64,000 nucleotides of DNA. Origin: an uncultured Cohaesibacter sp. (lineage in GTDB: Bacteria; Pseudomonadota; Alphaproteobacteria; Rhizobiales; Cohaesibacteraceae). Below, piece after piece: positions 1-64,000 of the stretch. The notes beneath the pieces were generated by a model, which was not told where the DNA came from, searched no databases, and saw only the letters and a list, made by a program, of their open reading frames with translations. A program made the position numbers and the translations under genes. The stretch is from positions 3,981,501 through 4,045,500 of the forward strand of contig NZ_OY821667.1 in assembly GCF_963682185.1 (NCBI RefSeq), in the 5' to 3' direction. Every line of letters starts with the position of its first letter. The first letter of the stretch is position 1.

Positions 1-213
1 TGTCGCCTCTCTGGCCGGCAATGCGTGGGCCAACAGTTGCAGCATATCGACAAGGGCGCCCTTTGCTTCCAATTCGGTGAGAACTTCGGGTATGGAGGCA
101 CTTGCGTGGGCCTCAAGCGATGTTTGCAAAACGACGTTTCCGGTTGCCAGCGCCTTTGCCGCAGGAATTTCTGGCAGTTTTTTCAAATCTGAAAATCGTG
201 TGCTGATCGTCAT
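1..213 (-). CDS. DUF6931-like protein, N-terminal part only (runs off the window)
   Basis: Reading frame open from an ATG at 213 to the window edge, giving 71 residues with no stop. An AGGAGG ribosome site lies 5-6 nt before the ATG. It starts 11 nt after the vgrG stop, so it is almost certainly in the same T6SS transcript. The visible protein is soluble and helical and contains LLAHALPAREA, which resembles the conserved 'LLPRREAVWW' segment I recall from the DUF6931 family; that family is often found next to T6SS genes. The function of the family is not established. An adaptor or chaperone for VgrG or its cargo is a guess from position only. Confidence 0.55.
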   Translation of the reverse strand, partial: MTISTRFSDLKKLPEIPAAKALATGNVVLQTSLEAHASASIPEVLTELEAKGALVDMLQLLAHALPAREAT

Positions 214-224
214 GTTGCCTCCTG

Positions 225-2351
225 CTAATTGATCATCGTCAAAGCGCCTTTGACGAGCAGCATTCCGGAAGATTTCACCTGCGTCATGCCTCCGCCTTCG
301 AGCTTCAACATGCCGCCGCCCTTGAGGGAGGCCTGGCCTTTGCCTTCCATCTTCAACTGGGCTCCGGCGGTGAATTTGGCAGTGGCCTTTGCCTTGAATT
401 CGATCTGGGTGGTAGAAATGGTGACCTTCGTCGGGGTCATCTCGATGGTCGAGCCACCGCATTTGAGCGTGATTCTGGATTTGGCCGTGATCTTCAGAGC
501 ATCTCCCACGTCGATATCGTAATTGTCTGAAATCTCGTCGGATTTGGCGCCAAGAACGTGGACGGATTGATTCTTGTCGACACGCAAATGATCTTCCCCG
601 CCGATGCCGGTCTTGCGCGTCTGGGCAACCGAAATATCTTCCTTGCCCTTGGCCACAGTGAAGCTGTGATCTCCTTCGCGGATGGTCTCGGTTTTTGTGC
701 CATGGATCGTCTGGGTGAAGGTGCCGCCCTTCTTATGTTCGAGCCCGACGGTTACCTCGGCATTGTTCTTGATGATCTGCTTATAGTCGCGCTCGGACTG
801 GAAACGGACAAACTCTGCGTTTTTCTTGTCTTCAAACACCAGCTCATTAAAGCCGCCACCGCCCTTGGAGGAGTTCGTCTTCAATCCGCTTTGTGTCTGA
901 TTGGCTGGTAGTTTGTAGGGCAGCTTGGTGTCGCCATTATAAACCATGCCGGTTACGATCGGGCGATCCGGATCGCCATCCTCGAACTGAACAACCACTT
1001 CCTGTCCCATGCGTGGCACGCCCACCATGCCCCAGCCCTTGCCGCTCCATGGAACTGTGGTGCGAATCCAGCATGAGGATTTGTCGTCCCTCTTACCCTC
1101 GCGATCCCAATGGAACTGAACCTTGATCCGGCCATATTCATCGGTCCAGATTTCTTCGCCCTTTTTGCCCACGACAACTGCGGTTTGAATGCCCGGATGA
1201 GGCGGGCGAGGCGTGATCTGTGGCGCGCGGAAGGCGACGCTGATAGGCTGAACTTCAAAGGAACATCTGTAGATATCGATGGTGTTCGTATGATCGAAGG
1301 TGAGGGTCGGGCCCAGAATTGCGTCGATAATTTCCCTGTCATCGATATCTGCATCAATCTGTAGCTGGTGGCTGGCGGAAAGAACGAGATATTCCGCATT
1401 TTCAGCCTTGCGAGGATGCTTTTTGAGCTTGAATTTCCCTCCTGCCATCATCTGCTGCACATTACACACGCCCATGGCCCGTTGGGCCTGAGCCGCGATG
1501 CCTTCAATCTTGACACGGGCGTGATGTTCGCCAAGACGAAGTTCTCTGTGGCGACCTGGATATTGATAGACTTCGTAAGACTTATATGGGTGCTTGCCGC
1601 GTGGCAGAGCTTTTACCGTTCGAAGGTCTGATTTCGGTTTCTCGAAATCATAGTCTTGCAGCGTAACCTTGCCGGACTGGATGCTCTCGCTCCCGCGCCA
1701 CTCAAAGATATGATCATCGGCGCGACGATAGTGTGGTTCACGAAAATAGAACTCGATCTCTGCATTGTCCTCAACTGCTTTATGCGTGCTTGCATCGTCA
1801 GCCAGAACAAGGGTCTCTTTCGACTTTTCGTGCGTGATGTAATAATAGATGCCTTCCTCTTCCATCAGGCGAGAGACGAAGGCAAAGTCCGTTTCCTGAT
1901 ATTGAACGCAATAGTCGCGCGGTTTGTAACTCTGCTTGGTTGAATCCTTGAGATCAGAGAAACCGTGCTGATTGAAGATCTCCTTGATGACATCGATGAC
2001 CGACTTGTCCTGAAAGACACGGCAGTCTGTCGTGCGTGTCAGGAACCATAGCCACGGGCGCACCTCAGCTCGAAAATACCCTCGGCCAGCGTGGGAGCCA
2101 AGATATTCCGCGGCGACACAGTGGCCTTGAAAATAGCGGATCTTGTTTTTCGGGGCATCGACTTCAAGGCGCATCCGCTCTCCAACAACCTTTTGCAGGT
2201 CCAGATCGATATCTGGAGACATGAACTCGATTGTCGTCTCGGTTATCCGGCTCAGTCCTTCGTCGATCTGGGCGCGCATCAAAAACCCCTTCAGGTTATT
2301 GGGCAATTCAAGGCGGACCTGACGGCCTTCCAAAATAGATTGACTTGCCAT
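225..2351 (-). CDS. vgrG: T6SS spike protein VgrG (TssI)
   Basis: Trimeric needle-tip protein that sits on the Hcp tube and punctures target membranes. The 708-residue product has the usual order: gp27-like hub (about 1-370), gp5-like OB domain (the GRIKVQFHWDREGK and CWIRTT...W.G.GWG segments), then a Lys/Gly-rich repeat tail typical of the beta-helical needle. No extra C-terminal enzymatic domain follows, so effectors are probably carried non-covalently. The frame can extend five codons to a GTG at 2366. I prefer the ATG at 2351 because GAAAGGT sits 6-8 nt before it. It lies between a 104-residue unknown gene and the DUF6931-like gene, in line with the T6SS operon. Confidence 0.95.
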   Translation of the reverse strand: MASQSILEGRQVRLELPNNLKGFLMRAQIDEGLSRITETTIEFMSPDIDLDLQKVVGERMRLEVDAPKNKIRYFQGHCVAAEYLGSHAGRGYFRAEVRPWLWFLTRTTDCRVFQDKSVIDVIKEIFNQHGFSDLKDSTKQSYKPRDYCVQYQETDFAFVSRLMEEEGIYYYITHEKSKETLVLADDASTHKAVEDNAEIEFYFREPHYRRADDHIFEWRGSESIQSGKVTLQDYDFEKPKSDLRTVKALPRGKHPYKSYEVYQYPGRHRELRLGEHHARVKIEGIAAQAQRAMGVCNVQQMMAGGKFKLKKHPRKAENAEYLVLSASHQLQIDADIDDREIIDAILGPTLTFDHTNTIDIYRCSFEVQPISVAFRAPQITPRPPHPGIQTAVVVGKKGEEIWTDEYGRIKVQFHWDREGKRDDKSSCWIRTTVPWSGKGWGMVGVPRMGQEVVVQFEDGDPDRPIVTGMVYNGDTKLPYKLPANQTQSGLKTNSSKGGGGFNELVFEDKKNAEFVRFQSERDYKQIIKNNAEVTVGLEHKKGGTFTQTIHGTKTETIREGDHSFTVAKGKEDISVAQTRKTGIGGEDHLRVDKNQSVHVLGAKSDEISDNYDIDVGDALKITAKSRITLKCGGSTIEMTPTKVTISTTQIEFKAKATAKFTAGAQLKMEGKGQASLKGGGMLKLEGGGMTQVKSSGMLLVKGALTMIN

Positions 2352-2381
2352 TATTTTACCTTTCACCGTTTGAAAGAAGGG

Positions 2382-2696
2382 TCATGCGCTTTGCGAATAG
2401 TCGACAAGGACGAGTTGGCCCTCGCGCTTCAGGCGATCGATAATACCGGTGTGAATGGCCCACAGATCGGCAATGTCTATGCCGCCAGAGGGCAGGGAGG
2501 CCATCTCGAACTTACTTGCAAACCGGACACAATAAACAGGCGTTGGGTAAGGCTCTTCCGCTGATAACAATGCAGCGAGATGCTGGTCACCCTCGATAAG
2601 CCAATAGCCCTCATCAAGCTGCGCTATAAGGATGGAGGCGGCTCCATTTTCGCTGACGGTCTGGTCCGGGGTGGTGTTATCTCCATCACGCATCAT
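2382..2696 (-). CDS. Small hypothetical protein in the T6SS operon
   Basis: A 104-residue soluble protein whose ATG overlaps the stop of the preceding sheath-fusion gene (ATGA at 2693-2696), so translation of the two is probably coupled. The frame ends 30 nt before the vgrG start. The sequence is acidic at the N terminus and has no signal peptide or membrane segment. I do not recognise a family. A short central stretch (IAQLDEGYWLIEGDQHLAAL) is followed by ADLWAIHTGIIDRL, and the protein may be a small alpha/beta fold. Its placement between a sheath protein and VgrG suggests a chaperone or adaptor, but that is inference from position alone. Confidence 0.75.
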   Translation of the reverse strand: MMRDGDNTTPDQTVSENGAASILIAQLDEGYWLIEGDQHLAALLSAEEPYPTPVYCVRFASKFEMASLPSGGIDIADLWAIHTGIIDRLKREGQLVLVDYSQSA

Positions 2697-5620
2697 AGCC
2701 CCTCCAGAAGTGCTGCCAGCTCGGCATCGAGATCTTCTTCGTCGTCGTCCGAAGACGTCGTGTCATCTGTTTCATCATCGAACTCAGCCAACAGGCTATC
2801 CAGATCCATATCATCGTCGCTGTCCGGGTCATCGTCGGTAAGCGCGTCGCTATCGTCAGCGGTCAGATCGAGATCCAGCCCGAGATCATCGTCTCCAGTG
2901 CCTGAGGTCTCTGGCGCCAAATCTTCATTTTCAGTTATGGTGTCTTCATCGGATTTCGATAGCGCGGCCGAAAAACTGAGGGTTGTATCACCTGTTGCAT
3001 TGGCAGGCGTCGTGATGGAAGCCCAGGGGCCTGCGAGCATCGAGCCATTCAATGCCTGAAAGGAGCCTTGTCGCACTTCGTTGCGGCCCTTGATGGACAG
3101 CAGCGGGATGAAGCCGCGTGTCACGACGTCGGCCATTGTACGCGTGTTCAGAAGGCGTTCCGTGCAGGGCAAGGCGATCTGGTCGCCATACTGATCATTC
3201 ATGGTATGGACTGGCATGTCATCCAGAGACATGATCTTGCCAAGTTCAAATGACTTGCCCATGCTGCTCACGGTCTTTGCCATCAGGATTGCTGATAGAA
3301 TGACGGGATTGGCCCAGAGCATGCCTTTCAAGCCACTGCGAAGGGTGAATTCTTCAAAATCGAAAGGGTCTACCGGTTCGGTTTTGCGTCCATACGGCAA
3401 CCGCAATAAAAAGCGCGGCGAGGCAAGGCCGACATAGGTCGCTTCCGGTAGCGCGCGCATGGCGTCCCATGATTTGGCTGTTGCCGGATGACGATCCTCT
3501 TTAGATATTTCAAGAAACTTCGGTGAGATGGCCGAAACAAACGGGGCTTTCATCCATGCGGAAATCTTTGCCATACGGGCAAGAAGCTCCGCGTGGGGTG
3601 GGGTTTCCTCAAAGCTGTAAAGCCCGAAAATGGCAGACAGGTGGCCCTGTGCCTCATCAAGGCGCGGCTCTTCGGCCAGCATCCGGAAGAGACCACATTC
3701 AGACAACTCATCCTGAGCGGACAGATCCGCAGCCCATTCTTCGGCTGAGACATCATAGAGAACAATCTCGAGCGAAGCGTCGGTTTCGACCCGTCTGGCA
3801 AGCAAGTCAAGCGAACGCCAGGTTGACTCGACGGCCTGAAAATCCGGATGATGCAAAATGGCTCTCATGACACCTGACAAGGCGTTGTCGATGGCCGCAA
3901 GATAGCTTTGTTGATCAGGGTCTGCGGCCGCCTTCACATAAGGAGAAACCACTCGATTGATAAGGTCTTCTGCTGGTGTTGCTGTGACTGTAATGCCTTC
4001 TTCATCACCGATCAGACGCTGGAAATCGCCGAGTTTCCTGTTGGCCGGCACGGAACTGCCCTTGGCTCTGGTCCGTGGCAAATGTTCGATATTGATTGGT
4101 TCGACAGAGAGGTCCCTCAGTTTGGAAAGGGACGAAGCGGTGCCAGCGGCGACGCTTTGGCGAAGGGAAGACAGCTCTTCGAAAATTGACACATTTTCAT
4201 AGAGTTCATCGGGGTGAAGGTCATCAAGACTGTTTAACTTGACTTCGATGCCTGCACCATCCTTGCCCAAAGGCAAAAGCAGCGTGGTCGCAAATCTGGC
4301 TATGATGGTGTCTAGATTGTCGACATCAAGTTTGATCGGTTTGCGATTAGCGAGATCATCGCCCGTTGCCAAATCCCCACGGTTGGCGCGCCCAGTAAAA
4401 TCACCCAAAAGCGCTATGCGGAATTTGGGTCGCGAAGCATTAATATCTTGGGGTTGGTCAAGGGAAAGAATGCCAAAGGGCTCTGTGATCGTTGGTTCGT
4501 CTTCGCTCTCTTCCTCTTCATCATCACGATCTAGCAGGAGCGTTTCCAGCTCGTCAGGCTGATCATCCTCCTCTGCGTCTTGCTCTTCAATCAGCCCATC
4601 GAGATTCAACTCACTGTCCTGAGAGATGGCCTCATCCAAGTCGAATGAGGCGCTTTCTGTCGTTGTATCACCATCTGCTTCCAGATCAGAAAAGCCTGCC
4701 TCTGTATCGTCGGCGTCAGGTGCGTCTTCGTCAGCAAGCAATAAATCAAGATCCAGATCTCCATCGGAAGTCAGGCCAAGATCTTGCTGTTCTCCGCTCT
4801 CGCCTTCGTCGCGCCCTGCCAGAAGACTGCTGAAGGCGATATCCTTTTCGTCGTCATCTACTTCTGGCTCGGTCTGATGTGAGCGCAACGCATCGAATAC
4901 AGCCTCGGTCGGGTCTTCTTCTTCCATGGATGGGGCGGCTGATGAGGATAGCAGGCTTTCAAACGCGGCGAGCCTCTCGTCTGGCTTTTCCTGAAGGTCG
5001 GGTCTAGGGATATCGCGCAGGCTATCGAGGGCGTCCCCTGTTGTATCTTCTTCTGCCGCCATTTCCGTGTTGGTTGCTACTTGCCTCAAACTTTCAATGG
5101 CTTCTGCATGGTTTTGAGGCGTGGCGGAAGTGTCTCCCGCTGACGCGAGAATAGCGGTGAGCGCCTGAGGATCGGCTATCAGCTTGGCAATAAGATCTTC
5201 TGCTCCCGTCTTGCCGTCCATATAAGTGGCGAGATGAGAAAGCCGGGTTCTTGCTTCAAGCAGCTTGTTCAGGGGAGCGACCTTTTTTGCAATTGCGGAT
5301 GGAGAAAAATCCTCCATGCTTTCGAACGAAAGATCGATGTTCAGATTGCCGTCACCAGTCAGGGTGTTTGGCACCGAGAAGGCCGCTCTCGGGCGAAGTG
5401 CTTTCATGCGCTCATCGAAATTATCGAAATCAATTTCCAGAAATTTGCGATCAGCAACGCCTGGGAGGGAAGCTTCGGATTTTCCGGAAAGATCTGACAT
5501 GACCCCCATGACAAACGGAAGCTGGACTTTCTTTTCGGCTCCATAGAGCTCTACGTCATATTCGATCTGTACCCGAGGCGCCCTGTTGCGCGCGACGAAC
5601 TTCTGTCCGCTTTTTGACAT
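2693..5620 (-). CDS. T6SS sheath-like fusion: TssB-like + acidic linker + second small domain + TssC-like + acidic tail
   Basis: A 975-residue protein. Residues 1-162 closely match the TssB encoded at 16406-16924, sharing RNRAPRVQIEYDVELYGAEK and DLSGKSE. Residues 163-378 are a long Asp/Glu-rich linker. Residues 398-505 begin with RIALLGDFTGRANRG, a second small-subunit-like fold. Residues 551-870 match TssC (AILHHPDFQAVESTWRSLD; PRFLLRLPYG..TEPVDPF.FEE). Residues 890-975 are again extremely acidic. The start has an AGGGACGG ribosome site. A canonical tssB-tssC pair exists 11 kb upstream, so this is an additional sheath-type protein. Rhizobial and Agrobacterium clusters carry a second TssC-like protein (ImpC/ImpD; TssC40/TssC41), and this may be a fused form of that arrangement. 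Its role could be sheath capping, baseplate binding or regulation of assembly; none is shown by the sequence. Confidence 0.85.
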   Translation of the reverse strand: MSKSGQKFVARNRAPRVQIEYDVELYGAEKKVQLPFVMGVMSDLSGKSEASLPGVADRKFLEIDFDNFDERMKALRPRAAFSVPNTLTGDGNLNIDLSFESMEDFSPSAIAKKVAPLNKLLEARTRLSHLATYMDGKTGAEDLIAKLIADPQALTAILASAGDTSATPQNHAEAIESLRQVATNTEMAAEEDTTGDALDSLRDIPRPDLQEKPDERLAAFESLLSSSAAPSMEEEDPTEAVFDALRSHQTEPEVDDDEKDIAFSSLLAGRDEGESGEQQDLGLTSDGDLDLDLLLADEDAPDADDTEAGFSDLEADGDTTTESASFDLDEAISQDSELNLDGLIEEQDAEEDDQPDELETLLLDRDDEEEESEDEPTITEPFGILSLDQPQDINASRPKFRIALLGDFTGRANRGDLATGDDLANRKPIKLDVDNLDTIIARFATTLLLPLGKDGAGIEVKLNSLDDLHPDELYENVSIFEELSSLRQSVAAGTASSLSKLRDLSVEPINIEHLPRTRAKGSSVPANRKLGDFQRLIGDEEGITVTATPAEDLINRVVSPYVKAAADPDQQSYLAAIDNALSGVMRAILHHPDFQAVESTWRSLDLLARRVETDASLEIVLYDVSAEEWAADLSAQDELSECGLFRMLAEEPRLDEAQGHLSAIFGLYSFEETPPHAELLARMAKISAWMKAPFVSAISPKFLEISKEDRHPATAKSWDAMRALPEATYVGLASPRFLLRLPYGRKTEPVDPFDFEEFTLRSGLKGMLWANPVILSAILMAKTVSSMGKSFELGKIMSLDDMPVHTMNDQYGDQIALPCTERLLNTRTMADVVTRGFIPLLSIKGRNEVRQGSFQALNGSMLAGPWASITTPANATGDTTLSFSAALSKSDEDTITENEDLAPETSGTGDDDLGLDLDLTADDSDALTDDDPDSDDDMDLDSLLAEFDDETDDTTSSDDDEEDLDAELAALLEGL

Positions 5621-5644
5621 TGAACCGTCCCTAACTTGGCTGAT

Positions 5645-5673
5645 GGCGTGCCGGCTTGTCTGCCGAGCACGCC
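5645..5673 (-). other. Strong hairpin in the leader of the sheath-fusion gene
   Basis: GGCGTGC pairs with GCACGCC, and an inner CGGC pairs with GCCG, separated by one bulged base. It lies 25-53 nt before the ATG at 5620 and has no T-tract. It could slow transcript decay or modulate translation; either is inference. Confidence 0.5.
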
Positions 5674-5870
5674 CTGTTGCCTTGTTAGTGCTCGCAAAAG
5701 CGGGAGAGGTTCGAAGGAGAGGAAAAAAACTTAGAGGCGGTAATCAGGGAGAGGATATTTGGAGCATCAAGCGTAACTGGCCGAGACGTGCCGCCTCGAC
5801 CAGACCATCTTGGAGGCTGACCACCCGGAATAGACAATGGTTTTGTTGTCCCGGTAGTAAGCCTGGATAT

Positions 5871-7115
5871 TTAAGCCTTGGCGGTCTTTTCGAGCTCTTT
5901 TTGAGCAACCTCAAACTGCTTTTTGGCTTCCATGGAAAGATTTATAACCTGATTGATGCTCCCTACTTCTGAGGATATGGCAACCTTGGTGAGCGAAATT
6001 GTGCCATCCACCAACTTGATCCATCTCGAGCCGTTTTTAGAAAGATCTTTAACGGCGGGCCCCAATTCACTATCCAGCTTTTTCTCTGCGGTTTCGATCC
6101 GCGTATAGTCTGCTGGAATTGTTCGCAAGAGTTTATCAACGGTCTTCGCAGAGGCATCCAGAACCTTGTTCAATTGCTTTACTTTATTTTCCAGCTTTTT
6201 GAACTCTTTGCTCTCTGCTTTTACCGACTTCAATTTCTTCTCGTAGCCTTCAACCTTTTTGGAAATTTTTGATTGCTTGTCGAGAATATCATTGAGCTTA
6301 ATTCCTGATTCTGACGTTCTCGCCTTCAGATTTGAGAGCTTTTCTTCAAAACTATTAAAATTGCCTTCGATGGACGAGATCGTTCTGGGATCTTTGTCCA
6401 AGATATGTTTGATGAATACCTTCTTTAGTTCTTCTTTGTTTATCTTTTCCCTTGAGAGTTTTTGATATTCGGACTGTAAGGCTTTGATATCCTTCTCAAG
6501 TTTGTCCTGGTCCACTTCAATCTTCGAATATATTTTTGATACTGTCTCAGATAGCTTTACGACATCTGTGTAAGCGCCGTGAAGAGCATGCAGAAGGGCG
6601 GGAATACCCGCGCCGTGGCTGGCAACAGTAGCCGCGACAGATCCAACGACTTCAAAACCGCGGGCCACCACTTTCATCGTAGAGGAGGTAATTGCTACAA
6701 CCGCCTTGAAACGAAAAGCTTTGGCTTCTTTCTGGGCTTTTGCTCTTTTTGTCAGAATGTCATTGGCTACACGCTGCAGAGCAGCCTCGGCATTTTTGGC
6801 CGTTGATTTGACTTCTGCGTCCCATTTGCTCTGGGCCTTGGGAAGCGAAATGACTTTTTGGCTTACGCCCTGATCTAGGGTTTTCAGAAGATAGCCGAGT
6901 TCCGAGGCCACTTTGAGAAAAATCGGCTTCGTCTTGTCTCGGATTTTCTGTAGATTAACAGCATCCTTTTTGAAAGTGTCGGCGTCGTTCTTGTTCGCAA
7001 AGTCAAGGGAATAGGTAATGGCGATATTTTTCGAAACTTCTATATATTTTGGCGGATAGATCTTGGTTATCGCGCCGTGGAGCTTCTGGCTTTGTAACTC
7101 AATAGGGGTGCCCAT
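5871..7115 (-). CDS. Unknown 414-residue helical protein in the T6SS cluster (possible cargo)
   Basis: I do not recognise a family. The protein is Lys/Glu/Ser-rich and almost all helix. Residues about 130-185 hold a weakly hydrophobic, Ala/Val/Gly-rich stretch (VVAITSSTMKVVARGFEVVG, then ATVASHGAGIPALLHALHG). Residues about 190-335 look like long coiled coils, and a C-terminal helix follows. There is no signal peptide and no Cys. It sits between clpV and the sheath-fusion gene with unusually wide gaps (182 and 250 nt), whereas its neighbours overlap or nearly touch. Its DNA is visibly more AT-rich than the flanking tss genes, which suggests later acquisition. A pore-forming or membrane-active T6SS effector would fit the hydrophobic hairpin plus coiled coils. 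A structural accessory protein is the alternative. Confidence 0.8.
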   Translation of the reverse strand: MGTPIELQSQKLHGAITKIYPPKYIEVSKNIAITYSLDFANKNDADTFKKDAVNLQKIRDKTKPIFLKVASELGYLLKTLDQGVSQKVISLPKAQSKWDAEVKSTAKNAEAALQRVANDILTKRAKAQKEAKAFRFKAVVAITSSTMKVVARGFEVVGSVAATVASHGAGIPALLHALHGAYTDVVKLSETVSKIYSKIEVDQDKLEKDIKALQSEYQKLSREKINKEELKKVFIKHILDKDPRTISSIEGNFNSFEEKLSNLKARTSESGIKLNDILDKQSKISKKVEGYEKKLKSVKAESKEFKKLENKVKQLNKVLDASAKTVDKLLRTIPADYTRIETAEKKLDSELGPAVKDLSKNGSRWIKLVDGTISLTKVAISSEVGSINQVINLSMEAKKQFEVAQKELEKTAKA

Positions 7116-7297
7116 TCGGAAGGTCTCCTCTAGGTATCTCGCATCAGGTTCCTGCTCATAGAAGGAGCAACCCGATGAGCAATGAACTCTTGTTTGGTTT
7201 GGCTAGCGTGTGGTGCTTTTAGGTTCTTCGGTTTGTCGAAATAGTTCATCGGAACCGCGAAGATGTGGTCGAATTTTTTGCGAGATTGCCTATTGCG

Positions 7298-10000
7298 TTA
7301 TGAGAAAGCGTAGGAAAATTCACCCTTGGCAACGTCAACATTCACTTGTGTAACGCTTTCCCCATCCACCATTCTTTTGAGGAATTCGGTGGAAATTGCA
7401 GGAAGCATCGTGTTGGTGATGATGGCATCAATCATGCGGCCTCCGCTTTCCAGCTCCTGACAGCGCGAAACAATCGTCTCGATCACAGCGTCGGAATAAG
7501 TGAACGGTACCCCATAGGTGTCCTGCACCCGCTTGCGAATGCGTTCCAGTTGAAGGTCGGTGATCTTGCCAATCATCTCGGGGCTAAGCGGGTAATAGGG
7601 AATGGTGACCATGCGTCCCAGAAGGGCTGGTGGGAATACCTTGAGAAGAGGGTCGCGCAGGGCTTTGCTCATGCCATCAGGGTCTGGCATCAACTCAGGA
7701 TCGGCGCATAGATCCATGATCACTTCGGAACCGACATTGGACGTGAGCAAGATGAGCGTGTTTCTGAAATCGATCATCCGGCCTTCACCATCTTCCATGA
7801 AGCCTTTATCGAAGACCTGAAAAAAGATTTCGTGGACGTCCGGATGGGCCTTTTCGACCTCGTCCAGCAAAACGACAGAGTAAGGCTTGCGACGCACGGC
7901 TTCTGTTAGCACGCCACCTTCGCCATAACCGACATAGCCCGGAGGCGCGCCCTTGAGGCTGGAAACTGTATGGGCTTCCTGAAATTCTGACATGTTGATG
8001 GTGATGACATTCTGCTCGCCACCATAAAGCACGTCGGCCAACGCCAATGCCGTCTCTGTTTTGCCGACGCCGGAGGTTCCCGCCAGCATGAAAACACCGA
8101 TCGGTTTGGAGGGATTGTCAAGACCGGCTCTGGAGGCTTTGACACGGGATGTAATCATCTCCATGGCATGGTCCTGACCGATCACCCGTTTGGATAGATG
8201 TGTTGCAAGATCAAGAACCGTGCGGATTTCATCCTTCACCATCCGCCCGACCGGTATTCCGGTCCAATCGGCAACCACAGACCCGACAGCCTGTGCATCA
8301 ACGATAGGCAGGATGAGGGGAGCCTCTCCCTGCAATTCTGAGAGCACAGTTTGTTTTTCCAGCAGCAATGCGCGTGTTTCTTCACGCGTTGCAGCATCGT
8401 CTGCAGAGGGCTCCGTCTCGTCTTGTGCATCGTCGATAGTGTCGACAGGCAGGCCGGATGTCCTTAATTTAGCCCGCAACGCGAGGATTTCTTCAACGAG
8501 CGCTTTTTCAGCGTCCCAACGCTCTGTCAGGGTTTCAAGACGTTTGGTTGCAGCCTCCAGATCTTTGGTTGCGCGTTCACGCCTTTCCGCCACATGTAGA
8601 CCGGCAGCCTCATCACGGCTAATGATGTCCAACTCGGTCTGGAGGGCCTCGATATGTCGTTGGCAAGTATCAACGGGTGCGGGCACGGCATGAAGACTGA
8701 TGGCTACACGGGCGCAGGCGGTATCCAGTACGCTGACGGATTTGTCAGGTAGCTGCCTTGCCGGGATATAGCGAGCGGACAATTTGACGGCTGCTTCCAG
8801 GGCTTCGTCCAGAATTTGCACCTGGTGATGTTTCTCCAGCATCGCTGCCGTGCAACGCATCATGAGAATGGCGCGCGTCTCATCCGGCTCATCGACTTGC
8901 ACCACTTGGAAGCGGCGGGTTAAAGCAGGGTCTTTCTCGATATGCTTCTTATATTCCGCCCATGTGGTTGCGCCTATCGTTCGCAAGGTGCCGCGCGCCA
9001 GAGCAGGCTTGAGCAAATTGGCTGCATCGCCCGTTCCTGCCGCGCCTCCCGCGCCAACAAGCGTATGTGTTTCATCAACGAACATGATGATCGGTTTGGG
9101 GCTGGCCTGAACCTCTTCAATCACGCTTTTGAGGCGATTTTCAAACTCCCCCTTCATGGATGCGCCTGCCTGAAGAAGCCCGACATCAAGCGAGAGCACG
9201 CGTGCATCACGAAGAGAGGCGGGCACATCACCGCGCGCAATGCGCAGGGCAAATCCCTCGACAACCGCCGTTTTGCCGACGCCCGCTTCGCCGGTCAGAA
9301 TTGGGTTATTTTGCCTACGTCGCATCAGCACATCAATGATCTGACGGATTTCTTCATCCCGCCCTACGATTGGATCGATTTCGCCTTGCTGCGCCTTTTC
9401 TGTCAGATCGCTGCAAAACTGAGAGAGAGCATTGCCGCCACCCAATTGGGCCGGGAGTGCATCCGAAGACACACCCGGTTGCGCTCCATGGTCACCGCTT
9501 TTGTCGGTTGCCGACATTCTGGCCTCGGGTGACTGAGCAAGGATGTCCTCGTGATGGTTTGAGAAGTCATCGACATCAACCTTGCTGAATTGCGGTGAAA
9601 TCGCTTCCATGAGGCGCCTGAGATTGGGAGTCTTCAGGATGCCGAATAGTAAATGCCCCGTACGCACTTGCGGTGCCCCGAACATCAGGGATGTATAGAC
9701 CCATGCCCGCTCTACTGCGTCCTCAAGATGAGGGGATAGGTCGGAAATGGATGTGGCCCCGCGCGGCAGACTGTCAAGGGTTCGCACGATATCGGCAGCC
9801 ACCCGTGCTGGCTCCAGCTCATAATGTTTAATCAGGTGGTGCAAGTCGCTGTCTTGCAGCTGCAAGATCTGGTGAATCCAATGGACCAGTTCGACATAGG
9901 GATTGCCTCGCATCTTGCAAAAAACCGTGGCGCTTTCTATGGATTGAAACCCCAACTGGTTTAATTTGCCAAACAGAGCCACGCGACTGATTTCCGACAT
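7298..10000 (-). CDS. clpV: T6SS sheath-recycling AAA+ ATPase ClpV (TssH)
   Basis: Hexameric unfoldase that disassembles contracted TssB/TssC sheaths. The 900-residue product has the ClpV N-terminal domain, a first AAA module with Walker A GEAGVGKT, a middle coiled-coil domain, and a second AAA module with GTSGVGKTE and Walker [12 protein letters not shown]. The first Walker B region reads FVDETHTL, where DEIH is commoner. The frame extends nine codons to 10027 and would then overlap tssG. I prefer the ATG at 10000 because AGGAAAG lies just upstream and [14 protein letters not shown] is the usual ClpV start. It follows tssG, as is normal in these clusters. Confidence 0.96.
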
Positions 10001-10023
10001 TGCTTCTTTCCTATGTGACAGGG

Positions 10024-11043
10024 TCAAAATGAATGATGCGCTGGGGCGGTAAGATATAGATCGTCAGCGTCTTTTTTCTCTCGCTGGCCAATCCAGCCGA
10101 TCTGTCCCAAAGTGCAGTTTGAACCGAGAACTGCTTTAGGAACCTCTTCCTCTTTCAGGATCAGATTCACGTCCCACTCCAGCGTATCGCCGGCATAGGA
10201 GCGCACAATCGCACTGAGCCGTTTGATGCTTTTCCCACCCGGGAGCAGACGTTGATAGTCTTCAAGGTTCAGCGGGCCGATCCGGATGCGGAAGTTGCCT
10301 TCTCTTGACCAGACTTTTTCTCCAAGGCTCGCCCCTTGCCCGAGACAAGCCCCGCCGAGGCGTCCGCGATCATCCGGTTCGAGATGGAGCCAGCTACCCA
10401 CAAAACTCTCGATGGATATCAGAACTCCGAAAAAGCTTTTCAGTATGGCCACGAGGCCAGCCTCGTTGTGTGGACTAGCCGCCAAAAGACCGGCGAAATG
10501 GCGCCGGGCGAGATCGGGCATGGCATCGCGGCAAGTAAAGGCATCCCCGGCAATGCCTGCAATCGCATCCAGCTTCTCTCCGAAAGGATCATCGTCGATC
10601 CGGTCGAAAGATGGAGAGGGTTCTCCTGTTGTCCAGGCGCGATAGAAGAGCGAGATCATGCGGTGATGAAACATGTCCGCAAAGGCCACGACGGTCGGGT
10701 CATGCTGGTTCCGCAATCGATCTCTGGCATATTCGGTCAGATGCAGCGGTAAGGCACCGTTCGGGCCAAAAAGGCCAAATGCATGTTGAGACAGGCGAGA
10801 GTGCTTTTTCCCTGCTTCTTTCTTGAAATTGGCAATGGTTGAGGTTGGGAAAGCCAGTTCTGGCTCCTGCCCAAGACGCACAGGATCTTGTGAAGGACGA
10901 TGAGACCTTCCGAGACGTGGATTGGCTTCATGTACTGCTTCAATCAGACGAAGAGCTTGAAACAGATGATGTTTTTGCGGAGATCCCTCAAGCGTATCAA
11001 GACGGCTCAGATCAGGACCTTCCTCCCGCTCTTGGCTGGCCAT
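10024..11043 (-). CDS. tssG: T6SS baseplate protein TssG
   Basis: Baseplate wedge component that works with TssF, TssE and TssK. The 339-residue product has the TssG/VasB family pattern: an early HHLFQALRLIEA helix, RLGQEPELAFP, FGLFGPNGALPLHLTEYA and GRLGGACLGQGASLGEKVW. The start at 11043 overlaps the 3' end of tssF by 37 nt and has GAGGGG upstream, so translation is probably coupled. Length matches the family. Confidence 0.95.
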   Translation of the reverse strand: MASQEREEGPDLSRLDTLEGSPQKHHLFQALRLIEAVHEANPRLGRSHRPSQDPVRLGQEPELAFPTSTIANFKKEAGKKHSRLSQHAFGLFGPNGALPLHLTEYARDRLRNQHDPTVVAFADMFHHRMISLFYRAWTTGEPSPSFDRIDDDPFGEKLDAIAGIAGDAFTCRDAMPDLARRHFAGLLAASPHNEAGLVAILKSFFGVLISIESFVGSWLHLEPDDRGRLGGACLGQGASLGEKVWSREGNFRIRIGPLNLEDYQRLLPGGKSIKRLSAIVRSYAGDTLEWDVNLILKEEEVPKAVLGSNCTLGQIGWIGQREKKDADDLYLTAPAHHSF

Positions 11044-12881
11044 CTCTGGATGTCCCCTCGCTGTTGTGAATGAATAACTGTTTCAGTGAAGCTGTTAAGC
11101 GACACATATTTGGCAAAGAAAGACTCGAGCACGGCTCCAAGCAGGTAGCAGCCTGTACCCTCAAAATAACTGTCGTCGAATCCCACGCGGATCTCCAATC
11201 CACGCACGGCAGTGGAGAGAAGCCCATCTGCCATACGGCGCACAATGGGGCGCGATTGGACACTGATCAGCCCTTCCATCTGCTTGGCAATGGCGGCTTC
11301 TCCAAGAGGCGTGTAGATGCCGATAAGCTCACGAAGCGCTGCCGCGCCTGTCCCACGATCCGCATCGCTAAGAGAGAGATAGTTGAGGCTCAGATGGCTG
11401 ATCAATTGCCAAGCCCGGCTGCCTTCTGCCAACCCCGAATGGGGCCGGGTTGGCGGCACGATGGCGCGAATTTCAGAAATTGGCCCGCCGTCTGGCATAG
11501 TGAAATCTGTATCGCCAGATCCAATCGCGGTTAGGAGTGGTAAGTCCCTGTTGGTACAAAGCGCAGTGACAGCCAATTGTTTGATCGTGTCGGGATAAGG
11601 GGCCTGATTGCGATCGCTTAAAGTGACATAGAGCTCTGATCCCAGATAGGATGTGCGGATGCCTTTCAATCGCTGCTTTTCGGACCGCTGCCTCATACGG
11701 CGACGGACGCTAAAATAGGCAGAATGGGTTTCTCCGAATGGTGTAAAATCCTCAGCGCTATAGAATGGGCGGAAAGGAACATCGTCTGCACCCTCGTTTG
11801 CAATGCCTGTTATGCTATCAATCTGAAAGATCTCGTAGTCCAGCGGGGCTGTGCGATCCACCGTGATATGATGATCAACTTCTGTTCCGGCGATACGGGT
11901 GCGATCACAGCGTTTGGAAAACAGGTTAATCGCCGGGACTGCATGCAAGTTGAAACTTCCCTTGCTTACAGATTTAAGCTCAGGGATTTCATCTGCCAGC
12001 AAGACATACAAATCGAGTTCAGTATGATCACAACGATTGACCGCCTGCTGCAGGCCTCCAAGGTCGATAAAGAAAAAGCGTTCGGGCATGGCAAAATATT
12101 CTTGCAGCAGGCGATAGCCTTCAAAGGATTGTCCGGGCGTGGGCAGAAGGCTTTCCTCTGCTTCAAAACCTCTGGGAGATATCTCTTTGCCAAGGAACTC
12201 CACCCAGTCTGCACGGCGGTCGGTTGAGCGGCCTGCTATGCCAACACCCCGGCTCATGATCGCCTCGTAAAGGCGCCAGGGTTCGGCGCCTGCCCCTGAT
12301 AGAAACAGGGTGAGTTTGTCTAGCGGCAGTGCTTTGATGGGAAGACCGACTGCATGCTTGATACGCAAGCGCAGGGCGGATTTTGCCTGATTATTTGTTG
12401 CAAGGCCCGCAGCGACAAGCTCTCCGCGCCCCTCAACATACTCGGCCTCAGAGATCTCAAGAGGCCAAATGGTTGCATCTTGTGACGTACTGAACTGAGA
12501 GGCCGTCTGCTCTCCTTCAATAATCTTCCCACGCAGGATGGTTCCGCGTTTGACTGTATATCCCTCTTCAAGCCCTCCTTGCGTTATGTCTGGGTTGAGG
12601 CTGGCTATCATCATGGACGGTGTTGGTGCGAGAACATGGGGATAGACGATCTCCAACAGATTCTGGGTAAACACCGGATACTGCAGTTCCAGCTCCAACT
12701 GAACGCGGGCTGAAAGAAAGGCAAACCCTTCCAGAAGACGCTCGACATAAGGATCAAGCACTTCTGTTTGTTTCATGCCAAGCCGTGCGGCTATCTTTGG
12801 ATAGGCTTCGGCAAACTCTCCACCCATCTCACGGATATAGTCGAGTTCGCTCTCATAATGTTTGAGCAGTCGGGTATCCAT
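11007..12881 (-). CDS. tssF: T6SS baseplate protein TssF
   Basis: Large baseplate wedge protein (VasA/ImpG family). The 624-residue product begins MDTRLLKHYESELDYIREM and soon has FAEAYPKIAARLG and YVERLLEGFAFLSARVQLEL, the most conserved TssF block. Length is typical. It begins 4 nt after the tssE stop and overlaps tssG at its end, giving the classic tssE-F-G-H order. Confidence 0.96.
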   Translation of the reverse strand: MDTRLLKHYESELDYIREMGGEFAEAYPKIAARLGMKQTEVLDPYVERLLEGFAFLSARVQLELELQYPVFTQNLLEIVYPHVLAPTPSMMIASLNPDITQGGLEEGYTVKRGTILRGKIIEGEQTASQFSTSQDATIWPLEISEAEYVEGRGELVAAGLATNNQAKSALRLRIKHAVGLPIKALPLDKLTLFLSGAGAEPWRLYEAIMSRGVGIAGRSTDRRADWVEFLGKEISPRGFEAEESLLPTPGQSFEGYRLLQEYFAMPERFFFIDLGGLQQAVNRCDHTELDLYVLLADEIPELKSVSKGSFNLHAVPAINLFSKRCDRTRIAGTEVDHHITVDRTAPLDYEIFQIDSITGIANEGADDVPFRPFYSAEDFTPFGETHSAYFSVRRRMRQRSEKQRLKGIRTSYLGSELYVTLSDRNQAPYPDTIKQLAVTALCTNRDLPLLTAIGSGDTDFTMPDGGPISEIRAIVPPTRPHSGLAEGSRAWQLISHLSLNYLSLSDADRGTGAAALRELIGIYTPLGEAAIAKQMEGLISVQSRPIVRRMADGLLSTAVRGLEIRVGFDDSYFEGTGCYLLGAVLESFFAKYVSLNSFTETVIHSQQRGDIQRWPAKSGRKVLI

Positions 12882-12885
12882 GTTG

Positions 12886-13380
12886 CTACACCTGTTTGAT
12901 TGTCAAATCGCCGCTGACAACATCGAGAGCTGTCCGCAGATAGAGATCGACAGGCACCGGTTTTGCCCAAAGCTCCCCGCGAATATCGAATGAGATGACC
13001 GCTCTGCTTTCATCCTTGTCCTTCAGAGGCGTAACCTCGAGGGTTTCTCGCAAGATTCGTGGCTCGAAGGTTTCAATTGCCTTGCGGATCGTCTGCTGTA
13101 TGTCGCCTGTGTGATGGCGTGTATTGCCGCGTCCAGAAAGATTTGAAATGCCAAAATTCAGAACCGAATTGGCGACATTGGGGTACAGTTCGAGATTGTG
13201 GGTCGCCTCGATATTCGAGCAATTGAGAAGCCAGAAGAGATCTCGGTGGAGGATCCTTCTTAGCCTGTGAATGTCGATATACTGCTCGGATTCGCTGTCG
13301 CTCTTGCTCCCTGATGCTTCATCGGTCAAACGGTCGAGTAAGGAAGGCTGTAACCGCTCCGCCAGTAGCAGATCAGCCAT
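12886..13380 (-). CDS. tssE: T6SS baseplate protein TssE (gp25-like)
   Basis: gp25-like lysozyme-fold baseplate subunit without enzymatic function in this family. The 164-residue product has the N-terminal LLDRLTD motif, the RRILHRDLFWLLNC block, and the gp25 core (NSVLNFGISNLSG, then IRKAIETFEPRI). Its start overlaps the tagJ stop by 8 nt. The N-terminal helix MADLLLAERLQPSLLDRL resembles the ClpV-recognition helix seen in other sheath proteins, but that is only a resemblance. Confidence 0.94.
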   Translation of the reverse strand: MADLLLAERLQPSLLDRLTDEASGSKSDSESEQYIDIHRLRRILHRDLFWLLNCSNIEATHNLELYPNVANSVLNFGISNLSGRGNTRHHTGDIQQTIRKAIETFEPRILRETLEVTPLKDKDESRAVISFDIRGELWAKPVPVDLYLRTALDVVSGDLTIKQV

Positions 13381-14212
13381 GATCGCCTCCTGATCGTTCG
13401 GAAAGCACTGTTTGGCTGGCCTGAGCGTCTAGCAAAAGCTCACGAACATCCATCAAGGCAAAGTCTGATTGATCGGTGGCAAAGAGACGTTGTCCGAGGC
13501 CGGATGCTGTCAGGTTGCCATTGCCTTCCTGCCATGAAGTCCTTGCCGAGAGCAGAAGCTGATTGTCTTTGGACTGCGTCGTTCCGACGTAACGGGTTGG
13601 AATCAGAGCGACGGCATCCCCTCCGTTTGCCCAAGTAATGGTCGCAGGCATCCAGACTCGATCCCGCAGATCGCTTGGTGCCTCGATATGCACCTGTCTG
13701 AGCACTGCAAAGGGCGCCCAGAAATAACGGCCGTTGACAATGACTTCCAGTATCGGCCCCAATCGAGGATCCGTATCGGCAATCCACCCGAAGGGTTGGC
13801 CGTCCAGTTGCCCCCCAATGGCGGGAGCTGCTTCAAAGGCTCCCGCGCGCAAGTCCTCGGCGGCAGCCATGTCTCCGGATGCTTGATATTTGAGAGCCTC
13901 AATCATGGACGCGATCCAGTCCTCTGGTTCGCCAAAGATCAGTGGTTGTTTTGCCCCTTGGAAAACCTCGTTCCGATAAAGCTCACAAATGATTGCGGTC
14001 CGGTACATCTGCGCCATGGCATTGGCTTGAGGATCGAGGGTGGCACAGGTTTTCAACTGTTGAACAGCACGTTGCCATGCTCCCATGACGCAAAGCAGCT
14101 GGAACAGGAATATGCGTAAACTGGCATCTTGAGGTGCCTTGCGGATGTCATCCTGCAAAGCGCTCAAAGCACCTTCCAGATCGCCTTCCTTGAGCCTTTG
14201 CTCTGCTATCAT
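13373..14212 (-). CDS. tagJ: T6SS accessory protein TagJ (ImpE/SciE)
   Basis: A 279-residue ImpE-family protein. Residues 1-80 form TPR-like helices (EGDLEGALSALQDDIRKAP). The C-terminal half carries the ImpE core: GWIADTDPRLGP, NGRYFWAPFAVL and RDRVWMPATITWANGG. Homologues bind the N terminus of TssB and are thought to help ClpV reach the sheath. It lies between hcp and tssE and shares 8 nt with tssE. A GC-rich hairpin precedes it. Confidence 0.93.
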   Translation of the reverse strand: MIAEQRLKEGDLEGALSALQDDIRKAPQDASLRIFLFQLLCVMGAWQRAVQQLKTCATLDPQANAMAQMYRTAIICELYRNEVFQGAKQPLIFGEPEDWIASMIEALKYQASGDMAAAEDLRAGAFEAAPAIGGQLDGQPFGWIADTDPRLGPILEVIVNGRYFWAPFAVLRQVHIEAPSDLRDRVWMPATITWANGGDAVALIPTRYVGTTQSKDNQLLLSARTSWQEGNGNLTASGLGQRLFATDQSDFALMDVRELLLDAQASQTVLSERSGGDHG

Positions 14213-14239
14213 GACGTTGCCACCTTTGGTTCGGGGTAG

Positions 14240-14259
14240 CCCGGCGCCATAGCGCCGGG
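14240..14259 (-). other. Intercistronic hairpin between hcp and tagJ
   Basis: CCCGGCGC pairs with GCGCCGGG around a 4-nt loop, 22-41 nt after the hcp stop. No T-tract follows on the minus strand, so it is more likely an mRNA 3'-end stabiliser or partial attenuator than a full terminator. Confidence 0.6.
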
Positions 14260-14281
14260 GCCTTCGTTTCTGACTGGCGAA

Positions 14282-14824
14282 TTAGAGACCGGCTGAATAT
14301 TTGTTCGTGTTGAGAACGCGGCTCCAGATGGCTTCGGCACCGCCGGAGACAGTCGGCTTTTTCACCTTGCCGTCTTTGCCCTGCTGGAAATATTCGATCT
14401 TTATGGCGCCATATTCAAAGGAGAGATCCTCTTCGAGAATGTCGTCGCCATCCGAGCCGTTCCACCCCATGTCTGTGACATAGACCATCATGAAACTGAT
14501 CTTGAGGACCGTTGCTCCAGACGATTTTTCTGAGCCGCCTGAGCGGCGCAATTCCAGGATGGCTTCGTCATAATGGTTGCCCAGGCACATCTGCTGGAAC
14601 AGGGCGCAGGATGCTGTATCGGTCCGTTTCTTGACTGTGAAGGGCTTGAAGGTTGCTTTGCCCGACCCGCCACCGCCGGTAGCCGATCCGATATTTGCTG
14701 TGTTTTCAGCGCCGAAGCCGAATTCGGTCAACTCGAATGCGTCATGTTTGCTCATAAATGAGTCAAGCGTTTCACCATGTGGTTTGTCTTTGTCTTTGAA
14801 GTAAAGGAAGGCGTCATAGGCCAT
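14282..14824 (-). CDS. hcp: T6SS tube protein Hcp (TssD)
   Basis: Hexameric inner-tube subunit secreted by the T6SS. The 180-residue product starts MAYDAFLYFKDKDKPHGETLD and shows the Hcp beta-barrel pattern: FTVKKRTDTASCALFQQMC in the middle and EDLSFEYGAIKIEYFQQ near the end. Length is at the upper end of the family. The ribosome site is AGAGGAAC. It is the only cistron here flanked on both sides by strong hairpins (14240-14259 and 14870-14894), which suggests separate transcript abundance, as expected for the most abundant tube protein. Confidence 0.95.
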   Translation of the reverse strand: MAYDAFLYFKDKDKPHGETLDSFMSKHDAFELTEFGFGAENTANIGSATGGGGSGKATFKPFTVKKRTDTASCALFQQMCLGNHYDEAILELRRSGGSEKSSGATVLKISFMMVYVTDMGWNGSDGDDILEEDLSFEYGAIKIEYFQQGKDGKVKKPTVSGGAEAIWSRVLNTNKYSAGL

Positions 14825-14869
14825 GATATGTTCCTCTTGATGAAGTGCGAATTTTCATGATGTGTTGGA

Positions 14870-14894
14870 ACCGGAGCGTTCGTATCGCTCCGGT
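14870..14894 (-). other. Intercistronic hairpin between tssC and hcp
   Basis: A perfect 9-bp stem (ACCGGAGCG/CGCTCCGGT) with a 7-nt loop lies in the 75-nt gap between the tssC stop and the hcp start. There is no T-tract. It may mark an RNA processing or stability boundary 5' of hcp. Confidence 0.6.
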
Positions 14895-14899
14895 AATGC

Positions 14900-16402
14900 T
14901 TACTGTCCCCTTTGAGACGGCAGCTTTGAAACCAGCCGGAGTGAGACCGACAGGCCTTCCAGCTGATAGTGCGGTCTCAGGAAGAACTTGGAGCTGTAAT
15001 AGCCAGGGTTGCCCTCAACTTCCTCAACCACGACTTCGGCTGCTGCCAGAGGATGTCGCGCTTTTTCGTCTTCGTGAGACGTCTCTGCATTGAAGTCGAC
15101 ATATTTGTTGATCCAATCCTGCAACCATTCCTGCATGTCGTTGCGTTCTCGGAAGGACCCCACCTTGTCGCGCACGATGCATTTCAGATAATGGGCAAAG
15201 CGACAGGTCGCGAAGAGATAGGGCAGGCGCGCCGCAAGATTGGCGTTTGCCGTGGCATCGGGATCGTCATATTCTGCCGGCTTTTGAAGGCTCTGTGCCC
15301 CTATAAAGGCTGCCAGATCGGTGTTCTTGCGATGGATGAGCGGCATCATGCCATTCTTGGCAAGTTCCGCTTCCCGACGATCCGAGATGGCGATCTCGGT
15401 TGGACATTTCATGTCAACACCACCGTCATCGGTCGGGAAGGTGTGCGTTGGCAGCTCATCAACCGTGCCGCCGGACTCTACGCCGCGAATGCGCGTACAC
15501 CAGCCATATTCCTTGAAGGAGCGGGTTACGTTGCGTGCCATGCCATAGGCGGCATTGACCCAGCAATATTTGTCGGAACTGGCCCCTTCAGTGTCTTCCT
15601 CAAACGAAAATTCATCAACCGGGTCTGTCTTCTCGCCATAAGGATGGCGCCCGAGGAAGCGGGGCATAGCAAGGCCCAGATAGCGGCTGTCTTCGCTTTC
15701 TCTCAGAGACCGCCATGCGGCATATTCAGGGGTCTGGAAAATCTTGGTCAGATCGCGCGGGTTCGCCAATTCAGACCAGGAGTCCATCTGGAACAGGGAG
15801 GGCTCGGCCGCTGTCAAGAAGGGAGCGTGCGCAGCCGCGGCAACCTTTGATATCTCGCCAAGAAGTTCGACATCAGGAGGGCTGTGATCAAAATAATAAT
15901 CGCCGACAAGACAGCCGTAAGGCTCCCCGCCAAATTGACCATATTCCTCTTCGTAGAGCTTTTTGAAGATGGGAGACTGATCCCAAGCCGTGCCTTTGAA
16001 TTTGCGCAAGGTCTTGGAGAGGTCCTTTTTAGAGATGTTGAGGACGCGGATCTTCAGCATCTCGTCTGTTTCAGTGTTGTTGACCAGGAAATGCAGGCCG
16101 CGCCAGGCGCTCTCCAGCTTCTGGAAATCCTGATGATGCAAAATGAGGTTGACCTGCTCGGTGAGCTTTTTGTCGATTTCGGCGATGATACCCTCGATAG
16201 AGCGCAAGGCGTCGTCAGAGACCAGTGCCTCATTCTGCAATACCTGCTCGGCAAGAGTGCGCACCGCTTCTTCCACGGCCGTCTTGGCCTGATCAGATTT
16301 GGGACGGAATTCTTTCTGCAAAAGAGAGGCGAATTCTGAAGAGCCGAAGGCGCTTTGCGTATCAACTGAGGCCTCGGCGGTCTGGTTCATTGTTTCACTC
16401 AT
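14900..16402 (-). CDS. tssC: T6SS contractile sheath large subunit TssC
   Basis: Large sheath subunit (VipB/EvpB family). The 500-residue product has the core segments ILHHQDFQKLESAWRGLHFL, FLGRHPYGEKTDPVDEFSFE and a C-terminal GYYSSKFFLRPHYQLEGL that is diagnostic for the family. A GTG at 16405 would add one residue. I take the ATG at 16402, with GAGGAA upstream inside the end of tssB. It sits directly after tssB. The fusion protein at 2693-5620 carries a diverged copy of this domain. Confidence 0.96.
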   Translation of the reverse strand: MSETMNQTAEASVDTQSAFGSSEFASLLQKEFRPKSDQAKTAVEEAVRTLAEQVLQNEALVSDDALRSIEGIIAEIDKKLTEQVNLILHHQDFQKLESAWRGLHFLVNNTETDEMLKIRVLNISKKDLSKTLRKFKGTAWDQSPIFKKLYEEEYGQFGGEPYGCLVGDYYFDHSPPDVELLGEISKVAAAAHAPFLTAAEPSLFQMDSWSELANPRDLTKIFQTPEYAAWRSLRESEDSRYLGLAMPRFLGRHPYGEKTDPVDEFSFEEDTEGASSDKYCWVNAAYGMARNVTRSFKEYGWCTRIRGVESGGTVDELPTHTFPTDDGGVDMKCPTEIAISDRREAELAKNGMMPLIHRKNTDLAAFIGAQSLQKPAEYDDPDATANANLAARLPYLFATCRFAHYLKCIVRDKVGSFRERNDMQEWLQDWINKYVDFNAETSHEDEKARHPLAAAEVVVEEVEGNPGYYSSKFFLRPHYQLEGLSVSLRLVSKLPSQRGQ

Positions 16403-16405
16403 CAC

Positions 16406-16924
16406 TCATTCCTCGCTCTGTGCGCTGTCGCTGCTGGAAGCTGGGGTCGAAGCCAATGCCCGCAAAAGGCTGGGGTCCTGAATAATCTGTGCCATCAGAT
16501 TTTCAGCGCCTGTCTTGCCATCCATGTAGGTGGTCAGGTTGGAAAGCTGGGTTCGCGCATCGAGCAGTTTCTTCAAGGGCTCAACTTTCTGTGCGATTGC
16601 AGCAGGCGAAAAATCGTCCAAGCTCTCGAAGGTGATATCGACTGCAAGATTGCCTTCACCGGTCAGCGTGTTGGGAACTGTGAAGGCGGCTCTGGGCTTC
16701 ATCGACTTCATGCGCTCGTCGAAATTATCGACGTCGATCTCAAGAAATTTGCGATCAGCGACTGCTGGCAGTGGCTCTTCGGATTTGCCCGAAAGATCGG
16801 ACATGACACCCATCACGAAAGGCAATTGAACGGACTTTTCTGCTCCGTAGAGCTCCACGTCATATTCAATCTGTACGCGTGGGGCGCGATTGCGCGCTAT
16901 AAATTTCTGGCTGCTGTCGGCCAT
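16406..16924 (-). CDS. tssB: T6SS contractile sheath small subunit TssB
   Basis: Small sheath subunit (VipA family). The 172-residue product has RNRAPRVQIEYDVELYGAEK, LPFVMGVMSDLSG and FLEIDVDNFDERM, all canonical. It is followed at once by tssC. The N-terminal 160 residues are very similar to the first domain of the sheath-fusion protein at 2693-5620, which points to duplication inside the cluster. Confidence 0.96.
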   Translation of the reverse strand: MADSSQKFIARNRAPRVQIEYDVELYGAEKSVQLPFVMGVMSDLSGKSEEPLPAVADRKFLEIDVDNFDERMKSMKPRAAFTVPNTLTGEGNLAVDITFESLDDFSPAAIAQKVEPLKKLLDARTQLSNLTTYMDGKTGAENLMAQIIQDPSLLRALASTPASSSDSAQSEE

Positions 16925-16994
16925 ATCAAGGCTCCCCTGTCTAGCTGGCTATGTGTGGTCCCTGACGCACGAAAAGGTTCATGCGAAACGTGAT

Positions 16995-18053
16995 TTATTC
17001 GTCATTTTCTTCAATGCCGCCGATCAGCGAGACATTCTCCACGCCTTGAGGAGCCATGTCTTGCATGATGGTAAAGAAGTCTGCAGAGATGAGACGGCGG
17101 GCACGCGAAAGCAAAAGCGGTACGGGGCTGGATGGCTCGTGGCGGCTGTAATAATCGATGATCCGGTCTATCGCTCGTCTGACATCTTCGGGCGAGTGGA
17201 TTGCTCCTGAAGTCCCAGTTGAAGCCGCAGATGCGGCAGGTGCCGGGGCGTCTGAGGAGATTTCGTGTCCATTCAGATCGCCTTCATCGCCCATTTCTGC
17301 ATTGTTTGGGGAAAGGGCTGTACCGGCATAGGCCTCGATCTGCTTTTTCATCAAGCTGAGGATCTCTTTCAGAGGGTCGAGGTCTGGGCCCAGCGTACCG
17401 ATCTGTTCATCAAATTTCGAAGAGATCGCTGTCACATGCTCAAGGCATGCGGCAAGTGCGGCAACGAGCGCTTCGATATGGGAGGCATCGGTATCCTGAA
17501 AGGCTGCGGAAATGGTCTGCGGTGTCGGTACACTATCCATATCCGACGGAGCGGATATTTCACCTTGCGCTATTTGAAGATCCCTTAGGCTGAAAAGGCC
17601 GAAGGTGCGGCTTTCCGCGAGTGGTACCATGCGTAGGGAGGCCAAGAGGCCTTCTCTATCTGTCAGCCCCATCACAGCATTGACGCGCATGGTTGGGTCG
17701 TTGTCGTCCTCCTCATCGAGTTGCGGATGGACACTGTCCCAATAGTCTCCAAGACTTCTGCGGATATAATCCAGAACCGGTTCAAAGGAGAGAAGGCCGC
17801 CGGTGCGCAATGACGCATTGGCCAGCATCACGGCAACACGTATATCCCTTGTTCTTGTGAGGAGTTCTTTCGCAGCCTTCTCGACCTCGGGAAAATCAGG
17901 GTCTTCTGCAGGAATGAACGCGTCCCCCACGACCCGCTCCTCGCCCGGCTCGTTGGCCAGTGTCAGAGCTATATAGTCTGGGTCATATTCAAGATCCATC
18001 CCGCTCGGAGCATCGTCTCCGAAACTGCGCAGCAATTCATCCAGATCGAGCAT
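16995..18053 (-). CDS. tssA: T6SS cap/assembly protein TssA (ImpA N-terminal family)
   Basis: A 352-residue product with the ImpA N-terminal domain: PSGMDLEYDPDY near residue 16, then RTRDIRVAVMLANASLRTGG and GDYWDSVHPQLDEEDDNDPT. TssA proteins organise baseplate docking and sheath polymerisation. The C-terminal third (after an Ala/Pro-rich linker at about 265-285) has DVRRAIDRIIDYYSRHEPSSP, which matches the short TssA-type tail. It lies 53 nt after the kinase gene and 70 nt before tssB. Confidence 0.92.
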   Translation of the reverse strand: MLDLDELLRSFGDDAPSGMDLEYDPDYIALTLANEPGEERVVGDAFIPAEDPDFPEVEKAAKELLTRTRDIRVAVMLANASLRTGGLLSFEPVLDYIRRSLGDYWDSVHPQLDEEDDNDPTMRVNAVMGLTDREGLLASLRMVPLAESRTFGLFSLRDLQIAQGEISAPSDMDSVPTPQTISAAFQDTDASHIEALVAALAACLEHVTAISSKFDEQIGTLGPDLDPLKEILSLMKKQIEAYAGTALSPNNAEMGDEGDLNGHEISSDAPAPAASAASTGTSGAIHSPEDVRRAIDRIIDYYSRHEPSSPVPLLLSRARRLISADFFTIMQDMAPQGVENVSLIGGIEENDE

Positions 18054-18106
18054 GTGGGCTCCTTAAGAGTGATGGCTCTGCTATCCGGGAGCCAGGTTGC
18101 GAGGAA

Positions 18107-19465
18107 TTAGCGCAGCAGCTTTTCTGCGGCATTGACGAAATTCTGTCGTTCAGCATCATCATCGATATGCTCGGAAAGCTGTCTGATCAGTTCTTGCGAA
18201 GAGCCTGCCGTTTGTGCTGATTTTTTAACGACTACGCGCGCGATCGGCCCAAGCTCGGTTGTCATGAGACTTGTCAGTGTCTGCAAATATTCGCTCGAGA
18301 ACGCGTCTGTTGCCGCTGTTTGGTTCTGTGTGTCTGACAATGCCTTGCGCATGATGCGGCGCAGATCGTCACGTTCCTTTTCATCGTCGAACTCCCGCAA
18401 CACCGTCTCGATCATCTCTTCGGTGCTGGTGGCACTCGCCGCTGCCCGGCGGGCAATCACTTTGCCGATTGGTCCGATATTGGATGTGAGATGATGCTCG
18501 ACCTTGCGCATGCTTTGCTCGCTCATGCGTTCGAGCAGGGTCGTCGTTGTTGAGCCTGTCTTGCGTGTCGTAGGGGGAGGGGGCGGCGCTATGTCGATGA
18601 GGCCTGTTCTATCGGCAATTGGCATGACGCGCGAGAGCGCATCACGCATCTGGATCGCGCCTTCAAAGCGTTCCTCGGGATCAACGCTCATGGCCTTGAG
18701 CACGACGGCGTCAAGCTCCGGGCTGATCGAGGGAATATGGGTGCTCGGTGGTGTGATCTGTCCGTTGCGCATTGCTGCGAACAATGCCTCGGCACCGCCG
18801 CCTTTGTAGGGCTTGCGACCTGTCAGCAATTCATACAGCAGAATGCCGCAGGCATAGATATCAGCCCGTGCGTCGACTTCGCTTCCGGTGAGCTGTTCAG
18901 GTGCCATATATGCTGGTGTGCCGACCATGCCTGCTCCGGTGGCCTCCATGGCAGTGAGCCGGGCAATTCCGAAATCGGTCAGTTTGACGACGCCATCATC
19001 AGCCAGCATCACATTGGCTGGCTTAAGGTCGCGATGCACGATACCGGCCGCATGGATGCAGGCAAGTCCGGAGAGAATTTGCGATATGATCGCGTGGATC
19101 TCTTCGAGCGGCAGCGCTTGGGGCGCATCACGTCTATCCTCCAGCGTGATAGAACGAACGCGCTCCATCACGAGATAGGGCACACCATCTTCCTGCAGAT
19201 AGTCGAAAATTGTCACCAGATTGGGGTGCAGAACGCGGCCGCCAGCCCGTGCTTCGCGGGCAAAGCGCTCCAGCCAATCCTGACCACCAGATTCGTTGAT
19301 CAGGTGTTTATGGATCGTTTTGATCGCAACCGGCCGGCCAATGTCAGGATCCTGACCGGCATAGACCATGCCCATCGCGCCCTCACCAAGAATACCCTCG
19401 ATGCGATATTTGCCGATGAACCGACGTGCGCCAGCCCCTGGTGCGATGATAGTGGAATCAGTCAT
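18107..19465 (-). CDS. ppkA: PpkA-like Ser/Thr protein kinase with tandem C-terminal repeats
   Basis: Hanks-type kinase likely to gate T6SS assembly by phosphorylation. Residues 20-280 hold the catalytic domain: glycine loop GEGAMG (28-33), Lys49 in VAIKT, HRDLKPAN with catalytic Asp146, DFG at 164-166 and APE at 188-190. All key residues are present. A Pro/Thr linker (294-310) leads to two similar ~55-residue helical segments (about 322-376 and 397-451), each starting with a 'LGPI..V..+++A' pattern. There is no transmembrane segment, unlike classical PpkA, but its start overlaps by 8 nt the gene for a membrane heme sensor, which may supply the membrane input. No pppA-type phosphatase or FHA gene is visible in the window. 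Confidence 0.9.
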   Translation of the reverse strand: MTDSTIIAPGAGARRFIGKYRIEGILGEGAMGMVYAGQDPDIGRPVAIKTIHKHLINESGGQDWLERFAREARAGGRVLHPNLVTIFDYLQEDGVPYLVMERVRSITLEDRRDAPQALPLEEIHAIISQILSGLACIHAAGIVHRDLKPANVMLADDGVVKLTDFGIARLTAMEATGAGMVGTPAYMAPEQLTGSEVDARADIYACGILLYELLTGRKPYKGGGAEALFAAMRNGQITPPSTHIPSISPELDAVVLKAMSVDPEERFEGAIQMRDALSRVMPIADRTGLIDIAPPPPPTTRKTGSTTTTLLERMSEQSMRKVEHHLTSNIGPIGKVIARRAAASATSTEEMIETVLREFDDEKERDDLRRIMRKALSDTQNQTAATDAFSSEYLQTLTSLMTTELGPIARVVVKKSAQTAGSSQELIRQLSEHIDDDAERQNFVNAAEKLLR

Positions 19466-20330
19466 CGATCATGCTCATGGCTCGTTCGAGACTGCGTCTC
19501 ACACGATTGAATGAAAGGGAAAGGGAACTGATTTCGTCATTGCCCGGCTTTTTGTATTCCGGCACTGAGAAGTCTCCCATGCTCACTTTTTCTGCTGCCC
19601 TGGACATGAGGCGCACAGGGCGGAGCACAATGCGGCCAAGCATGATGTTCGTGATGACGAAGACGAGCAGGAATACAACGGTGAAGCCGGCAATCAGAAT
19701 AATGCCCGTTTCTCTGGCCCGTTTGTCTGCGATGGCCATGGGGGCAGTGATGATTTGCGCGCCCACAGTTTCACCAAGCTTCCAGCCAAATCCATGATCG
19801 GGCCCATAAAGGTCGATCATGGCAGGAGGGGCTGCATCTGGCGTCGAATGACAGTACAAGCATCCCTTCTGCTTGATCGTCAAAGGAAAGGCGATGGTCA
19901 GAAACTTGTCGCCCTCTTTCTCGACCACAGTCGAGATTTGATCGAGGGATGGATCTCCTCTGAGCTGGTTAATCAGGGATTTTTCCAACTCGTTGGGAAG
20001 ATCCGCCAAATTGGTCGGATCAAGAGCGGCTTCCTTATAGTCAAATTCAGGGAATTGCTTCTGCAAGGTTGCGAAGACGGTTTGCGCAGAGAAGGCGGCC
20101 ACTGTTTCCGGCAGAAAAAGGATGTCGTTATTGTCAGACAGAAGAGGGTCGATATTGTTGACCGTATAGGACCGAACTGCCAGCGCGTTGGCTCGCACCA
20201 GATTAGCCGACCGTTTGACTTCTTCAACGGCTGATTTCTGCACAATCGAATAGGAAATCGCGGCAGCTGCCAGCAGGCCGATAAGGCAAGCCAGGAACAG
20301 GGCGATGTTATATTTGAGGCGCAAGCCCAT
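19458..20330 (-). CDS. Membrane sensor with DUF3365-like c-heme domain and HAMP
   Basis: A 290-residue protein. Transmembrane helix 1 is at about 9-30, a periplasmic domain at 31-207, helix 2 at about 208-230, and a HAMP-like region at 231-285 (RPVRLMSRAAEKVSMGDFS). The periplasmic part has Cys157-Leu-Tyr-Cys160-His161, a CxxCH c-type heme site, within the DUF3365/Tll0287-like pattern. No output domain follows HAMP; the gene ends overlapping the kinase start by 8 nt. The natural reading is a redox or ligand sensor that passes its signal to the kinase as a separate polypeptide. Heme attachment would need the Ccm system, not visible here. Confidence 0.85.
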   Translation of the reverse strand: MGLRLKYNIALFLACLIGLLAAAAISYSIVQKSAVEEVKRSANLVRANALAVRSYTVNNIDPLLSDNNDILFLPETVAAFSAQTVFATLQKQFPEFDYKEAALDPTNLADLPNELEKSLINQLRGDPSLDQISTVVEKEGDKFLTIAFPLTIKQKGCLYCHSTPDAAPPAMIDLYGPDHGFGWKLGETVGAQIITAPMAIADKRARETGIILIAGFTVVFLLVFVITNIMLGRIVLRPVRLMSRAAEKVSMGDFSVPEYKKPGNDEISSLSLSFNRVRRSLERAMSMIDD

Positions 20331-20397
20331 GGGTCGTTATCCTCTATTTCTCTTCCGAGCAGTTCGTGATGAGCTGTGATAAAAGGTGCTGTTGCAC

Positions 20398-21474
20398 CTA
20401 TGAACTCAGGTCCAGTAACTGTCTTCGTGTGAGTATTCCGGTCTGTTTCTCGGAGCGGCTTTTTTGAAAAGACTCGATAGCCTCTCTGGTTTGGGGGCCG
20501 AAAATGCCGTCAACCAGTCCTTTATAGTGTTGCTGTTTTCGCAGTTCGCGCTGAACAGTCCGCTTGGCAGCGCGCGACAGGGTTTGTTCCAGAAGCTCTA
20601 GTTCTTCCAGGGATTCCTCAGCAGAGGCCGCAGGCGCGGCCGGCTTGTTTGTGAGGGACTTGTCTGATGTCTGGGATTGTGATGCCGGGTCTGAAGGGGC
20701 TATCAGAGCACTATCCTGCTTTGGACCACCGGTGTCCTGTGCGCCCGAGCTGTCTGGGGCGTCTATTGCCTCAGCCACCGGGGCAGGCAGGGCCACCGGT
20801 TCCGGCTCGGCTTTCGGCTGTACCCGAAGAAAGATCCGGTTTCTTGGTAATTCCGAGATCGAGATACCGTCCTTAACAAGCATGTTGCTCAGCAGGGTTC
20901 CGATCTCCACCTCGTCCTCATCGGAGCTTTTTTCCATAGCCGCCAGAATGGGGCCAAATGTTTCAGGTTTCGAAACCAGAACCGGGCTAGATCCGGGCAC
21001 TGCTTCTGGGGCGGTGGTCACGTTGGTAAGGCCATCGAGCAATGTCTCTTGTGGCACGATCGTTATGACGACGGCTCCACCTTGTTCGGCTTGCACGGCA
21101 GACCGGGAGAAGGCCTGAATGGGGATGGCTTGCGTAAAGAGGTCTGTCGGCCGGTTGAGCGTTGCTCCTCTTGGTAGAATAAACGGGCGCCCTTCAAAAT
21201 TGACCGCAGGCACATCCAGATAGATAAATGTGGCCCGTGCATTGGACGCTTCGCGCGCAAAGCGCATCAGGATCGATCGAAGCTGGGCATTGTTTGGATC
21301 ATGGGCCCGCAGGGTTTCTGCTCCCATCAACTGCAATTGCGTCTGTACATCGTCTGCGCGCTGCGCCCCGTCCCCTACAGATATAACAAGGGCGACAACG
21401 CGGTCTGTTTGAGCTGCAGCCGGCATGACCCACAGGGCCATTGCCAAAATCGTCGTGACGATGCGCGCTTTCAT
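20398..21474 (-). CDS. Secreted caspase-like (degenerate) protein with peptidoglycan-binding domain
   Basis: A 358-residue protein with a signal peptide (cleavage probably after PAAAQ, residue 22). Residues 25-150 resemble a caspase/metacaspase p20 fold: VVALVISVGD, a run of helices, FIYLDVPAV, and PFILPRGATLNRP as in 'ENYLIPVDA'. The catalytic His (GHG) and Cys are not visible, so it is probably inactive. A Pro/Ala/Ser-rich linker (about 220-290) leads to a C-terminal PG_binding_1-like domain (about 300-355, GLVDGIFGPQTREAIESFQ). It is the first gene after a terminator and so probably heads the T6SS transcript, with the heme sensor and kinase next. It may be a periplasmic envelope-sensing partner of that pair; this is inference. 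Confidence 0.75.
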   Translation of the reverse strand: MKARIVTTILAMALWVMPAAAQTDRVVALVISVGDGAQRADDVQTQLQLMGAETLRAHDPNNAQLRSILMRFAREASNARATFIYLDVPAVNFEGRPFILPRGATLNRPTDLFTQAIPIQAFSRSAVQAEQGGAVVITIVPQETLLDGLTNVTTAPEAVPGSSPVLVSKPETFGPILAAMEKSSDEDEVEIGTLLSNMLVKDGISISELPRNRIFLRVQPKAEPEPVALPAPVAEAIDAPDSSGAQDTGGPKQDSALIAPSDPASQSQTSDKSLTNKPAAPAASAEESLEELELLEQTLSRAAKRTVQRELRKQQHYKGLVDGIFGPQTREAIESFQKSRSEKQTGILTRRQLLDLSS

Positions 21475-21548
21475 GAAAACTCCCCTCGAGCCGTTGTCCT
21501 GTCAGTCTATGAGTGCTGAAAGAAACGGATCTGGTTCACGGCAAGGAG

Positions 21549-21578
21549 AAAAAAGACCAAACACGCCCAAAAGGCGTG
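21549..21578 (-). terminator. Rho-independent terminator after the subtilase gene
   Basis: On the minus strand the stem CACGCC/GGCGTG with a short loop is followed by TTTGGTCTTTTTT. It separates the sigma/anti-sigma/subtilase operon from the T6SS operon that starts at 21474. Confidence 0.8.
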
Positions 21579-21668
21579 CCAGCAACGCATGTCCAAATGC
21601 CTGAAACAGGGAGAAGCAAAAGGAGAAGGAGAAGGAGCCCAAGATGGGAACGGCTAATAGGTGGGTGA

Positions 21669-22835
21669 CTACTTGCAGGAAACCGTGTCTTTTGCCTCGC
21701 TATGCAGCACAGCACAGGCATCGATCATCGGATCTCCGTTGCGCTGTCTGATCGAAGCATGCAGGGCATGGGCGAGGGTCTCGGTGGGAAGGCCCGGGTG
21801 CAAGGCCAGCAGAAGCGCCAAAATACCCGATACGTGAGCCGCTGCCACTGAAGACCCCGAAACATAGCGATAGTCGTTATGCGGTGCTGTGCTGATCACA
21901 TCAACGGACGGCGCCGGTATGCTGGCTTTTGTCGGGCCACCTGCGGCGATAACGCCTGAAACTGAAGCAGGAAAGGTTGCCACACCATCTTCCCCCCATG
22001 CCGCAACCACCACAATATTTTTCTCTATTGCTGACTGGATAAGCTCTTCCAGAAGCGGGTCTGGTGGCCCCCCCAAACTCAGGTTGATGACGTCAAAGTC
22101 ATTCAACAGAGCAAAATTGAGCGCTCTGGCGAGAGAAAAGCTGTTGCATTCTCCCGGCTCGTTCGGGGCCTGCCAGCAGGCCCGTAAGCTCGTCAATTGC
22201 GCCTTCGGTGCTATGCCGACAATGCCCGTCGCGTTGGCGACATCAGCTGCAATAATGCCTGCTATTGCCGTGCCATGGTCTTCAGCAACGCTCGTTTGGC
22301 CAACGCCGACAAAGTCTTTGGCTGGTGTCAGACGACCCAGAAGATCCGGGTGGCTTGCATCAATGGCAGAATCCACCACTGCAATGTGAACGCCTGATCC
22401 TGTCGAATAGCGTTGCGCTGCGACGGCGTTGATTTGTTTCAGCGCCGTCTGGATGGGGAAGAGAGGGTCTGAATAACGGCTTTCGAGTGTTTTGAATTCC
22501 TGCATCTTCTGCGCGGTGCGGATCTGCTTGTCTGCCAGCATCCGGGCAATCAGGGCATTCATGTCGGCTTTTGGATCTGCCTCCACCACAAAGCAATGGA
22601 CATCGATGGATTTGAGCGGCCACTCGGCGGTCAACGTCACGCCAAACCGTGACATGATCTCGCTTGCTATTTTATCGAGCGCCTTCTTGTCAGCAAGAGG
22701 CACTGTCAGGATCAGATGGGTCTTGGTTGCGATTGTGTTGGCCGGTTTCAGCAAGAAAGGCTGAGACTGGGCAAAGGCGGGATATGCCAGGCCAATTGCG
22801 AGCAGCATAATCGCGGTGAGGGTTGAGCGCCGCAT
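21669..22835 (-). CDS. Secreted subtilisin-like serine protease (S8) with altered oxyanion site
   Basis: A 388-residue protein with a signal peptide (about 1-22), a propeptide-like region to about residue 140, and an S8 domain. The triad is visible: Asp155 (IAVVDSAID), His187 (EDHGTAIAG) and Ser329 (SGSSVAAAHVSG). Two features are unusual. The oxyanion-hole Asn, normally in 'AAAGN', is replaced (AAWGED, Glu282), and the Ser motif has SSVAAAH where TSMAAPH is usual. The protease may therefore be slow, inhibited or non-catalytic. Its start lies 3 nt after the anti-sigma stop, so it is the third gene of an ECF operon and may act in regulated proteolysis or envelope stress. Confidence 0.88.
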   Translation of the reverse strand: MRRSTLTAIMLLAIGLAYPAFAQSQPFLLKPANTIATKTHLILTVPLADKKALDKIASEIMSRFGVTLTAEWPLKSIDVHCFVVEADPKADMNALIARMLADKQIRTAQKMQEFKTLESRYSDPLFPIQTALKQINAVAAQRYSTGSGVHIAVVDSAIDASHPDLLGRLTPAKDFVGVGQTSVAEDHGTAIAGIIAADVANATGIVGIAPKAQLTSLRACWQAPNEPGECNSFSLARALNFALLNDFDVINLSLGGPPDPLLEELIQSAIEKNIVVVAAWGEDGVATFPASVSGVIAAGGPTKASIPAPSVDVISTAPHNDYRYVSGSSVAAAHVSGILALLLALHPGLPTETLAHALHASIRQRNGDPMIDACAVLHSEAKDTVSCK

Positions 22836-22837
22836 GG

Positions 22838-23494
22838 TCAGTCTGCCGGAGAAGCGAAGATGATTTCTGGCGCGCTCATCAAGGCCTTTGAGAGCGCGGC
22901 GAGATCTTCGCCCTGTTTGGGCTTGGTTGTATAAACGCCGGTCTCGGTTGGACCGCTCTGAATCTCAAGCCCATATCTGGACAGGATAGATGGCAAAGAG
23001 TCTGTATCGACGTCTGGGCCAATCTGAAACTTAATCGTAGCTTGCGAATTGGTATCGGTACTTGTCAGTGTCTGGAAAGTGTTATTGCTTGTCGTTGGAA
23101 CGAAGACCGCGATTGCCAGAAGGCATGCAACCGCCCCAGCGCCACCAATAAGGAATCCCGTCTTGAATTTACCAAGCCAGCTCCAAAGATTGAATGCCGG
23201 TTTGCTGCGAGGCTTTTCAGCTTCGATTTGAGCGCGCAACATTTCCCAACTGCGCGAGACGGGTGCTTCAAAAGGGTCGGAGGTTGCAACATGCTTGGCG
23301 AGCTGCTGCTGGCGGGCAACTTCGAGCGCAAAGTCATGGTTGTTGACCATGCGGCTTTTGACAGCATTATGCTGCTCGGAGGACAAGGTTCCGTTCACAT
23401 ACCATGGAATAAGGTCCCACAGATCATCATGATTGTCGTCCGACGAAGAATTCCTGGTCTTAAGCAACTTCGTTCTCCGAATAATTTGGCGCAT
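22838..23494 (-). CDS. Membrane anti-sigma factor
   Basis: A 218-residue protein. The N-terminal cytoplasmic segment has DLIPWYVNGTLSSEQHNAV, the helix pattern of anti-sigma domains, but no zinc-binding His/Cys set. One transmembrane helix lies at about 113-133 (FLIGGAGAVACLLAIAVFV). A periplasmic C-terminal domain follows. The gene overlaps the 3' end of the ECF sigma gene by 35 nt and is followed by the subtilase after 2 nt, so it most likely binds the adjacent sigma factor. Several Met or alternative starts are possible; I used the first. Confidence 0.82.
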   Translation of the reverse strand: MRQIIRRTKLLKTRNSSSDDNHDDLWDLIPWYVNGTLSSEQHNAVKSRMVNNHDFALEVARQQQLAKHVATSDPFEAPVSRSWEMLRAQIEAEKPRSKPAFNLWSWLGKFKTGFLIGGAGAVACLLAIAVFVPTTSNNTFQTLTSTDTNSQATIKFQIGPDVDTDSLPSILSRYGLEIQSGPTETGVYTTKPKQGEDLAALSKALMSAPEIIFASPAD

Positions 23495-24056
23495 CTTCAG
23501 ACAAAAAACCTCTAAGACGTTTTCTTGCCGTCATCATGCGCGTTTTCACTGTTCCCACCGGACAGTCCAGAATTTCCGCAATCTCCGTATAAAGATAGCC
23601 GTTGTAATAGGTCAATTCAACAACAGCACGGAGTTCAGGTGTCAACTGCTGCAGAGCGCTGGTCAGGTCCTTCCTGTTCATGACCGTCTCAGCGACATTC
23701 TGGCCGTCATCTATGAGCGTTTCCTCTAGCAGAACATGGCCTTTATGCCGACTGAGCTTCTGCCTTTGCTTGAGTGATAGTCGATAGGCAATGCCGAATA
23801 TCCAGGAGGACGCCTTAGACCGTCCTTCGAACCGGCTTCCTGTGCGCCATACGACCATCAAGGTTTCATTGGCCACTTCTTCTGCGGCCTCAGTACTATC
23901 CGTGATGCGCCTTGCGAAATGCATCAGTTTCGGAAAATACTTTCCATGCAATTGTTCAAAGGCTTTTATGTCGCCATTTGCAACGGCAGCCAAGAGTGCT
24001 TCATCAGTTTGAGGTGCCCCTCTGGAAGAGGACTTTGTTGATTTGGGTATATGCAT
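23460..24056 (-). CDS. ECF-family RNA polymerase sigma factor
   Basis: A 198-residue sigma-70 family protein. Region 2 is at about 30-95 (FEQLHGKYFPKLMHFARRI, EVANETLMVVWR, ASSWIFGIAYRL) and region 4 at about 130-185 (LTPELRAVVELTYYNGYLYT, EIAEILDCPVGTVKTRM). It heads the three-gene operon with the anti-sigma factor and subtilase. An ECF of this kind normally drives its own operon; no clear -35/-10 pair could be assigned upstream by eye. Confidence 0.92.
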   Translation of the reverse strand: MHIPKSTKSSSRGAPQTDEALLAAVANGDIKAFEQLHGKYFPKLMHFARRITDSTEAAEEVANETLMVVWRTGSRFEGRSKASSWIFGIAYRLSLKQRQKLSRHKGHVLLEETLIDDGQNVAETVMNRKDLTSALQQLTPELRAVVELTYYNGYLYTEIAEILDCPVGTVKTRMMTARKRLRGFLSEDAPNYSENEVA

Positions 24057-24953
24057 ACTGAACGTTCACTTTGCTGTCTTCAGGTATAAGTGTCCCCAAG
24101 TCTTCGGAAGGTTCATTTCTTTGCGAAAAAATGGATGCAAAACACAGAATATGGATTTGAAGAGCTCGTCGGGGCTTAGGACCGGCGATGCATTTGGGCA
24201 AAGTGAAGGTTCTTGGTGTTTTCTCGCCTCACTGTTTCAGTCGCATTTTTATTATTGATTTTATGTATGTTCATTGTCGTTCCCCTGATTGTCTCAACGT
24301 GACTATTTTTGAGAACGTCATGCTTGAAAACTAGACGCAAAGTCCTGTTTGCAGCCTCAGATATTTATGGTTAAACCAAATATCCTTACCAGTGCAGAGA
24401 GGGCCGATTGCATTTGCCCTTGAAGCCGCGAATTTATCAAACATGCCGTTGCTTTTGTTTTAGAGTTGCCAGTAGCTGGCCTAAATTTGGAAATTTATCC
24501 GTATTGATACTGCTTATGATGGTATCGAAGAATAACAGTTGTGGCGTGCCTTTGGAGCCGTCAGGATTTTACAGTTCGTGCAAATATCATTGCCGTTTGT
24601 GCAAAGCGCGCCCGTTTTTTGTCTCTGTAAAGAGATCGCTTGCGCTCCCATTGTTCGCAATTTTGCATAATTATGACGATGGATTTTTAAATGGAGAAGC
24701 CGAGGCAACGCGCTCGGGCGCTGTGTTAGAGCTTGATCGCGAAGCAAACAGATGGGATTTTCTGTTTCGTCCGGTAACGTGCTTTTTACCAACAAAAAGC
24801 GCAATGCTTGTTGAAAGAAGAATGCGCTTGATTGTAGGTATATATACACACAATATAGGAGTGCATTGAGAGCACGTTCGCAAGATTGAGAATTTGATTA
24901 TTTTAGATTGGATGAGGATTTCCCCGTAGGACAGATCCTTTGGAGTCATTGAA
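24057..24953. other. 897-nt gap between the sigma factor and AraC genes
   Basis: An AT-rich region between divergently transcribed regulators. Open frames exist on both strands (for example 24408-24869 plus and 24671-25138 minus), but they have poor composition and no ribosome site, so I do not call them. No clear hairpin or repeat was found. It must hold the promoters of both flanking genes and could hide a small RNA. Confidence 0.6.
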
Positions 24954-26009
24954 ATGGGGTCAAAAGAGGCACAGTTGCATGAACAGATACAGGGCAAGGC
25001 TCCTGTTCCAAATATAGTATTCTCAACTGAACAATTTGAAAAAAAAGAACAATTCGATGCCTGGTGCGATTTCACGACAACAATGAGTGATCTGAAATCT
25101 GTCGCTCCTGTGACAGAAGGATTTAGAGGTCGCGTCACCTCTTATCATCTTGATCGGTTGTTATTGACCAACTTTGAACTTTCTCCGATGAGTTTCACCT
25201 TCACAAAAGAGATTGTACGCAAATCCAACTTTGATCACTGGTGTTTGAGTATCGCGACGAAGGGATCAGCTCTTTCCCAAAGCGATACCGGCAGCTTCAG
25301 AGCAACTCCCGGAAAGTTGGTTCTTCACTCTTACGCAAAGCCATTCGTTGGTGCGATGGATGAAATCAGCTATGCCGGACTGTTTTTCAGTCGTGATGAT
25401 TTTTGGGATATTGCGGATGCCCTTGATCAAAACGAACATCAAGAGGTTACCGGGCCTATGTCTAGTATCGTCGGTGACTTTATTCTTTCCTTGAATAACC
25501 GGATAGACAGTTTGACACGCACGGAATCGATTGCTGTCAGCGAGGCTTTTGGTCATCTCGTAAGAGCGATGGTGCGTCAAACACCAGATGCATTAGAAGA
25601 AGCAAAAGCACCAATCGCAGCTGCGCAATTTGATCGCGCTCGCCGCTTTATCGCCAATAATCTGAAATCACCAAACCTCTCGCCAGAAATGATCTGTGCA
25701 GGTTTGGGAATCTCCCGGCGTCAGCTTTACTATCTTTTCGGAAGACATGGTGGAGTGGTCAATTTCATAAGAAACCGCCGTCTCGCAGCCTGCTACAATG
25801 CGCTCACAAGAGGAGATGAAAAGAAACTTGTCAGCTCTGTTGCTTATGAATTTGGTTTCACAAACAGCTCGACTTTTTGTCGGCAGTTTCAATCGCGTTA
25901 CGGATTTAGCCCAACGGAGGCGCGCTCCGCATGGCTGAGCCGCCAAAAGGTTCCTGGAGAGGAAACCGGTACTCTGAGTGATTGGCTCGGGTGGTTGAAT
26001 GACGGGTGA
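24954..26009 (+). CDS. AraC-family transcriptional regulator
   Basis: A 351-residue protein. The N-terminal half resembles the AraC-binding-like domain of the 'AraC_binding_2' type (FDHWCLSIATKGSA, PGKLVLHSYAKPF). The C-terminal 100 residues form a double helix-turn-helix (FDRARRFIANNLKSPNLSPE, GISRRQLYYLFGRHGG, VAYEFGFTNSSTFCRQFQSR, YGFSPTEARSAW). A GGAG site lies 8 nt before the ATG. There is no adjacent co-directional target gene, so its regulon is not evident. Confidence 0.92.
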   Translation: MGSKEAQLHEQIQGKAPVPNIVFSTEQFEKKEQFDAWCDFTTTMSDLKSVAPVTEGFRGRVTSYHLDRLLLTNFELSPMSFTFTKEIVRKSNFDHWCLSIATKGSALSQSDTGSFRATPGKLVLHSYAKPFVGAMDEISYAGLFFSRDDFWDIADALDQNEHQEVTGPMSSIVGDFILSLNNRIDSLTRTESIAVSEAFGHLVRAMVRQTPDALEEAKAPIAAAQFDRARRFIANNLKSPNLSPEMICAGLGISRRQLYYLFGRHGGVVNFIRNRRLAACYNALTRGDEKKLVSSVAYEFGFTNSSTFCRQFQSRYGFSPTEARSAWLSRQKVPGEETGTLSDWLGWLNDG

Positions 26010-26358
26010 CGAGAGGCGGTACAAGGCTTTTAAATCCGCTGTCGTTTCCCGGCTGGCGTTTTGATCTTGAGGGCTTCGGTTTCATACCAAAGGGTGTGAC
26101 CCCAGTCGTGTCTTGTTTATCTATTCTCTGGCTCATTGTGTGTTCGGCTTGGCATAGTGGCCCTGTGGCTCGCCCCTTTGAACGTGCCCTTCGTTATCGT
26201 TTGGAAAACGAAAGGGCGCTGGACATGGCTAACAAACGACATGTCCAACGCCCCAACTCACTATTCGTTTTCGGCAGAAGGGGCTTCAAATAGCCTTCAT
26301 GTGGCGGCCCGTTTCAAGGCTGATTGAGCCCCATATACTTCACAATAACGGCGTCTTT
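26010..26358. other. 349-nt gap between araC-type gene and tex
   Basis: No credible gene. It contains the long inverted repeat at 26214-26253 and short A-rich and T-rich blocks around it. The genes on either side converge here, so this is where both transcripts should end. Confidence 0.6.
26214..26253. repeat. Imperfect 14-bp inverted repeat (possible convergent terminator)
   Basis: GGGCGCTGGACATG (26214-26227) pairs with CATGTCCAACGCCC (26240-26253) with one mismatch and a 12-nt loop. It lies between convergent genes. No run of T longer than four follows on either strand, so terminator function is likely but not certain. Confidence 0.6.
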
Positions 26359-28641
26359 CTATTTGCGAAACGCCTTGGAAAGAGCCTCTCCCAACTGCCC
26401 CATGCTCTCGCCTTTGGCCCGTCTGTTGTCTGGTTTTTTGTCACGTGACTTGGGCGCAGGCTTTCTTCCTCGCACCGGTTCGCCGATGTCTGGTGCCGAC
26501 TTCATGGACAGGCCAATGCGCTTGGCCTTCTCATCGACGGAGGTAACCACAACCTTCACGACTTGCCCCGCCTTGACGACTTTCGAAGGGTCGGTGACAA
26601 AGCTATCCGATAGCTGAGAGATATGGACCAGCCCATCCTGATGAACGCCTATGTCAACGAAGGCACCAAAGGCTGCAACATTCGTCACTGTGCCTTCCAG
26701 CCGCATGCCGGGAAGCAGGTCGGAAATCTCGTTGATGCCTTCCTTGAAGGTGGCTGTCTTAAACTGCGGGCGCGGGTCGCGTCCGGGCTTCTTGAGCTCC
26801 TCGATGATATCCCGAATGGTGGGAAGCCCGAAGTCTCCGGTTACAAATTTGCCTGGGTCGACATTTTGAAGGCTATTGGCATCGCCCATGATGTCCCTGA
26901 GATCCCGACCGCAATCCGCGACAATGCGCTTGGCGACCTTGTAGGCTTCCGGGTGGACGGCTGATGCATCAAGCGGCTCGGATCCTCCATTTACGCGCAG
27001 AAAACCGGCGCATTGGGAGAAGGTGCGAGCGCCAAGCCGCGGCACCGATTTCAATTCGGCCCGTTTTGTGAAGATGCCGTTATTGTCGCGATGGCTGACA
27101 ATGGCTTCGGCAAGAGATGGCCCCACGCCTGCGACATAAGACAATAGCGCTGGCGACGCGGTGTTGACGTCAACACCAACCGCATTCACCACATCTTCCA
27201 CGGCAGCAGCCAGCGCCCTTGCCAGCCGCGTTTGGTCGACATCATGCTGATATTGTCCGACGCCGATGGCTTTGGGATCGATTTTCACCAATTCGGCGAG
27301 CGGGTCCTGCAAACGGCGAGCGATAGACACAGCTCCCCGCAGCGATACATCCAGATCGGGAAACTCGCGAGAAGCAAATTCGGACGCCGAATAAACCGAT
27401 GCGCCAGCCTCGCTGACGACGACCTTCGTCGGCTTCTTGCCCTCGATGTCAGATAGCAAATCTGCCACCAATGCGTCGGTCTCCCGGGAGGCTGTGCCAT
27501 TGCCGATGGCGATCAGCTCCACGCCAAATCTCTTGATGAGGGCACCAAGCTCGGCCAATGTGCCGCGCTTGTCATTGCGTGGTGCATAAGGGTAGACCGT
27601 GCTCGTCGCCAGAAGCTTGCCCGTTGCATCGACAACCGCCACCTTCACGCCGGTGCGGATGCCGGGGTCCAGCCCCATTGTGGTCTTCATCCCCGCAGGG
27701 GCCGCCATCAAAAGGGCCTTCAGATTGGTAACAAAGACGTCGATTGCTTCTTTCTCGGCCCGCTCGCGCATCTCGGACGTCATTTCCAGAGTAAGGCGCG
27801 TCGTAAACTTGACCTTCCATGTCCAGTCGATGACCTTGTCGAGGAAGGCGTTGCCCTGTGGCACGTCATTATCGTTGGCTATCGCTGACTTGGAAAAGGC
27901 AACCGCCTCGTCATCGCACTCGATATCAATGGACAGAACCTCTGCATCCTGACCGCGCAACATGGCCAGAACCCTGTGGCCGGGGGCCTTGGCCCAGCTT
28001 TCCGTATGATCGAAATAGTCCGCGAATTTCCGGCCTTCCTCTTCCTTGCCGGATACGACACTGGCCTTTAGCCGGGCGGATCGCTTCACAACAGGGCGGA
28101 TTTTTGCAGCCGTATCAGGATGGAGGGAGAATCTTTCTGACAGGATGTCCCGTACACCATCCAGAGCGGCTTTAACGTCGGCGACTTCCTCGCCAACAAA
28201 CGACTCTGCCAACTTTTCAGGAGCCCGCTGGGGTTCAGCCAGAATAGCGTCCGCAAGCGGCAGCAGTCCTTTATCAATCGCTTTCTGTGCTCGGGTCTTC
28301 ATCTTGACGCGGAAGGGCGCATGAATGTCTTCAAGCTCGGCCTTTGTCGTCGCCTTGCCAAGACGGTCAAGAATTTCGTCGGTGAGCTTGCCTTGAGCGT
28401 CGATCGCATTCTTGACCGCTTCGCGCCGTTTGGAGAAATCGCGAAGGTAAATGAGCCGCTCATCGAGTTTGCGCAACTGGATGTCGTCCAGTCCGCCAGT
28501 CACTTCCTTACGGTAGCGGGCTATGAATGGAATGGTGTCGCCATTGTCTATGAGTTCGACTGCCGCGATGACCTGTTTTGCCTGACAGCCGATCTCGCTG
28601 GCTATCAGAGAGGGAATGGACATTTCTTCGATCAAAATCAT
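26359..28641 (-). CDS. tex: Transcription accessory RNA-binding protein Tex
   Basis: A 760-residue Tex protein. The N-terminal helical domain (FIARYRKEVTGGLDDIQLR) is followed by a YqgF/RuvX-like domain (MGLDPGIRTGVKVAVVD), helix-hairpin-helix repeats (NTASPALLSYVAGVGPSLAE) and a C-terminal S1 domain (LEGTVTNVAAFGAFVDIGV). The last 50 residues are a basic tail. Tex binds nucleic acid and elongating RNA polymerase. The ATG at 28641 has GGAAG directly adjacent; an ATG at 28623 (MSIPSLI) is an alternative start. It is monocistronic and ordinary housekeeping. Confidence 0.95.
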   Translation of the reverse strand: MILIEEMSIPSLIASEIGCQAKQVIAAVELIDNGDTIPFIARYRKEVTGGLDDIQLRKLDERLIYLRDFSKRREAVKNAIDAQGKLTDEILDRLGKATTKAELEDIHAPFRVKMKTRAQKAIDKGLLPLADAILAEPQRAPEKLAESFVGEEVADVKAALDGVRDILSERFSLHPDTAAKIRPVVKRSARLKASVVSGKEEEGRKFADYFDHTESWAKAPGHRVLAMLRGQDAEVLSIDIECDDEAVAFSKSAIANDNDVPQGNAFLDKVIDWTWKVKFTTRLTLEMTSEMRERAEKEAIDVFVTNLKALLMAAPAGMKTTMGLDPGIRTGVKVAVVDATGKLLATSTVYPYAPRNDKRGTLAELGALIKRFGVELIAIGNGTASRETDALVADLLSDIEGKKPTKVVVSEAGASVYSASEFASREFPDLDVSLRGAVSIARRLQDPLAELVKIDPKAIGVGQYQHDVDQTRLARALAAAVEDVVNAVGVDVNTASPALLSYVAGVGPSLAEAIVSHRDNNGIFTKRAELKSVPRLGARTFSQCAGFLRVNGGSEPLDASAVHPEAYKVAKRIVADCGRDLRDIMGDANSLQNVDPGKFVTGDFGLPTIRDIIEELKKPGRDPRPQFKTATFKEGINEISDLLPGMRLEGTVTNVAAFGAFVDIGVHQDGLVHISQLSDSFVTDPSKVVKAGQVVKVVVTSVDEKAKRIGLSMKSAPDIGEPVRGRKPAPKSRDKKPDNRRAKGESMGQLGEALSKAFRK

Positions 28642-29292
28642 CTTCCGAATCTAGTTTGTTTGTGCTCGATAGTGATGCATTTACGAAGCATATGAAAGCG
28701 GAATAGATATGACCAAGCGCGCCTCCAAGCCAATCATGCAGACTGGAAGCATCAAAAGGCGTAGTCAGACAGAGCGCGTGATATCCAACGATATCATCGA
28801 GATTGTTGGCCTTGCTCGTGTTTTTGTTCATGAACCTGCCTTGTCAGACCATGGGCGTCGCGATCATCATTCTCACCTTCTGGTTCATAGCTTCTCCATT
28901 TATCTTTCTGATAAGAAAATGGTATGCTTTACCCATGATGAAACATTCTGACGCCGATTACGTCAGGAGAACTAAGCTATCGATTGCGGTGCATCGAAAG
29001 GAAGGCGTTGGTAACGCGCACTCAAAACGCGCAAGACGGGCGTAGTCAGCTTATTCCGGTCCGCCCCAAAGGCTTGAAGCTGGTTGGTAGATCAGGTTTT
29101 CATTCACGATATGAGGGTAAAAGCAAATATGCTTTCCCATCCTTGATGAAAAACACCGTAGTCAGGTGATCGAAGCTCTGAAAGCGCTATGTCAGACCCT
29201 TGAGTAATGATTGCCGGAAACATCGAGGTCTCTTGCTTCAATGCCTCTTGTTCGGCTGTTTGAACTGCGGAAACTGAAAGGAGCAACAGGAG
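28642..29292. other. 651-nt gap between tex and the HAD gene
   Basis: Contains one weak candidate membrane-protein frame (28803-29045) and, inside it at about 28985-29060, a degraded tRNA-Leu(CAA)-like stretch. Otherwise nothing recognisable. The ribosome site and start of the HAD gene lie at its right end. Confidence 0.5.
28803..29045 (+). CDS. Possible small membrane protein (weak)
   Basis: An 80-codon frame from a TTG (an internal ATG is at 28830). The first half is strongly hydrophobic (MGVAIIILTFWFIASPFIFL, ending IRKWYALP), as in a small inner-membrane protein. The second half is basic and low quality and overlaps the tRNA-like stretch. There is no clear ribosome site. I list it only because the hydrophobic pattern is coherent. 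Confidence 0.22.
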   Translation: MLALLVFLFMNLPCQTMGVAIIILTFWFIASPFIFLIRKWYALPMMKHSDADYVRRTKLSIAVHRKEGVGNAHSKRARRA

Positions 29293-30003
29293 ATGAATCA
29301 GGCTTTCATTTTTGATGTTTTCGGAACACTCGTGGATTGGCGAACTGGTGTGGCAGAACAAGCCCGGGATGCCTTCACAAAGCAGGGGATTGAGATTGAT
29401 GCTTTCAGTTTCGCAGATCATTGGAGAAGTCTTTACGGTCCAGCCATGGATGAGGTGCGATCCGGAACAAGACATTATGTAGCCCTTGATGTGTTGCACC
29501 GTGAAAATCTCGATAAAACGCTTTCTGCCTTCGGCCTCGACCATGCCCTTGATGCAACCGCTTGCGATGCTCTGAACCGTGCGTGGGAACAGCTGCCCGC
29601 TTGGACTGATGTTCATGAGGGGATGCAGCGTTTGCGGCCCTTGGGCTTTCTTGCTCCCTGTTCCAATGCATCGGTTGCCCTATCCATAAGGCTTGCCCGC
29701 TTCGCTGGCTTGAACTGGGACACGATTGCTGGGGCAGACCTCGCTCAAAATTACAAGCCCAAACACGCCGTCTATCTCAATTCTGCCAAGGCTCTCGGGC
29801 TTATCCCTGAAGCTGTGGTGATGGTCGCCGCTCATAACGATGATCTTGCCGCCGCCCAACAAGCAGGCCTGCGCACTGCCTTCATTCCACGGGTGCGTGA
29901 ACATGGTGGAGGGCAAGTGAGTGATCTTAAGGCTGAAGGCAATTGGGACTATGTTGCGGATAGTCTGACGGATCTCGCAAGGCAGCTAGAGTCTCAAACC
30001 TGA
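29293..30003 (+). CDS. HAD-superfamily hydrolase, haloacid dehalogenase type II-like
   Basis: A 236-residue protein. Motif I is FDVFGTLVDWR with nucleophile Asp8. Motif II has CSNAS where type II dehalogenases have 'SNG'. Motif III Lys is in YKPKHAVY, and motif IV is VAAHNDDLAAAQQAGLRTAF. A helical cap between motifs I and II (about 15-100) gives the layout of L-2-haloacid dehalogenases. AAAGGAG lies about 8 nt before the ATG. The substrate may be a haloacid or a phosphorylated compound; the sequence does not decide. It lies near two Asp-nucleophile alpha/beta hydrolases, the other main dehalogenase fold. Confidence 0.85.
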   Translation: MNQAFIFDVFGTLVDWRTGVAEQARDAFTKQGIEIDAFSFADHWRSLYGPAMDEVRSGTRHYVALDVLHRENLDKTLSAFGLDHALDATACDALNRAWEQLPAWTDVHEGMQRLRPLGFLAPCSNASVALSIRLARFAGLNWDTIAGADLAQNYKPKHAVYLNSAKALGLIPEAVVMVAAHNDDLAAAQQAGLRTAFIPRVREHGGGQVSDLKAEGNWDYVADSLTDLARQLESQT

Positions 30004-30045
30004 CGCATGTCTTCTCTTCTTCGGAATGGCCGAATGGCACTGCTA

Positions 30046-30912
30046 TCAAACGGCTGAGTTGGCCATCGTCGTGATTGTTATCTGCCGGACCAGAGCTTTA
30101 ACCGCGTGAGAAGGAGAATTTTTGCGAACACGCAAAATAGTCGCCACCTGAGGAGGCTTTGCGAAGCCATTGTGAATGACCTCAAGATCGTTTGAGATCT
30201 GCCGGGCGCTGATCAGAGAAACGCCAAGACCGGATTTGAGTGCTGACACTATGCCCGAGAGGCTCGCGCATTTCATGACAGTTGCAAAACCGTGCTTTGG
30301 CTGCGGCTGGCTTTCCATGGCCCAATGTCGATAGAAACACGCTTCATCGAAAGCGAGGAAGGGGATTGGCCGATCAAGGTCAAGGTCCCAATCACGCGAT
30401 TTGGCCCAGACTAATGCTTCCTCAGACAACAGGATGTCATCACTGCGTCTTTGATTGGAGAATAGCTGGAAAATACCGATATCCAGCTCTCCACGCTGTA
30501 GATGGTCTGCAATGACAAGACTCTGGGAGACATCAGTATATACGGTGACATCAGGTTGAAGTCTGGAGAAGCGACCAAGAACAGATGCCAGAGTGCCATG
30601 CGATGTTTCCTCGGTGATGCCAAGGCGAATGACCCCACTTAGCGCCTCTGTGCTCAGACTGGTTATGGCTTCGTCATTGATGGACAGGATGCGACGGGCA
30701 TAGGAGAGCAGTCTTTCCCCTTCTTGTGTGAAGGTGGGATGTCCGGGGCGTCGATTGAGCAGTTGGCAACCCAGACTCTCTTCCATGCGCCGTATCTTGT
30801 GAGAGACGGCGGATTGAGATAGCGCCAAGTGGTGAGCTGCGCGCGAGACACCTCCCAGATCCCTAATGGCACATAGGGCCTGAAGCGTTCCAATATCGAG
30901 TTTTGGTTTCAT
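30046..30912 (-). CDS. LysR-family transcriptional regulator
   Basis: A 288-residue LysR protein. The winged helix is at about 5-65 (LQALCAIRDLGGVSRAAHHL, ALSQSAVSHKIRRMEESLG), followed by a periplasmic-binding-like effector domain (IRLGITEETSHGTLASVLGR). It is transcribed divergently from the two alpha/beta hydrolase genes, with a 110-nt shared region that contains a TGACAA-N12-TTGTCA palindrome. It most likely controls the hydrolase operon. Confidence 0.93.
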   Translation of the reverse strand: MKPKLDIGTLQALCAIRDLGGVSRAAHHLALSQSAVSHKIRRMEESLGCQLLNRRPGHPTFTQEGERLLSYARRILSINDEAITSLSTEALSGVIRLGITEETSHGTLASVLGRFSRLQPDVTVYTDVSQSLVIADHLQRGELDIGIFQLFSNQRRSDDILLSEEALVWAKSRDWDLDLDRPIPFLAFDEACFYRHWAMESQPQPKHGFATVMKCASLSGIVSALKSGLGVSLISARQISNDLEVIHNGFAKPPQVATILRVRKNSPSHAVKALVRQITITTMANSAV

Positions 30913-30922
30913 GATATTGAAA

Positions 30923-30946
30923 TGACAAATTTCGATAATATTGTCA
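30923..30946. promoter_or_regulatory. Probable LysR operator between the regulator and hydrolase genes
   Basis: TGACAA at 30923-30928 and TTGTCA at 30941-30946 form a palindrome with a 12-nt AT-rich centre. A third half-site TTGTCA is at 30960-30965. The position, 11 nt before the lysR start on one side and about 76 nt before the hydrolase ATG on the other, is typical for LysR autoregulation plus activation of the divergent gene. Confidence 0.6.
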
Positions 30947-31022
30947 ATTTAATTCATTTTTGTCATTCATTGCTTTGCCTTATTCTTTCATCGAACTCCA
31001 TGACCAGACAAGAAGGAAGGAG

Positions 31023-31898
31023 ATGAAGATGCGCGACTGGCTGACGGATCATGTCATTATAGATGCAAAGCGTGTGGCCTACCGGATAGTTGGACAAGGA
31101 GAGCCAGTTGTCCTTGTTCACGGGACGCCGTCCTCATCCCTGATATGGCGAAAAATGCTGCCCCAGCTCGTTGAGGCAGGGTATCAGGCCCATATGTATG
31201 ATATGTTGGGGTACGGGCAATCTGAGCGGCCTTTGGAGCCTGAGGTCGACACCTCGATCAGTGGGCAAGTCCCTGTGCTGGAAACGCTTCTTGAGCACTG
31301 GCAATTAGGGCAATTTCATCTTATCGGGCATGACATCGGCGGGGGAGTCGCACAGCGTTTTGCCCTGTTCCATCCCGATCAGGTCAAGTCGCTCACGCTT
31401 ATCGATTCCGTCAGTTTTGATAGCTATCCATCAAGGAGAACCCGGCAGCAGCTTGCGATGGGCCTTGAAGCACTGATCAGGGCTCCGGCTGATGAACACA
31501 GGGCGCATTTTCGCGAATGGCTCCTGTCTGCCGTTGAAGATAGGCAAGCGATGCGCGACGGACCTCTCAACGCCTATCTGGAAATGATAACGGGACCAAT
31601 CGGGCAGGGGAGCTTCTTTCAACATCAGGCCCGTCATTATGATCCATGTCACACAATGGAAATTGCCGATCGGATGCATGAACTGGGGCGGATACCAGTC
31701 AAGCTCATTTGGGGGGCTCAAGATGCCTGGCAGACGGTCGAAATGGCAGAACGGCTTCGCCAATCAATTCCGGGTTCCAGTTTGGATATCATCGAAGGGG
31801 CAGGCCATTTTTCACCAGAAGATCAACCAGATGCGATTGCTCAAAGCCTGATCTCCTTTCTGGCTGGTCTGCCTCGCATAGGAGCGCTTCATGCTTGA
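31023..31898 (+). CDS. Alpha/beta hydrolase with Asp nucleophile (dehalogenase/epoxide-hydrolase-like)
   Basis: A 291-residue protein. The oxyanion motif is VHGTPSSSLIW. The nucleophile elbow is GHDIGGG with Asp104 in place of Ser, as in haloalkane dehalogenases, haloacetate dehalogenases and epoxide hydrolases. A GAGHFSPED motif near the C terminus supplies the catalytic His. The Trp that follows the nucleophile in true haloalkane dehalogenases is Ile here, so the substrate is open. The frame could start at 30960, but AAGGAAGGAG right before the ATG at 31023 decides the start. It overlaps the next hydrolase gene by 8 nt. Confidence 0.85.
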   Translation: MKMRDWLTDHVIIDAKRVAYRIVGQGEPVVLVHGTPSSSLIWRKMLPQLVEAGYQAHMYDMLGYGQSERPLEPEVDTSISGQVPVLETLLEHWQLGQFHLIGHDIGGGVAQRFALFHPDQVKSLTLIDSVSFDSYPSRRTRQQLAMGLEALIRAPADEHRAHFREWLLSAVEDRQAMRDGPLNAYLEMITGPIGQGSFFQHQARHYDPCHTMEIADRMHELGRIPVKLIWGAQDAWQTVEMAERLRQSIPGSSLDIIEGAGHFSPEDQPDAIAQSLISFLAGLPRIGALHA

Positions 31899-32709
31899 CC
31901 TGGAACACACATCGCTAATTGAGGGGAATCACATTCGTTGGGGCGTGACGGGGAACGGACCGCCGCTTGTTGCCATTCATGGAACGCCCTTTTCTTCTCA
32001 GGTCTGGCGGCGGATCGTCCCGCTTTTGGCTGATCACAGAAAGGTCTATTATTTTGATCTTGCTGGATATGGGCAATCGGAAATGTGCGAAGGGCAGGAT
32101 GTGTCTCTCGGCGTGCAGAACAGAATTCTTGCCGCGCTGTTTGAGGAATGGAAGTTGGAGCATCCGGATGTCCTGGCCCATGATTTCGGTGGCGCGACAG
32201 CGCTCCGTGCTTACTATCTCAATGGCCTTCGGTATGGTTCTTTGACCCTTTTCGATAGCGTTGCTCTTGCCCCTTGGGGATCGCCCTTTGTGCAACATGT
32301 CCGCAAGCATGAAACCGCCTTCGCGTGTATGCCGGATAGTATGCATCGCGCATTGCTATGCTCCTATCTGCAATCTTCAAGCCATCATCCAATGCCTGAA
32401 GAAGTTCTGGAAATCTATTGTGAGCCATGGCTCGGCCCGGTTGGCCAACCGGCTTTTTATCGCCAGATAGCGCAGATGGATCTTAAATATACAGATGAGG
32501 TTGAACCGCATTATGCCAAGATGGATTGTCCGGTGACCCTTCTGTGGGGGCAGGAAGACAAATGGCTTCCCCCAGAACAAGGGATCATTCTGGCTGAAAA
32601 GCTCTCTCATGGCACATGCAGCGTCATCCCCGGAGCTGGACACCTAATGCAGGAGGACCGGCCGGAAGCGATTGTGGCCGCTATTTTGAAGCAGCACTCA
32701 GGGCTCTGA
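31891..32709 (+). CDS. Second alpha/beta hydrolase with Asp nucleophile
   Basis: A 272-residue paralogue of the preceding protein (IHGTPFSSQVW; AGYGQSE). The nucleophile elbow is AHDFGGA with Asp98, and the C-terminal His is in PGAGHLMQED. Its start overlaps the end of the first hydrolase gene by 8 nt, so the two are translationally coupled and probably act in one pathway. Like its partner it has the signature of dehalogenases or epoxide hydrolases but lacks the halide-binding Trp next to the nucleophile. Confidence 0.83.
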   Translation: MLDLEHTSLIEGNHIRWGVTGNGPPLVAIHGTPFSSQVWRRIVPLLADHRKVYYFDLAGYGQSEMCEGQDVSLGVQNRILAALFEEWKLEHPDVLAHDFGGATALRAYYLNGLRYGSLTLFDSVALAPWGSPFVQHVRKHETAFACMPDSMHRALLCSYLQSSSHHPMPEEVLEIYCEPWLGPVGQPAFYRQIAQMDLKYTDEVEPHYAKMDCPVTLLWGQEDKWLPPEQGIILAEKLSHGTCSVIPGAGHLMQEDRPEAIVAAILKQHSGL

Positions 32710-32810
32710 GCGTAGCTGCGGATTTGCAAAGGGTGAACTGCGGCGGTTGACGATAGAATATGGACTAATCAACCATTCCGGCATCCGGACCATGTTCAGC
32801 AGGTAGGCGA

Positions 32811-32841
32811 TTGGCACACGAACAAAATGCCCGTGTGCCAA
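32811..32841. terminator. Hairpin between convergent hydrolase and ABC genes
   Basis: TTGGCACACG pairs perfectly with CGTGTGCCAA around a 11-nt loop. The plus-strand 3' side is AATTTATGCTTGTTT, a weak T-rich tail; the minus side has none. It sits between converging transcripts and probably terminates the hydrolase operon. Confidence 0.6.
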
Positions 32842-32857
32842 ATTTATGCTTGTTTCG

Positions 32858-34402
32858 CTATTTCTTGCTGACTGCTTTGAAATTGTAGAAGAAGCCTGAA
32901 GGGTGGACCTTATAGCCCTCAATTCGGTTGTTTGAGGCCGCCACATAGATCTTGTGCACCAGAGGGATGATCGGCGCATCGTCCTGCAGGATTTGCTGCG
33001 CCTTGATATAGACGTCCTTGGCTTCAGGTCCCACATCCAGACCGCGCCCTTTATCCACCAGTGCATCGAACTCCGGATTGGCCCAGTTCTGATAGTTGAG
33101 GCCGGCTTTGGAGTGGAATTGGGATTTCAGATGCAAATCCGGATGACCAGTCATTTCAGGCGTCCAGAAAACAACTGAGACATCATAGGCGCCCTGCTTG
33201 ACCTTATCGAGCATGCCTGCCCAAGTGAACATTTCGATCTTGGACTTGATGCCATTTTGTGCCAGCAAAGCAGCCATCGTCTCGGTAATCACGGACATTT
33301 CGGCGCGACTGGAGTAGCTGACGATGCGCAACTCAAGCGGTGTTCCGTTCTTGGACCAAACGCCATCGACCTTCTCATAGCCCGCTTCGGTCAGCAAGGT
33401 GGCAGCTGCCTCGGGGTCAAATCTGTAGCTGGAAACCTTGTCCGAAGACCATGGAAATGCGTCCGGGAAGAATTTCCAGGCAGGCTTGCCGATATTGTCG
33501 AGAGCACCCTTGACCAACAGATCACGATCAACAAGCAGGTTCAGTGCCTGACGGACCTTGCTGTCATTCAACGGGCTCATCTCACCTGCATTGAAGGCAC
33601 CATAATAAAGGCCTGCACTGGGCGCCTTGTAGACCTTGAAATTTTCATCGGCTTCCATTCTTTGAACATCGGATGGCAACAGATGTACGACGAAATCCAC
33701 TTCGCCCGTCTCCAACGCAAGGGCACGCGCATTGTGATCTGGAATGTAGCGATAGATGATCTTGTCCAGAGCCGGGGCGTCACCCCAATAGCCATCGAAT
33801 CGCTCGACCACGGTCCGGTCCTGCTTCTTATAGTCGACAAACTTCCACGGACCAGTACCGACCGGTTTGACAAACTCGCCCTTTTCATCGAAGGACGCAC
33901 GGGCATAGATAACCGTGATTGCATCGGTCAATTGGTTAGGCAAAGCTGCAAAGGGGGCATTGGTTTCGATGGCGAGTTCTGTATCTGATACCGCTTTGAT
34001 ATCCTTGATATTCAAGAGATCCGAAGCGTAAGGCAGAAGAGCAATCACGCGTTCCAGCGAGTATTTTGCAGCGGCTGCGTTGAAGGCGGTGCCATCATGG
34101 AATTTGACGCCTTCACGCAGCGTGAAATGCCAGCTGGTTGGCGTCTCTCTTTTCCAGGACGTGGCGAGACCGGGAATGAGCTTCATGTCAAAGTCGAGTT
34201 TGACCAGGGTGTCAAGGATCTCGCTCTCGTTAAAGAAGCGGCTTCTGCGTGGTTTCATGGAAAGCGGCAAGGCTTCCCACATGGTCGCGACAGTGAGGGT
34301 GTTATCACCCTCGTCAGCGTGACTGGCCGACAGCGGCGTCGCCAATGCTGCAACGGCAAGCAAAGCTGTCGCCACGCCTTTAAACAATGACCTGAGTTTC
34401 AT
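32858..34402 (-). CDS. Peptide/opine/nickel-type ABC transporter substrate-binding protein (SBP_bac_5)
   Basis: A 514-residue periplasmic protein with a signal peptide (cleavage near LSASHA, about residue 29). The family 5 pattern is clear: GLATSWKRETPTSWHFTLRE, VKFHDGTAFNAAAAKYSLER, GTGPWKFVDYK and ALNLLVDRDLL. Such proteins bind di- or oligopeptides, nickel or glutathione-like ligands. The start abuts the stop of the upstream permease gene, so this is the last gene of a permease-permease-binding protein operon. No ATPase genes follow. Confidence 0.93.
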   Translation of the reverse strand: MKLRSLFKGVATALLAVAALATPLSASHADEGDNTLTVATMWEALPLSMKPRRSRFFNESEILDTLVKLDFDMKLIPGLATSWKRETPTSWHFTLREGVKFHDGTAFNAAAAKYSLERVIALLPYASDLLNIKDIKAVSDTELAIETNAPFAALPNQLTDAITVIYARASFDEKGEFVKPVGTGPWKFVDYKKQDRTVVERFDGYWGDAPALDKIIYRYIPDHNARALALETGEVDFVVHLLPSDVQRMEADENFKVYKAPSAGLYYGAFNAGEMSPLNDSKVRQALNLLVDRDLLVKGALDNIGKPAWKFFPDAFPWSSDKVSSYRFDPEAAATLLTEAGYEKVDGVWSKNGTPLELRIVSYSSRAEMSVITETMAALLAQNGIKSKIEMFTWAGMLDKVKQGAYDVSVVFWTPEMTGHPDLHLKSQFHSKAGLNYQNWANPEFDALVDKGRGLDVGPEAKDVYIKAQQILQDDAPIIPLVHKIYVAASNNRIEGYKVHPSGFFYNFKAVSKK

Positions 34403-35269
34403 TCAAGATCTCCGTGATTTGAGTGGATTGGTGTGTGTCCCCCGCAGACGGTCGCCAAAAGCGTCTCCGAACAGATTGATCGCCATGACGAGAGCCATGA
34501 TGGCCAGCCCGGGGGCAAGAACGAGGTGAGGGTGGGATCTCAGATGAGATCGGGATTCAGCAATCATACGGCCCCATTCAGCCGTGCCGGGCTCTACGCC
34601 AAGTCCAAGAAAGCTGAGGCCTGCGAAAGAGAGAATGGCCCATGACATGGAAAAGGCCGTGATGGTAAGAAGCGGCCCGGCGATATTGGGCAATAGATGG
34701 TGCCTGATGATCCGAAAGCGCCCGGCCCCCAGGCTTTCTGCTGCCTGGATGTAAGTCTTGGCCTTTTCCACCATCACCATGTTGCGCACCAGTCGGGCAT
34801 ATTCGGTCCAGTGCACCGAGATGAGCGCGACAATGACCGCCCACAAACCAAGCCCCAGAACGCCTGCAATGACCATGGTGATTGCAAGCGCCGGGAGCAC
34901 TGACATGCCTTCGCACAGGCGCATGACGAACTTGTCCAGCAAGCCTCCCAGGTAGCCGGAAAGAGCACCGATGAGCGTTCCGATGCCGCCAGCAAACAGG
35001 ACGACAAGCAAGGCGCTGCCAACAGTAATGCGGGCCCCATACAAAAGGCGTGAAAAGACGTCGCGTCCCATCTGATCAGTTCCGAGCCAATGACTGGGCG
35101 ACGGACTGGCAAGTCTGTTCAGAATATCAATCGCTTGGGGATCATAAGGAGCGAAAAATGGAATCCCGATACACAGGAGAACAACAACAAGAAACGCCAG
35201 CCCCTTTAGAGATATTCGTCTCCCATGAGAGCGGGCACGCAATTGATTGTCCGGAGTTCTTCGGAGCAT
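34403..35269 (-). CDS. ABC transporter permease, DppC/OppC type
   Basis: A 288-residue inner-membrane protein. After a basic N terminus and TM helix (FLVVVLLCIGIPFF) come the OppC marker HWLGTDQMGRDVFSRLLYGAR, five more helices, and the EAA-type loop AESLGAGRFRIIRHHLLPNI. It pairs with the adjacent DppB-type permease and starts directly at its stop codon. Confidence 0.93.
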   Translation of the reverse strand: MLRRTPDNQLRARSHGRRISLKGLAFLVVVLLCIGIPFFAPYDPQAIDILNRLASPSPSHWLGTDQMGRDVFSRLLYGARITVGSALLVVLFAGGIGTLIGALSGYLGGLLDKFVMRLCEGMSVLPALAITMVIAGVLGLGLWAVIVALISVHWTEYARLVRNMVMVEKAKTYIQAAESLGAGRFRIIRHHLLPNIAGPLLTITAFSMSWAILSFAGLSFLGLGVEPGTAEWGRMIAESRSHLRSHPHLVLAPGLAIMALVMAINLFGDAFGDRLRGTHTNPLKSRRS

Positions 35270-36208
35270 CTATATGGCTCCTCGCACTCTGGGATCAATC
35301 AGCGTGATCAGATAGTCGACCACCAGATTGATAACGACATATCCGGACGCGATCACAAGAAAGCACATCTGGATGAGCGGATAGTCTCTGTTGAACAGGG
35401 ATTCAACCAGCAGACTGCCGATTCCGGGCCAGGCAAAAATGGTTTCGACCACAATCATGCCATCGAAAATCTTGGCAAACTGTAGCCCGGTCAGCGTCAG
35501 CGTTGATGGCAAGATGTTCGGCACCACGTGGCTCAAGAGAATGCGAAGCCGCCCCATTCCCTTGGCATTTGCTGTGCGGACATAATCCTGCGACAGCTCG
35601 TCGAGCAGGCGCGCGCGGACAAAGCGCGCAATGACACCGGTAACCGACGTTGCAATGACCAATGCAGGAAGAACCACGTGAGCCAGTGTGCCATGGCCGG
35701 AACTTGGCAAAAGATCGAGGAAAAGCGAGAAGAACAACGCCATCAAAAGCGCCAGCCAGAAATTGGGAATGGACATGCCCACCACACTCAAGGCGGTCAG
35801 GGCTCTGTCGATCCATCCACCCGTACGAGTGGCGCAGAAAAAGCCGATTGGAATGGCTAGTATCAAAGCAGTTGCCAGTGATGTGACACCAAGAAACAGC
35901 GAGCGGCTGATACGAAGGGCCATGTCGCTCGAAACAGCCTCGCCTGTAATGAACGATTGTCCAAGGTCACCACCCAGCGCATCTGTCAGCCAGTGCCAAT
36001 ATTGCAGTGGCATAGGATCATTAAAGCCATTGTCTTGCGCAAATTGCGCGACAGTGGCCGGGTCAGGCAGGGTTCCATCCATCTGGGCAAGGAGCAGTAC
36101 CTCTGCGAAATCTCCAGGAAGCAGCCGCAGCAAGGCAAACCCGACGATAGAGATTACAAACAATAGGATCACAGCCTGGACGAGGCGCTGGAAAAGTTGG
36201 ATCGCCAT
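35270..36208 (-). CDS. ABC transporter permease, DppB/OppB type
   Basis: A 312-residue six-helix permease with the DppB features LLPGDFAEVL near the N terminus, the large loop before helix 2, and an EAA-type loop (RTANAKGMGRLRILLSHVVP). The frame can extend eight codons to a TTG at 36232. I prefer the ATG at 36208 because this puts the upstream palindrome about 41 nt before the start, the same spacing as the sister copy before 37595. It is the first gene of the importer operon. Confidence 0.9.
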   Translation of the reverse strand: MAIQLFQRLVQAVILLFVISIVGFALLRLLPGDFAEVLLLAQMDGTLPDPATVAQFAQDNGFNDPMPLQYWHWLTDALGGDLGQSFITGEAVSSDMALRISRSLFLGVTSLATALILAIPIGFFCATRTGGWIDRALTALSVVGMSIPNFWLALLMALFFSLFLDLLPSSGHGTLAHVVLPALVIATSVTGVIARFVRARLLDELSQDYVRTANAKGMGRLRILLSHVVPNILPSTLTLTGLQFAKIFDGMIVVETIFAWPGIGSLLVESLFNRDYPLIQMCFLVIASGYVVINLVVDYLITLIDPRVRGAI

Positions 36209-36248
36209 AAGAAATATCGGTTCTGGAGACAAATGATTGAATTATTCT

Positions 36249-36263
36249 TGAGTTTTATACTCA
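36249..36263. promoter_or_regulatory. Palindromic operator TGAGT-N5-ACTCA (copy 1)
   Basis: TGAGT TTTAT ACTCA lies 41-55 nt before the dppB-type start. On the minus strand a GAATAAT -10-like sequence follows directly. An almost identical 20-nt stretch occurs at 37638-37652 in the same relative place. The overlap with the core promoter suggests a repressor. No regulator gene of an obvious matching family is adjacent. Confidence 0.65.
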
Positions 36264-36292
36264 TATTTAATTCACTTTGTCCAGATCCGCTT

Positions 36293-36928
36293 CTAACCTT
36301 CCGAAAGCCAGGTGAGGAACCTGTCCAGAAATACCGTTGTCGCAGGCATGAAATGACAGCCATGATGATAGAATGGATCAAGTGTGGTCACGATCAGGGT
36401 TCCGGGGGCGTAACTTGATACATCTTCAAACATCAGGCATTCGCCATTCTGCGTGGCGATCAAGCTTTGCTGGTTCTTGGTCAGAGGATCCAGTGTTCCG
36501 TGCAGATGCCAAGTCGCGGCCTCCTTGGTGACATGGGCCGACATGGGATGATTGGTGTCCACGATTCGCACACCAAGATCGGCCCCTTGCTCAAGCCACC
36601 ACCAGAAATTCGTTTCCATCCCTGTGAAACTGATGTCTGGCAACCACCGATCCGGGAAGGTTTCCCCCATCACGACCAGCCTGCCTCCGGCTTTCATGTA
36701 ACTTTGAAACTGCTCCGATAGCGGTGCGAGATGAAACGCGTTCGTTCTGCATGGAATGATGAGCGTTCCGAACTGTGTCAGATCGGTAAGAGGAACATCC
36801 CTGATATAGATGACCTCATCGAAGAAGCGTGCAAACGGCTCACACCGCAAGGATTGATGGTGATAAGAGAATCCACCATCAATCGCTGCGATGGATTTCT
36901 TCTGGGGGGCTTGCTCGATAGTCATCAT
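36293..36928 (-). CDS. GATase1/ThuA-like protein A
   Basis: A 211-residue soluble protein. It resembles class I glutamine-amidotransferase-like or ThuA-like folds: a first strand (SIAAIDGGFSYHH), FGTLIIPCR, then FQSYMKAGGRLVVMGE, a 'card-house' pattern of strands and helices. The classical nucleophile elbow GxCxG is not present. It is a distant paralogue of the next-door protein at 36954-37595 (FQSYMKAGGRLVVMG versus FESYLACGGTVLFNG). Function is unknown; a ligand-processing or trafficking role with the adjacent importer is possible. Confidence 0.75.
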   Translation of the reverse strand: MMTIEQAPQKKSIAAIDGGFSYHHQSLRCEPFARFFDEVIYIRDVPLTDLTQFGTLIIPCRTNAFHLAPLSEQFQSYMKAGGRLVVMGETFPDRWLPDISFTGMETNFWWWLEQGADLGVRIVDTNHPMSAHVTKEAATWHLHGTLDPLTKNQQSLIATQNGECLMFEDVSSYAPGTLIVTTLDPFYHHGCHFMPATTVFLDRFLTWLSEG

Positions 36929-36953
36929 CGAAAAATCCTTCTCAAAGGGCCAG

Positions 36954-37595
36954 TCACACAGCTACGATCGTATCTTTCAGGCTTGAGCTTTCGCTCAGCC
37001 AGTCGAAGAAGCGTTGAACGTAAGACAGATTTTCCGGAGAACCGATCATCAGAAACCCCCAGATATCATTACCGGCATGAACGAAAATGCGCCCACCACT
37101 CTCGCGCTCGACAATCCAGTCAAGCGGCCAATGGTCCGCACCGATGCTGTTGATGACAAAGGCTCCCTCAGGAGGTGGATTCATCCCGCGGCCATAAAAA
37201 CCAGATACGCCTTTTCTGAATGACAACAGCTCACCGGTGATGCCATCAAACGCAGGATGGTCCGCTTCGCGATGAACGATAAGATCGTTTCTTCCGCGCT
37301 TTGGCAGCGGCTGAAAGCGGGTGAGTTCTGGCAGGAAAGGCTGCGCCACATGGCCGTTGAACAGGACCGTCCCACCGCATGCCAGATAGCTTTCGAACTT
37401 GTCCTTCAACTCCATCAGATGAATCTGATCTGCATGGATAGTCAGAATGACCGCGTCATAGACAGCCCAGTTCAGACGATCGATCTCATATTGTTGCAGA
37501 CCATCGACCCGATGACGATCCAGGCGGGGCGGAAGGGCAGCCAATCCCACAGCAGTATTGTCGACGAACAGAAAACGTCCTTGTGATTTTGCCAT
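36954..37595 (-). CDS. GATase1/ThuA-like protein B
   Basis: A 213-residue soluble protein with the same fold pattern as its neighbour: RFLFVDNTAVG, YDAVILTIHADQ, FESYLACGGTVLFNGH and C-terminal RIFVHAGNDIWGFL. No catalytic Cys is seen. It heads the unit that continues 25 nt later with protein A. The palindrome TGAGT-N5-ACTCA lies 43-57 nt before its ATG, shared with the importer operon, so both are probably induced by the same signal. Confidence 0.75.
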   Translation of the reverse strand: MAKSQGRFLFVDNTAVGLAALPPRLDRHRVDGLQQYEIDRLNWAVYDAVILTIHADQIHLMELKDKFESYLACGGTVLFNGHVAQPFLPELTRFQPLPKRGRNDLIVHREADHPAFDGITGELLSFRKGVSGFYGRGMNPPPEGAFVINSIGADHWPLDWIVERESGGRIFVHAGNDIWGFLMIGSPENLSYVQRFFDWLSESSSLKDTIVAV

Positions 37596-37637
37596 TGGCT
37601 CTCTTTCGCAAGTGCGTTGAAATGCATCATTTTATCT

Positions 37638-37652
37638 TGAGTTCTTTACTCA
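37638..37652. promoter_or_regulatory. Palindromic operator TGAGT-N5-ACTCA (copy 2)
   Basis: TGAGT TCTTT ACTCA, in a 20-nt context that matches copy 1 at 18 positions. On the minus strand GATAAAAT follows at the -10-like place. It sits in the shared region with the divergent gene at 37722, so that gene may be co-regulated. A further half-site (ACTCAAA) occurs twice between here and 37722. Confidence 0.65.
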
Positions 37653-37721
37653 TATTATTTATCGATATTCTTGTATAAAAAACTCAAATTTTGTCAACAG
37701 CGATATGGGAAAACACTCAAA

Positions 37722-38285
37722 ATGAAAAATCCGTACGGCATTGGAGAACGTCACGCACCGACCGTGGATCTGAGAGAAGGCGATTGCCCTCTTTCTTTTA
37801 CGCGGGAGGATTTTATTCGCTATGCCGGACCGGATCAGATCATCGCCACGGCTCTTATGTTTCAGATGCTCAAAAAGGCTTCTGCGGAATTGGCCAATGA
37901 TGGTTTGATCGAAAGAAACGCACTTAAGGTGCAAGTTGGTTTCCCCGGCCCCGGAGTCACAGATATCATTGAGCTTGTTCTTCGCGGCAGCACACGCAAT
38001 GCCGACAATATAACGATAAAAACGGAAGGGCTCCCCGAACAGGCTCCAGAAGCTCTGATCGGGCGCTTCTACTATGAATTCGAGTATGAAGGAAAACGGA
38101 TTGCCCTATGGCCGGTGGATGGCTATTTCACAGAAGAATTTCGCAATATGGTGCGAGGGTTCCAGCCGCGCAAAGGTGATGACGCTGAACAAAGCGCCTA
38201 TCAATCTTTCAAACAGGACTTGATTTCGAGGCTTATGGCTACGGCACCTGACGATCTATTCAATCTGAAAATCCTTAGCCAATGA
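37722..38285 (+). CDS. Hypothetical protein divergent from the GATase-like pair
   Basis: A 187-residue soluble protein that I do not recognise. Features seen are TREDFIRYAGPDQIIATALM near the N terminus, QVGFPGPGVTDIIELVLRG in the middle, and FYYEFEYEGKRIALWPVDG. There is no signal peptide and no membrane helix. An upstream extension to 37671 is possible, but the ATG at 37722 with GGGAA about 10 nt ahead and the better start MKNPYGIGERH are preferred. The palindrome at 37638-37652 lies 70-84 nt upstream, which suggests it belongs to the same regulon as the GATase-like pair and the importer. Confidence 0.78.
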   Translation: MKNPYGIGERHAPTVDLREGDCPLSFTREDFIRYAGPDQIIATALMFQMLKKASAELANDGLIERNALKVQVGFPGPGVTDIIELVLRGSTRNADNITIKTEGLPEQAPEALIGRFYYEFEYEGKRIALWPVDGYFTEEFRNMVRGFQPRKGDDAEQSAYQSFKQDLISRLMATAPDDLFNLKILSQ

Positions 38286-38371
38286 AGCTGTATGATATTT
38301 TGAAGTCGATGGAGCCGCTAAAATTGTCTGTTCGGCCTTAAGTGGAGAGACAAAGGAATAGCAGAACGCGG

Positions 38372-39379
38372 CTATTTGCTTTTCGGGCTCTTGGTGGAGT
38401 CTCGCACCACCAGTTCCGTTGGCAACGTTATCTGGTTGAACGGCGCATCCAGCCCGGCGATCATGGCCATCAACATGTTGACCGCCGAACGCCCCATTTG
38501 CTGCAGAGGCTGGTGCACGGTCGTCAGGGCCGGATGCATCTGTTCGGAAAGGGTAATATCGTCAAAGCCGACAAGGGAAATGTCGTCAGGCACGGAGAGA
38601 CCGGCTTCGCGAATGGCGGACATGGCCCCAAGGGCGCTGACGTCGTTGGACGCGAAAATCGCTGTAGGCCACTCTTTGAGCGCCAGCAGCTGCTTGGCTG
38701 CATCATAGCCACCCAGCTGCATATAGTCCCCCTCACATATCAGGGTGGGGTCCGCATCCAGATTATACTGGGCGACCATATCCTGATAGGCCCTTAATCG
38801 ACTGCGTGCGGAAAGAAGCTTGAGATTACCCGTGATAAAGCCGATGCGCTTGTGGCCCAACTCGATCAAATGGGTCATCGCCTGCCGACCACCCTGATAG
38901 CCATCGGTAATCACTGCAGGGAAGGTGGGTTCGTCAAAAACGGTTTCCACCGTAACCACCGGCAAAGAGGCTTCGCGCAGCTTTTCCAGATAATCGGCTT
39001 CATAGGGCAGCAGCACAATGATGCCGTCTGCGACCTGTTGCAACAGGTTGACCACGCTGGAAGGCGGCTGAGTGTCATTGTCCGGCAGGGAATAGACGAG
39101 CATCTCATAGCCCGCCCCCCGAATGGTGGTACCGATGCCCATAACCATCTCGCCGGTGAAAGAGGTGTGCAGCTGTGCCACGACGCCGATGATATGCGTG
39201 CGACCGTTGGAAAGCTTCTGCGCCAGTGGGTTGGCCACATAGCCCATTTCACTGGCAATGCGCTGGATATCTTCGCGCGTTTTGTCAGAAACTCCAGGCT
39301 TGTCATTCAGCGCACGGGACGCAGTCATGCGTGAGACGCCAGCAACTTTTGCAACATCGGCGAGGGTGGGTTTTGGCAT
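38372..39379 (-). CDS. LacI-family repressor of the sugar ABC operon
   Basis: A 335-residue LacI protein. The N-terminal helix-turn-helix is TLADVAKVAGVSRMTASRAL with the hinge helix NPLAQKLSNGRT, followed by a sugar-binding-like domain ending PTELVVRDST. It is divergent from the binding-protein gene at 39737. A perfect 16-bp palindrome with a central CpG (39656-39671) lies between them, as expected for its operator. Two GTAACGC half-sites (39430-39436, 39443-39449) near its own start suggest autoregulation. Confidence 0.93.
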   Translation of the reverse strand: MPKPTLADVAKVAGVSRMTASRALNDKPGVSDKTREDIQRIASEMGYVANPLAQKLSNGRTHIIGVVAQLHTSFTGEMVMGIGTTIRGAGYEMLVYSLPDNDTQPPSSVVNLLQQVADGIIVLLPYEADYLEKLREASLPVVTVETVFDEPTFPAVITDGYQGGRQAMTHLIELGHKRIGFITGNLKLLSARSRLRAYQDMVAQYNLDADPTLICEGDYMQLGGYDAAKQLLALKEWPTAIFASNDVSALGAMSAIREAGLSVPDDISLVGFDDITLSEQMHPALTTVHQPLQQMGRSAVNMLMAMIAGLDAPFNQITLPTELVVRDSTKSPKSK

Positions 39380-39736
39380 CTTATCTCGTAACCGTCTAGT
39401 TCAGCCTGAATTGGTCAATTGATCACGATGTAACGCTATCGTGTAACGCACCTATCTTGCCCGATAGGTAATTTCATTTTTATTCCGCTTGCCAATCTAT
39501 AGCCTGCAGATAAATCAGTCTTCGACTTTTGTATAGTTTTTTGTAGTCTAAGCCTTTATTTCCTGACTTTAACGGCAGAAAACAGCCTTTGTTGTTGCTC
39601 AGTTTGACCTTCATACAGGCTTTTGCGCTCTTTTCAAGTTTATTGACACACACTAACGTTACCGGTAACGTATCATTTGTAAGATTGAAGGATCAAGCCT
39701 CTGATCTGATCAACTCTTGAAATATGGGAGGAAAGG
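39380..39736. other. Regulatory gap between lacI-type gene and sugar ABC operon
   Basis: A 357-nt AT-rich region without a gene. It holds the promoter and operator of the sugar operon near its right end, and two GTAACGC direct repeats near the regulator start. The ribosome site GGGAGGAAAGG precedes the ATG at 39737. Confidence 0.7.
39643..39671 (+). promoter_or_regulatory. Promoter -35 and overlapping LacI operator
   Basis: TTGACA at 39643-39648 is followed by the perfect palindrome ACGTTACCGGTAACGT at 39656-39671. A TAACGT at a 17-nt spacing could be the -10, so a bound repressor would block RNA polymerase. The start of the first gene is 65 nt downstream. Confidence 0.75.
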
Positions 39737-41029
39737 ATGCAGCTAAAACTTTCAGGGCGCATCGCCGGTCTTCTGTGCGGTGTCGCCATGACAGGTCTTC
39801 TGCCAATGAGCGCATCGGCTGACGACACAAAAATCATCACATCATGGGATTTGCAAACACAGGAACGTACGGTTGCCACGATCCGCGACGCAGCAGACCG
39901 TTTCGAAGCTGCCAATCCCGGCTTCAAGGTCGAAGATGTGCACATCGCAAACGATGCCTATAAAACCAAATTGAAAATTGCGTTCGGTGCAAACGAAGCC
40001 CCTTGTGTCTTCACCAGCTGGGGTGGAGGCCCTCTGCGCGAATATATCAAGGCAGGCAACGTGACCAATCTGACGCCCTATCTGCAAAAGAACAAGGAAT
40101 TCGCCGACCGGTTCCTGCCAGCCAGTTTCTCGCCAGCCAAATATGATGGCGATGTCTATGGCCTGCCTGTGATGGGCACCTCTGTAGCAGTGATCATCTA
40201 CAACAAGGCCATCTTCGAGAAATTCGACATCAAGCCGCCAAAGACCTGGGCGGAGCTGATGGATGTGGTCGAAACCCTCAACGAGCACAAGATCGCGCCG
40301 TTTGCGCTGGCCAACAAGGCCAAGTGGCCCGGCTCCATGTTCTTCGTCTATCTGGCAGATCGCATCGGCGGTCCAGAAGTGTTCCAGAAAGCAGCAGACC
40401 GTGAGCCGGGTGGCTCCTTTGAAGATCCGACCTTCATCAAGGCCGGCAAGTTGCTTCAGGATTTGGTCAAGGCTGGCGGCTTTGCCCGAGGCTATAACGG
40501 GCTCGATTATGACATTGGCGGCTCGCGTCGTCTGCTCTATTCCGGCCGTGCGGCCATGGAACTGATGGGCAGCTGGGAATTCGGCTCAATCGAGAATGAA
40601 AATCCCGACTTTGCCAAGAATGTCGGCTTCTTTACCTTCCCGGCAGTGGAAGGGGGCAAGGGCGACCCGAACAATGCCATCGGCACCATGGGAGACAATT
40701 ATATCTCCATCAACTCCGCGTGCCCTTATCAGGACAAAGCCTTTGAGCTGCTGATGTATTCAACCGATGACACGGCCGCCAAACTGAAGATGGAAGACAA
40801 CAAGATCTTGCCCGTCAAGGACGCCAAGGTTGAAGATCCTTACCTTGCTGACGTGATGGATGCCGTTGCCAAGGCTCCGAGTATCCAGCTCTGGTATGAT
40901 CAGGAGCTGGCGCCATCGCTGGCCGAAGTCCACAAGGATACCACACAGCAACTGCTGGGGCTCTCCATCACGCCGGAAGAAGCTGCCGCCAAGATGGAAG
41001 CCGCTGCCAAGGAGCTTGCGGGCAAATAA
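39737..41029 (+). CDS. CUT1 sugar ABC transporter substrate-binding protein
   Basis: A 430-residue periplasmic protein with a signal peptide (cleavage near SASADD, about residue 27). It is family 1 solute-binding: RFEAANPGFKVE, a Trp/Gly-rich FTSWGGGPLREY, YGLPVMGTSVAVIIYNKAIF and PPKTWAELM. The ligand is probably an oligosaccharide or glycoside, inferred from the beta-glucosidase at the end of the operon. It is the first gene of the LacI-controlled unit and is followed by an intercistronic hairpin. Confidence 0.93.
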   Translation: MQLKLSGRIAGLLCGVAMTGLLPMSASADDTKIITSWDLQTQERTVATIRDAADRFEAANPGFKVEDVHIANDAYKTKLKIAFGANEAPCVFTSWGGGPLREYIKAGNVTNLTPYLQKNKEFADRFLPASFSPAKYDGDVYGLPVMGTSVAVIIYNKAIFEKFDIKPPKTWAELMDVVETLNEHKIAPFALANKAKWPGSMFFVYLADRIGGPEVFQKAADREPGGSFEDPTFIKAGKLLQDLVKAGGFARGYNGLDYDIGGSRRLLYSGRAAMELMGSWEFGSIENENPDFAKNVGFFTFPAVEGGKGDPNNAIGTMGDNYISINSACPYQDKAFELLMYSTDDTAAKLKMEDNKILPVKDAKVEDPYLADVMDAVAKAPSIQLWYDQELAPSLAEVHKDTTQQLLGLSITPEEAAAKMEAAAKELAGK

Positions 41030-41073
41030 TCTCTCTTGAGAGACAATCCGTCGACATTGTGATCGATCTTTCC

Positions 41074-41110
41074 GGCCGCTGCCTTTCAGGGGCAACGGTC
41101 GGGTGCGGCC
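41074..41110 (+). other. Intercistronic hairpin after the sugar-binding-protein gene
   Basis: GGCCGC (41074-41079) pairs with GCGGCC (41105-41110), with an inner TGCC/GGCA pairing. Such structures after binding-protein genes often stabilise the upstream mRNA and reduce read-through into the permeases. Confidence 0.55.
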
Positions 41111-41129
41111 AAATGAAGGGATACTCCTC

Positions 41130-42056
41130 ATGTCTGGTGGATCTCAACAATCCATGACACTTCGTTCAAGACAATCCTACCGGCGAGCGCAAAAGCTGGC
41201 CCCGTTTGTCTTCCTCGCTCCGGCAATCATCCTGTTGTCGGTCTTCCTCCTCTATCCGTTGATCTACAGTTTCCAGCTGTCGTTCCTGGATTGGAACGGG
41301 CTGGGCAATGGTGCCCGCTTCAACGGGCTGGATAATTGGGAGCGGCTGCTCTCCGATGCCATATTCTGGCAATCGGCGCTGAACAACATCTATCTGGCTG
41401 TCTTCTCGGTGCTGATCCAGCTGCCCATCGCGGTGGTGCTGGCTGTGGTGCTGGATGAAGCGGCCAAGGGATCGCGGATACTCAAGATCCTCTATTTCAT
41501 CCCGTTGCTCATGTCGAGCGTGGCGCTGGGGGTGCTGTTCAAGAACATCTTTGACCCCAACTTTGGCCCCATCAACGCCATTCTCTCAGAACTGGGTCTT
41601 TATGACTGGACACAAGACTGGCTGGGCGATCCTGATCTGGCGTTGGGCTCGGTCATTGCCGTTGTTTGCTGGCAGAATGTGCCATTCTACATGGTGCTGT
41701 TCCTCGCTGCCCTTTCTTCCTTCCCCCGGGAGATTGTGGAAGCGGCCAATCTGGATGGCGCCAGCCAGTCGACCATCTTCTGGCGATTGAAGTTGCCCCA
41801 TCTGCAAGGCACGTTCCGCACGGCGGTGCTGCTCGCGGTCATTGGGTCCATGCGTTATTTCGACCTTGTCTATGTGATGACGGACGGCGGGCCCGAGCAT
41901 TCCTCGGAAATGATGGCGACCTACATGTACCACACCGTCTTCAACTCCTTTGAAATGGGCTATGGCAGCACCATTGCCTCGGCGATGTTCATCATCATCA
42001 CCGTGATTGCCGCTATCTCCATGCGTCTTTCCAAACGCTTTGAAACGGAGGTCTGA
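41130..42056 (+). CDS. CUT1 sugar ABC transporter permease (MalF/UgpA-like)
   Basis: A 308-residue six-helix permease. An N-terminal basic stretch precedes LAPAIILLSVFLLYPLIYSF. The EAA loop is EIVEAANLDGASQSTIFWRL, and VYVMTDGGPEHSSEMMATYMY is the usual C-terminal marker. The frame could start at a GTG at 41103, but the ATG at 41130 with AAGGGA upstream is preferred. It is separated by 3 nt from the next permease. Confidence 0.94.
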   Translation: MSGGSQQSMTLRSRQSYRRAQKLAPFVFLAPAIILLSVFLLYPLIYSFQLSFLDWNGLGNGARFNGLDNWERLLSDAIFWQSALNNIYLAVFSVLIQLPIAVVLAVVLDEAAKGSRILKILYFIPLLMSSVALGVLFKNIFDPNFGPINAILSELGLYDWTQDWLGDPDLALGSVIAVVCWQNVPFYMVLFLAALSSFPREIVEAANLDGASQSTIFWRLKLPHLQGTFRTAVLLAVIGSMRYFDLVYVMTDGGPEHSSEMMATYMYHTVFNSFEMGYGSTIASAMFIIITVIAAISMRLSKRFETEV

Positions 42057-42059
42057 GCG

Positions 42060-42893
42060 ATGCAAAAGAAACCGTTCAAAATCTCGAAAATCGCCTTTCC
42101 CGTGCTTGGCCTGTTCTGGCTTCTGGTCACCACGTTGCCCTTCATCTTCGTGGCTTTCACCAGCTTCAAGAGCCTGCAGGAGACCTACACCAATGCGGTC
42201 TGGATGCCGCCAGAGCATTGGAATTTTGACAATTACATCCAGTTGCTCAATGGATCCTTCCTGACCTATCTGCGCAACTCGATCTTTGTGATTTCCGTCT
42301 CTGTCATTCTTATTGTGCTTGTCAGCTCCATGGCGGCCTATGCGCTGGCGCGGCTCAAATTCCGCTTCAACAATCTGCTGTTCGGCCTCATCGTGGCAGG
42401 CATGATCGTGCCGCTGCATGTCACGCTCGTGCCCATCTATCTGATGATCAAGAATATGGGCCTGTATGACACCATGTTCGCCCTCATCGGCCCCTATGTC
42501 GCCTGTAGCCTGCCGATTTCGGTGTTCATTCTCACCGAGTTCATGCGGCAGGTGCCCAAAGAGCTTGAGGAAGCCGCCTTTCTGGATGGCTGTGGCCCGT
42601 TCAAGATTTTCTTCAAGATCTTCTTCCCGCTGTCGGGGCCGGGCATCTCCACTGTGGCCATCTATAACGGCATCATGCTGTGGAACGAGTTTGTCTTTGC
42701 CTATGTGCTGACCAGCTCGCCTGGCACGCGCACCCTGCCGCTCGCCGTTTGGGATTTCCAGGGGCAATATGCCGCCGATATCCCGGCGATCCTTGCCGTG
42801 GTCACGCTCAGCACCCTGCCATTGATCATCGTCTATGCCATCGGTCAGGAAAAGATCGTCAACGGCATGATGGCCGGATCTTTGAAGGGATAG
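42060..42893 (+). CDS. CUT1 sugar ABC transporter permease (MalG/UgpE-like)
   Basis: A 277-residue permease with the MalG-type start ([20 protein letters not shown]), [17 protein letters not shown], and the EAA loop [20 protein letters not shown]. It starts 3 nt after the partner permease and ends just before a 41-codon small frame. Confidence 0.94.
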
Positions 42894-42896
42894 GCC

Positions 42897-43022
42897 ATGA
42901 CAGAGCATCGACCCAACCAATTGAACCAAGCCTTTTTCCCTCGCCGCTCGATGCATCCCCTTGATGGGCAGGCGCCGCGGCAGACCAAAGACATCTCTGC
43001 AAAGAGGATCCATCAGTCATGA
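42897..43022 (+). CDS. Possible 41-residue small protein or coupling peptide
   Basis: An ATG at 42897, with AAGGGA 6 nt upstream and overlapping the end of the permease gene, opens 41 codons that stop at 43020-43022. The stop overlaps the ATG of the ATPase gene (ATGA). The peptide is basic and Gln/Pro/Arg-rich, with no membrane helix. Its clean ribosome site and start-stop overlap suggest that it is translated, perhaps only to couple ATPase synthesis to the permeases. It may have no function as a protein. Confidence 0.4.
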
Positions 43023-44179
43023 CAAGCATTTCCCTAGACAATGCAGCCAAACGATTTGGCCGGGTGACCGTGCTGAATGACATCAATCTGGACATCGAGG
43101 ATGGCAAATTCTGCGTCTTCCTTGGCCCTTCCGGCTGTGGCAAATCCACCCTTTTGCGCATGATCGCCGGCATCGAGTCTCTCTCCGATGGCGAGCTGAA
43201 GATCGGTGGCCAGCGCATGAACGAGGCCTTGCCCGCCGAGCGCCGTGTGGCAATGGTGTTCCAGAATTATGCGCTTTACCCCCATATGAGCGTGTTCGAG
43301 AATATGGCGTTCGGCCTCAAGCAGGCCAAGACACCAAAGGATGAAATCACCAATCGGGTCAATGAGGCAGCCCGCATCCTGCAAATTGAAAATCTGCTCG
43401 AGCGCAAGCCCAAGGAGCTGTCCGGGGGGCAGCGCCAGCGCGTAGCCATTGGTCGGGCCATCGTGCGTCAGCCTGCGGTATTCCTGTTCGATGAGCCTCT
43501 ATCCAACCTCGATGCCGCCCTGCGAGTGCATATGCGCACCGAGATTGCCAATCTGCATCGCAAATTTCCCGAAGCCAGCATGATCTATGTGACCCACGAC
43601 CAGACCGAAGCGATGGCGCTGGCCGACAAGATCGTGTTGCTGCGTGCAGGGGACGATGTGATCAAGAAGGGCTCCATTGCCCAAATCGGCTCGCCGCTCG
43701 AGCTGTATCACCGGCCGCAAAATCTTTTTGTGGCAGGGTTTCTCGGCTCCCCTTCCATGAATTTTCTACCAGTCACTCTTACGGGCGCGTCCAGCGAAGG
43801 GGCAACGGTCAAGCTGGAAAGTGGCGAAGAGCTGTTTGTGCCTGTATCCGCCAGCCATCTGGCTGCGGGTACATCCCTGACGCTTGGCATCCGCCCCGAG
43901 CATATGCTGCCCGTTGGTGAGGATGTGAGCGAGCAGGTCTTTTCCCGACCTCTCAATGCGGTCGAGAATTTTGGCGAATATAGCTTCCTCTATCTCTCAA
44001 GCAATGCCGAGCAGCCAATGATTGCCAAGGTCTCCGATGAAGCCGTGGTGAATGTGCGCGGTGCCATTCGCTTCCATGTGCGTCCAGAGCTTTGCCATCT
44101 GTTCGACGGGGGAGGCGAAGCGCTGACCCATCTCAACCCCGCCCCCAAATCTCTCAGCTTCGACGCTCTTTCGCTGTGA
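43019..44179 (+). CDS. CUT1 sugar ABC transporter ATP-binding protein (UgpC/MalK-like)
   Basis: A 386-residue ATPase. Walker A is GPSGCGKST (36-44), the Q-loop is in [11 protein letters not shown], the signature is LSGGQRQR at about 134, Walker B is [12 protein letters not shown], and the switch His is in [14 protein letters not shown]-terminal TOBE-like regulatory region follows (SPSMNFLP onward). It energises the two permeases just upstream. The start overlaps the stop of the 41-codon frame. Confidence 0.95.
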
Positions 44180-44204
44180 TGCGTGCTTTCAAGGACTGAA
44201 AATA

Positions 44205-46577
44205 ATGACTGACATATTCAAAGACGCAACCCAAAGCCCAGAAGCGCGTGCGGATGATCTGCTATCCCGTATGACGCTGGACGAGAAAATCGGGCAGATG
44301 CACGCCGTTTGGCTGTTTCTCAACGAGAATGGCGAACATAATGTGCGTAGTGACCAGTTTACCGGCGAAAGCGATGCTGACACCCTGCGGCAGATGCTGG
44401 GGCGGGGGCTGGGCCAGATCACCCGGCCACTTGGCACCCGCAGCATAGACCCGGCAGAAGGCGTCCGGGCGCTCAACGCATTGCAAAAATTCATGCTAGA
44501 GGAAACCCGCCTCGGCATTCCGGTAATGTCGCATGAAGAATGCCTCTCGGGGCTGATGATCAAGGGTGCGACCCTGTTTCCCTCGGCGCTTGGCTATGGC
44601 GCGACATGGAATCCGGAACTCATCGAAGAAGTTGGCAAGATGATCGGCGAGGAAGCCCGGGCCGTGGGCTGCCATCAGGGCTTGGCACCGGTGCTGGATG
44701 TGGCCCGCGATGCCCGCTGGGGTCGTACGGAAGAAACTTTCGGCGAAGACCCCTATCTCTGCGGGCTCATGGCGACCCATTATGTGAAAGGCCTGCAAGG
44801 CGAGAAGCGCGATTTGCTGGCCACTCTGAAGCATTATGCAGGCCATTCGGCCAGTGAGGGCGGCCGGAACCATGCTCCGGTGCATATGGGCTGGCGCGAA
44901 CTCAACGACATGTTCCTGCTGCCATTTGAAATGGCCGTGAAACTGGCCAATGCAGGCTCGGTCATGCCCGCCTATCATGACATCGACAATGAGCCGGTGC
45001 ATGCCTCCCGTCATTTGCTGACCAAGGTGCTGCGCGAGGATTGGGGCTTTGATGGCCTGATTGTGGCCGACTATGTGGGCGTTTCGCTGCTGTATCAGCA
45101 TCATGGCGTCGCAAGCGATGAAGCAGAAGCTGCAGCCTTGTCCTTCAATGCCGGTCTGGACATCGAACTGCCGGGGGATGACTGCGCCAAAGATCTGGAA
45201 GATGCCGTCAAACGCGGTCTCATCACCGAGGATACCATCAACGAAATTGTGAAACGGATTCTCGTTGAGAAGTTCCGCATCGGCTTGTTTGAGAAACCCT
45301 ATGCAGATGACAGCGCGGTTACGCTGCAAAGCGAAAAGGCCGTGGATGTCGCCCGTGAAGTGGCCGAACAGTCGGTCGTCATCGTGTCCAATGATGGCAT
45401 CCTGCCGCTCAGCGGTCAGAAGAAAATTGCCGTCATCGGCCCGACGGCGGACGATCCATTGGCGTTGCTGGGGGATTATAGCTTCCCGGTTCACCTCATC
45501 CATAATGACGAGGAAGAGGAAATCGGCAATGTCATCACCCCGCTTGCCGGGCTTAAGGATCTCATCGGTGACAAGGTGGAAATCACCTACGCGCGCGGCT
45601 GCAACATCCTTGATGAACGCAAGGCCGGAGCGCCGGTCTTCCCCGGTGATGTGGACGACAGTACCAGTCTGGAACAGGCATCAAGCCTGTCAACGCGGCT
45701 GGACATGATCCCAGATGCGGTAGCGGCCGCTGAGGATGCCGATGTGGCCATCGTCTGCGTGGGCGACCTGTCCGGTATCTTCCAGACCGGCACCGTGGGC
45801 GAAGGCTCCGATGTCGACACCCTCAGGCTGCCCGCCGTGCAGCAAGAGCTGCTGGATGCGGTGGTTGCCACAGGCAAGCCGGTCATTGTGGTGCTGTCCT
45901 CCGGTCGCCCTTACAATCTGGGTGGTCTTGAAGAGAAACTTGCAGCGCAGGTCATGACCTTCTTCTCCGGACAACAGGGGGGCGCAGCTCTTGCCAATGT
46001 CCTCACCGGAGCGGTGGAACCATCCGGACGTCTGACCCTGTCCATTCCGAAGAGTGCAGGGGCTGCGCCTTACTTTTATAACCACAATTTCAAAAGTTCA
46101 GGCACACCGATCGCGCGCCACTTCGGCTCGGCTTATCCCTTCGGGCATGGCTTGAGCTATACCGACTTCGCATTCTCGGATCTTTCTCTCGCTGAGGATG
46201 AGGTGGATTGCGAAAGCGGTGAAATCCGCCTGAGTTTCACCATTACCAATACGGGGCAACGGGCTGGCATCGCGGTGCCTCAGCTTTATGTGCGAGATGA
46301 GCTGGCCAGTGTCGTTCGTCCCGTCAAGGAGCTGAAGGCTTTCACGCGCATCGCGCTGGAAGCCGGTCAGACGGGTAAGGTAACCTTTGTGGTGCCAACC
46401 GACATGCTCTGCTTTACCGGTCCGCAAGGGCATAGGATCGTCGAGCCGGGACAGTTTGAACTGATGGTGGGCGCCTCCAGCGGTGATATGCGCCTCAAGA
46501 CAAAGGTAGCCCTGACAGGTTCACTCCATACCCTTGCGCGTGATTGGCGCATGGTCAGCAAAGCCGAGATCAGCTAG
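44205..46577 (+). CDS. Glycoside hydrolase family 3 beta-glucosidase
   Basis: A 790-residue GH3 enzyme with no signal peptide, so it acts on imported sugar in the cytoplasm. The (alpha/beta)8 domain has LAPVLDVARDARWGRTEETF, the KHYAGHS motif and nucleophile Asp289 (GLIVADYVGV). A second alpha/beta sandwich has IVSNDGILPLSG and FFSGQQGGAALANVLTG. A fibronectin III-like C-terminal domain follows (SFTITNTGQRAGIAVPQLYV). Typical substrates are beta-glucosides or xylosides. It is the last gene of the LacI-controlled importer operon. Confidence 0.93.
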   Translation: MTDIFKDATQSPEARADDLLSRMTLDEKIGQMHAVWLFLNENGEHNVRSDQFTGESDADTLRQMLGRGLGQITRPLGTRSIDPAEGVRALNALQKFMLEETRLGIPVMSHEECLSGLMIKGATLFPSALGYGATWNPELIEEVGKMIGEEARAVGCHQGLAPVLDVARDARWGRTEETFGEDPYLCGLMATHYVKGLQGEKRDLLATLKHYAGHSASEGGRNHAPVHMGWRELNDMFLLPFEMAVKLANAGSVMPAYHDIDNEPVHASRHLLTKVLREDWGFDGLIVADYVGVSLLYQHHGVASDEAEAAALSFNAGLDIELPGDDCAKDLEDAVKRGLITEDTINEIVKRILVEKFRIGLFEKPYADDSAVTLQSEKAVDVAREVAEQSVVIVSNDGILPLSGQKKIAVIGPTADDPLALLGDYSFPVHLIHNDEEEEIGNVITPLAGLKDLIGDKVEITYARGCNILDERKAGAPVFPGDVDDSTSLEQASSLSTRLDMIPDAVAAAEDADVAIVCVGDLSGIFQTGTVGEGSDVDTLRLPAVQQELLDAVVATGKPVIVVLSSGRPYNLGGLEEKLAAQVMTFFSGQQGGAALANVLTGAVEPSGRLTLSIPKSAGAAPYFYNHNFKSSGTPIARHFGSAYPFGHGLSYTDFAFSDLSLAEDEVDCESGEIRLSFTITNTGQRAGIAVPQLYVRDELASVVRPVKELKAFTRIALEAGQTGKVTFVVPTDMLCFTGPQGHRIVEPGQFELMVGASSGDMRLKTKVALTGSLHTLARDWRMVSKAEIS

Positions 46578-46638
46578 GGCCTCGCGAACCAGATGCAGGC
46601 GGGTATTCTCCGCACCTTGTCTAATCTGACAAATAAAA

Positions 46639-46670
46639 CCCTCATGGTCTCAAGGCTGTGAGGGCTTTCT
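46639..46670 (+). terminator. Probable terminator of the sugar/GH3 operon
   Basis: CCCTCA (46639-46644) pairs with TGAGGG (46659-46664), followed by CTTTCTGATT. The T-tract is poor, so efficiency is uncertain. Confidence 0.5.
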
Positions 46671-46722
46671 GATTCTGAAGGGGCTTGACCTTTCGCGCAG
46701 TCACAAACGGAGGAAAATCAAT

Positions 46723-46752
46723 AAAAAAGGCTCCTCTGTCGCCAGAGGAGCC
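46723..46752 (-). terminator. Strong minus-strand terminator with no matching gene
   Basis: GGCTCCTCTG pairs with CAGAGGAGCC around a 4-nt loop, and on the minus strand six T follow directly. On the plus strand only CTTGTAAATT follows. No minus-strand gene lies between it and the bidirectional terminator at 48888-48922. Confidence 0.65.
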
Positions 46753-47151
46753 CTTGTAAATTAGACTTCCCGTCCGTCCGTGCTGATGACAAACAAGGAA
46801 ATCACAGCCTCAACACAAAAATAGGTTATAAAATACCACTTATATACACTTTAATCCAAAGTGGTTCAATTCGAACGGATGACCTAAGTGGAAACCATTA
46901 GTCGCCTTCCATCAACTTCCCTTTTTAGCTCTGACTGAGCATTCCCGTGCCAACAAAGCAGTTGACCCAATGCTTCGATTCAAAAATATGTGGAAATAAA
47001 ATTGTATAAATTGAATCTACAACCTGTAGCTTTATTTTTGTAGTCACTTCATGTGATGCTTGTGCGTCTACTCGTGGACTTGGCACTTGGGTCACCTCTG
47101 ACTGATTGCTTGCTATGCATAGTTGAAACAAATTTGAAAGCGGAGTTTTTG

Positions 47152-48846
47152 ATGGCTAAATTTGATACTATTTTTTGGACAGAACTTGGACGGGTCGCAT
47201 TTGATTTTTCGGATGATTTTGTCTCGGACCCCACGAGTTACAGCGTTCAAAGATATGAAAATTACTCCTATAACGGAGTGACCTACGAAGATTTTGCGAT
47301 AATTTATGAAACTTGGGATCTAGGGGATTGGGGCCTTGAGGAAGACTACACCTATGTTGGTGGTAAAGATCTGGTAATCCAAGAGAACGAACTTGTTGGC
47401 GGTATTGTACAGACAACAGTTTACAGCTCTAATGAAGAAGATTTTACAACCTTTGAAGAATGGCAAAATTGGTCGGGCTTCACACTCGATCTCGCCGATG
47501 TCTATAAGGCAGCTGAAACCGCTAGCACCAAAGATGATTTCGCCCTGTGGCAGAGAATTCTGAGTGGCAATGATGTCATTGAGGCAGGAAGTTATCATAG
47601 CCCCATTTCTGACTCAGAAAGCATTGAATGGGATAATGGCTCAATCATTTACAGCTATGCAGGCAATGACGTCATAACGACCTATAACGGGGTCGACAGG
47701 CTCTATGGTGGCCTTGGAAACGATACCATCAAAGCTGGCAACAATGGTGATTTCCTTTACGGCGGCGCAGGATCTGACAAACTCTTTGGACAGGCTGGAT
47801 CTGACAAACTCTTCGGCGGTCTTGGCGCAGACACGCTAAACGGCGGTGCTGGCAATGACCGTCTGTTCGGCAACCAGCATGGAGACACGCTGATCGGAGG
47901 TCTTGGTAATGATTTGCTCGATGGCGGTCTTGGTGCCGACACCATGACTGGCAACCGGGGCAACGACACCTATATCGTTGACAATGTGGGAGACAAGGTC
48001 AACGAGGCCGCAGGCCAGGGCGTTGACCTGGTTAAAAGCTCGGTAAGCTTCTCCTTAAAGGCCCACAGTCAGAATGTCGAAGCCCTGACCCTTTTGGGCA
48101 ATCAGGCCATTGACGGTACGGGCAACGGCTTGGGCAATGCCATCACCGGCAACATGAAAGACAATGTGCTGAGCGGTCTGTTCGGCAATGATACGCTGAC
48201 AGGGCGCGGTGGCAACGACACGCTGAATGGTGGCTTCGGCAATGACATTCTTAATGGCGGGTTCGGAGACGATATCCTCAATGGTGGCAAGGGCAATGAC
48301 AAGCTCTATGCGTCCAACGGCAACGACAAGCTGAACGGCCACGAAGGCGCAGACAATCTCAATGGCGGCCTCGGAAACGACACCCTGAATGGTGGGGGTG
48401 GCAACGATATCCTCAATGGTCATGGCGGTAACGACATTCTCATTGGCGCCCTCGGTTGGGACAAGCTTTTTGGTGGCGCTGGAGCGGACAGCTTCACGGG
48501 AGGTCTCGGAGCCGACACCATGTTTGCAGGCATTGACAATGCCGTTGATCGCTTCTTTTTCAACACAGTCAACGACAGCAAAGCAGGCGCGGCACATGAC
48601 AAGATCGCCCAGTTCGATAGCGGCGAAGATGTGCTTGATCTCTCCGGGATTGATGCCAACAGCACAGCCAATGGCAATCAGTCCTTTTCCTTTGCGGGCA
48701 CCTCAGCAGCAGCGCATTCTGTATGGCTGGAAACGAACGGATCCGATCTGCTCGTCTTTGCCGATGTGAATGGCGATGCGGTGGCTGATTTCCAGATCCA
48801 GCTGGTCAACACCTCCTCGCTGGTGGAAGGCGATTTCGTGCTTTAG
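47152..48846 (+). CDS. RTX-type calcium-binding secreted protein
   Basis: A 564-residue acidic protein. Residues 1-180 are a unique Tyr/Asp/Glu-rich domain with no recognised enzyme motif. Residues about 186-280 and 335-450 carry many nonapeptide GGxGxDxLx repeats (for example [22 protein letters not shown]) that fold into calcium-bound beta-rolls. Residues 460-564 form the serralysin-like C-terminal region ([19 protein letters not shown]) and end in DFVL, the short hydrophobic tail of type I secretion substrates. The CGGAG site 6 nt upstream supports the ATG at 47152, 33 codons into a longer frame. No type I secretion genes are adjacent. Role may be adhesion, matrix or an unknown enzyme. Confidence 0.9.
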
Positions 48847-48887
48847 ATAGCGTTTGGCCATATGTGCCATGTGCCTATTGATATAGA

Positions 48888-48922
48888 AAAAGGCAGGATA
48901 TCTTCCCGATATCCTGCCTTTT
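48888..48922. terminator. Bidirectional terminator between RTX and amino-acid ABC genes
   Basis: AAAAGGCAGGATATC pairs perfectly with GATATCCTGCCTTTT around a 5-nt loop, so both strands end in T. It serves the convergent RTX and ABC transcripts. Confidence 0.9.
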
Positions 48923-48952
48923 CAGTTTCAAACTTGTGCAAAGGATCGCTGT

Positions 48953-50464
48953 TTACAGCACCTCTTGCAGGAAGTGTTTGAGGCGTTCGTTCTTCGGATT
49001 GTCGAAGATCTGCTGCGGGGCACCGGCCTCGATGATGCGGCCTTCATCCATGAAGACCACCTGATCGGCAACCTTGCGGGCAAAGCCCATTTCGTGGGTG
49101 ACCACGACCATGGTCATGCCGCGCTTGCCAAGGTCGGTCATCAGTTCAAGAACACCCTTGACCAATTCGGGGTCGAGTGCACTGGTGACTTCGTCAAACA
49201 GGATGACTTCCGGTTCCATGGCCAATGTACGGGCAATGGCCACGCGCTGCTGCTGCCCACCAGACAAGTTGGCCGGACGATGGTTCATGCGCGAAGCAAG
49301 GCCTACGTCTGTGAGACGTTCCTCAGCCAGTTTGCGGGCTTCAGACGTCGGCATTTTCTTGACCTTGTTAAGAGCGAGGCTGACATTCTGCAAGGCAGTA
49401 TGGTCCGGGAACAGGTTGAACTGCTGGAACACCATGCCAATGCGGCGTCTGAGGGTCTCCGGCTGCATGGTCAGCACGTCGCTGCCATCCAGTGTCACCG
49501 CTCCCGCCTTTGGCTCAACCAATCGGTTGAGGCCACGCAAGAGGGTTGATTTGCCCGAGCCCGAGGGGCCGATCACGCAGGTAACCGATCCGGCGGGCAC
49601 TTCCAGAGACACATTCTTGAGCACCTCGACATCGCCATAGGCCATCGTCAGGTTGTCGATCTTCAGACTGCCGCCCTTGAAGGTCGGCCGCGTGTCAGCG
49701 TTCTTGACGGCGGCCTGCTCGGAGACCTCTTCAAGCCCGGAAACCGGAGCCTGCTTGACGATGCGACCCGTGCGCAAGCGGTCATCGATATAGTTGACCA
49801 GATGGGTCAGGGGAACCGTGATGATCAGATAGAAGATACCGGCCAGTAGCAGAGGTGAGAGGTTGCCCGTGACCACGGCCTGATCCTGCCCGACGCGAAA
49901 CAGATCGCGCTGATAGGTGAGTAGGCCGAGGAAATAGACAAGGCTCGAATCCTTGACGTTGCCGATGAACTGGTTGACCAGCGCAGGCAGAATGCGTCGG
50001 ATACCCTGCGGCACAACGATCAGGCGCATGCCCTGGCCATAGCTCATGGAAAGAGCTCGACAGGCTTCCATCTGCCCTTTGTCAACGCTCTGGATACCGG
50101 AGCGGAAAATCTCACCGATATAGGCGCCAGCAATCAGGCTGAGGGCGGCAATGCCCAGAGGGAAAGGGGAGGGGCCGAAAAGCTCACGACCAATACGGGC
50201 AAAGCCCTGACCGATCAGCAAGATGGTGACAGTTGCGGGCAGGCCGCGGAAAATATCAGTATAGATGCGCGCTGGCAGTTTCAGCCAGGGCGAGCGGGAA
50301 ATGCCCATGACAGCCAGCACGATGCCGATCAAGACACCGAAAAAGGTTGAAAATGCAGCAAGAATTAGAGTGTTCTTGAGCCCGATGTAAAACATGCTGG
50401 GCAGAACGGAGGCCATAGCATCAAAATCCAGAAAACTACGCCGTAAGGTTTCTAACCATTCCAT
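48953..50464 (-). CDS. Fused amino-acid-type ABC permease and ATPase
   Basis: A 503-residue single polypeptide. Residues 1-235 are a HisM/GlnP-type permease ([40 protein letters not shown]). A linker of about 40 residues leads to a GlnQ-type ATPase (about 268-503) with Walker [11 protein letters not shown]-loop [11 protein letters not shown], signature LSGGQQQR, Walker [13 protein letters not shown] and [11 protein letters not shown]. Fused permease-ATPase forms exist but are unusual for this family. With the binding protein at 50662-51495 it would make a complete importer. The nearby deglycase and kinase suggest a sugar-amino acid conjugate as substrate. Confidence 0.93.
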
Positions 50465-50602
50465 TTATAAAGTTGTCCCGTTAATTACCGTTGGCGAGAA
50501 AGCCCCAAAATACGAAAAAGGTGCCGCATTAAATCATGGAGAGGAGGCTATTCCTGGCTGGACCACGTCTTGAATATGAGAGGTGATTTCTGCCGGTCTC
50601 GA

Positions 50603-50620
50603 GGGCGGACTGTGCCGCCC
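50603..50620 (-). other. Intercistronic hairpin after the binding-protein gene
   Basis: GGGCGG/CCGCCC with a 6-nt loop in the 197-nt gap between the binding protein and fused transporter genes. Likely favours binding-protein mRNA over the transporter part. Confidence 0.5.
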
Positions 50621-50661
50621 CCGGTCTTTGCGGTAAGCTGGTTTTGCTTAATGTGCGAACA

Positions 50662-51495
50662 TTACTCTTTTGGCAGATACTGTTCAGGCATCGGGCTGCC
50701 CGGGAACCATTTGGTATGCAGTTCTTTCCAGGTGCCATCCTGCATGGCTTCGTGGATTTTCTCGTTCAGTGCTTTAAGCAGTTTCGGATTGTCTTTGCGG
50801 ACAACAAAACCGGCAGGCGCATCGAAGGAAGCAAAATTCTGCTGGACTTTCAGGTTCGGGAAATTCTCACCAAACTGTTTGGCTGCTTCAAAATCAAGGA
50901 AGTGCGCATCAATCATGCCATTATTCATGGCCGCAACGGCACTGTTGTTATCCGGGAAACGGACCAGCTGTGCTTCAGGGAAATGCTTCTGGGCATAGTC
51001 GTCCTGCAGCGTGCCTTGAACGATACCAAGGCGCTTGTCTTTGAGGCTCTCAATGGTGGTGAGCGAGGAATCTGCACTCAGAACCGAGAGGAAGCCTGCC
51101 AGATAGCCATCGGTGAAGTTGGCAACTTCCTTGCGTTTTGCCGTGGTGCCGATAGCGCCGACAGCCACATCAAACCGGCCGTTGGCAACAGAGGGAATAA
51201 GGGCGGCGAAATCCTGGCCGACAAAGGTGACCTGGTCTTTTTCAAAACCAAGGCGGCTAGCGATATTCTGGAAGAATTCTACGTCAAAACCGGAGAAGGT
51301 TCCTTCTGCGGTGACAAAGGCATATGGCTTGGCATCGGACATGGTACCAACCATGATGGAATTCGGGTCGAGCAGATCATACGGATTATCATCTGCAGCA
51401 TTGGCGGGGACTGCAATAAAGGATACAAAGAGTCCTGACATCAGCGCCATGCAGGAACGGCGGGTGAGTTTGCCGAGTGTTGTGGTGAGCTTCAT
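50662..51495 (-). CDS. Amino-acid-type ABC transporter substrate-binding protein
   Basis: A 277-residue periplasmic protein with a signal peptide (cleavage near PANAADD, about residue 32). It is family 3 solute-binding: TFSGFDVEFFQNIASRLGFE, GRFDVAVGAIGTTAKRKEV, and a C-terminal AMQDGTWKELHTKWFPG. The ATG at 51495 is chosen over upstream Mets because GGAG lies 7 nt before it. The LacI operator at 51602-51615 is 107-120 nt upstream. Ligand is probably an amino acid or, from context, a fructosyl-amino acid. Confidence 0.92.
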   Translation of the reverse strand: MKLTTTLGKLTRRSCMALMSGLFVSFIAVPANAADDNPYDLLDPNSIMVGTMSDAKPYAFVTAEGTFSGFDVEFFQNIASRLGFEKDQVTFVGQDFAALIPSVANGRFDVAVGAIGTTAKRKEVANFTDGYLAGFLSVLSADSSLTTIESLKDKRLGIVQGTLQDDYAQKHFPEAQLVRFPDNNSAVAAMNNGMIDAHFLDFEAAKQFGENFPNLKVQQNFASFDAPAGFVVRKDNPKLLKALNEKIHEAMQDGTWKELHTKWFPGSPMPEQYLPKE

Positions 51496-51601
51496 GCTGT
51501 TCTCCATCGGGTCTTTGCCGGTGTCCGAATGAACGAACGAATTTTTTGGCAAAGCCGAATTTTGTTTCGGGTTTGGCTTTTATTAGGCCGATCCTTATTG
51601 G

Positions 51602-51615
51602 TGAGACCGGTCTCA
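51602..51615. promoter_or_regulatory. LacI operator TGAGACCGGTCTCA (copy 1)
   Basis: A perfect 14-bp palindrome with central CpG, between the divergent binding-protein and lacI-type genes. A one-mismatch copy precedes the deglycase gene at 54843-54856. This is the expected form of a LacI-family operator. Confidence 0.75.
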
Positions 51616-51671
51616 ATCAAAGACTATGATGATCTTGACTGCACGTCAACTCATCTGTAGGCATTTAAACT

Positions 51672-52739
51672 ATGGAAAAAAAGAATCTGCATTTTTCATC
51701 TGTGACTGTGGCCGATGTTGCCCGGCACGCGAACGTTTCAAAGTCAACCGCAGCGCGTGTGCTCGGGGGCTATGGCGTAACGAGCGAAAAAGTGCGCGAA
51801 CGCGTGCAGGCTTCAGCTAAAGCTCTGAAATATCGGCCGAATGAGCTGGCCCGCTCGATGACGACCGGGAAGTCGAAAACGATCGGCGTCGTTGTTGGGG
51901 ATATTGAGAACTCATTCTTTGGCATCGCTGTGCGCGGCATCACCGATGTGGCAAATGCCCACGGGTTCAATGTGATTCTGGCCAATTCCGACGAAAATTT
52001 TGATGTGGAACGTGAAGCTGTGAATGTTCTGGTGGGAAAACAGGTCGACGGCTTGATCGTTACACCCGCCAGTCGCTATGAGATCGGCCATCTGGAAAAT
52101 CTCAAATCGGAGAATTGCAAGGTCGTGCTTTTCGACCGCGAAATTCCCAGCCTCGATATAGATACGGTGGTCAGCGATGACCAGGAAGCTGCCGCTGCCG
52201 TAACCAAACAGTTTCTGGACGCAGGGCATAGCCGTATGGCTTTCGTGACTGCGACCGAGGAAAAAGACACCGATGCAGACGGTGCCTTGCATATTCCCAC
52301 CTCATCGGTCGGGCGTCGTATCGACGGCTTCCTTTTAGCCTGCGCCGAAGCAGGAATCGCCAAAGAGGATAGCCTGATTGTGCTCAATTCCGATCCCGAA
52401 GCAGGGCTCGGGGTGTCAATCAGCAAAATGCTGGATCAGCCAAACCGGCCAACGGCTATTCTGGCCTCTGATAGTCATGTTGCTCTCGAGATCTTCAAAC
52501 AGGCTCAGGAGCGCAATATCGAGATGCCGAAGCAATTATCTCTCGTGTCTTTCCATAATGCAGATTGGACCGAAGTGACGCGCCCTGCCATCACGGTCGT
52601 GGATCAGCCGGTTGCCCAAATGGGGCGTTGGAGCGCCGAGCAACTGATCAAGCGGATCGAAGGGTGCGCCGAACCCACCTTGCGTCAGGTCATGAAGATG
52701 AAGGTCATCAATCGCCAGTCGGTTGTGCCGCCTGCCTGA
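51672..52739 (+). CDS. LacI-family repressor of the Amadori-type catabolic locus
   Basis: A 355-residue LacI protein. The helix-turn-helix is TVADVARHANVSKSTAARVL and the hinge is NELARSMTTGKSKT, followed by a ribose-binding-like effector domain (SFFGIAVRGITDVANAHGFN). It is divergent from the ABC importer and faces the kinase/deglycase operon. The two TGAGACC-type operators flank both transcription units, so it is predicted to control both. A terminator follows at 52834-52862. Confidence 0.93.
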   Translation: MEKKNLHFSSVTVADVARHANVSKSTAARVLGGYGVTSEKVRERVQASAKALKYRPNELARSMTTGKSKTIGVVVGDIENSFFGIAVRGITDVANAHGFNVILANSDENFDVEREAVNVLVGKQVDGLIVTPASRYEIGHLENLKSENCKVVLFDREIPSLDIDTVVSDDQEAAAAVTKQFLDAGHSRMAFVTATEEKDTDADGALHIPTSSVGRRIDGFLLACAEAGIAKEDSLIVLNSDPEAGLGVSISKMLDQPNRPTAILASDSHVALEIFKQAQERNIEMPKQLSLVSFHNADWTEVTRPAITVVDQPVAQMGRWSAEQLIKRIEGCAEPTLRQVMKMKVINRQSVVPPA

Positions 52740-52833
52740 GGGAAGAAAAGAGGGCGGCCCGGCATGTGCGGCTTTAACACCACATGCAGGGGATAGCATG
52801 CCTTTACGGGAGAAAATGCCGGACCGATGAGTG

Positions 52834-52862
52834 ACCCCGCCCTTTGAGACGGGGTGTTTTTT
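52834..52862 (+). terminator. Terminator after the second lacI-type gene
   Basis: ACCCCG pairs with CGGGGT and is followed by GTTTTTT. Its end touches the stop of the convergent kinase gene. Confidence 0.75.
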
Positions 52863-53704
52863 CAAGAAACCTTGTAGGGATAGCCGAAGGCGCCGAAGCG
52901 GGTGCATGTGTCAGCTGCAAAGCTGGCCGCGTCATCCAGTGATTGCTCAACGCTATGCCCCACCAGAATACCGCTGATATAGGCGGCGATGAAGGAATCG
53001 CCTGCGCCAAGGGTGTCGGTGACTTCAACCGGCTTGATGCCCTGACGATAGCGTTTGCCATCCACGCTCCAGAAGGCGCCATCCGAACCACGGGTCACAC
53101 CAACGGTCGATACGCCCAATCCTGAGACGGTGTCGATGAGATCATCAATGCCCTTGTCATCCAGCTCCGAGCCGGAAAAGAAGGCCATGGTGATATATGG
53201 GGCAACACTCTTCACATACTCGATGTCGTGAAAAGAGGAAAAGTCGAAGGAGACGGTGCTCGCTCTTTCGCGGATCTTGGGTAGTTCATTTTCCAGATAA
53301 CTGAAAACCGAGGTATGGACACAGCCATACTCTTCGACAGCCGCAAGGTCTTCCTCTTCCATGCGCAGCGCCAACCGACGCTGGATGCCGCCCTTGTTAG
53401 AGCCCAGAAACACCCGGTCGCCCTTGTCATCAAGATGAACAACCGCCCTGCCATTTTCGCCGCAAGCCTTGCGCAGGCGCTCGATCCAGATGTCTTCAGC
53501 GGCAAGGCTCTTGGCGACATGCTCGCCTTCCACATCATTGCCGACAAGCCCGATATATCCAGCTTTCTGGAGGCCAAACCGTTTGGCCAGCACAGCAACA
53601 TTAAGAGCATTCCCACCGGGAAAGAATTCATTACGGTCTTTATAGAAGTCGACGACATTGTCGCCGATGCCCAGAAGGGATGCTTTATTTTCTGAGAGTG
53701 TCAT
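52862..53704 (-). CDS. PfkB-family sugar kinase (FrlD-like)
   Basis: A 280-residue ribokinase-fold kinase. Near the start it has GIGDNVVDFY and FFPGGNALNVAVLAKRFG, and near the end TDTLGAGDSFIAAYISGIL with the catalytic Asp at about residue 235. The pattern DNVVDFYKDRNEFFPGGNA is what I associate with fructoselysine 6-kinases. The ATG at 53704 is preferred over an upstream start at 53755, which would add a low-complexity polar stretch. It is downstream of the SIS deglycase gene in one operon, so it probably phosphorylates an imported fructosyl-amino acid at C6. Confidence 0.85.
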   Translation of the reverse strand: MTLSENKASLLGIGDNVVDFYKDRNEFFPGGNALNVAVLAKRFGLQKAGYIGLVGNDVEGEHVAKSLAAEDIWIERLRKACGENGRAVVHLDDKGDRVFLGSNKGGIQRRLALRMEEEDLAAVEEYGCVHTSVFSYLENELPKIRERASTVSFDFSSFHDIEYVKSVAPYITMAFFSGSELDDKGIDDLIDTVSGLGVSTVGVTRGSDGAFWSVDGKRYRQGIKPVEVTDTLGAGDSFIAAYISGILVGHSVEQSLDDAASFAADTCTRFGAFGYPYKVS

Positions 53705-53809
53705 TGAAGGGCTTTCAAATTCGGTCTTGTCTTTAGAATTGCTTGCTTTGGGCAAGAAAGTAAAGAACGGGCAGGAGACCAGAGGGCAAAGCCCCCCGCC
53801 CGAAGGGAA

Positions 53810-54793
53810 TCAATATTCCATACGCCACATATAGCGACGGACGGTGAGCGGGTGACCACGGCTGTCGCTGAGTTCAACGGCATAAACGCGCAGAACCAAA
53901 TTGAACATGATCGGCGTCAGATATTCGGCAGCGTCTCCAGCGATGGCTTCAAGGCCGAAATCTTCCGCGTCGAGAACCGTCAGGCGCTTGGAATATTTCT
54001 CAGCGAAAGCCAGTGCGCGTTCATCCATCTTGCGCGCATTGCCAAGGCCCTTGAGAATGATGATCGGCGTGTCGAAATCGGTGATTTCAAACGGGCCGTG
54101 GAAATATTCACCCGAATGGATGCAAGCCGAATGCACCCACTGCATTTCCTGTAGCAGGCAGATGGCGAAGGCATAGGCGGTGGAATGGTTGGAGCCCGAA
54201 GCCATGGTATAGATGACCGGTTCGCGCTTGTGGGATTCCCCAAACTCGGACGCCGCGGCGGCGTATTTTTCCTTCAGCTTTTCGCCCATCTCATGCAGCG
54301 CGGGCACAGCCTTGCTGACCAGCGCATATTTGCTGTTGCCTTCCAGCTTGTCGAGAATGCCAAAGACCAGCAGCAGCAGCATGACCGAATTGTGCTTGCT
54401 GGTTACTGCCAGCGGGTCCCATTCATAAAAGACGGTGTTTTCGGTTGCCTTATCCAGAGGAGAGTCTGCCAGATTGGTCAGCGAGATGGTCAGCGCGCCA
54501 GCCTTGCGGGCATATTCGGTGGCTGCGACGGTTTCAGGGGTGTTGCCTGAATGGGAGCAGGTGATGACCAAGGAGTCCTTGCCAAGGCGCACCGGAGCGC
54601 GGGACAGGAACTCGGCAGAGCTATAGCCATAAGAGGCGATGGATTTGGCCTCGCGGTCAACGACATACTGGCCTTCCTGCAAAAGAGCATAGGACCCGCC
54701 ACATGCTACAAAATAGATTTCACGGATGGTGCCGCGCGCAGCAACCGCAGCGATCGCTTCTTCCAGACCGTAGTTCTTGACTTGATCGTTCAT
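53810..54793 (-). CDS. SIS-domain sugar-phosphate deglycase (FrlB/FraB-like)
   Basis: A 327-residue protein with two SIS domains: IYFVACGGSYALLQ and ITCSHSGNTPETVAATEYAR in the first, and CIHSGEYFHGPFEI (about residues 226-236) in the second, where the catalytic Glu and His of FrlB-type enzymes lie. These enzymes split 6-phosphofructosyl-amino acids into glucose 6-phosphate and the free amino acid. GlmS-type isomerases are related, but the glutaminase domain is missing. The operator copy at 54843-54856 is 50-63 nt upstream. The kinase gene follows after a GC-rich hairpin. Confidence 0.85.
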   Translation of the reverse strand: MNDQVKNYGLEEAIAAVAARGTIREIYFVACGGSYALLQEGQYVVDREAKSIASYGYSSAEFLSRAPVRLGKDSLVITCSHSGNTPETVAATEYARKAGALTISLTNLADSPLDKATENTVFYEWDPLAVTSKHNSVMLLLLVFGILDKLEGNSKYALVSKAVPALHEMGEKLKEKYAAAASEFGESHKREPVIYTMASGSNHSTAYAFAICLLQEMQWVHSACIHSGEYFHGPFEITDFDTPIIILKGLGNARKMDERALAFAEKYSKRLTVLDAEDFGLEAIAGDAAEYLTPIMFNLVLRVYAVELSDSRGHPLTVRRYMWRMEY

Positions 54794-55167
54794 ACCGAAA
54801 TCCTTAGTGACATTATATGATGTCTTGTAACTAATCTGCTATTGAGACCGGTGTCAATATTACAAAACCGGCATTTATTGGCAAGATAAAAGAAAATTTC
54901 ATTCACTTGTTAGGAGAGGCTCACGAGCGGATCGCGTTCGCGGGCTCTTCTGTCAGGCTCACTAAAGCAGGGCGCGTGCAAGAGGTGTAACGCTTGCCAA
55001 TGGGAGATTTGGGCGTGCCAATTACGTTGTGAGCTTGCAGAAACGGTCGGAAGTCTCCTTGAATGGCGCTACTAGAAGGGTGGGGAGAACGCCAGATCTT
55101 CTTGTGGATCATTCGTCCAAATGAAGTGGAAACTGGCCATTGGTGATCGGGTGAGGGAGGCAGAGCT
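54794..55167. other. 374-nt gap upstream of the deglycase gene
   Basis: Contains the second LacI operator (54843-54856) and an AT-rich promoter region for the deglycase operon. Beyond about 54920 it is the 3' side of the MFS gene and shows no gene or clear hairpin. Confidence 0.6.
54843..54856. promoter_or_regulatory. LacI operator TGAGACCGGTGTCA (copy 2)
   Basis: Matches the perfect palindrome at 51602-51615 at 13 of 14 positions. It lies 50 nt before the deglycase ATG, where a repressor would block the promoter. Confidence 0.72.
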
Positions 55168-56442
55168 TTATTGGGTGCGCTCAGGATAGGAACCAATAGG
55201 AGACCCCTCTCGCTCCAACAACAAGCCAAAGCCCAGGGTGCCGACGCCGGATAATGCTAAGAGCAGGCCCAGAGGCCATGCGGTTCCGTCTGCGCACAAG
55301 CCCACCAATCCTGAGCCAAAAATGCCGCCGCCATATTGAATGGCGCCACACAGCGCAGAAATCGCCCCCGCATCATTGGTGCTGCTCTCAAGTGCCCCCG
55401 AAAGGGCGTTGGGCAGGATTAGTCCTGTGCAGGAGACAAACAGGAACATGGGCACAAAGAAACCGAGCGCACCGCCCAGATCAGACCACGCGCTGATCGC
55501 CAGCCACAGCCCGAACAGACAGGCGCCCACTGAACCGGCCCGTAAGCTTGTGAGGCGTCCGATGCGCATCACAAGGCGCGAATTGATGAGGTTGCCAATC
55601 GTGATGCCAACAACGCAGGTGGTAAAGATCAGACCATAGAAGCTGGGAGGAAGCTGGTGATAGTCGATAAAGACAAAAGGCGACCCGGCCACATAGGCAA
55701 ACATGCCAAAATAGTAGAACCCGCAAACCAATGCATGGCTCATGACAGCTCGGCTTTTGAGAAGGCGTCCATAATCAAGCATGGCTGCACCGAGCTCTGA
55801 GAGAGCGGCCCCCTTGCTTGAGGCTCCCTCCCGTCGGCTTGGCAAGGTTTCCGGCAGCGTGAACAGGGCGACGAGTGTGACCAGTCCGATCACGACCAGC
55901 AGAGCAAAGATCATTCGCCAACTGGAGAGCGATACAATCAACGCACCGGCATTGGGGGCGATGAGTGGCGAAATCGTCATGACAGCCATCAGGAGCGACA
56001 TCACCTGTGCTGCCCTATCGCCATCATAGAGGTCGCGCACCATGGCCCGTGATAAAACGATACTGGCCGCAGCGCCGATCGCCTGGATGACCCGCCAGGC
56101 AATAATGCTCGAAACGCTTTGGGCAAGGCCGCAGCCTGCCGAACCGATGATGAATAGAACAATGCCAATGGCAACAGGCAGACGGCGCCCGACGCGATCG
56201 CTGATCGGACCCCAGAAGAGCTGTCCTACAGATATGCCGATAAGGTAACCCGAAATTGTCAGTTCAATGCGTCCGGGTGCAGCTGCCAGATCCTTTGCCA
56301 TTTCCGGCATGGCGGGAAGGTAGAAATCGGTGGAGATCGAGGCAAAAGCCATAAGGGCCGACAAAACTGCCCCTGCATGCCAGAGCGCCGGCTGGGTTGG
56401 CCGTGATCGGGGCGTATGGGCCGCCGTCTTGTCTGAAGTCAT
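55168..56442 (-). CDS. MFS multidrug exporter, Bcr/CflA type
   Basis: A 424-residue, 12-helix transporter. Helix 1 ends with STDFYLPAMPEMA, the Bcr/CflA marker, and loop 2-3 has the MFS motif WGPISDRVGRRL. RVIQAIGAAASIVLSRAMV and NAGALIVSLSSWRMIFALL are also family-typical. The frame extends 11 codons to a TTG at 56475; the ATG at 56442 is more likely, although no strong ribosome site is seen. Members export chloramphenicol, bicyclomycin or cysteine-pathway metabolites; the substrate here is unknown. Confidence 0.9.
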   Translation of the reverse strand: MTSDKTAAHTPRSRPTQPALWHAGAVLSALMAFASISTDFYLPAMPEMAKDLAAAPGRIELTISGYLIGISVGQLFWGPISDRVGRRLPVAIGIVLFIIGSAGCGLAQSVSSIIAWRVIQAIGAAASIVLSRAMVRDLYDGDRAAQVMSLLMAVMTISPLIAPNAGALIVSLSSWRMIFALLVVIGLVTLVALFTLPETLPSRREGASSKGAALSELGAAMLDYGRLLKSRAVMSHALVCGFYYFGMFAYVAGSPFVFIDYHQLPPSFYGLIFTTCVVGITIGNLINSRLVMRIGRLTSLRAGSVGACLFGLWLAISAWSDLGGALGFFVPMFLFVSCTGLILPNALSGALESSTNDAGAISALCGAIQYGGGIFGSGLVGLCADGTAWPLGLLLALSGVGTLGFGLLLEREGSPIGSYPERTQ

Positions 56443-56940
56443 GGGAGGCAGGATGTCCTTTTTGCGCGTCGTCAATTTATAGAACCGACCGTCAGAAAAA
56501 TCCAGTCCGGTGTGATGTCTTATTCCTGATGAGTGGCACGAAAGCAGCTCGGGAAAGCCTCTTTCATTGGCATGCCCGTGACTGGTTCATCTCTCGCTAT
56601 CCAAGATATGAGGTGCTCGCGAAACGAGCGTTTTACACGCATTAAGTTAGTAATTGCAGCATTTAATATTCGAGAAATTACTTATCTTAGGTTGTTAAAA
56701 TCCTTGGTAGAATGAGATAAATTTGGATCATTAAGCGTTTGTTTGTTGATAATTTGACCGGGTTATGTGGCGGAATTTAGGTAAATTATTGAATAAATAT
56801 ATATAGATAGATTCTTAGAAACAATTTGGTTGCAATTTTGTCCCTTATGTTTAAAAAAGATTATAAATTTCAATTACTGGTTTAATAAATTTTAAATTGT
56901 GGGCTGGTTGTGTGCGACTTGGTCCGTGGGGGCGAATTCC
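56443..56940. other. AT-rich 498-nt gap before the Srf operon
   Basis: From about 56640 to 56900 the sequence is strongly AT-rich, with long A and T tracts and a TATATATAGATAGA run. No gene is credible in it. It must carry the promoter of the Srf operon. Such composition is typical of curved, silenced or horizontally acquired DNA. Confidence 0.6.
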
Positions 56941-58881
56941 GTGAGTGGGCAACACACCTTCCTAAAAAGCAACCGATATGGCAGCGAAGAAGAAATCAGA
57001 TTTCAGGGCACGCCGATTCTGGACACCTATGATGAGGGTCTGGACTATCTGGCCGCCCATATGCCGCGCTATGTCAGACTATTCGCATCCCCTGCCGTCA
57101 AGAGAGACGGAGATGGCACACTTCTGACGGTTGCCTGGTATGGCGATGATGTCGGCCAGATGCAGGTTTGGGAGAGCCTCGACCAGACCGGCAAGGTGCG
57201 TGTTGCGGCCGTGTTGCGCGGCTTTCTGAGCGATCTGCTCAACCGCATTCATCGCTTCGATGATCCGCAGGCCCGGATGATATTGGGTTGGCTCAATATC
57301 CTGTCCTTTGACGCAGACATGCTCGTTATCAATGGCCAGCCGGTCATCACCAATTGGGGCATCGTGCCTGCAGGTGTGGCGTCCAGCGCAGACCGGATGG
57401 CGCATCACCTGTTGCATGGCATTGGCCAGTTCCTGCCTGAAAACTATGATCTGACTGATTTTGCGCAATTGATGCTGGACGTTGCCGAAAGCCCATCGGA
57501 TGCTGATGAGCAGAGCGAGCAGCCATCTTCAAGTGGGACCGCGGCTGGTTTGGCAGCCGGAGCCGGCGTGGGTGCCGGTGCGGGCGCAGCCGCTGCGGCT
57601 ATGTCTCTTGGAGATGCCGTGTCATCAGATAGCTCAGCGGCTGAAGGCTTAGAGGCGGCCCATGCCTCCTATCAGAGTGAAGGGGTGGAAGGGGCTGCCT
57701 CTATTGATCCGCTGAAGCTCAAGCAGTCCGACGTGAATTTTGCCTCCGATGGCGCGGAGACCGGAGCGGCCGGAGCTACGGCCAGCGCGGCAGGTGCCTA
57801 TGGTGGCAGGGGAGGCGATTTTTCCGGCGGCAGACGAGGTGAACAGGACGAGCCTCGGGGCCGGATCTGCTGGGTGCCGGTTCTGATTGCCTGCATCGTG
57901 TCCCTGCTTCTCTTGTTGATCGCTCTCATCCCCGGTGTTCTGATCTACCCTTACGGCTCTTCTGCCGCTTCTCTTCTCTCCCAATCGACAATTCGACAAT
58001 CCGAACAGGCGTTACGCACGCGCATCGCCGATTTGCGCAGCCAGCTTTCGCAAAGACGCTGCGTTGCCGCGCCGGGATTGCTGGGGCCGGATGGAGTTTT
58101 GCCGCAAGGGGCCTCTGGGGCTGAAGGTGGTGATCAGCCTGCAGCTGTACCTACAGGGCCTGTTGCGGCGCAATCCCCAACGGATCTGGTACCGCTGCTC
58201 GATCAGGCGACTGTGCTCGTTCTGGCGACTGGTGCCAAGGGGCAGGTGAGCAGCGGGAGCGGCTTCCTGATTGCGCCCAATCAGATCGTCACCAACCGCC
58301 ATGTCATCGAGACAGCCCAGGGCGGACAGGTCTTTGTGATCAACGAAACCTTGGGGGACGTGCGCAAGGCAAATGTCGTGGCCATCAGCAGCACAAGTGA
58401 ATTGGGCGATAAGGATTACGCGCTGCTTGCGATGGAAGGAGCGCCCGCCAACCGCTATTTGCAACTCACCCGCACCATCGGCAAGGGACAGCAGACCTAC
58501 GCGGCAGGCTTTCCGGGGTTCTTCATGGAAACCGACGCCAAATTCCGCGAGTTGCTTGCAGGCGATGCCCATGCCGCGCCGAGTATGGTGTTGACACAAG
58601 GCATCGTGACGGTCTTTCAGGACAGTCCTTCAGGCCTGAAGCTGGTGCTCCATAGCGCGGATATCTCGCCGGGCAACAGCGGTGGACCGCTTGTGGATGC
58701 TTGCGGCAGTGTTGTCGGAGTCAATACCTTCATCAAGACCAGCGATGAAGCCCAGTTGCGCCTTAACTTTGCGCTCAAGAGTGACAGCCTGATGGATTTC
58801 CTCTCGCAGAATGGTGTCGAGGCGACCACTGCGAGCGCACCTTGTCCGTTGGCATCAGCAAACGAGCAGGCAGGGTCGTGA
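56941..58881 (+). CDS. Membrane-anchored trypsin-like serine protease in the Srf operon
   Basis: About 646 residues from a GTG at 56941 (GGGGGCG upstream; the frame is open to another GTG at 56899, and no ATG precedes residue 41). Residues about 25-190 form a cytoplasmic domain related to the N terminus of the next protein (ends VINGQPVITNWG). An Ala/Gly-rich low-complexity linker (about 200-300) precedes one transmembrane helix at about 309-338. The outer part has a coiled stretch with CVAAPG and a trypsin/HtrA-type domain with His454 (TNRHVIE), Asp492 (KDYALLA) and Ser580 (PGNSGGPLVD). There is no PDZ domain. So it would place a protease in the periplasm, tied to a cytosolic SrfA-type domain. 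Confidence 0.82.
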   Translation: MSGQHTFLKSNRYGSEEEIRFQGTPILDTYDEGLDYLAAHMPRYVRLFASPAVKRDGDGTLLTVAWYGDDVGQMQVWESLDQTGKVRVAAVLRGFLSDLLNRIHRFDDPQARMILGWLNILSFDADMLVINGQPVITNWGIVPAGVASSADRMAHHLLHGIGQFLPENYDLTDFAQLMLDVAESPSDADEQSEQPSSSGTAAGLAAGAGVGAGAGAAAAAMSLGDAVSSDSSAAEGLEAAHASYQSEGVEGAASIDPLKLKQSDVNFASDGAETGAAGATASAAGAYGGRGGDFSGGRRGEQDEPRGRICWVPVLIACIVSLLLLLIALIPGVLIYPYGSSAASLLSQSTIRQSEQALRTRIADLRSQLSQRRCVAAPGLLGPDGVLPQGASGAEGGDQPAAVPTGPVAAQSPTDLVPLLDQATVLVLATGAKGQVSSGSGFLIAPNQIVTNRHVIETAQGGQVFVINETLGDVRKANVVAISSTSELGDKDYALLAMEGAPANRYLQLTRTIGKGQQTYAAGFPGFFMETDAKFRELLAGDAHAAPSMVLTQGIVTVFQDSPSGLKLVLHSADISPGNSGGPLVDACGSVVGVNTFIKTSDEAQLRLNFALKSDSLMDFLSQNGVEATTASAPCPLASANEQAGS

Positions 58882-58882
58882 C

Positions 58883-60148
58883 ATGGCGAGAAGCATCAAA
58901 ATCGCCACGACACCTTCTGCCGAGCTGACCCCAATCGGCAGCGCGCAAGAGCGCGACTATGACAGCATCGTGGACTATGTTGCTGCAACCCTTGGGGATG
59001 CGGTCGCCGCTCTGTTCGCTGAGCCGGTGGGGAGCATGGATGGCGCCCGCATTGATTGGTATGTGAAGGCCTTTGGCCGCATTGAGGCGCTTGAAGCGCT
59101 TGAAGAGCCAGAGCGGGCAAACCTGCTGGCCGAACTGCATGAGGCCGAAGAGAAGATCGGCCGTCTGGCGCATGAGCTGCAAGGGGCATCAAACCCGGAT
59201 GATCGTGCGCTGGGAAAGGCATTGGCCAATGCGACCAGCGTGCCGAGTCGTGAGCATATCTATGCCCTCAATGGCCATCCGGTGCTGGTGGCCTGGGGCT
59301 ATCGCCTCAATGATCACAAGCCTATGCGTGGCGGTATCAGCAAGGTCGCGCCGGTCGCGGCCATGGCGAGCCCAAAGGCGCCGCCCCAGATCGTCGAGCC
59401 CCATGTGGCCGAGCCAGAAGGCACACTGGATGACGCGGCCCAAACGCAGCAGTCACCTGTCCATGAGAAGAAGGACTATAAGCGTTGCTGGCTGATTGCC
59501 CTTTTATGGGCGCTTCTGGCTCTGCTCATTGCGGCGATCTTGTATATGCTGCTGAAGGCCTGTTCCATCTCGGCTTTTTTCCCGTGGATCGACTATTGCC
59601 CGGGCCGCTACCAGACCGATCTGGTCAGCCTACAACAGGAAGTGCGCCTTCTGGAAAATGCGCTCGCCTTCAAAAACGAGAATTGCGACGTCGCAGGAAC
59701 GCCTGAAGAACCCATCGCCAATGAGGAGCTGGACAAGCGCCTTTTGGAGCGCAACGCAGGCGATGGCGCCTTGCAGATTTCGCTGGCATGGAACGGCGGC
59801 ACAGATCTGGATCTGATGGTCAAATGCAGCAACAGCCTCATCTGGTTCAAAGAGAAGAATAAGTGCGGGGCAAGTCTTGATACGGATTCAAATGGCCGCT
59901 CCCAAATCACGATGACACCGGTGGAGAATATCGTCTGGCAGACCGAGGATACCATCCCGACCGGTGATCTGCCGATCTTCGTGACCCTGTTCGATTATCG
60001 CGGCCAGCCCCAGCAGAACATCCCTTACACCGTCCGCGTCGTCAGGCGGCAGAATGGTGCCATCACATCGAATTACACAATCAACGGCGTGGCGTCTCGC
60101 TCACAGGTGAAACGACCGATCTTTATCGGTCTCGCCAACAAGCAATAG
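58883..60148 (+). CDS. srfA: SrfA-family protein, single-pass membrane
   Basis: A 421-residue protein. Residues 20-150 share the domain found in the upstream protease (DYVAATLGDAVAALFAEPV; ALNGHPVLVAWGYR). One transmembrane helix is at about 202-224 (LIALLWALLALLIAAILYML). A short coiled coil (240-270) leads to a C-terminal beta-sandwich-like domain (about 297-415) starting LAWNGGTDLDLMVKC, similar to YfaP/DUF2135 carbohydrate-binding-like folds. The ATG at 58883 is 2 nt after the protease stop, and AGGG lies upstream. It is followed 20 nt later by srfB. Srf proteins are named for Salmonella genes linked to SsrB or PhoP regulation; their role is unclear. Confidence 0.78.
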   Translation: MARSIKIATTPSAELTPIGSAQERDYDSIVDYVAATLGDAVAALFAEPVGSMDGARIDWYVKAFGRIEALEALEEPERANLLAELHEAEEKIGRLAHELQGASNPDDRALGKALANATSVPSREHIYALNGHPVLVAWGYRLNDHKPMRGGISKVAPVAAMASPKAPPQIVEPHVAEPEGTLDDAAQTQQSPVHEKKDYKRCWLIALLWALLALLIAAILYMLLKACSISAFFPWIDYCPGRYQTDLVSLQQEVRLLENALAFKNENCDVAGTPEEPIANEELDKRLLERNAGDGALQISLAWNGGTDLDLMVKCSNSLIWFKEKNKCGASLDTDSNGRSQITMTPVENIVWQTEDTIPTGDLPIFVTLFDYRGQPQQNIPYTVRVVRRQNGAITSNYTINGVASRSQVKRPIFIGLANKQ

Positions 60149-60167
60149 CGCTGCAATAGGCAACAAC

Positions 60168-63100
60168 ATGACTATATTCGCTGATATCACTCTGGTTCCT
60201 TTCTCTGGCATTCAATTCGTTGAGTATGGATTCGATCTCAATCAGCTGAACAGCTTTCGCCTGCATTTCATCGAACGCCCGTTTCCACAGGAAGCGACCG
60301 AAGAAGGCGTTCCGTGGAAGCTGCTGGAATCCAATCCCAATGACGATGAGCCAGAACAGGAGCAGATGGATGACATCAGCTACGACATCAATAAGATAGC
60401 GGCTCTTGAGCCCTTTCTGGGCAAGTGGGTGCCAGTGCCCTATTTGCGCCGATTGCCCGGGCGCGGGGCCAATGGCGAGATGATGTTCGATAAGGGCCCG
60501 ACCAACTGGGCGCGCGCCATGGTCGTACGCGATTATGAGAAAAACGGCGATGAAGGCCTCTGGTACAAGGTCATCTTTTCCTTTGATACCGCCCTCGCCA
60601 TGGATGACGCGGACAATGTCACAGTCAATGCCGCCGATGACAGCAGCCAGCTCTATGTGGCTCCGCGCAAGCTCGATGTCGAAAATCCGTGCGAATTTCG
60701 CATGGTCTCCTCCATGGCCAAGAATGGCTGGTTCCTCTCCAACCCGATCTCAATCGATGGCAGTGACGCGCAGCAGGATTATCAGATCTGGGTGGCCGAA
60801 TGGCTCGATGAGCTGTTTGAGGAATATTTGACGAAGCGCTCCAAGGGCCGTCAGCCGCAGCGCAAATATCACCTCGAGCATGCCGCTCGCTGGATTGCTC
60901 TTTTGCAGTTGCTTGACCAGTTGGTTCAGCCCGGCGTGGTGCATTTCGTGGACACGATTTCCGATGCCCGCTCGGTGCGTCCGGTGAATGTGGATCTCAT
61001 TCTCGACGTTGGCAACAGTCGCACCTGCGGCATGCTGATCGAGAATTATCCCAACGAGGATTCTGTCGAGCTCAACAATTCCATGAAGCTGCAGATGCGT
61101 GATATCCAGCGCCCCTGGCAGACATATGACGAGCCGTTTGAAAGCCATGTCACCCTGTCGCAGGCATGGTTTGGCAAGGAAAATCTGTCGCGCATGTCTG
61201 GCCGTAGCGATGCCTTCTTCTGGCCGACCATGGTGCGCGTCGGGCCAGAGGCTTCCCGCATCAAGTCCACCCAGTCAGGGCTGGAATCCATCATCGGCAT
61301 GTCCGCCCCGAAACGCTATTTGTGGGATGTGGCCCCGGTCAACCAGCCATGGCGTTTCCCGCAATCTGACTATTCCGATGAGGGAGAATTGCCACCCGTC
61401 GGCAAGGTGGCGCGCCGCTATCTCAATGCCCATGGCGATGTGCTCTCCCAAGTGCGCAAGGAGCGAGATCTCTTCACCGCGCTCTATCCCAAAAGCAAAC
61501 CGGCCGAATATCAGCGCCCCAGCCAGCAACTGACCTATTCGCGTTCGTCCTTCTACAGCTTCATGCTCTCGGAGATCTTCTTTCAGGCCATGGTCATGAT
61601 CAATGACCCGGCGGTGCGGGCCGATCGTCGCCAGAGCGAAGCGCCGCGTAGCCTTAGGCGCATCATCCTCACTTTGCCCACCGCTTTGCCGGTGCGCGAG
61701 CAGCAGATCATGAAAATGCGCGCCGAGGCGGCCATCAGCTTCCTGTGGGATATCATGAAGTGGAACGAAAACCCGCCTCCGGGTCTGGTGCGTCCTTCCA
61801 TTCATGTGGCGTGGGATGAATCCAGCTGCGTGCAACTGGTCTGGCTTTATGGCGAGATCAGCTGTCGTTTCGGCGGCCGTATCTGCGAATTCTTCACCAT
61901 GATGGGCAAACAGCGCCAGCGCTTCCTGCCCGATGAATTACCAAGTCTCGATACACCGGAAGAGCCATCCCTGCGCGTCGCCAGCCTTGATATCGGCGGC
62001 GGCACGACAGACCTGATGATCACCACCTATTTTCAGGATGATGACCGTGCCATCGTGCCGGTGCAGACCTTCCGGGAAGGGGTGCGGATCGCCGGGGACG
62101 ACATCACCAAGGCGGTGATCGAGCATTGCATCATTCCTGTGCTGGAAGCTGCGCTCACACAACATGGCGTCCGCGATGCGGTGGTTATGCTCAGAGACCT
62201 GTTCCATGGCGATCGGGCCAACATGGCCGAGCATGAAAAGCATGCAAGACGTCAGTTCGTGCAACAGATTCTGGTACCTGCCGCGCTGGGCATCATGGAG
62301 CGCTATGAGAATTCCGGCGAAGACCGCTATGAGGTCATTCATTCGGCAACCATGGCAGAGCTGATCAAGGATTCGCTGTCGGTCTATCCGTCCGTGCAGC
62401 AATATCTTGTCTCCGGCCTGGGCCAGTCCGGCGATGAGCCGTTCGACATCATGTCCATGGCCGTGCCGCTCAACTTCCATTTGGTCTCTGATGCCATTCA
62501 GGAAGTGATGGATGTGGTGTTCGAGCCGGTGGCTGAAGCCTTGGCCCATTTCGATTGTGACTATGTTCTGCTGTCAGGGCGACCTTCGAAACTCTCCGCC
62601 ATTCAGGAGGGGCTGCTCAATCGCCTCGTTATCGGGCCAGACCGGCTGTTGCCAATGGGCGACTATCGCGCGGGCAACTGGTATCCCTTCAGAAGTCGTG
62701 ACAACACCCGCATCGGCGATCCCAAATCCTGCGCAGTGGTTGGCGGCATGCTCTGTTCCTTGGCTGAACACAGCATCACGAACTTCACGCTCTATACCCA
62801 CATGCTTCAGGGCCGCTCGACCACGCGCTATATAGGCGAGCTGGAAAAGGACATGAAGCTGAAGAATGACAATGTGCTCTTCACCTTCGATGAACTGGAC
62901 GATCCCAACGCCGACAATGAAAAGGTGCTCAAGCTCTATACAGAGAGCCTCGTTGGCTATCGCCAGCTGCCCTTTGAGCGCTGGGTGACCTCGCCACTCT
63001 ATCACATCAAGTTGGAAGACAACGGTCCGGCCAAGCCGATCTCCGTCACGCTGGCGCGCGAGATGATGCTCGAGCTGGATGAGGATGAAATGGATCACCC

Positions 63101-63275
63101 AGATGTGAAGGCGGCAAAGCTGATGAATTACGAGGCGACCAAGGAAGATCTGCGCATCGTCGATGCCGTGGATGCCAATGGCGGCGACGTGCAGCGCGTG
63201 GTGTCCATTTCCTTCCGGACCTTCCCATTGTCCCAGAGCGAATATTGGCTCGACTCTGGCATCTTGAACATCTAG
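60168..63275 (+). CDS. srfB: SrfB, large actin/Hsp70-fold ATPase-like protein
   Basis: A 1035-residue soluble protein of the SrfB family. It has the three nucleotide-binding blocks of the actin/Hsp70 fold: phosphate-1 LDVGNSRTCGML at about 279-290, phosphate-2 SLDIGGGTTDLMI at about 606-618, and the adenosine motif VLLSGRPSKLSAI near 800. Residues 1-250 are a family-specific domain. The length is as expected. It lies between srfA and srfC with 19- and 12-nt gaps. The motifs predict ATP-driven conformational change or polymerisation; the biological process is unknown. Confidence 0.88.
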   Translation: MTIFADITLVPFSGIQFVEYGFDLNQLNSFRLHFIERPFPQEATEEGVPWKLLESNPNDDEPEQEQMDDISYDINKIAALEPFLGKWVPVPYLRRLPGRGANGEMMFDKGPTNWARAMVVRDYEKNGDEGLWYKVIFSFDTALAMDDADNVTVNAADDSSQLYVAPRKLDVENPCEFRMVSSMAKNGWFLSNPISIDGSDAQQDYQIWVAEWLDELFEEYLTKRSKGRQPQRKYHLEHAARWIALLQLLDQLVQPGVVHFVDTISDARSVRPVNVDLILDVGNSRTCGMLIENYPNEDSVELNNSMKLQMRDIQRPWQTYDEPFESHVTLSQAWFGKENLSRMSGRSDAFFWPTMVRVGPEASRIKSTQSGLESIIGMSAPKRYLWDVAPVNQPWRFPQSDYSDEGELPPVGKVARRYLNAHGDVLSQVRKERDLFTALYPKSKPAEYQRPSQQLTYSRSSFYSFMLSEIFFQAMVMINDPAVRADRRQSEAPRSLRRIILTLPTALPVREQQIMKMRAEAAISFLWDIMKWNENPPPGLVRPSIHVAWDESSCVQLVWLYGEISCRFGGRICEFFTMMGKQRQRFLPDELPSLDTPEEPSLRVASLDIGGGTTDLMITTYFQDDDRAIVPVQTFREGVRIAGDDITKAVIEHCIIPVLEAALTQHGVRDAVVMLRDLFHGDRANMAEHEKHARRQFVQQILVPAALGIMERYENSGEDRYEVIHSATMAELIKDSLSVYPSVQQYLVSGLGQSGDEPFDIMSMAVPLNFHLVSDAIQEVMDVVFEPVAEALAHFDCDYVLLSGRPSKLSAIQEGLLNRLVIGPDRLLPMGDYRAGNWYPFRSRDNTRIGDPKSCAVVGGMLCSLAEHSITNFTLYTHMLQGRSTTRYIGELEKDMKLKNDNVLFTFDELDDPNADNEKVLKLYTESLVGYRQLPFERWVTSPLYHIKLEDNGPAKPISVTLAREMMLELDEDEMDHPDVKAAKLMNYEATKEDLRIVDAVDANGGDVQRVVSISFRTFPLSQSEYWLDSGILNI

Positions 63276-63287
63276 CGGGGCCGAAAA

Positions 63288-64000
63288 ATGATGATTGTAA
63301 ACGAGCAGCTGCTTGAAAAGACGAAAGAAACCGCCAGTGCCGCGCAGGAAGGCGTCGACTGGCTCAAGATGCCCGCCAATGTAGAGCGTATCGGGGAGGC
63401 GGCCAAGTCGATCGAGCGCGAACTCAAGCGCGGTGTCGTTGATGCCCTCCGGCTCTCCGAGGCAGCCACCCGCCCCATGGCGGTTGCTGTGTTCGGCGCC
63501 AGTCAGGTTGGCAAGTCGCATCTGATCTCGGTGCTGGCCCGCTCGAATGATGAGCTTTATGCGGTCTTTGATGGCGTCGACGAGCCGGTCAGCTATATCA
63601 AGCAGATCAATATCGACAAGGAAGGGGAATCCACCGGCCTCGTCACTCGTTTTACGATCAACAAGGAGACGACGCCCGCTGGCTTCCCCGTCTGCCTGCG
63701 CTGGCTCTCTCATGCGGATCTGATCAAGATTATCGCCAACGCCTATTTCTTTGATGGTCGCCCCAACAGCTTTCCTGAAAGTGCCGAGATTGCCGAGCAT
63801 GTCAGCGGATTTTCAAGCGCCAGCACCGGCGGTCAGAATAATGGCCTGAAGCCGGAAGATGTCTGGGATCTACAGGACTATTTCACTCAATATATGAGCG
63901 CCTCGGCTCTAACCGCCAAGCTGGATGCCTTCTGGATGGCGGCTGCGGACATTTGCCCCAACCTGTCCATTGCTGATTTGGGCAAGTTCTTCTCGATCCT
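63288..64000 (+). CDS. srfC: SrfC, P-loop NTPase of the Srf system (5' part only)
   Basis: The frame is open from an ATG at 63288 (a second ATG follows at once) to the window end, 237 codons, with no stop. The residues match the SrfC/'putative virulence factor' family: a helical N terminus, then Walker A GASQVGKS at 70-77 (Lys76, Ser77). A Walker B or G3 candidate is not visible in the part seen. Later segments include a Ser/Gly-rich loop and LKPEDVWDLQDYFTQYMSA. It starts 12 nt after the srfB stop. SrfC homologues are about 800 residues, so roughly two thirds lies outside the window. Confidence 0.85.
   Translation, partial: MMIVNEQLLEKTKETASAAQEGVDWLKMPANVERIGEAAKSIERELKRGVVDALRLSEAATRPMAVAVFGASQVGKSHLISVLARSNDELYAVFDGVDEPVSYIKQINIDKEGESTGLVTRFTINKETTPAGFPVCLRWLSHADLIKIIANAYFFDGRPNSFPESAEIAEHVSGFSSASTGGQNNGLKPEDVWDLQDYFTQYMSASALTAKLDAFWMAAADICPNLSIADLGKFFSI

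Follow-up and report, generated by a model that had tools for sequence, protein, structure and literature searches.

A TssCL protein of Cohaesibacter as a candidate sheath-borne T6SS regulator carrying an old TssB-TssC-like core

The known T6SS sheath is built from one TssB-TssC pair. In A. tumefaciens a second TssC homologue, TssC40/ImpD (Atu4340), stands beside the real sheath subunit and, according to the accessible part of the study, is required for Hcp secretion (PMC3702570). Another layout, named TssCL by Suria et al. 2022 in roseobacters, joins two VipA domains and one VipB domain in the order VipA-VipA-VipB, as far as the available text of that report describes it (PMC9515649). The same order is found in an uncultured Cohaesibacter sp., within the 64,000-nucleotide stretch of DNA analysed here (the window; contig NZ_OY821667.1, positions 3,981,501 to 4,045,500). 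A sequence-only reading of this locus knew of no described protein with the full layout, a claim overtaken by the published TssCL. The same passages of PMC9515649 indicate that the P. aeruginosa H1 cluster has no TssCL, so that the protein is not needed by this machine class, and we came across no published experiment on a TssCL.

The window holds a single intact TssCL-type ORF of 975 amino acids at 2693-5620, identified from the ORF list and Pfam. It lies on the minus strand, which corrects the earlier reading, and all other features located below share that strand. The protein consists of a TssB copy (residues 1-161), an acidic linker, a second TssB-like part (TssB'), a TssC-like part (TssC') and an acidic tail. 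Pfam finds PF05591 twice, strongly at residues 10-159 and weakly at about 400-491, and PF05943 once, at 573-849 (profile positions 3-292 of 301); PF18945 is absent from the Pfam search of this protein. The TssB copy (5138-5620) is complete, scores above the TIGR03358 cut-off, and is 71% identical to the cluster's own TssB over 171 amino acids (E 2e-86). It matches HsiB1 with an E of 2.5e-72, residues 4-133 of the sheath chain aligning without gaps, and its N-terminal arm, residues 6-30, comprises the TagJ-binding segment and the handshake strand. The linker (residues 166-378; 4487-5125) carries LDxLL-like motifs and a computed charge of about -65, with 34% Asp+Glu and 4% Lys+Arg over residues 166-390. 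TssB' (residues ~395-494; 4139-4438; hhalign 98.5%; PF05591 positions 28-121 of 155) is only 27% identical to the cluster TssB and covers TssB residues 31-133 alone, lacking the N-terminal arm and the C-terminal end. TssC' (residues ~549-849; 3074-3976; hhalign 99.9%) is 32% identical to the cluster TssC across 292 aligned positions and covers residues 24-363 of 501, without the C-terminal gp25-like domain. The tail (residues 871-975; 2696-3010) has a computed charge of about -40, and residues 861-975 contain 35% Asp+Glu and 1% Lys+Arg. A regular expression locates the conserved motif DLDSLLAEF in residues 938-950 (2771-2809), and the C-terminal end LAALLxxL (residues 962-975; 2696-2737) is conserved in 25 of 33 tails. 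Pfam and the alignments thus bear out the near copy of TssB, the second TssB-like part, the TssC-like part and the polyacidic segments of the sequence-only reading; its acidic tail of ~85 residues is right in that the last ~85 are strongly acidic, but the tail past the folded core is ~105-115 amino acids long.

As that reading also stated, the cluster contains a complete canonical pair, tssC at 14900-16405 (PF05943 and PF18945; TIGR03355 at 733 bits) and tssB at 16406-16924, and an ORF at 16995-18053 that we take to be tssA. Downstream of the TssCL gene lie a 104-amino-acid ORF (2382-2696), whose start overlaps the TssCL stop by 4 bases, which has a small counterpart in relatives and which gave no match in a Pfam search, and vgrG (225-2366), annotated TssI/VgrG at the same place in three relatives. 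Upstream are a basic, coiled-coil-like ORF of 414 amino acids with a charge of about +24 (5871-7115), clpV (7298-10000) and tagJ (13373-14212), an HsiE1 homologue (E 1e-80). The ClpV protein starts MSEIS and has Arg6 and Asp87, which place it in the blocked-groove class.

Three other Cohaesibacter genomes (95, 73 and 73% identical overall), at least 10 loci from other genera and three plasmid records carry the same layout as one uninterrupted ORF, so a frameshift or assembly artefact is rejected, and the gene-splitting frameshift that the earlier reading had considered is not seen. Searching other genomes for the same domain order recovered the full layout, among the matches listed, in Cohaesibacter, Roseibium and a Rhizobium, all Alphaproteobacteria; the TssB'-TssC' core alone is found in at least six phyla. 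Of at least 80 candidate loci, 58 were kept as core loci and 22 dropped, six of the latter being canonical TssC on checking and 16 excluded solely on identity or on where the match lay. Among the 58, the loci L064, L076, L099 and L100 have no intact core ORF, which leaves 54. The apparently split TssCL of L057 probably reflects an assembly gap, its upstream ORF entering a stretch of unknown bases, and L056 is truncated by the contig start. The core is rare in the order and class scans, near-full-length copies occurring in five of 397 and two of 385 genomes, respectively, the window's own included in each, and TssCL itself in 4 of 18 genomes examined in the genus. Among the matches listed, canonical TssC is also present in 47 of 50 core-bearing genomes, and clpV is the commonest upstream neighbour seen: of the 48 loci whose upstream sequence extends 3.5 kb or more, 26 have it on the same strand and no more than 3 kb away. 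At 17 of the 58 loci no core T6SS gene was found nearby, a count inflated perhaps by short contigs that miss distant genes; at some loci the core is isolated despite 10 kb of sequence to either side.

In a tree that sampled 27 of 55 cores, and in which canonical TssC itself forms no supported clade (42/5), all 27 fall in one clade (100/100) and all nine ImpD proteins in another (100/99). On this phylogeny the TssB'-TssC' core belongs neither to canonical TssC nor to TssC40/ImpD but forms an old TssC lineage of its own. TssCL scores 152.3 bits against TIGR03355, below the cut-off of 271.5, and PF18945 was detected in none of 22 full-length core members; with the gp25-like domain absent, TssCL falls outside canonical TssC. 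The parts missing from the core, equivalent to TssB residues 1-30 and TssC residues 364-501, are those of the inter-subunit handshake, so TssB'-TssC' should not polymerise, and we call it a pseudo-protomer because it has neither the TssB arm nor the TssC C-terminal domain. A permanently linked sheath protomer, as proposed earlier, is thus right in a narrow sense only: TssB' and TssC' are linked, but what joins protomers to one another is gone. The annotation as contractile sheath large subunit, carried by 15 of 15 plasmid rows listed, is misleading for the same reason, since the protein is without the domain through which sheath subunits are joined.

Within TssCL the features of canonical TssB (full VipA domain, N-terminal arm and TagJ-binding segment) are all present in the N-terminal copy only. 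In 23 canonical TssB proteins 79 columns are invariant, and at just 4 of these do four or more of the 15 fused copies differ; the comparison leaves out two TssB of other T6SS clusters and counts the TssB part of L057 among the fused rows. The 21 invariant columns within residues 6-30 are kept in all 15 copies, apart from one change in one copy, with no insertions or deletions; this retention is equally expected if TagJ binding is the copy's only job. Between the window and genome G013, dN/dS is 0.042 for the TssB copy, 0.052 for TssC', 0.105 for TssB', 0.196 for the linker and 0.281 for the tail, with dS near saturation; by this measure the TssB copy is under purifying selection. It is not a recent duplicate, as 11 of the 15 fused copies form one clade (98/97). 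The part of TssCL predicted to be sheath-competent is this N-terminal copy. In V. cholerae, VipA mutants assemble together with the wild-type protein and are dominant over it, a VipA arm two residues longer abolishes killing, and sheaths have been imaged with VipA-msfGFP (PMC5797969).

We regard it as roughly an even bet that TssCL is a sheath-borne regulator whose TssB copy sits in the ordinary sheath and displays the non-polymerising pseudo-protomer on its surface. The copy would pair with ordinary TssC and enter the sheath as a minor variant subunit. The C-terminal end of TssB is probably found at the sheath's outer edge, so that the flexible acidic linker would leave there and carry TssB'-TssC' outside. 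At the level of sequence this unit has sheath domains 2 and 3 (middle and outer) but not those parts of domain 1 that make the handshake, and it could dock only laterally, on the sheath surface, the sheath ends, TagJ or ClpV. LDxLL-type motifs occur in many linkers and most tails, one regular expression matching 29 of 33 tails, and these short repeats may together act as a multivalent strip on which a T6SS partner docks. The effect would be a tuning of assembly, contraction or ClpV-driven recycling. In other bacteria the core exists untethered to TssB, which makes the tether look like a secondary acquisition that anchors the regulator to the sheath. A wider and more speculative extension, which we rate as rather unlikely, is that the core represents an unrecognised third T6SS sheath lineage, an old "headless" protomer that abandoned polymerisation and turned sheath regulator, which gained a multivalent motif strip, partly imitating the TssA N-terminal region that docks on the sheath, in systems with TagJ and a blocked-groove ClpV, and which captured TssB in Alphaproteobacteria, perhaps more than once, so as to be built into the sheath it controls.

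Several other readings compete with a sheath-borne regulator. TssCL could be a soluble adaptor or decoy whose TssB arm binds TagJ while the core shows ClpV a TssC-like surface, delivering or withholding the recycling ATPase and never entering the sheath; we hold this to be rather unlikely. P. aeruginosa TagJ binds TssB residues 8-30 (PMC4239648), the segment so well kept in the fused copies, clpV is the upstream neighbour seen most often, and tail-bearing cores occur with an Arg6/Asp87 ClpV in all 23 loci in which both were readable, whereas the ClpV accompanying six of seven tail-less cores has Ile10 and either Ala87 or Ser87 (residue 6 being unreadable). That pairing, however, tracks deep clades and may reflect shared ancestry, L098 has the blocked groove yet no tail, and tagJ is unmatched in 3 of the 23 tail-bearing loci (L057 has part of the gene at its edge, the sequence of L058 does not reach that stretch, and L050 seems to be without it). 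The whole TssB fold is conserved, moreover, beyond the arm. Direct docking of the linker motif to ClpV in the manner of the V. cholerae LLDEII motif is disfavoured because the window's ClpV is of the blocked-groove class; of the ClpV binding suggested for the polyacidic parts by the sequence-only reading, it is this direct form that is unlikely. An intrinsic defect of the gene, that is a decayed, non-functional fusion or an assembly error, would suit the patchy distribution within the genus but not an ORF that many genomes carry uninterrupted and that shows purifying selection, and is highly improbable.

An unlikely alternative places TssCL at the distal or baseplate end of the sheath, where motifs imitating the sheath-docking N-terminal region of TssA would start, cap or stall polymerisation. 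The accessible text of PMC11106082 has the TssA Nt1 domain binding the sheath, and the N-terminus of the window's TssA is the best match to the tail motif outside TssCL among 66 ORFs. In 19 further genomes the best site within TssA is N-terminal in 11, five of them beyond 5% of shuffles, but elsewhere in eight, two of which (L222 and L230) also pass that level. Across 18 linkers the TssA spacing [LM]xx[LFIM]xxxAP is seen 43 times, shuffled sequences giving 1.3-2.8; it is the commonest of 35 spacings (the next has 12) and is present in 15 of 19 TssA N-termini, although this spacing, like the LDxLL-type and EF-hand-like patterns, was chosen after the linkers had been read, repeats within one linker are not independent, and 6 of the 18 linkers, the window's included, have no match. 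In Pseudovibrio the tail motif is present in the TssCL-like tail but absent from the TssA N-terminus, and the TssA segment may be buried in Nt1. It is quite improbable that TssCL serves chiefly as an acidic holder, of calcium or of the basic coiled-coil protein encoded upstream. The linker charge is opposite to that of the upstream ORF, several relatives have basic ORFs in the interval from clpV to the core, and in some relatives an ion-channel gene adjoins the core (PF00520 tested in Pseudovibrio, with homologues in nine loci among the matches listed; annotated as an ion transporter in three plasmids), but no channel gene occupies that place in the window. The conserved motifs are hydrophobic patterns, beyond mere charge. 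EF-hand-like 12-residue acidic loops number 37 against 28.2 expected, near chance, in the 14 linkers counted (at least 60 amino acids and more than 15% acidic), and the strict EF form was not found in them; the calcium binding envisaged earlier is accordingly not supported.

Should TssCL be a sheath-borne regulator, an overlooked control over the building, firing or recycling of sheaths would lie with a conserved, apparently non-polymerising relative of TssB-TssC that is often encoded beside clpV. Canonical TssB and TssC (VipA/VipB, HsiB1/HsiC1) are related in sequence to the TssB copy, TssB' and TssC', but are two chains, whereas TssB'-TssC' is one chain without handshake parts. The rhizobial second TssC to which the earlier reading pointed is a different protein: TssC40/ImpD forms its own fully supported clade and keeps a C-terminal part (140-158 amino acids past the VipB match in nine sampled) that the TssCL core does not have, which together rule out membership, and we know of no TssB part in it. 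The roseobacter TssCL is the closest relative by layout. As far as the available text of PMC9515649 goes, its first and second VipA domains are 86% and 26% identical to the cluster TssB, the second being short (71% and 27% here), its VipB domain is ~31% identical to the cluster TssC (32% here), separate tssB and tssC genes accompany both, and its T6SS is group 3, H1-like, as are the TssB, TagJ and ClpV of Cohaesibacter. The two differ in length (1,684 amino acids there, 975 here) and in range, which in that text covers roseobacters only and here extends to Cohaesibacter, Roseibium, a Rhizobium and, for the core, at least six phyla. A core that forms one clade across so many phyla speaks against the view, expressed in the same text, of TssCL as a recent fusion. 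Relative to that account, the present analysis adds an old core lineage lacking the handshake parts, an N-terminal TssB copy that keeps them under purifying selection, and LDxLL-type motifs in linkers and tails together with the association of tails with a blocked-groove ClpV.

The reading frame proposed at 2693-5620 is a real, single ORF of 975 residues on the minus strand, and Pfam recovers in it the domains that the sequence-only reading had seen, matching VipA in the two small-subunit-like ones and VipB in the TssC-like one. The layout, thought to be undescribed, had already been published as TssCL in roseobacters, as excerpts of Suria et al. 2022 show (PMC9515649). From the N-terminus it comprises a TssB copy, an acidic linker, a partial TssB (TssB') and partial TssC (TssC') that together form the core, and an acidic tail; the core with the N-terminal copy is here called the fusion. 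NCBIfam identifies the first domain as TssB well above its cut-off; the TssC part scores 152 bits against a cut-off of 271.5, far below it. Within the window, canonical tssB and tssC, plus tagJ, lie between a kinase gene (PF00069; 18107-19465) at the upstream end of the T6SS cluster and vgrG (225-2366). Further ORFs in the window are presumably hcp, tssE, tssF, tssG, clpV and tssA, in line with the same gene order in relatives. The 20 kb of genome preceding the window encode an FHA protein (PF20232) and ORFs that, by matching order in relatives, we take to be tssJ, tssK, tssL, tssM, tagF and pppA. The gene of a HAMP protein with a Tll0287-like domain (PF11845) precedes the kinase gene with a short overlap (18107-20330), and is a possible input for T6SS control.

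Profile comparisons match TssB' to residues 31-133 of TssB, and TssC' to residues 24-363 of the 501 in TssC. The TssB' match spans the VipA profile from 23-29 to 119-132 of 155 in all 20 genomes searched, the C-terminal end of TssB is missing as well, and a search of 22 full-length members for PF18945 at E 0.01 found no match. The handshake of the P. aeruginosa H1 sheath, its domain 1, consists in the cryo-EM structure of TssC strands 11-13 together with the N-terminal strand of TssB (PMC5807055, in part). Because these handshake parts are missing and those of domains 2 and 3 are largely retained, the core looks, by sequence, like domains 2 and 3 on their own.

A profile search of genome contigs with an alignment of five cores matched at least 80 loci. 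Of these, 58 were retained, and an ORF could be read for 54 of the 58. Record titles and labels in the tree place the retained cores in at least six phyla, namely Pseudomonadota (alpha, beta and gamma), Thermodesulfobacteriota, Nitrospirota, Acidobacteriota, Verrucomicrobiota and Planctomycetota, single placements being fallible because many are metagenome bins. In the VipB-domain tree all 27 sampled cores form one clade (100/100), separate from 27 canonical TssC and from 9 ImpD/TssC40, the rhizobial second TssC (100/99), and both VipA and VipB are matched by 55 of 55 core stretches. The closest named relative among the matches listed is Cohaesibacter marisflavi (98%), and the fusion occurs in 4 of 18 genomes of the genus, the window's own counted. 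Among 397 genomes of the order, the core query found some match in 69, for the most part canonical TssC. The core itself is accessory: it is near full-length in 5 of these 397 genomes and in 2 of 385 of the class, the window's own counted in both. A canonical TssC C-terminal domain is also present in 47 of 50 core-bearing genomes searched, the remaining three being metagenome bins. Eight cores (L060, L068, L071, L087, L091, L095, L096, L107) are orphans with no T6SS gene found in flanks of up to 10 kb, some shorter; their genomes, except that of L096, carry canonical TssC elsewhere.

The TssB copy aligns gap-free with the HsiB1 chain of the sheath structure over residues 4-133. Among 79 columns invariant in 23 canonical TssB, 4 are altered in at least four of 15 fused copies; the 21 that fall in residues 6-30 are kept in all 15, save one column kept in 14. 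This stretch is the TagJ-binding segment (PMC4239648, in part) and belongs to the arm that in V. cholerae must have the right length for contraction (PMC5797969, in part). The dN/dS of the copy is 0.042, with dS near saturation. Eleven of the 15 copies form one clade (98/97), and a second origin is likely, though not firm, because the remaining four group more weakly (85/81), together with one canonical TssB. Of 55 core ORFs (the window's and 54 among the matches listed), 12 include the copy, which is also found in two further genomes of the genus (G013, G015) and three plasmid records, and all these hosts are Alphaproteobacteria. In the plasmid records (L212-L214; Ruegeria, Qingshengfaniella and Leisingera) public gene models start downstream of the copy, and so omit it, and TssCL is annotated as 'contractile sheath large subunit'.

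Linkers of members with a TssB copy measure 70-675 residues, and ~900 in one plasmid record. Across 14 linkers the pattern [LIVF][DES]x[LIVM][LM] is seen 70 times, where shuffles give 7.7; the window linker has 4 against 0.4, a count that none of 300 shuffles reached. Eight of the 14 show it clearly (reached by at most 1 of 300 shuffles) and L062 marginally; in L044 and L045 it stays at shuffle level, and the linkers of L047, L048 and L051 lack it. Slightly similar to LLDEII, it should by analogy not dock in the VipB-binding groove of ClpV, because residues Arg6/Asp87 block that groove in P. aeruginosa ClpV1 (PMC4239648, in part). These residues are found in all 23 tail-bearing loci where tail and ClpV are both readable; among seven tail-less loci, L098 is the exception with Arg6/Asp87, and in the other six residue 87 is Ala or Ser and residue 10 is Ile, residue 6 being unreadable. 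This association may be plain common descent. The tail carries a DLDxLL-type motif in 29 of 33 cases (one regular expression) and a LAALLxxL-type end in 25 of 33, and is absent from desulfobacterial, nitrospiral, acidobacterial and gammaproteobacterial members with an ORF.

Across 66 ORFs, the best site outside TssCL for a tail-derived matrix is the N-terminus of the window's TssA. Of 19 other genomes, 11 have their best TssA site at the N-terminus, 5 of them beyond 5% of shuffles; a best site elsewhere in TssA, also beyond that level, occurs in 2. The motif [LM]xx[LFIM]xxxAP, the most frequent of 35 spacings tried in 18 linkers (43 against 1.3-2.8 expected), occurs at least once in 12 of these linkers and in 15 of 19 TssA N-termini; the window linker has none. 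TssA Nt1 is reported as sheath-binding (PMC11106082, in part), and the likeness is a lead rather than a result.

Of 48 listed loci with at least 3.5 kb upstream, 26 have clpV there, in the same orientation and no more than 3 kb away (13 of them no more than 300 bases), and vgrG lies within 1 kb downstream in 25 of 58 listed loci; around 17 of the 58, core T6SS genes were not found with the window's own proteins as queries, some contigs being short. In some loci a basic coiled-coil-like ORF, an ion-channel gene, or both lie between clpV and the core. The window's basic coiled-coil-like ORF (5871-7115; 414 residues, charge ~+24) lies between clpV and TssCL; at this position sister genomes carry a basic ORF with no recognisable resemblance to it, a fixed place with rapid turnover. 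An ion-channel gene (L036:13253-14158; PF00520 tested for L036) adjoins a TssCL-like gene, with homologues in L053, L055, L057-L059, L070, L072, L073 and L075 and annotated ones in L212-L214; it occurs in T6SS clusters of Pseudovibrio, several roseobacters and one planctomycete, mostly between clpV and the TssCL-like gene. A DUF6931 (PF22011) gene, L043:19091-19714, lies directly 3' of vgrG, and homologues follow vgrG in many relatives.

We give an even chance to TssCL being a sheath-borne regulator: the TssB copy would enter the sheath, the core would hang outside and dock laterally, and the sheath cycle would be affected. This reading builds on the anatomy as read from sequence, conservation, selection and the missing handshake parts. 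Outside support comes from V. cholerae, where altered VipA assembles together with the wild-type protein and is dominant over it (PMC5797969, in part).

The term TssCL together with 'type VI secretion' was not found in the literature searched outside Suria et al. 2022; searches under other names returned no title about such a protein, nor did they retrieve that paper, itself consulted in part. In that part its authors propose a recent fusion and report no functional test (PMC9515649). The window protein belongs to a known kind. What is new is that its core is an old, apparently non-polymerising sheath relative in at least six phyla; new, too, is that its TssB tether is under selection to remain a working TssB.
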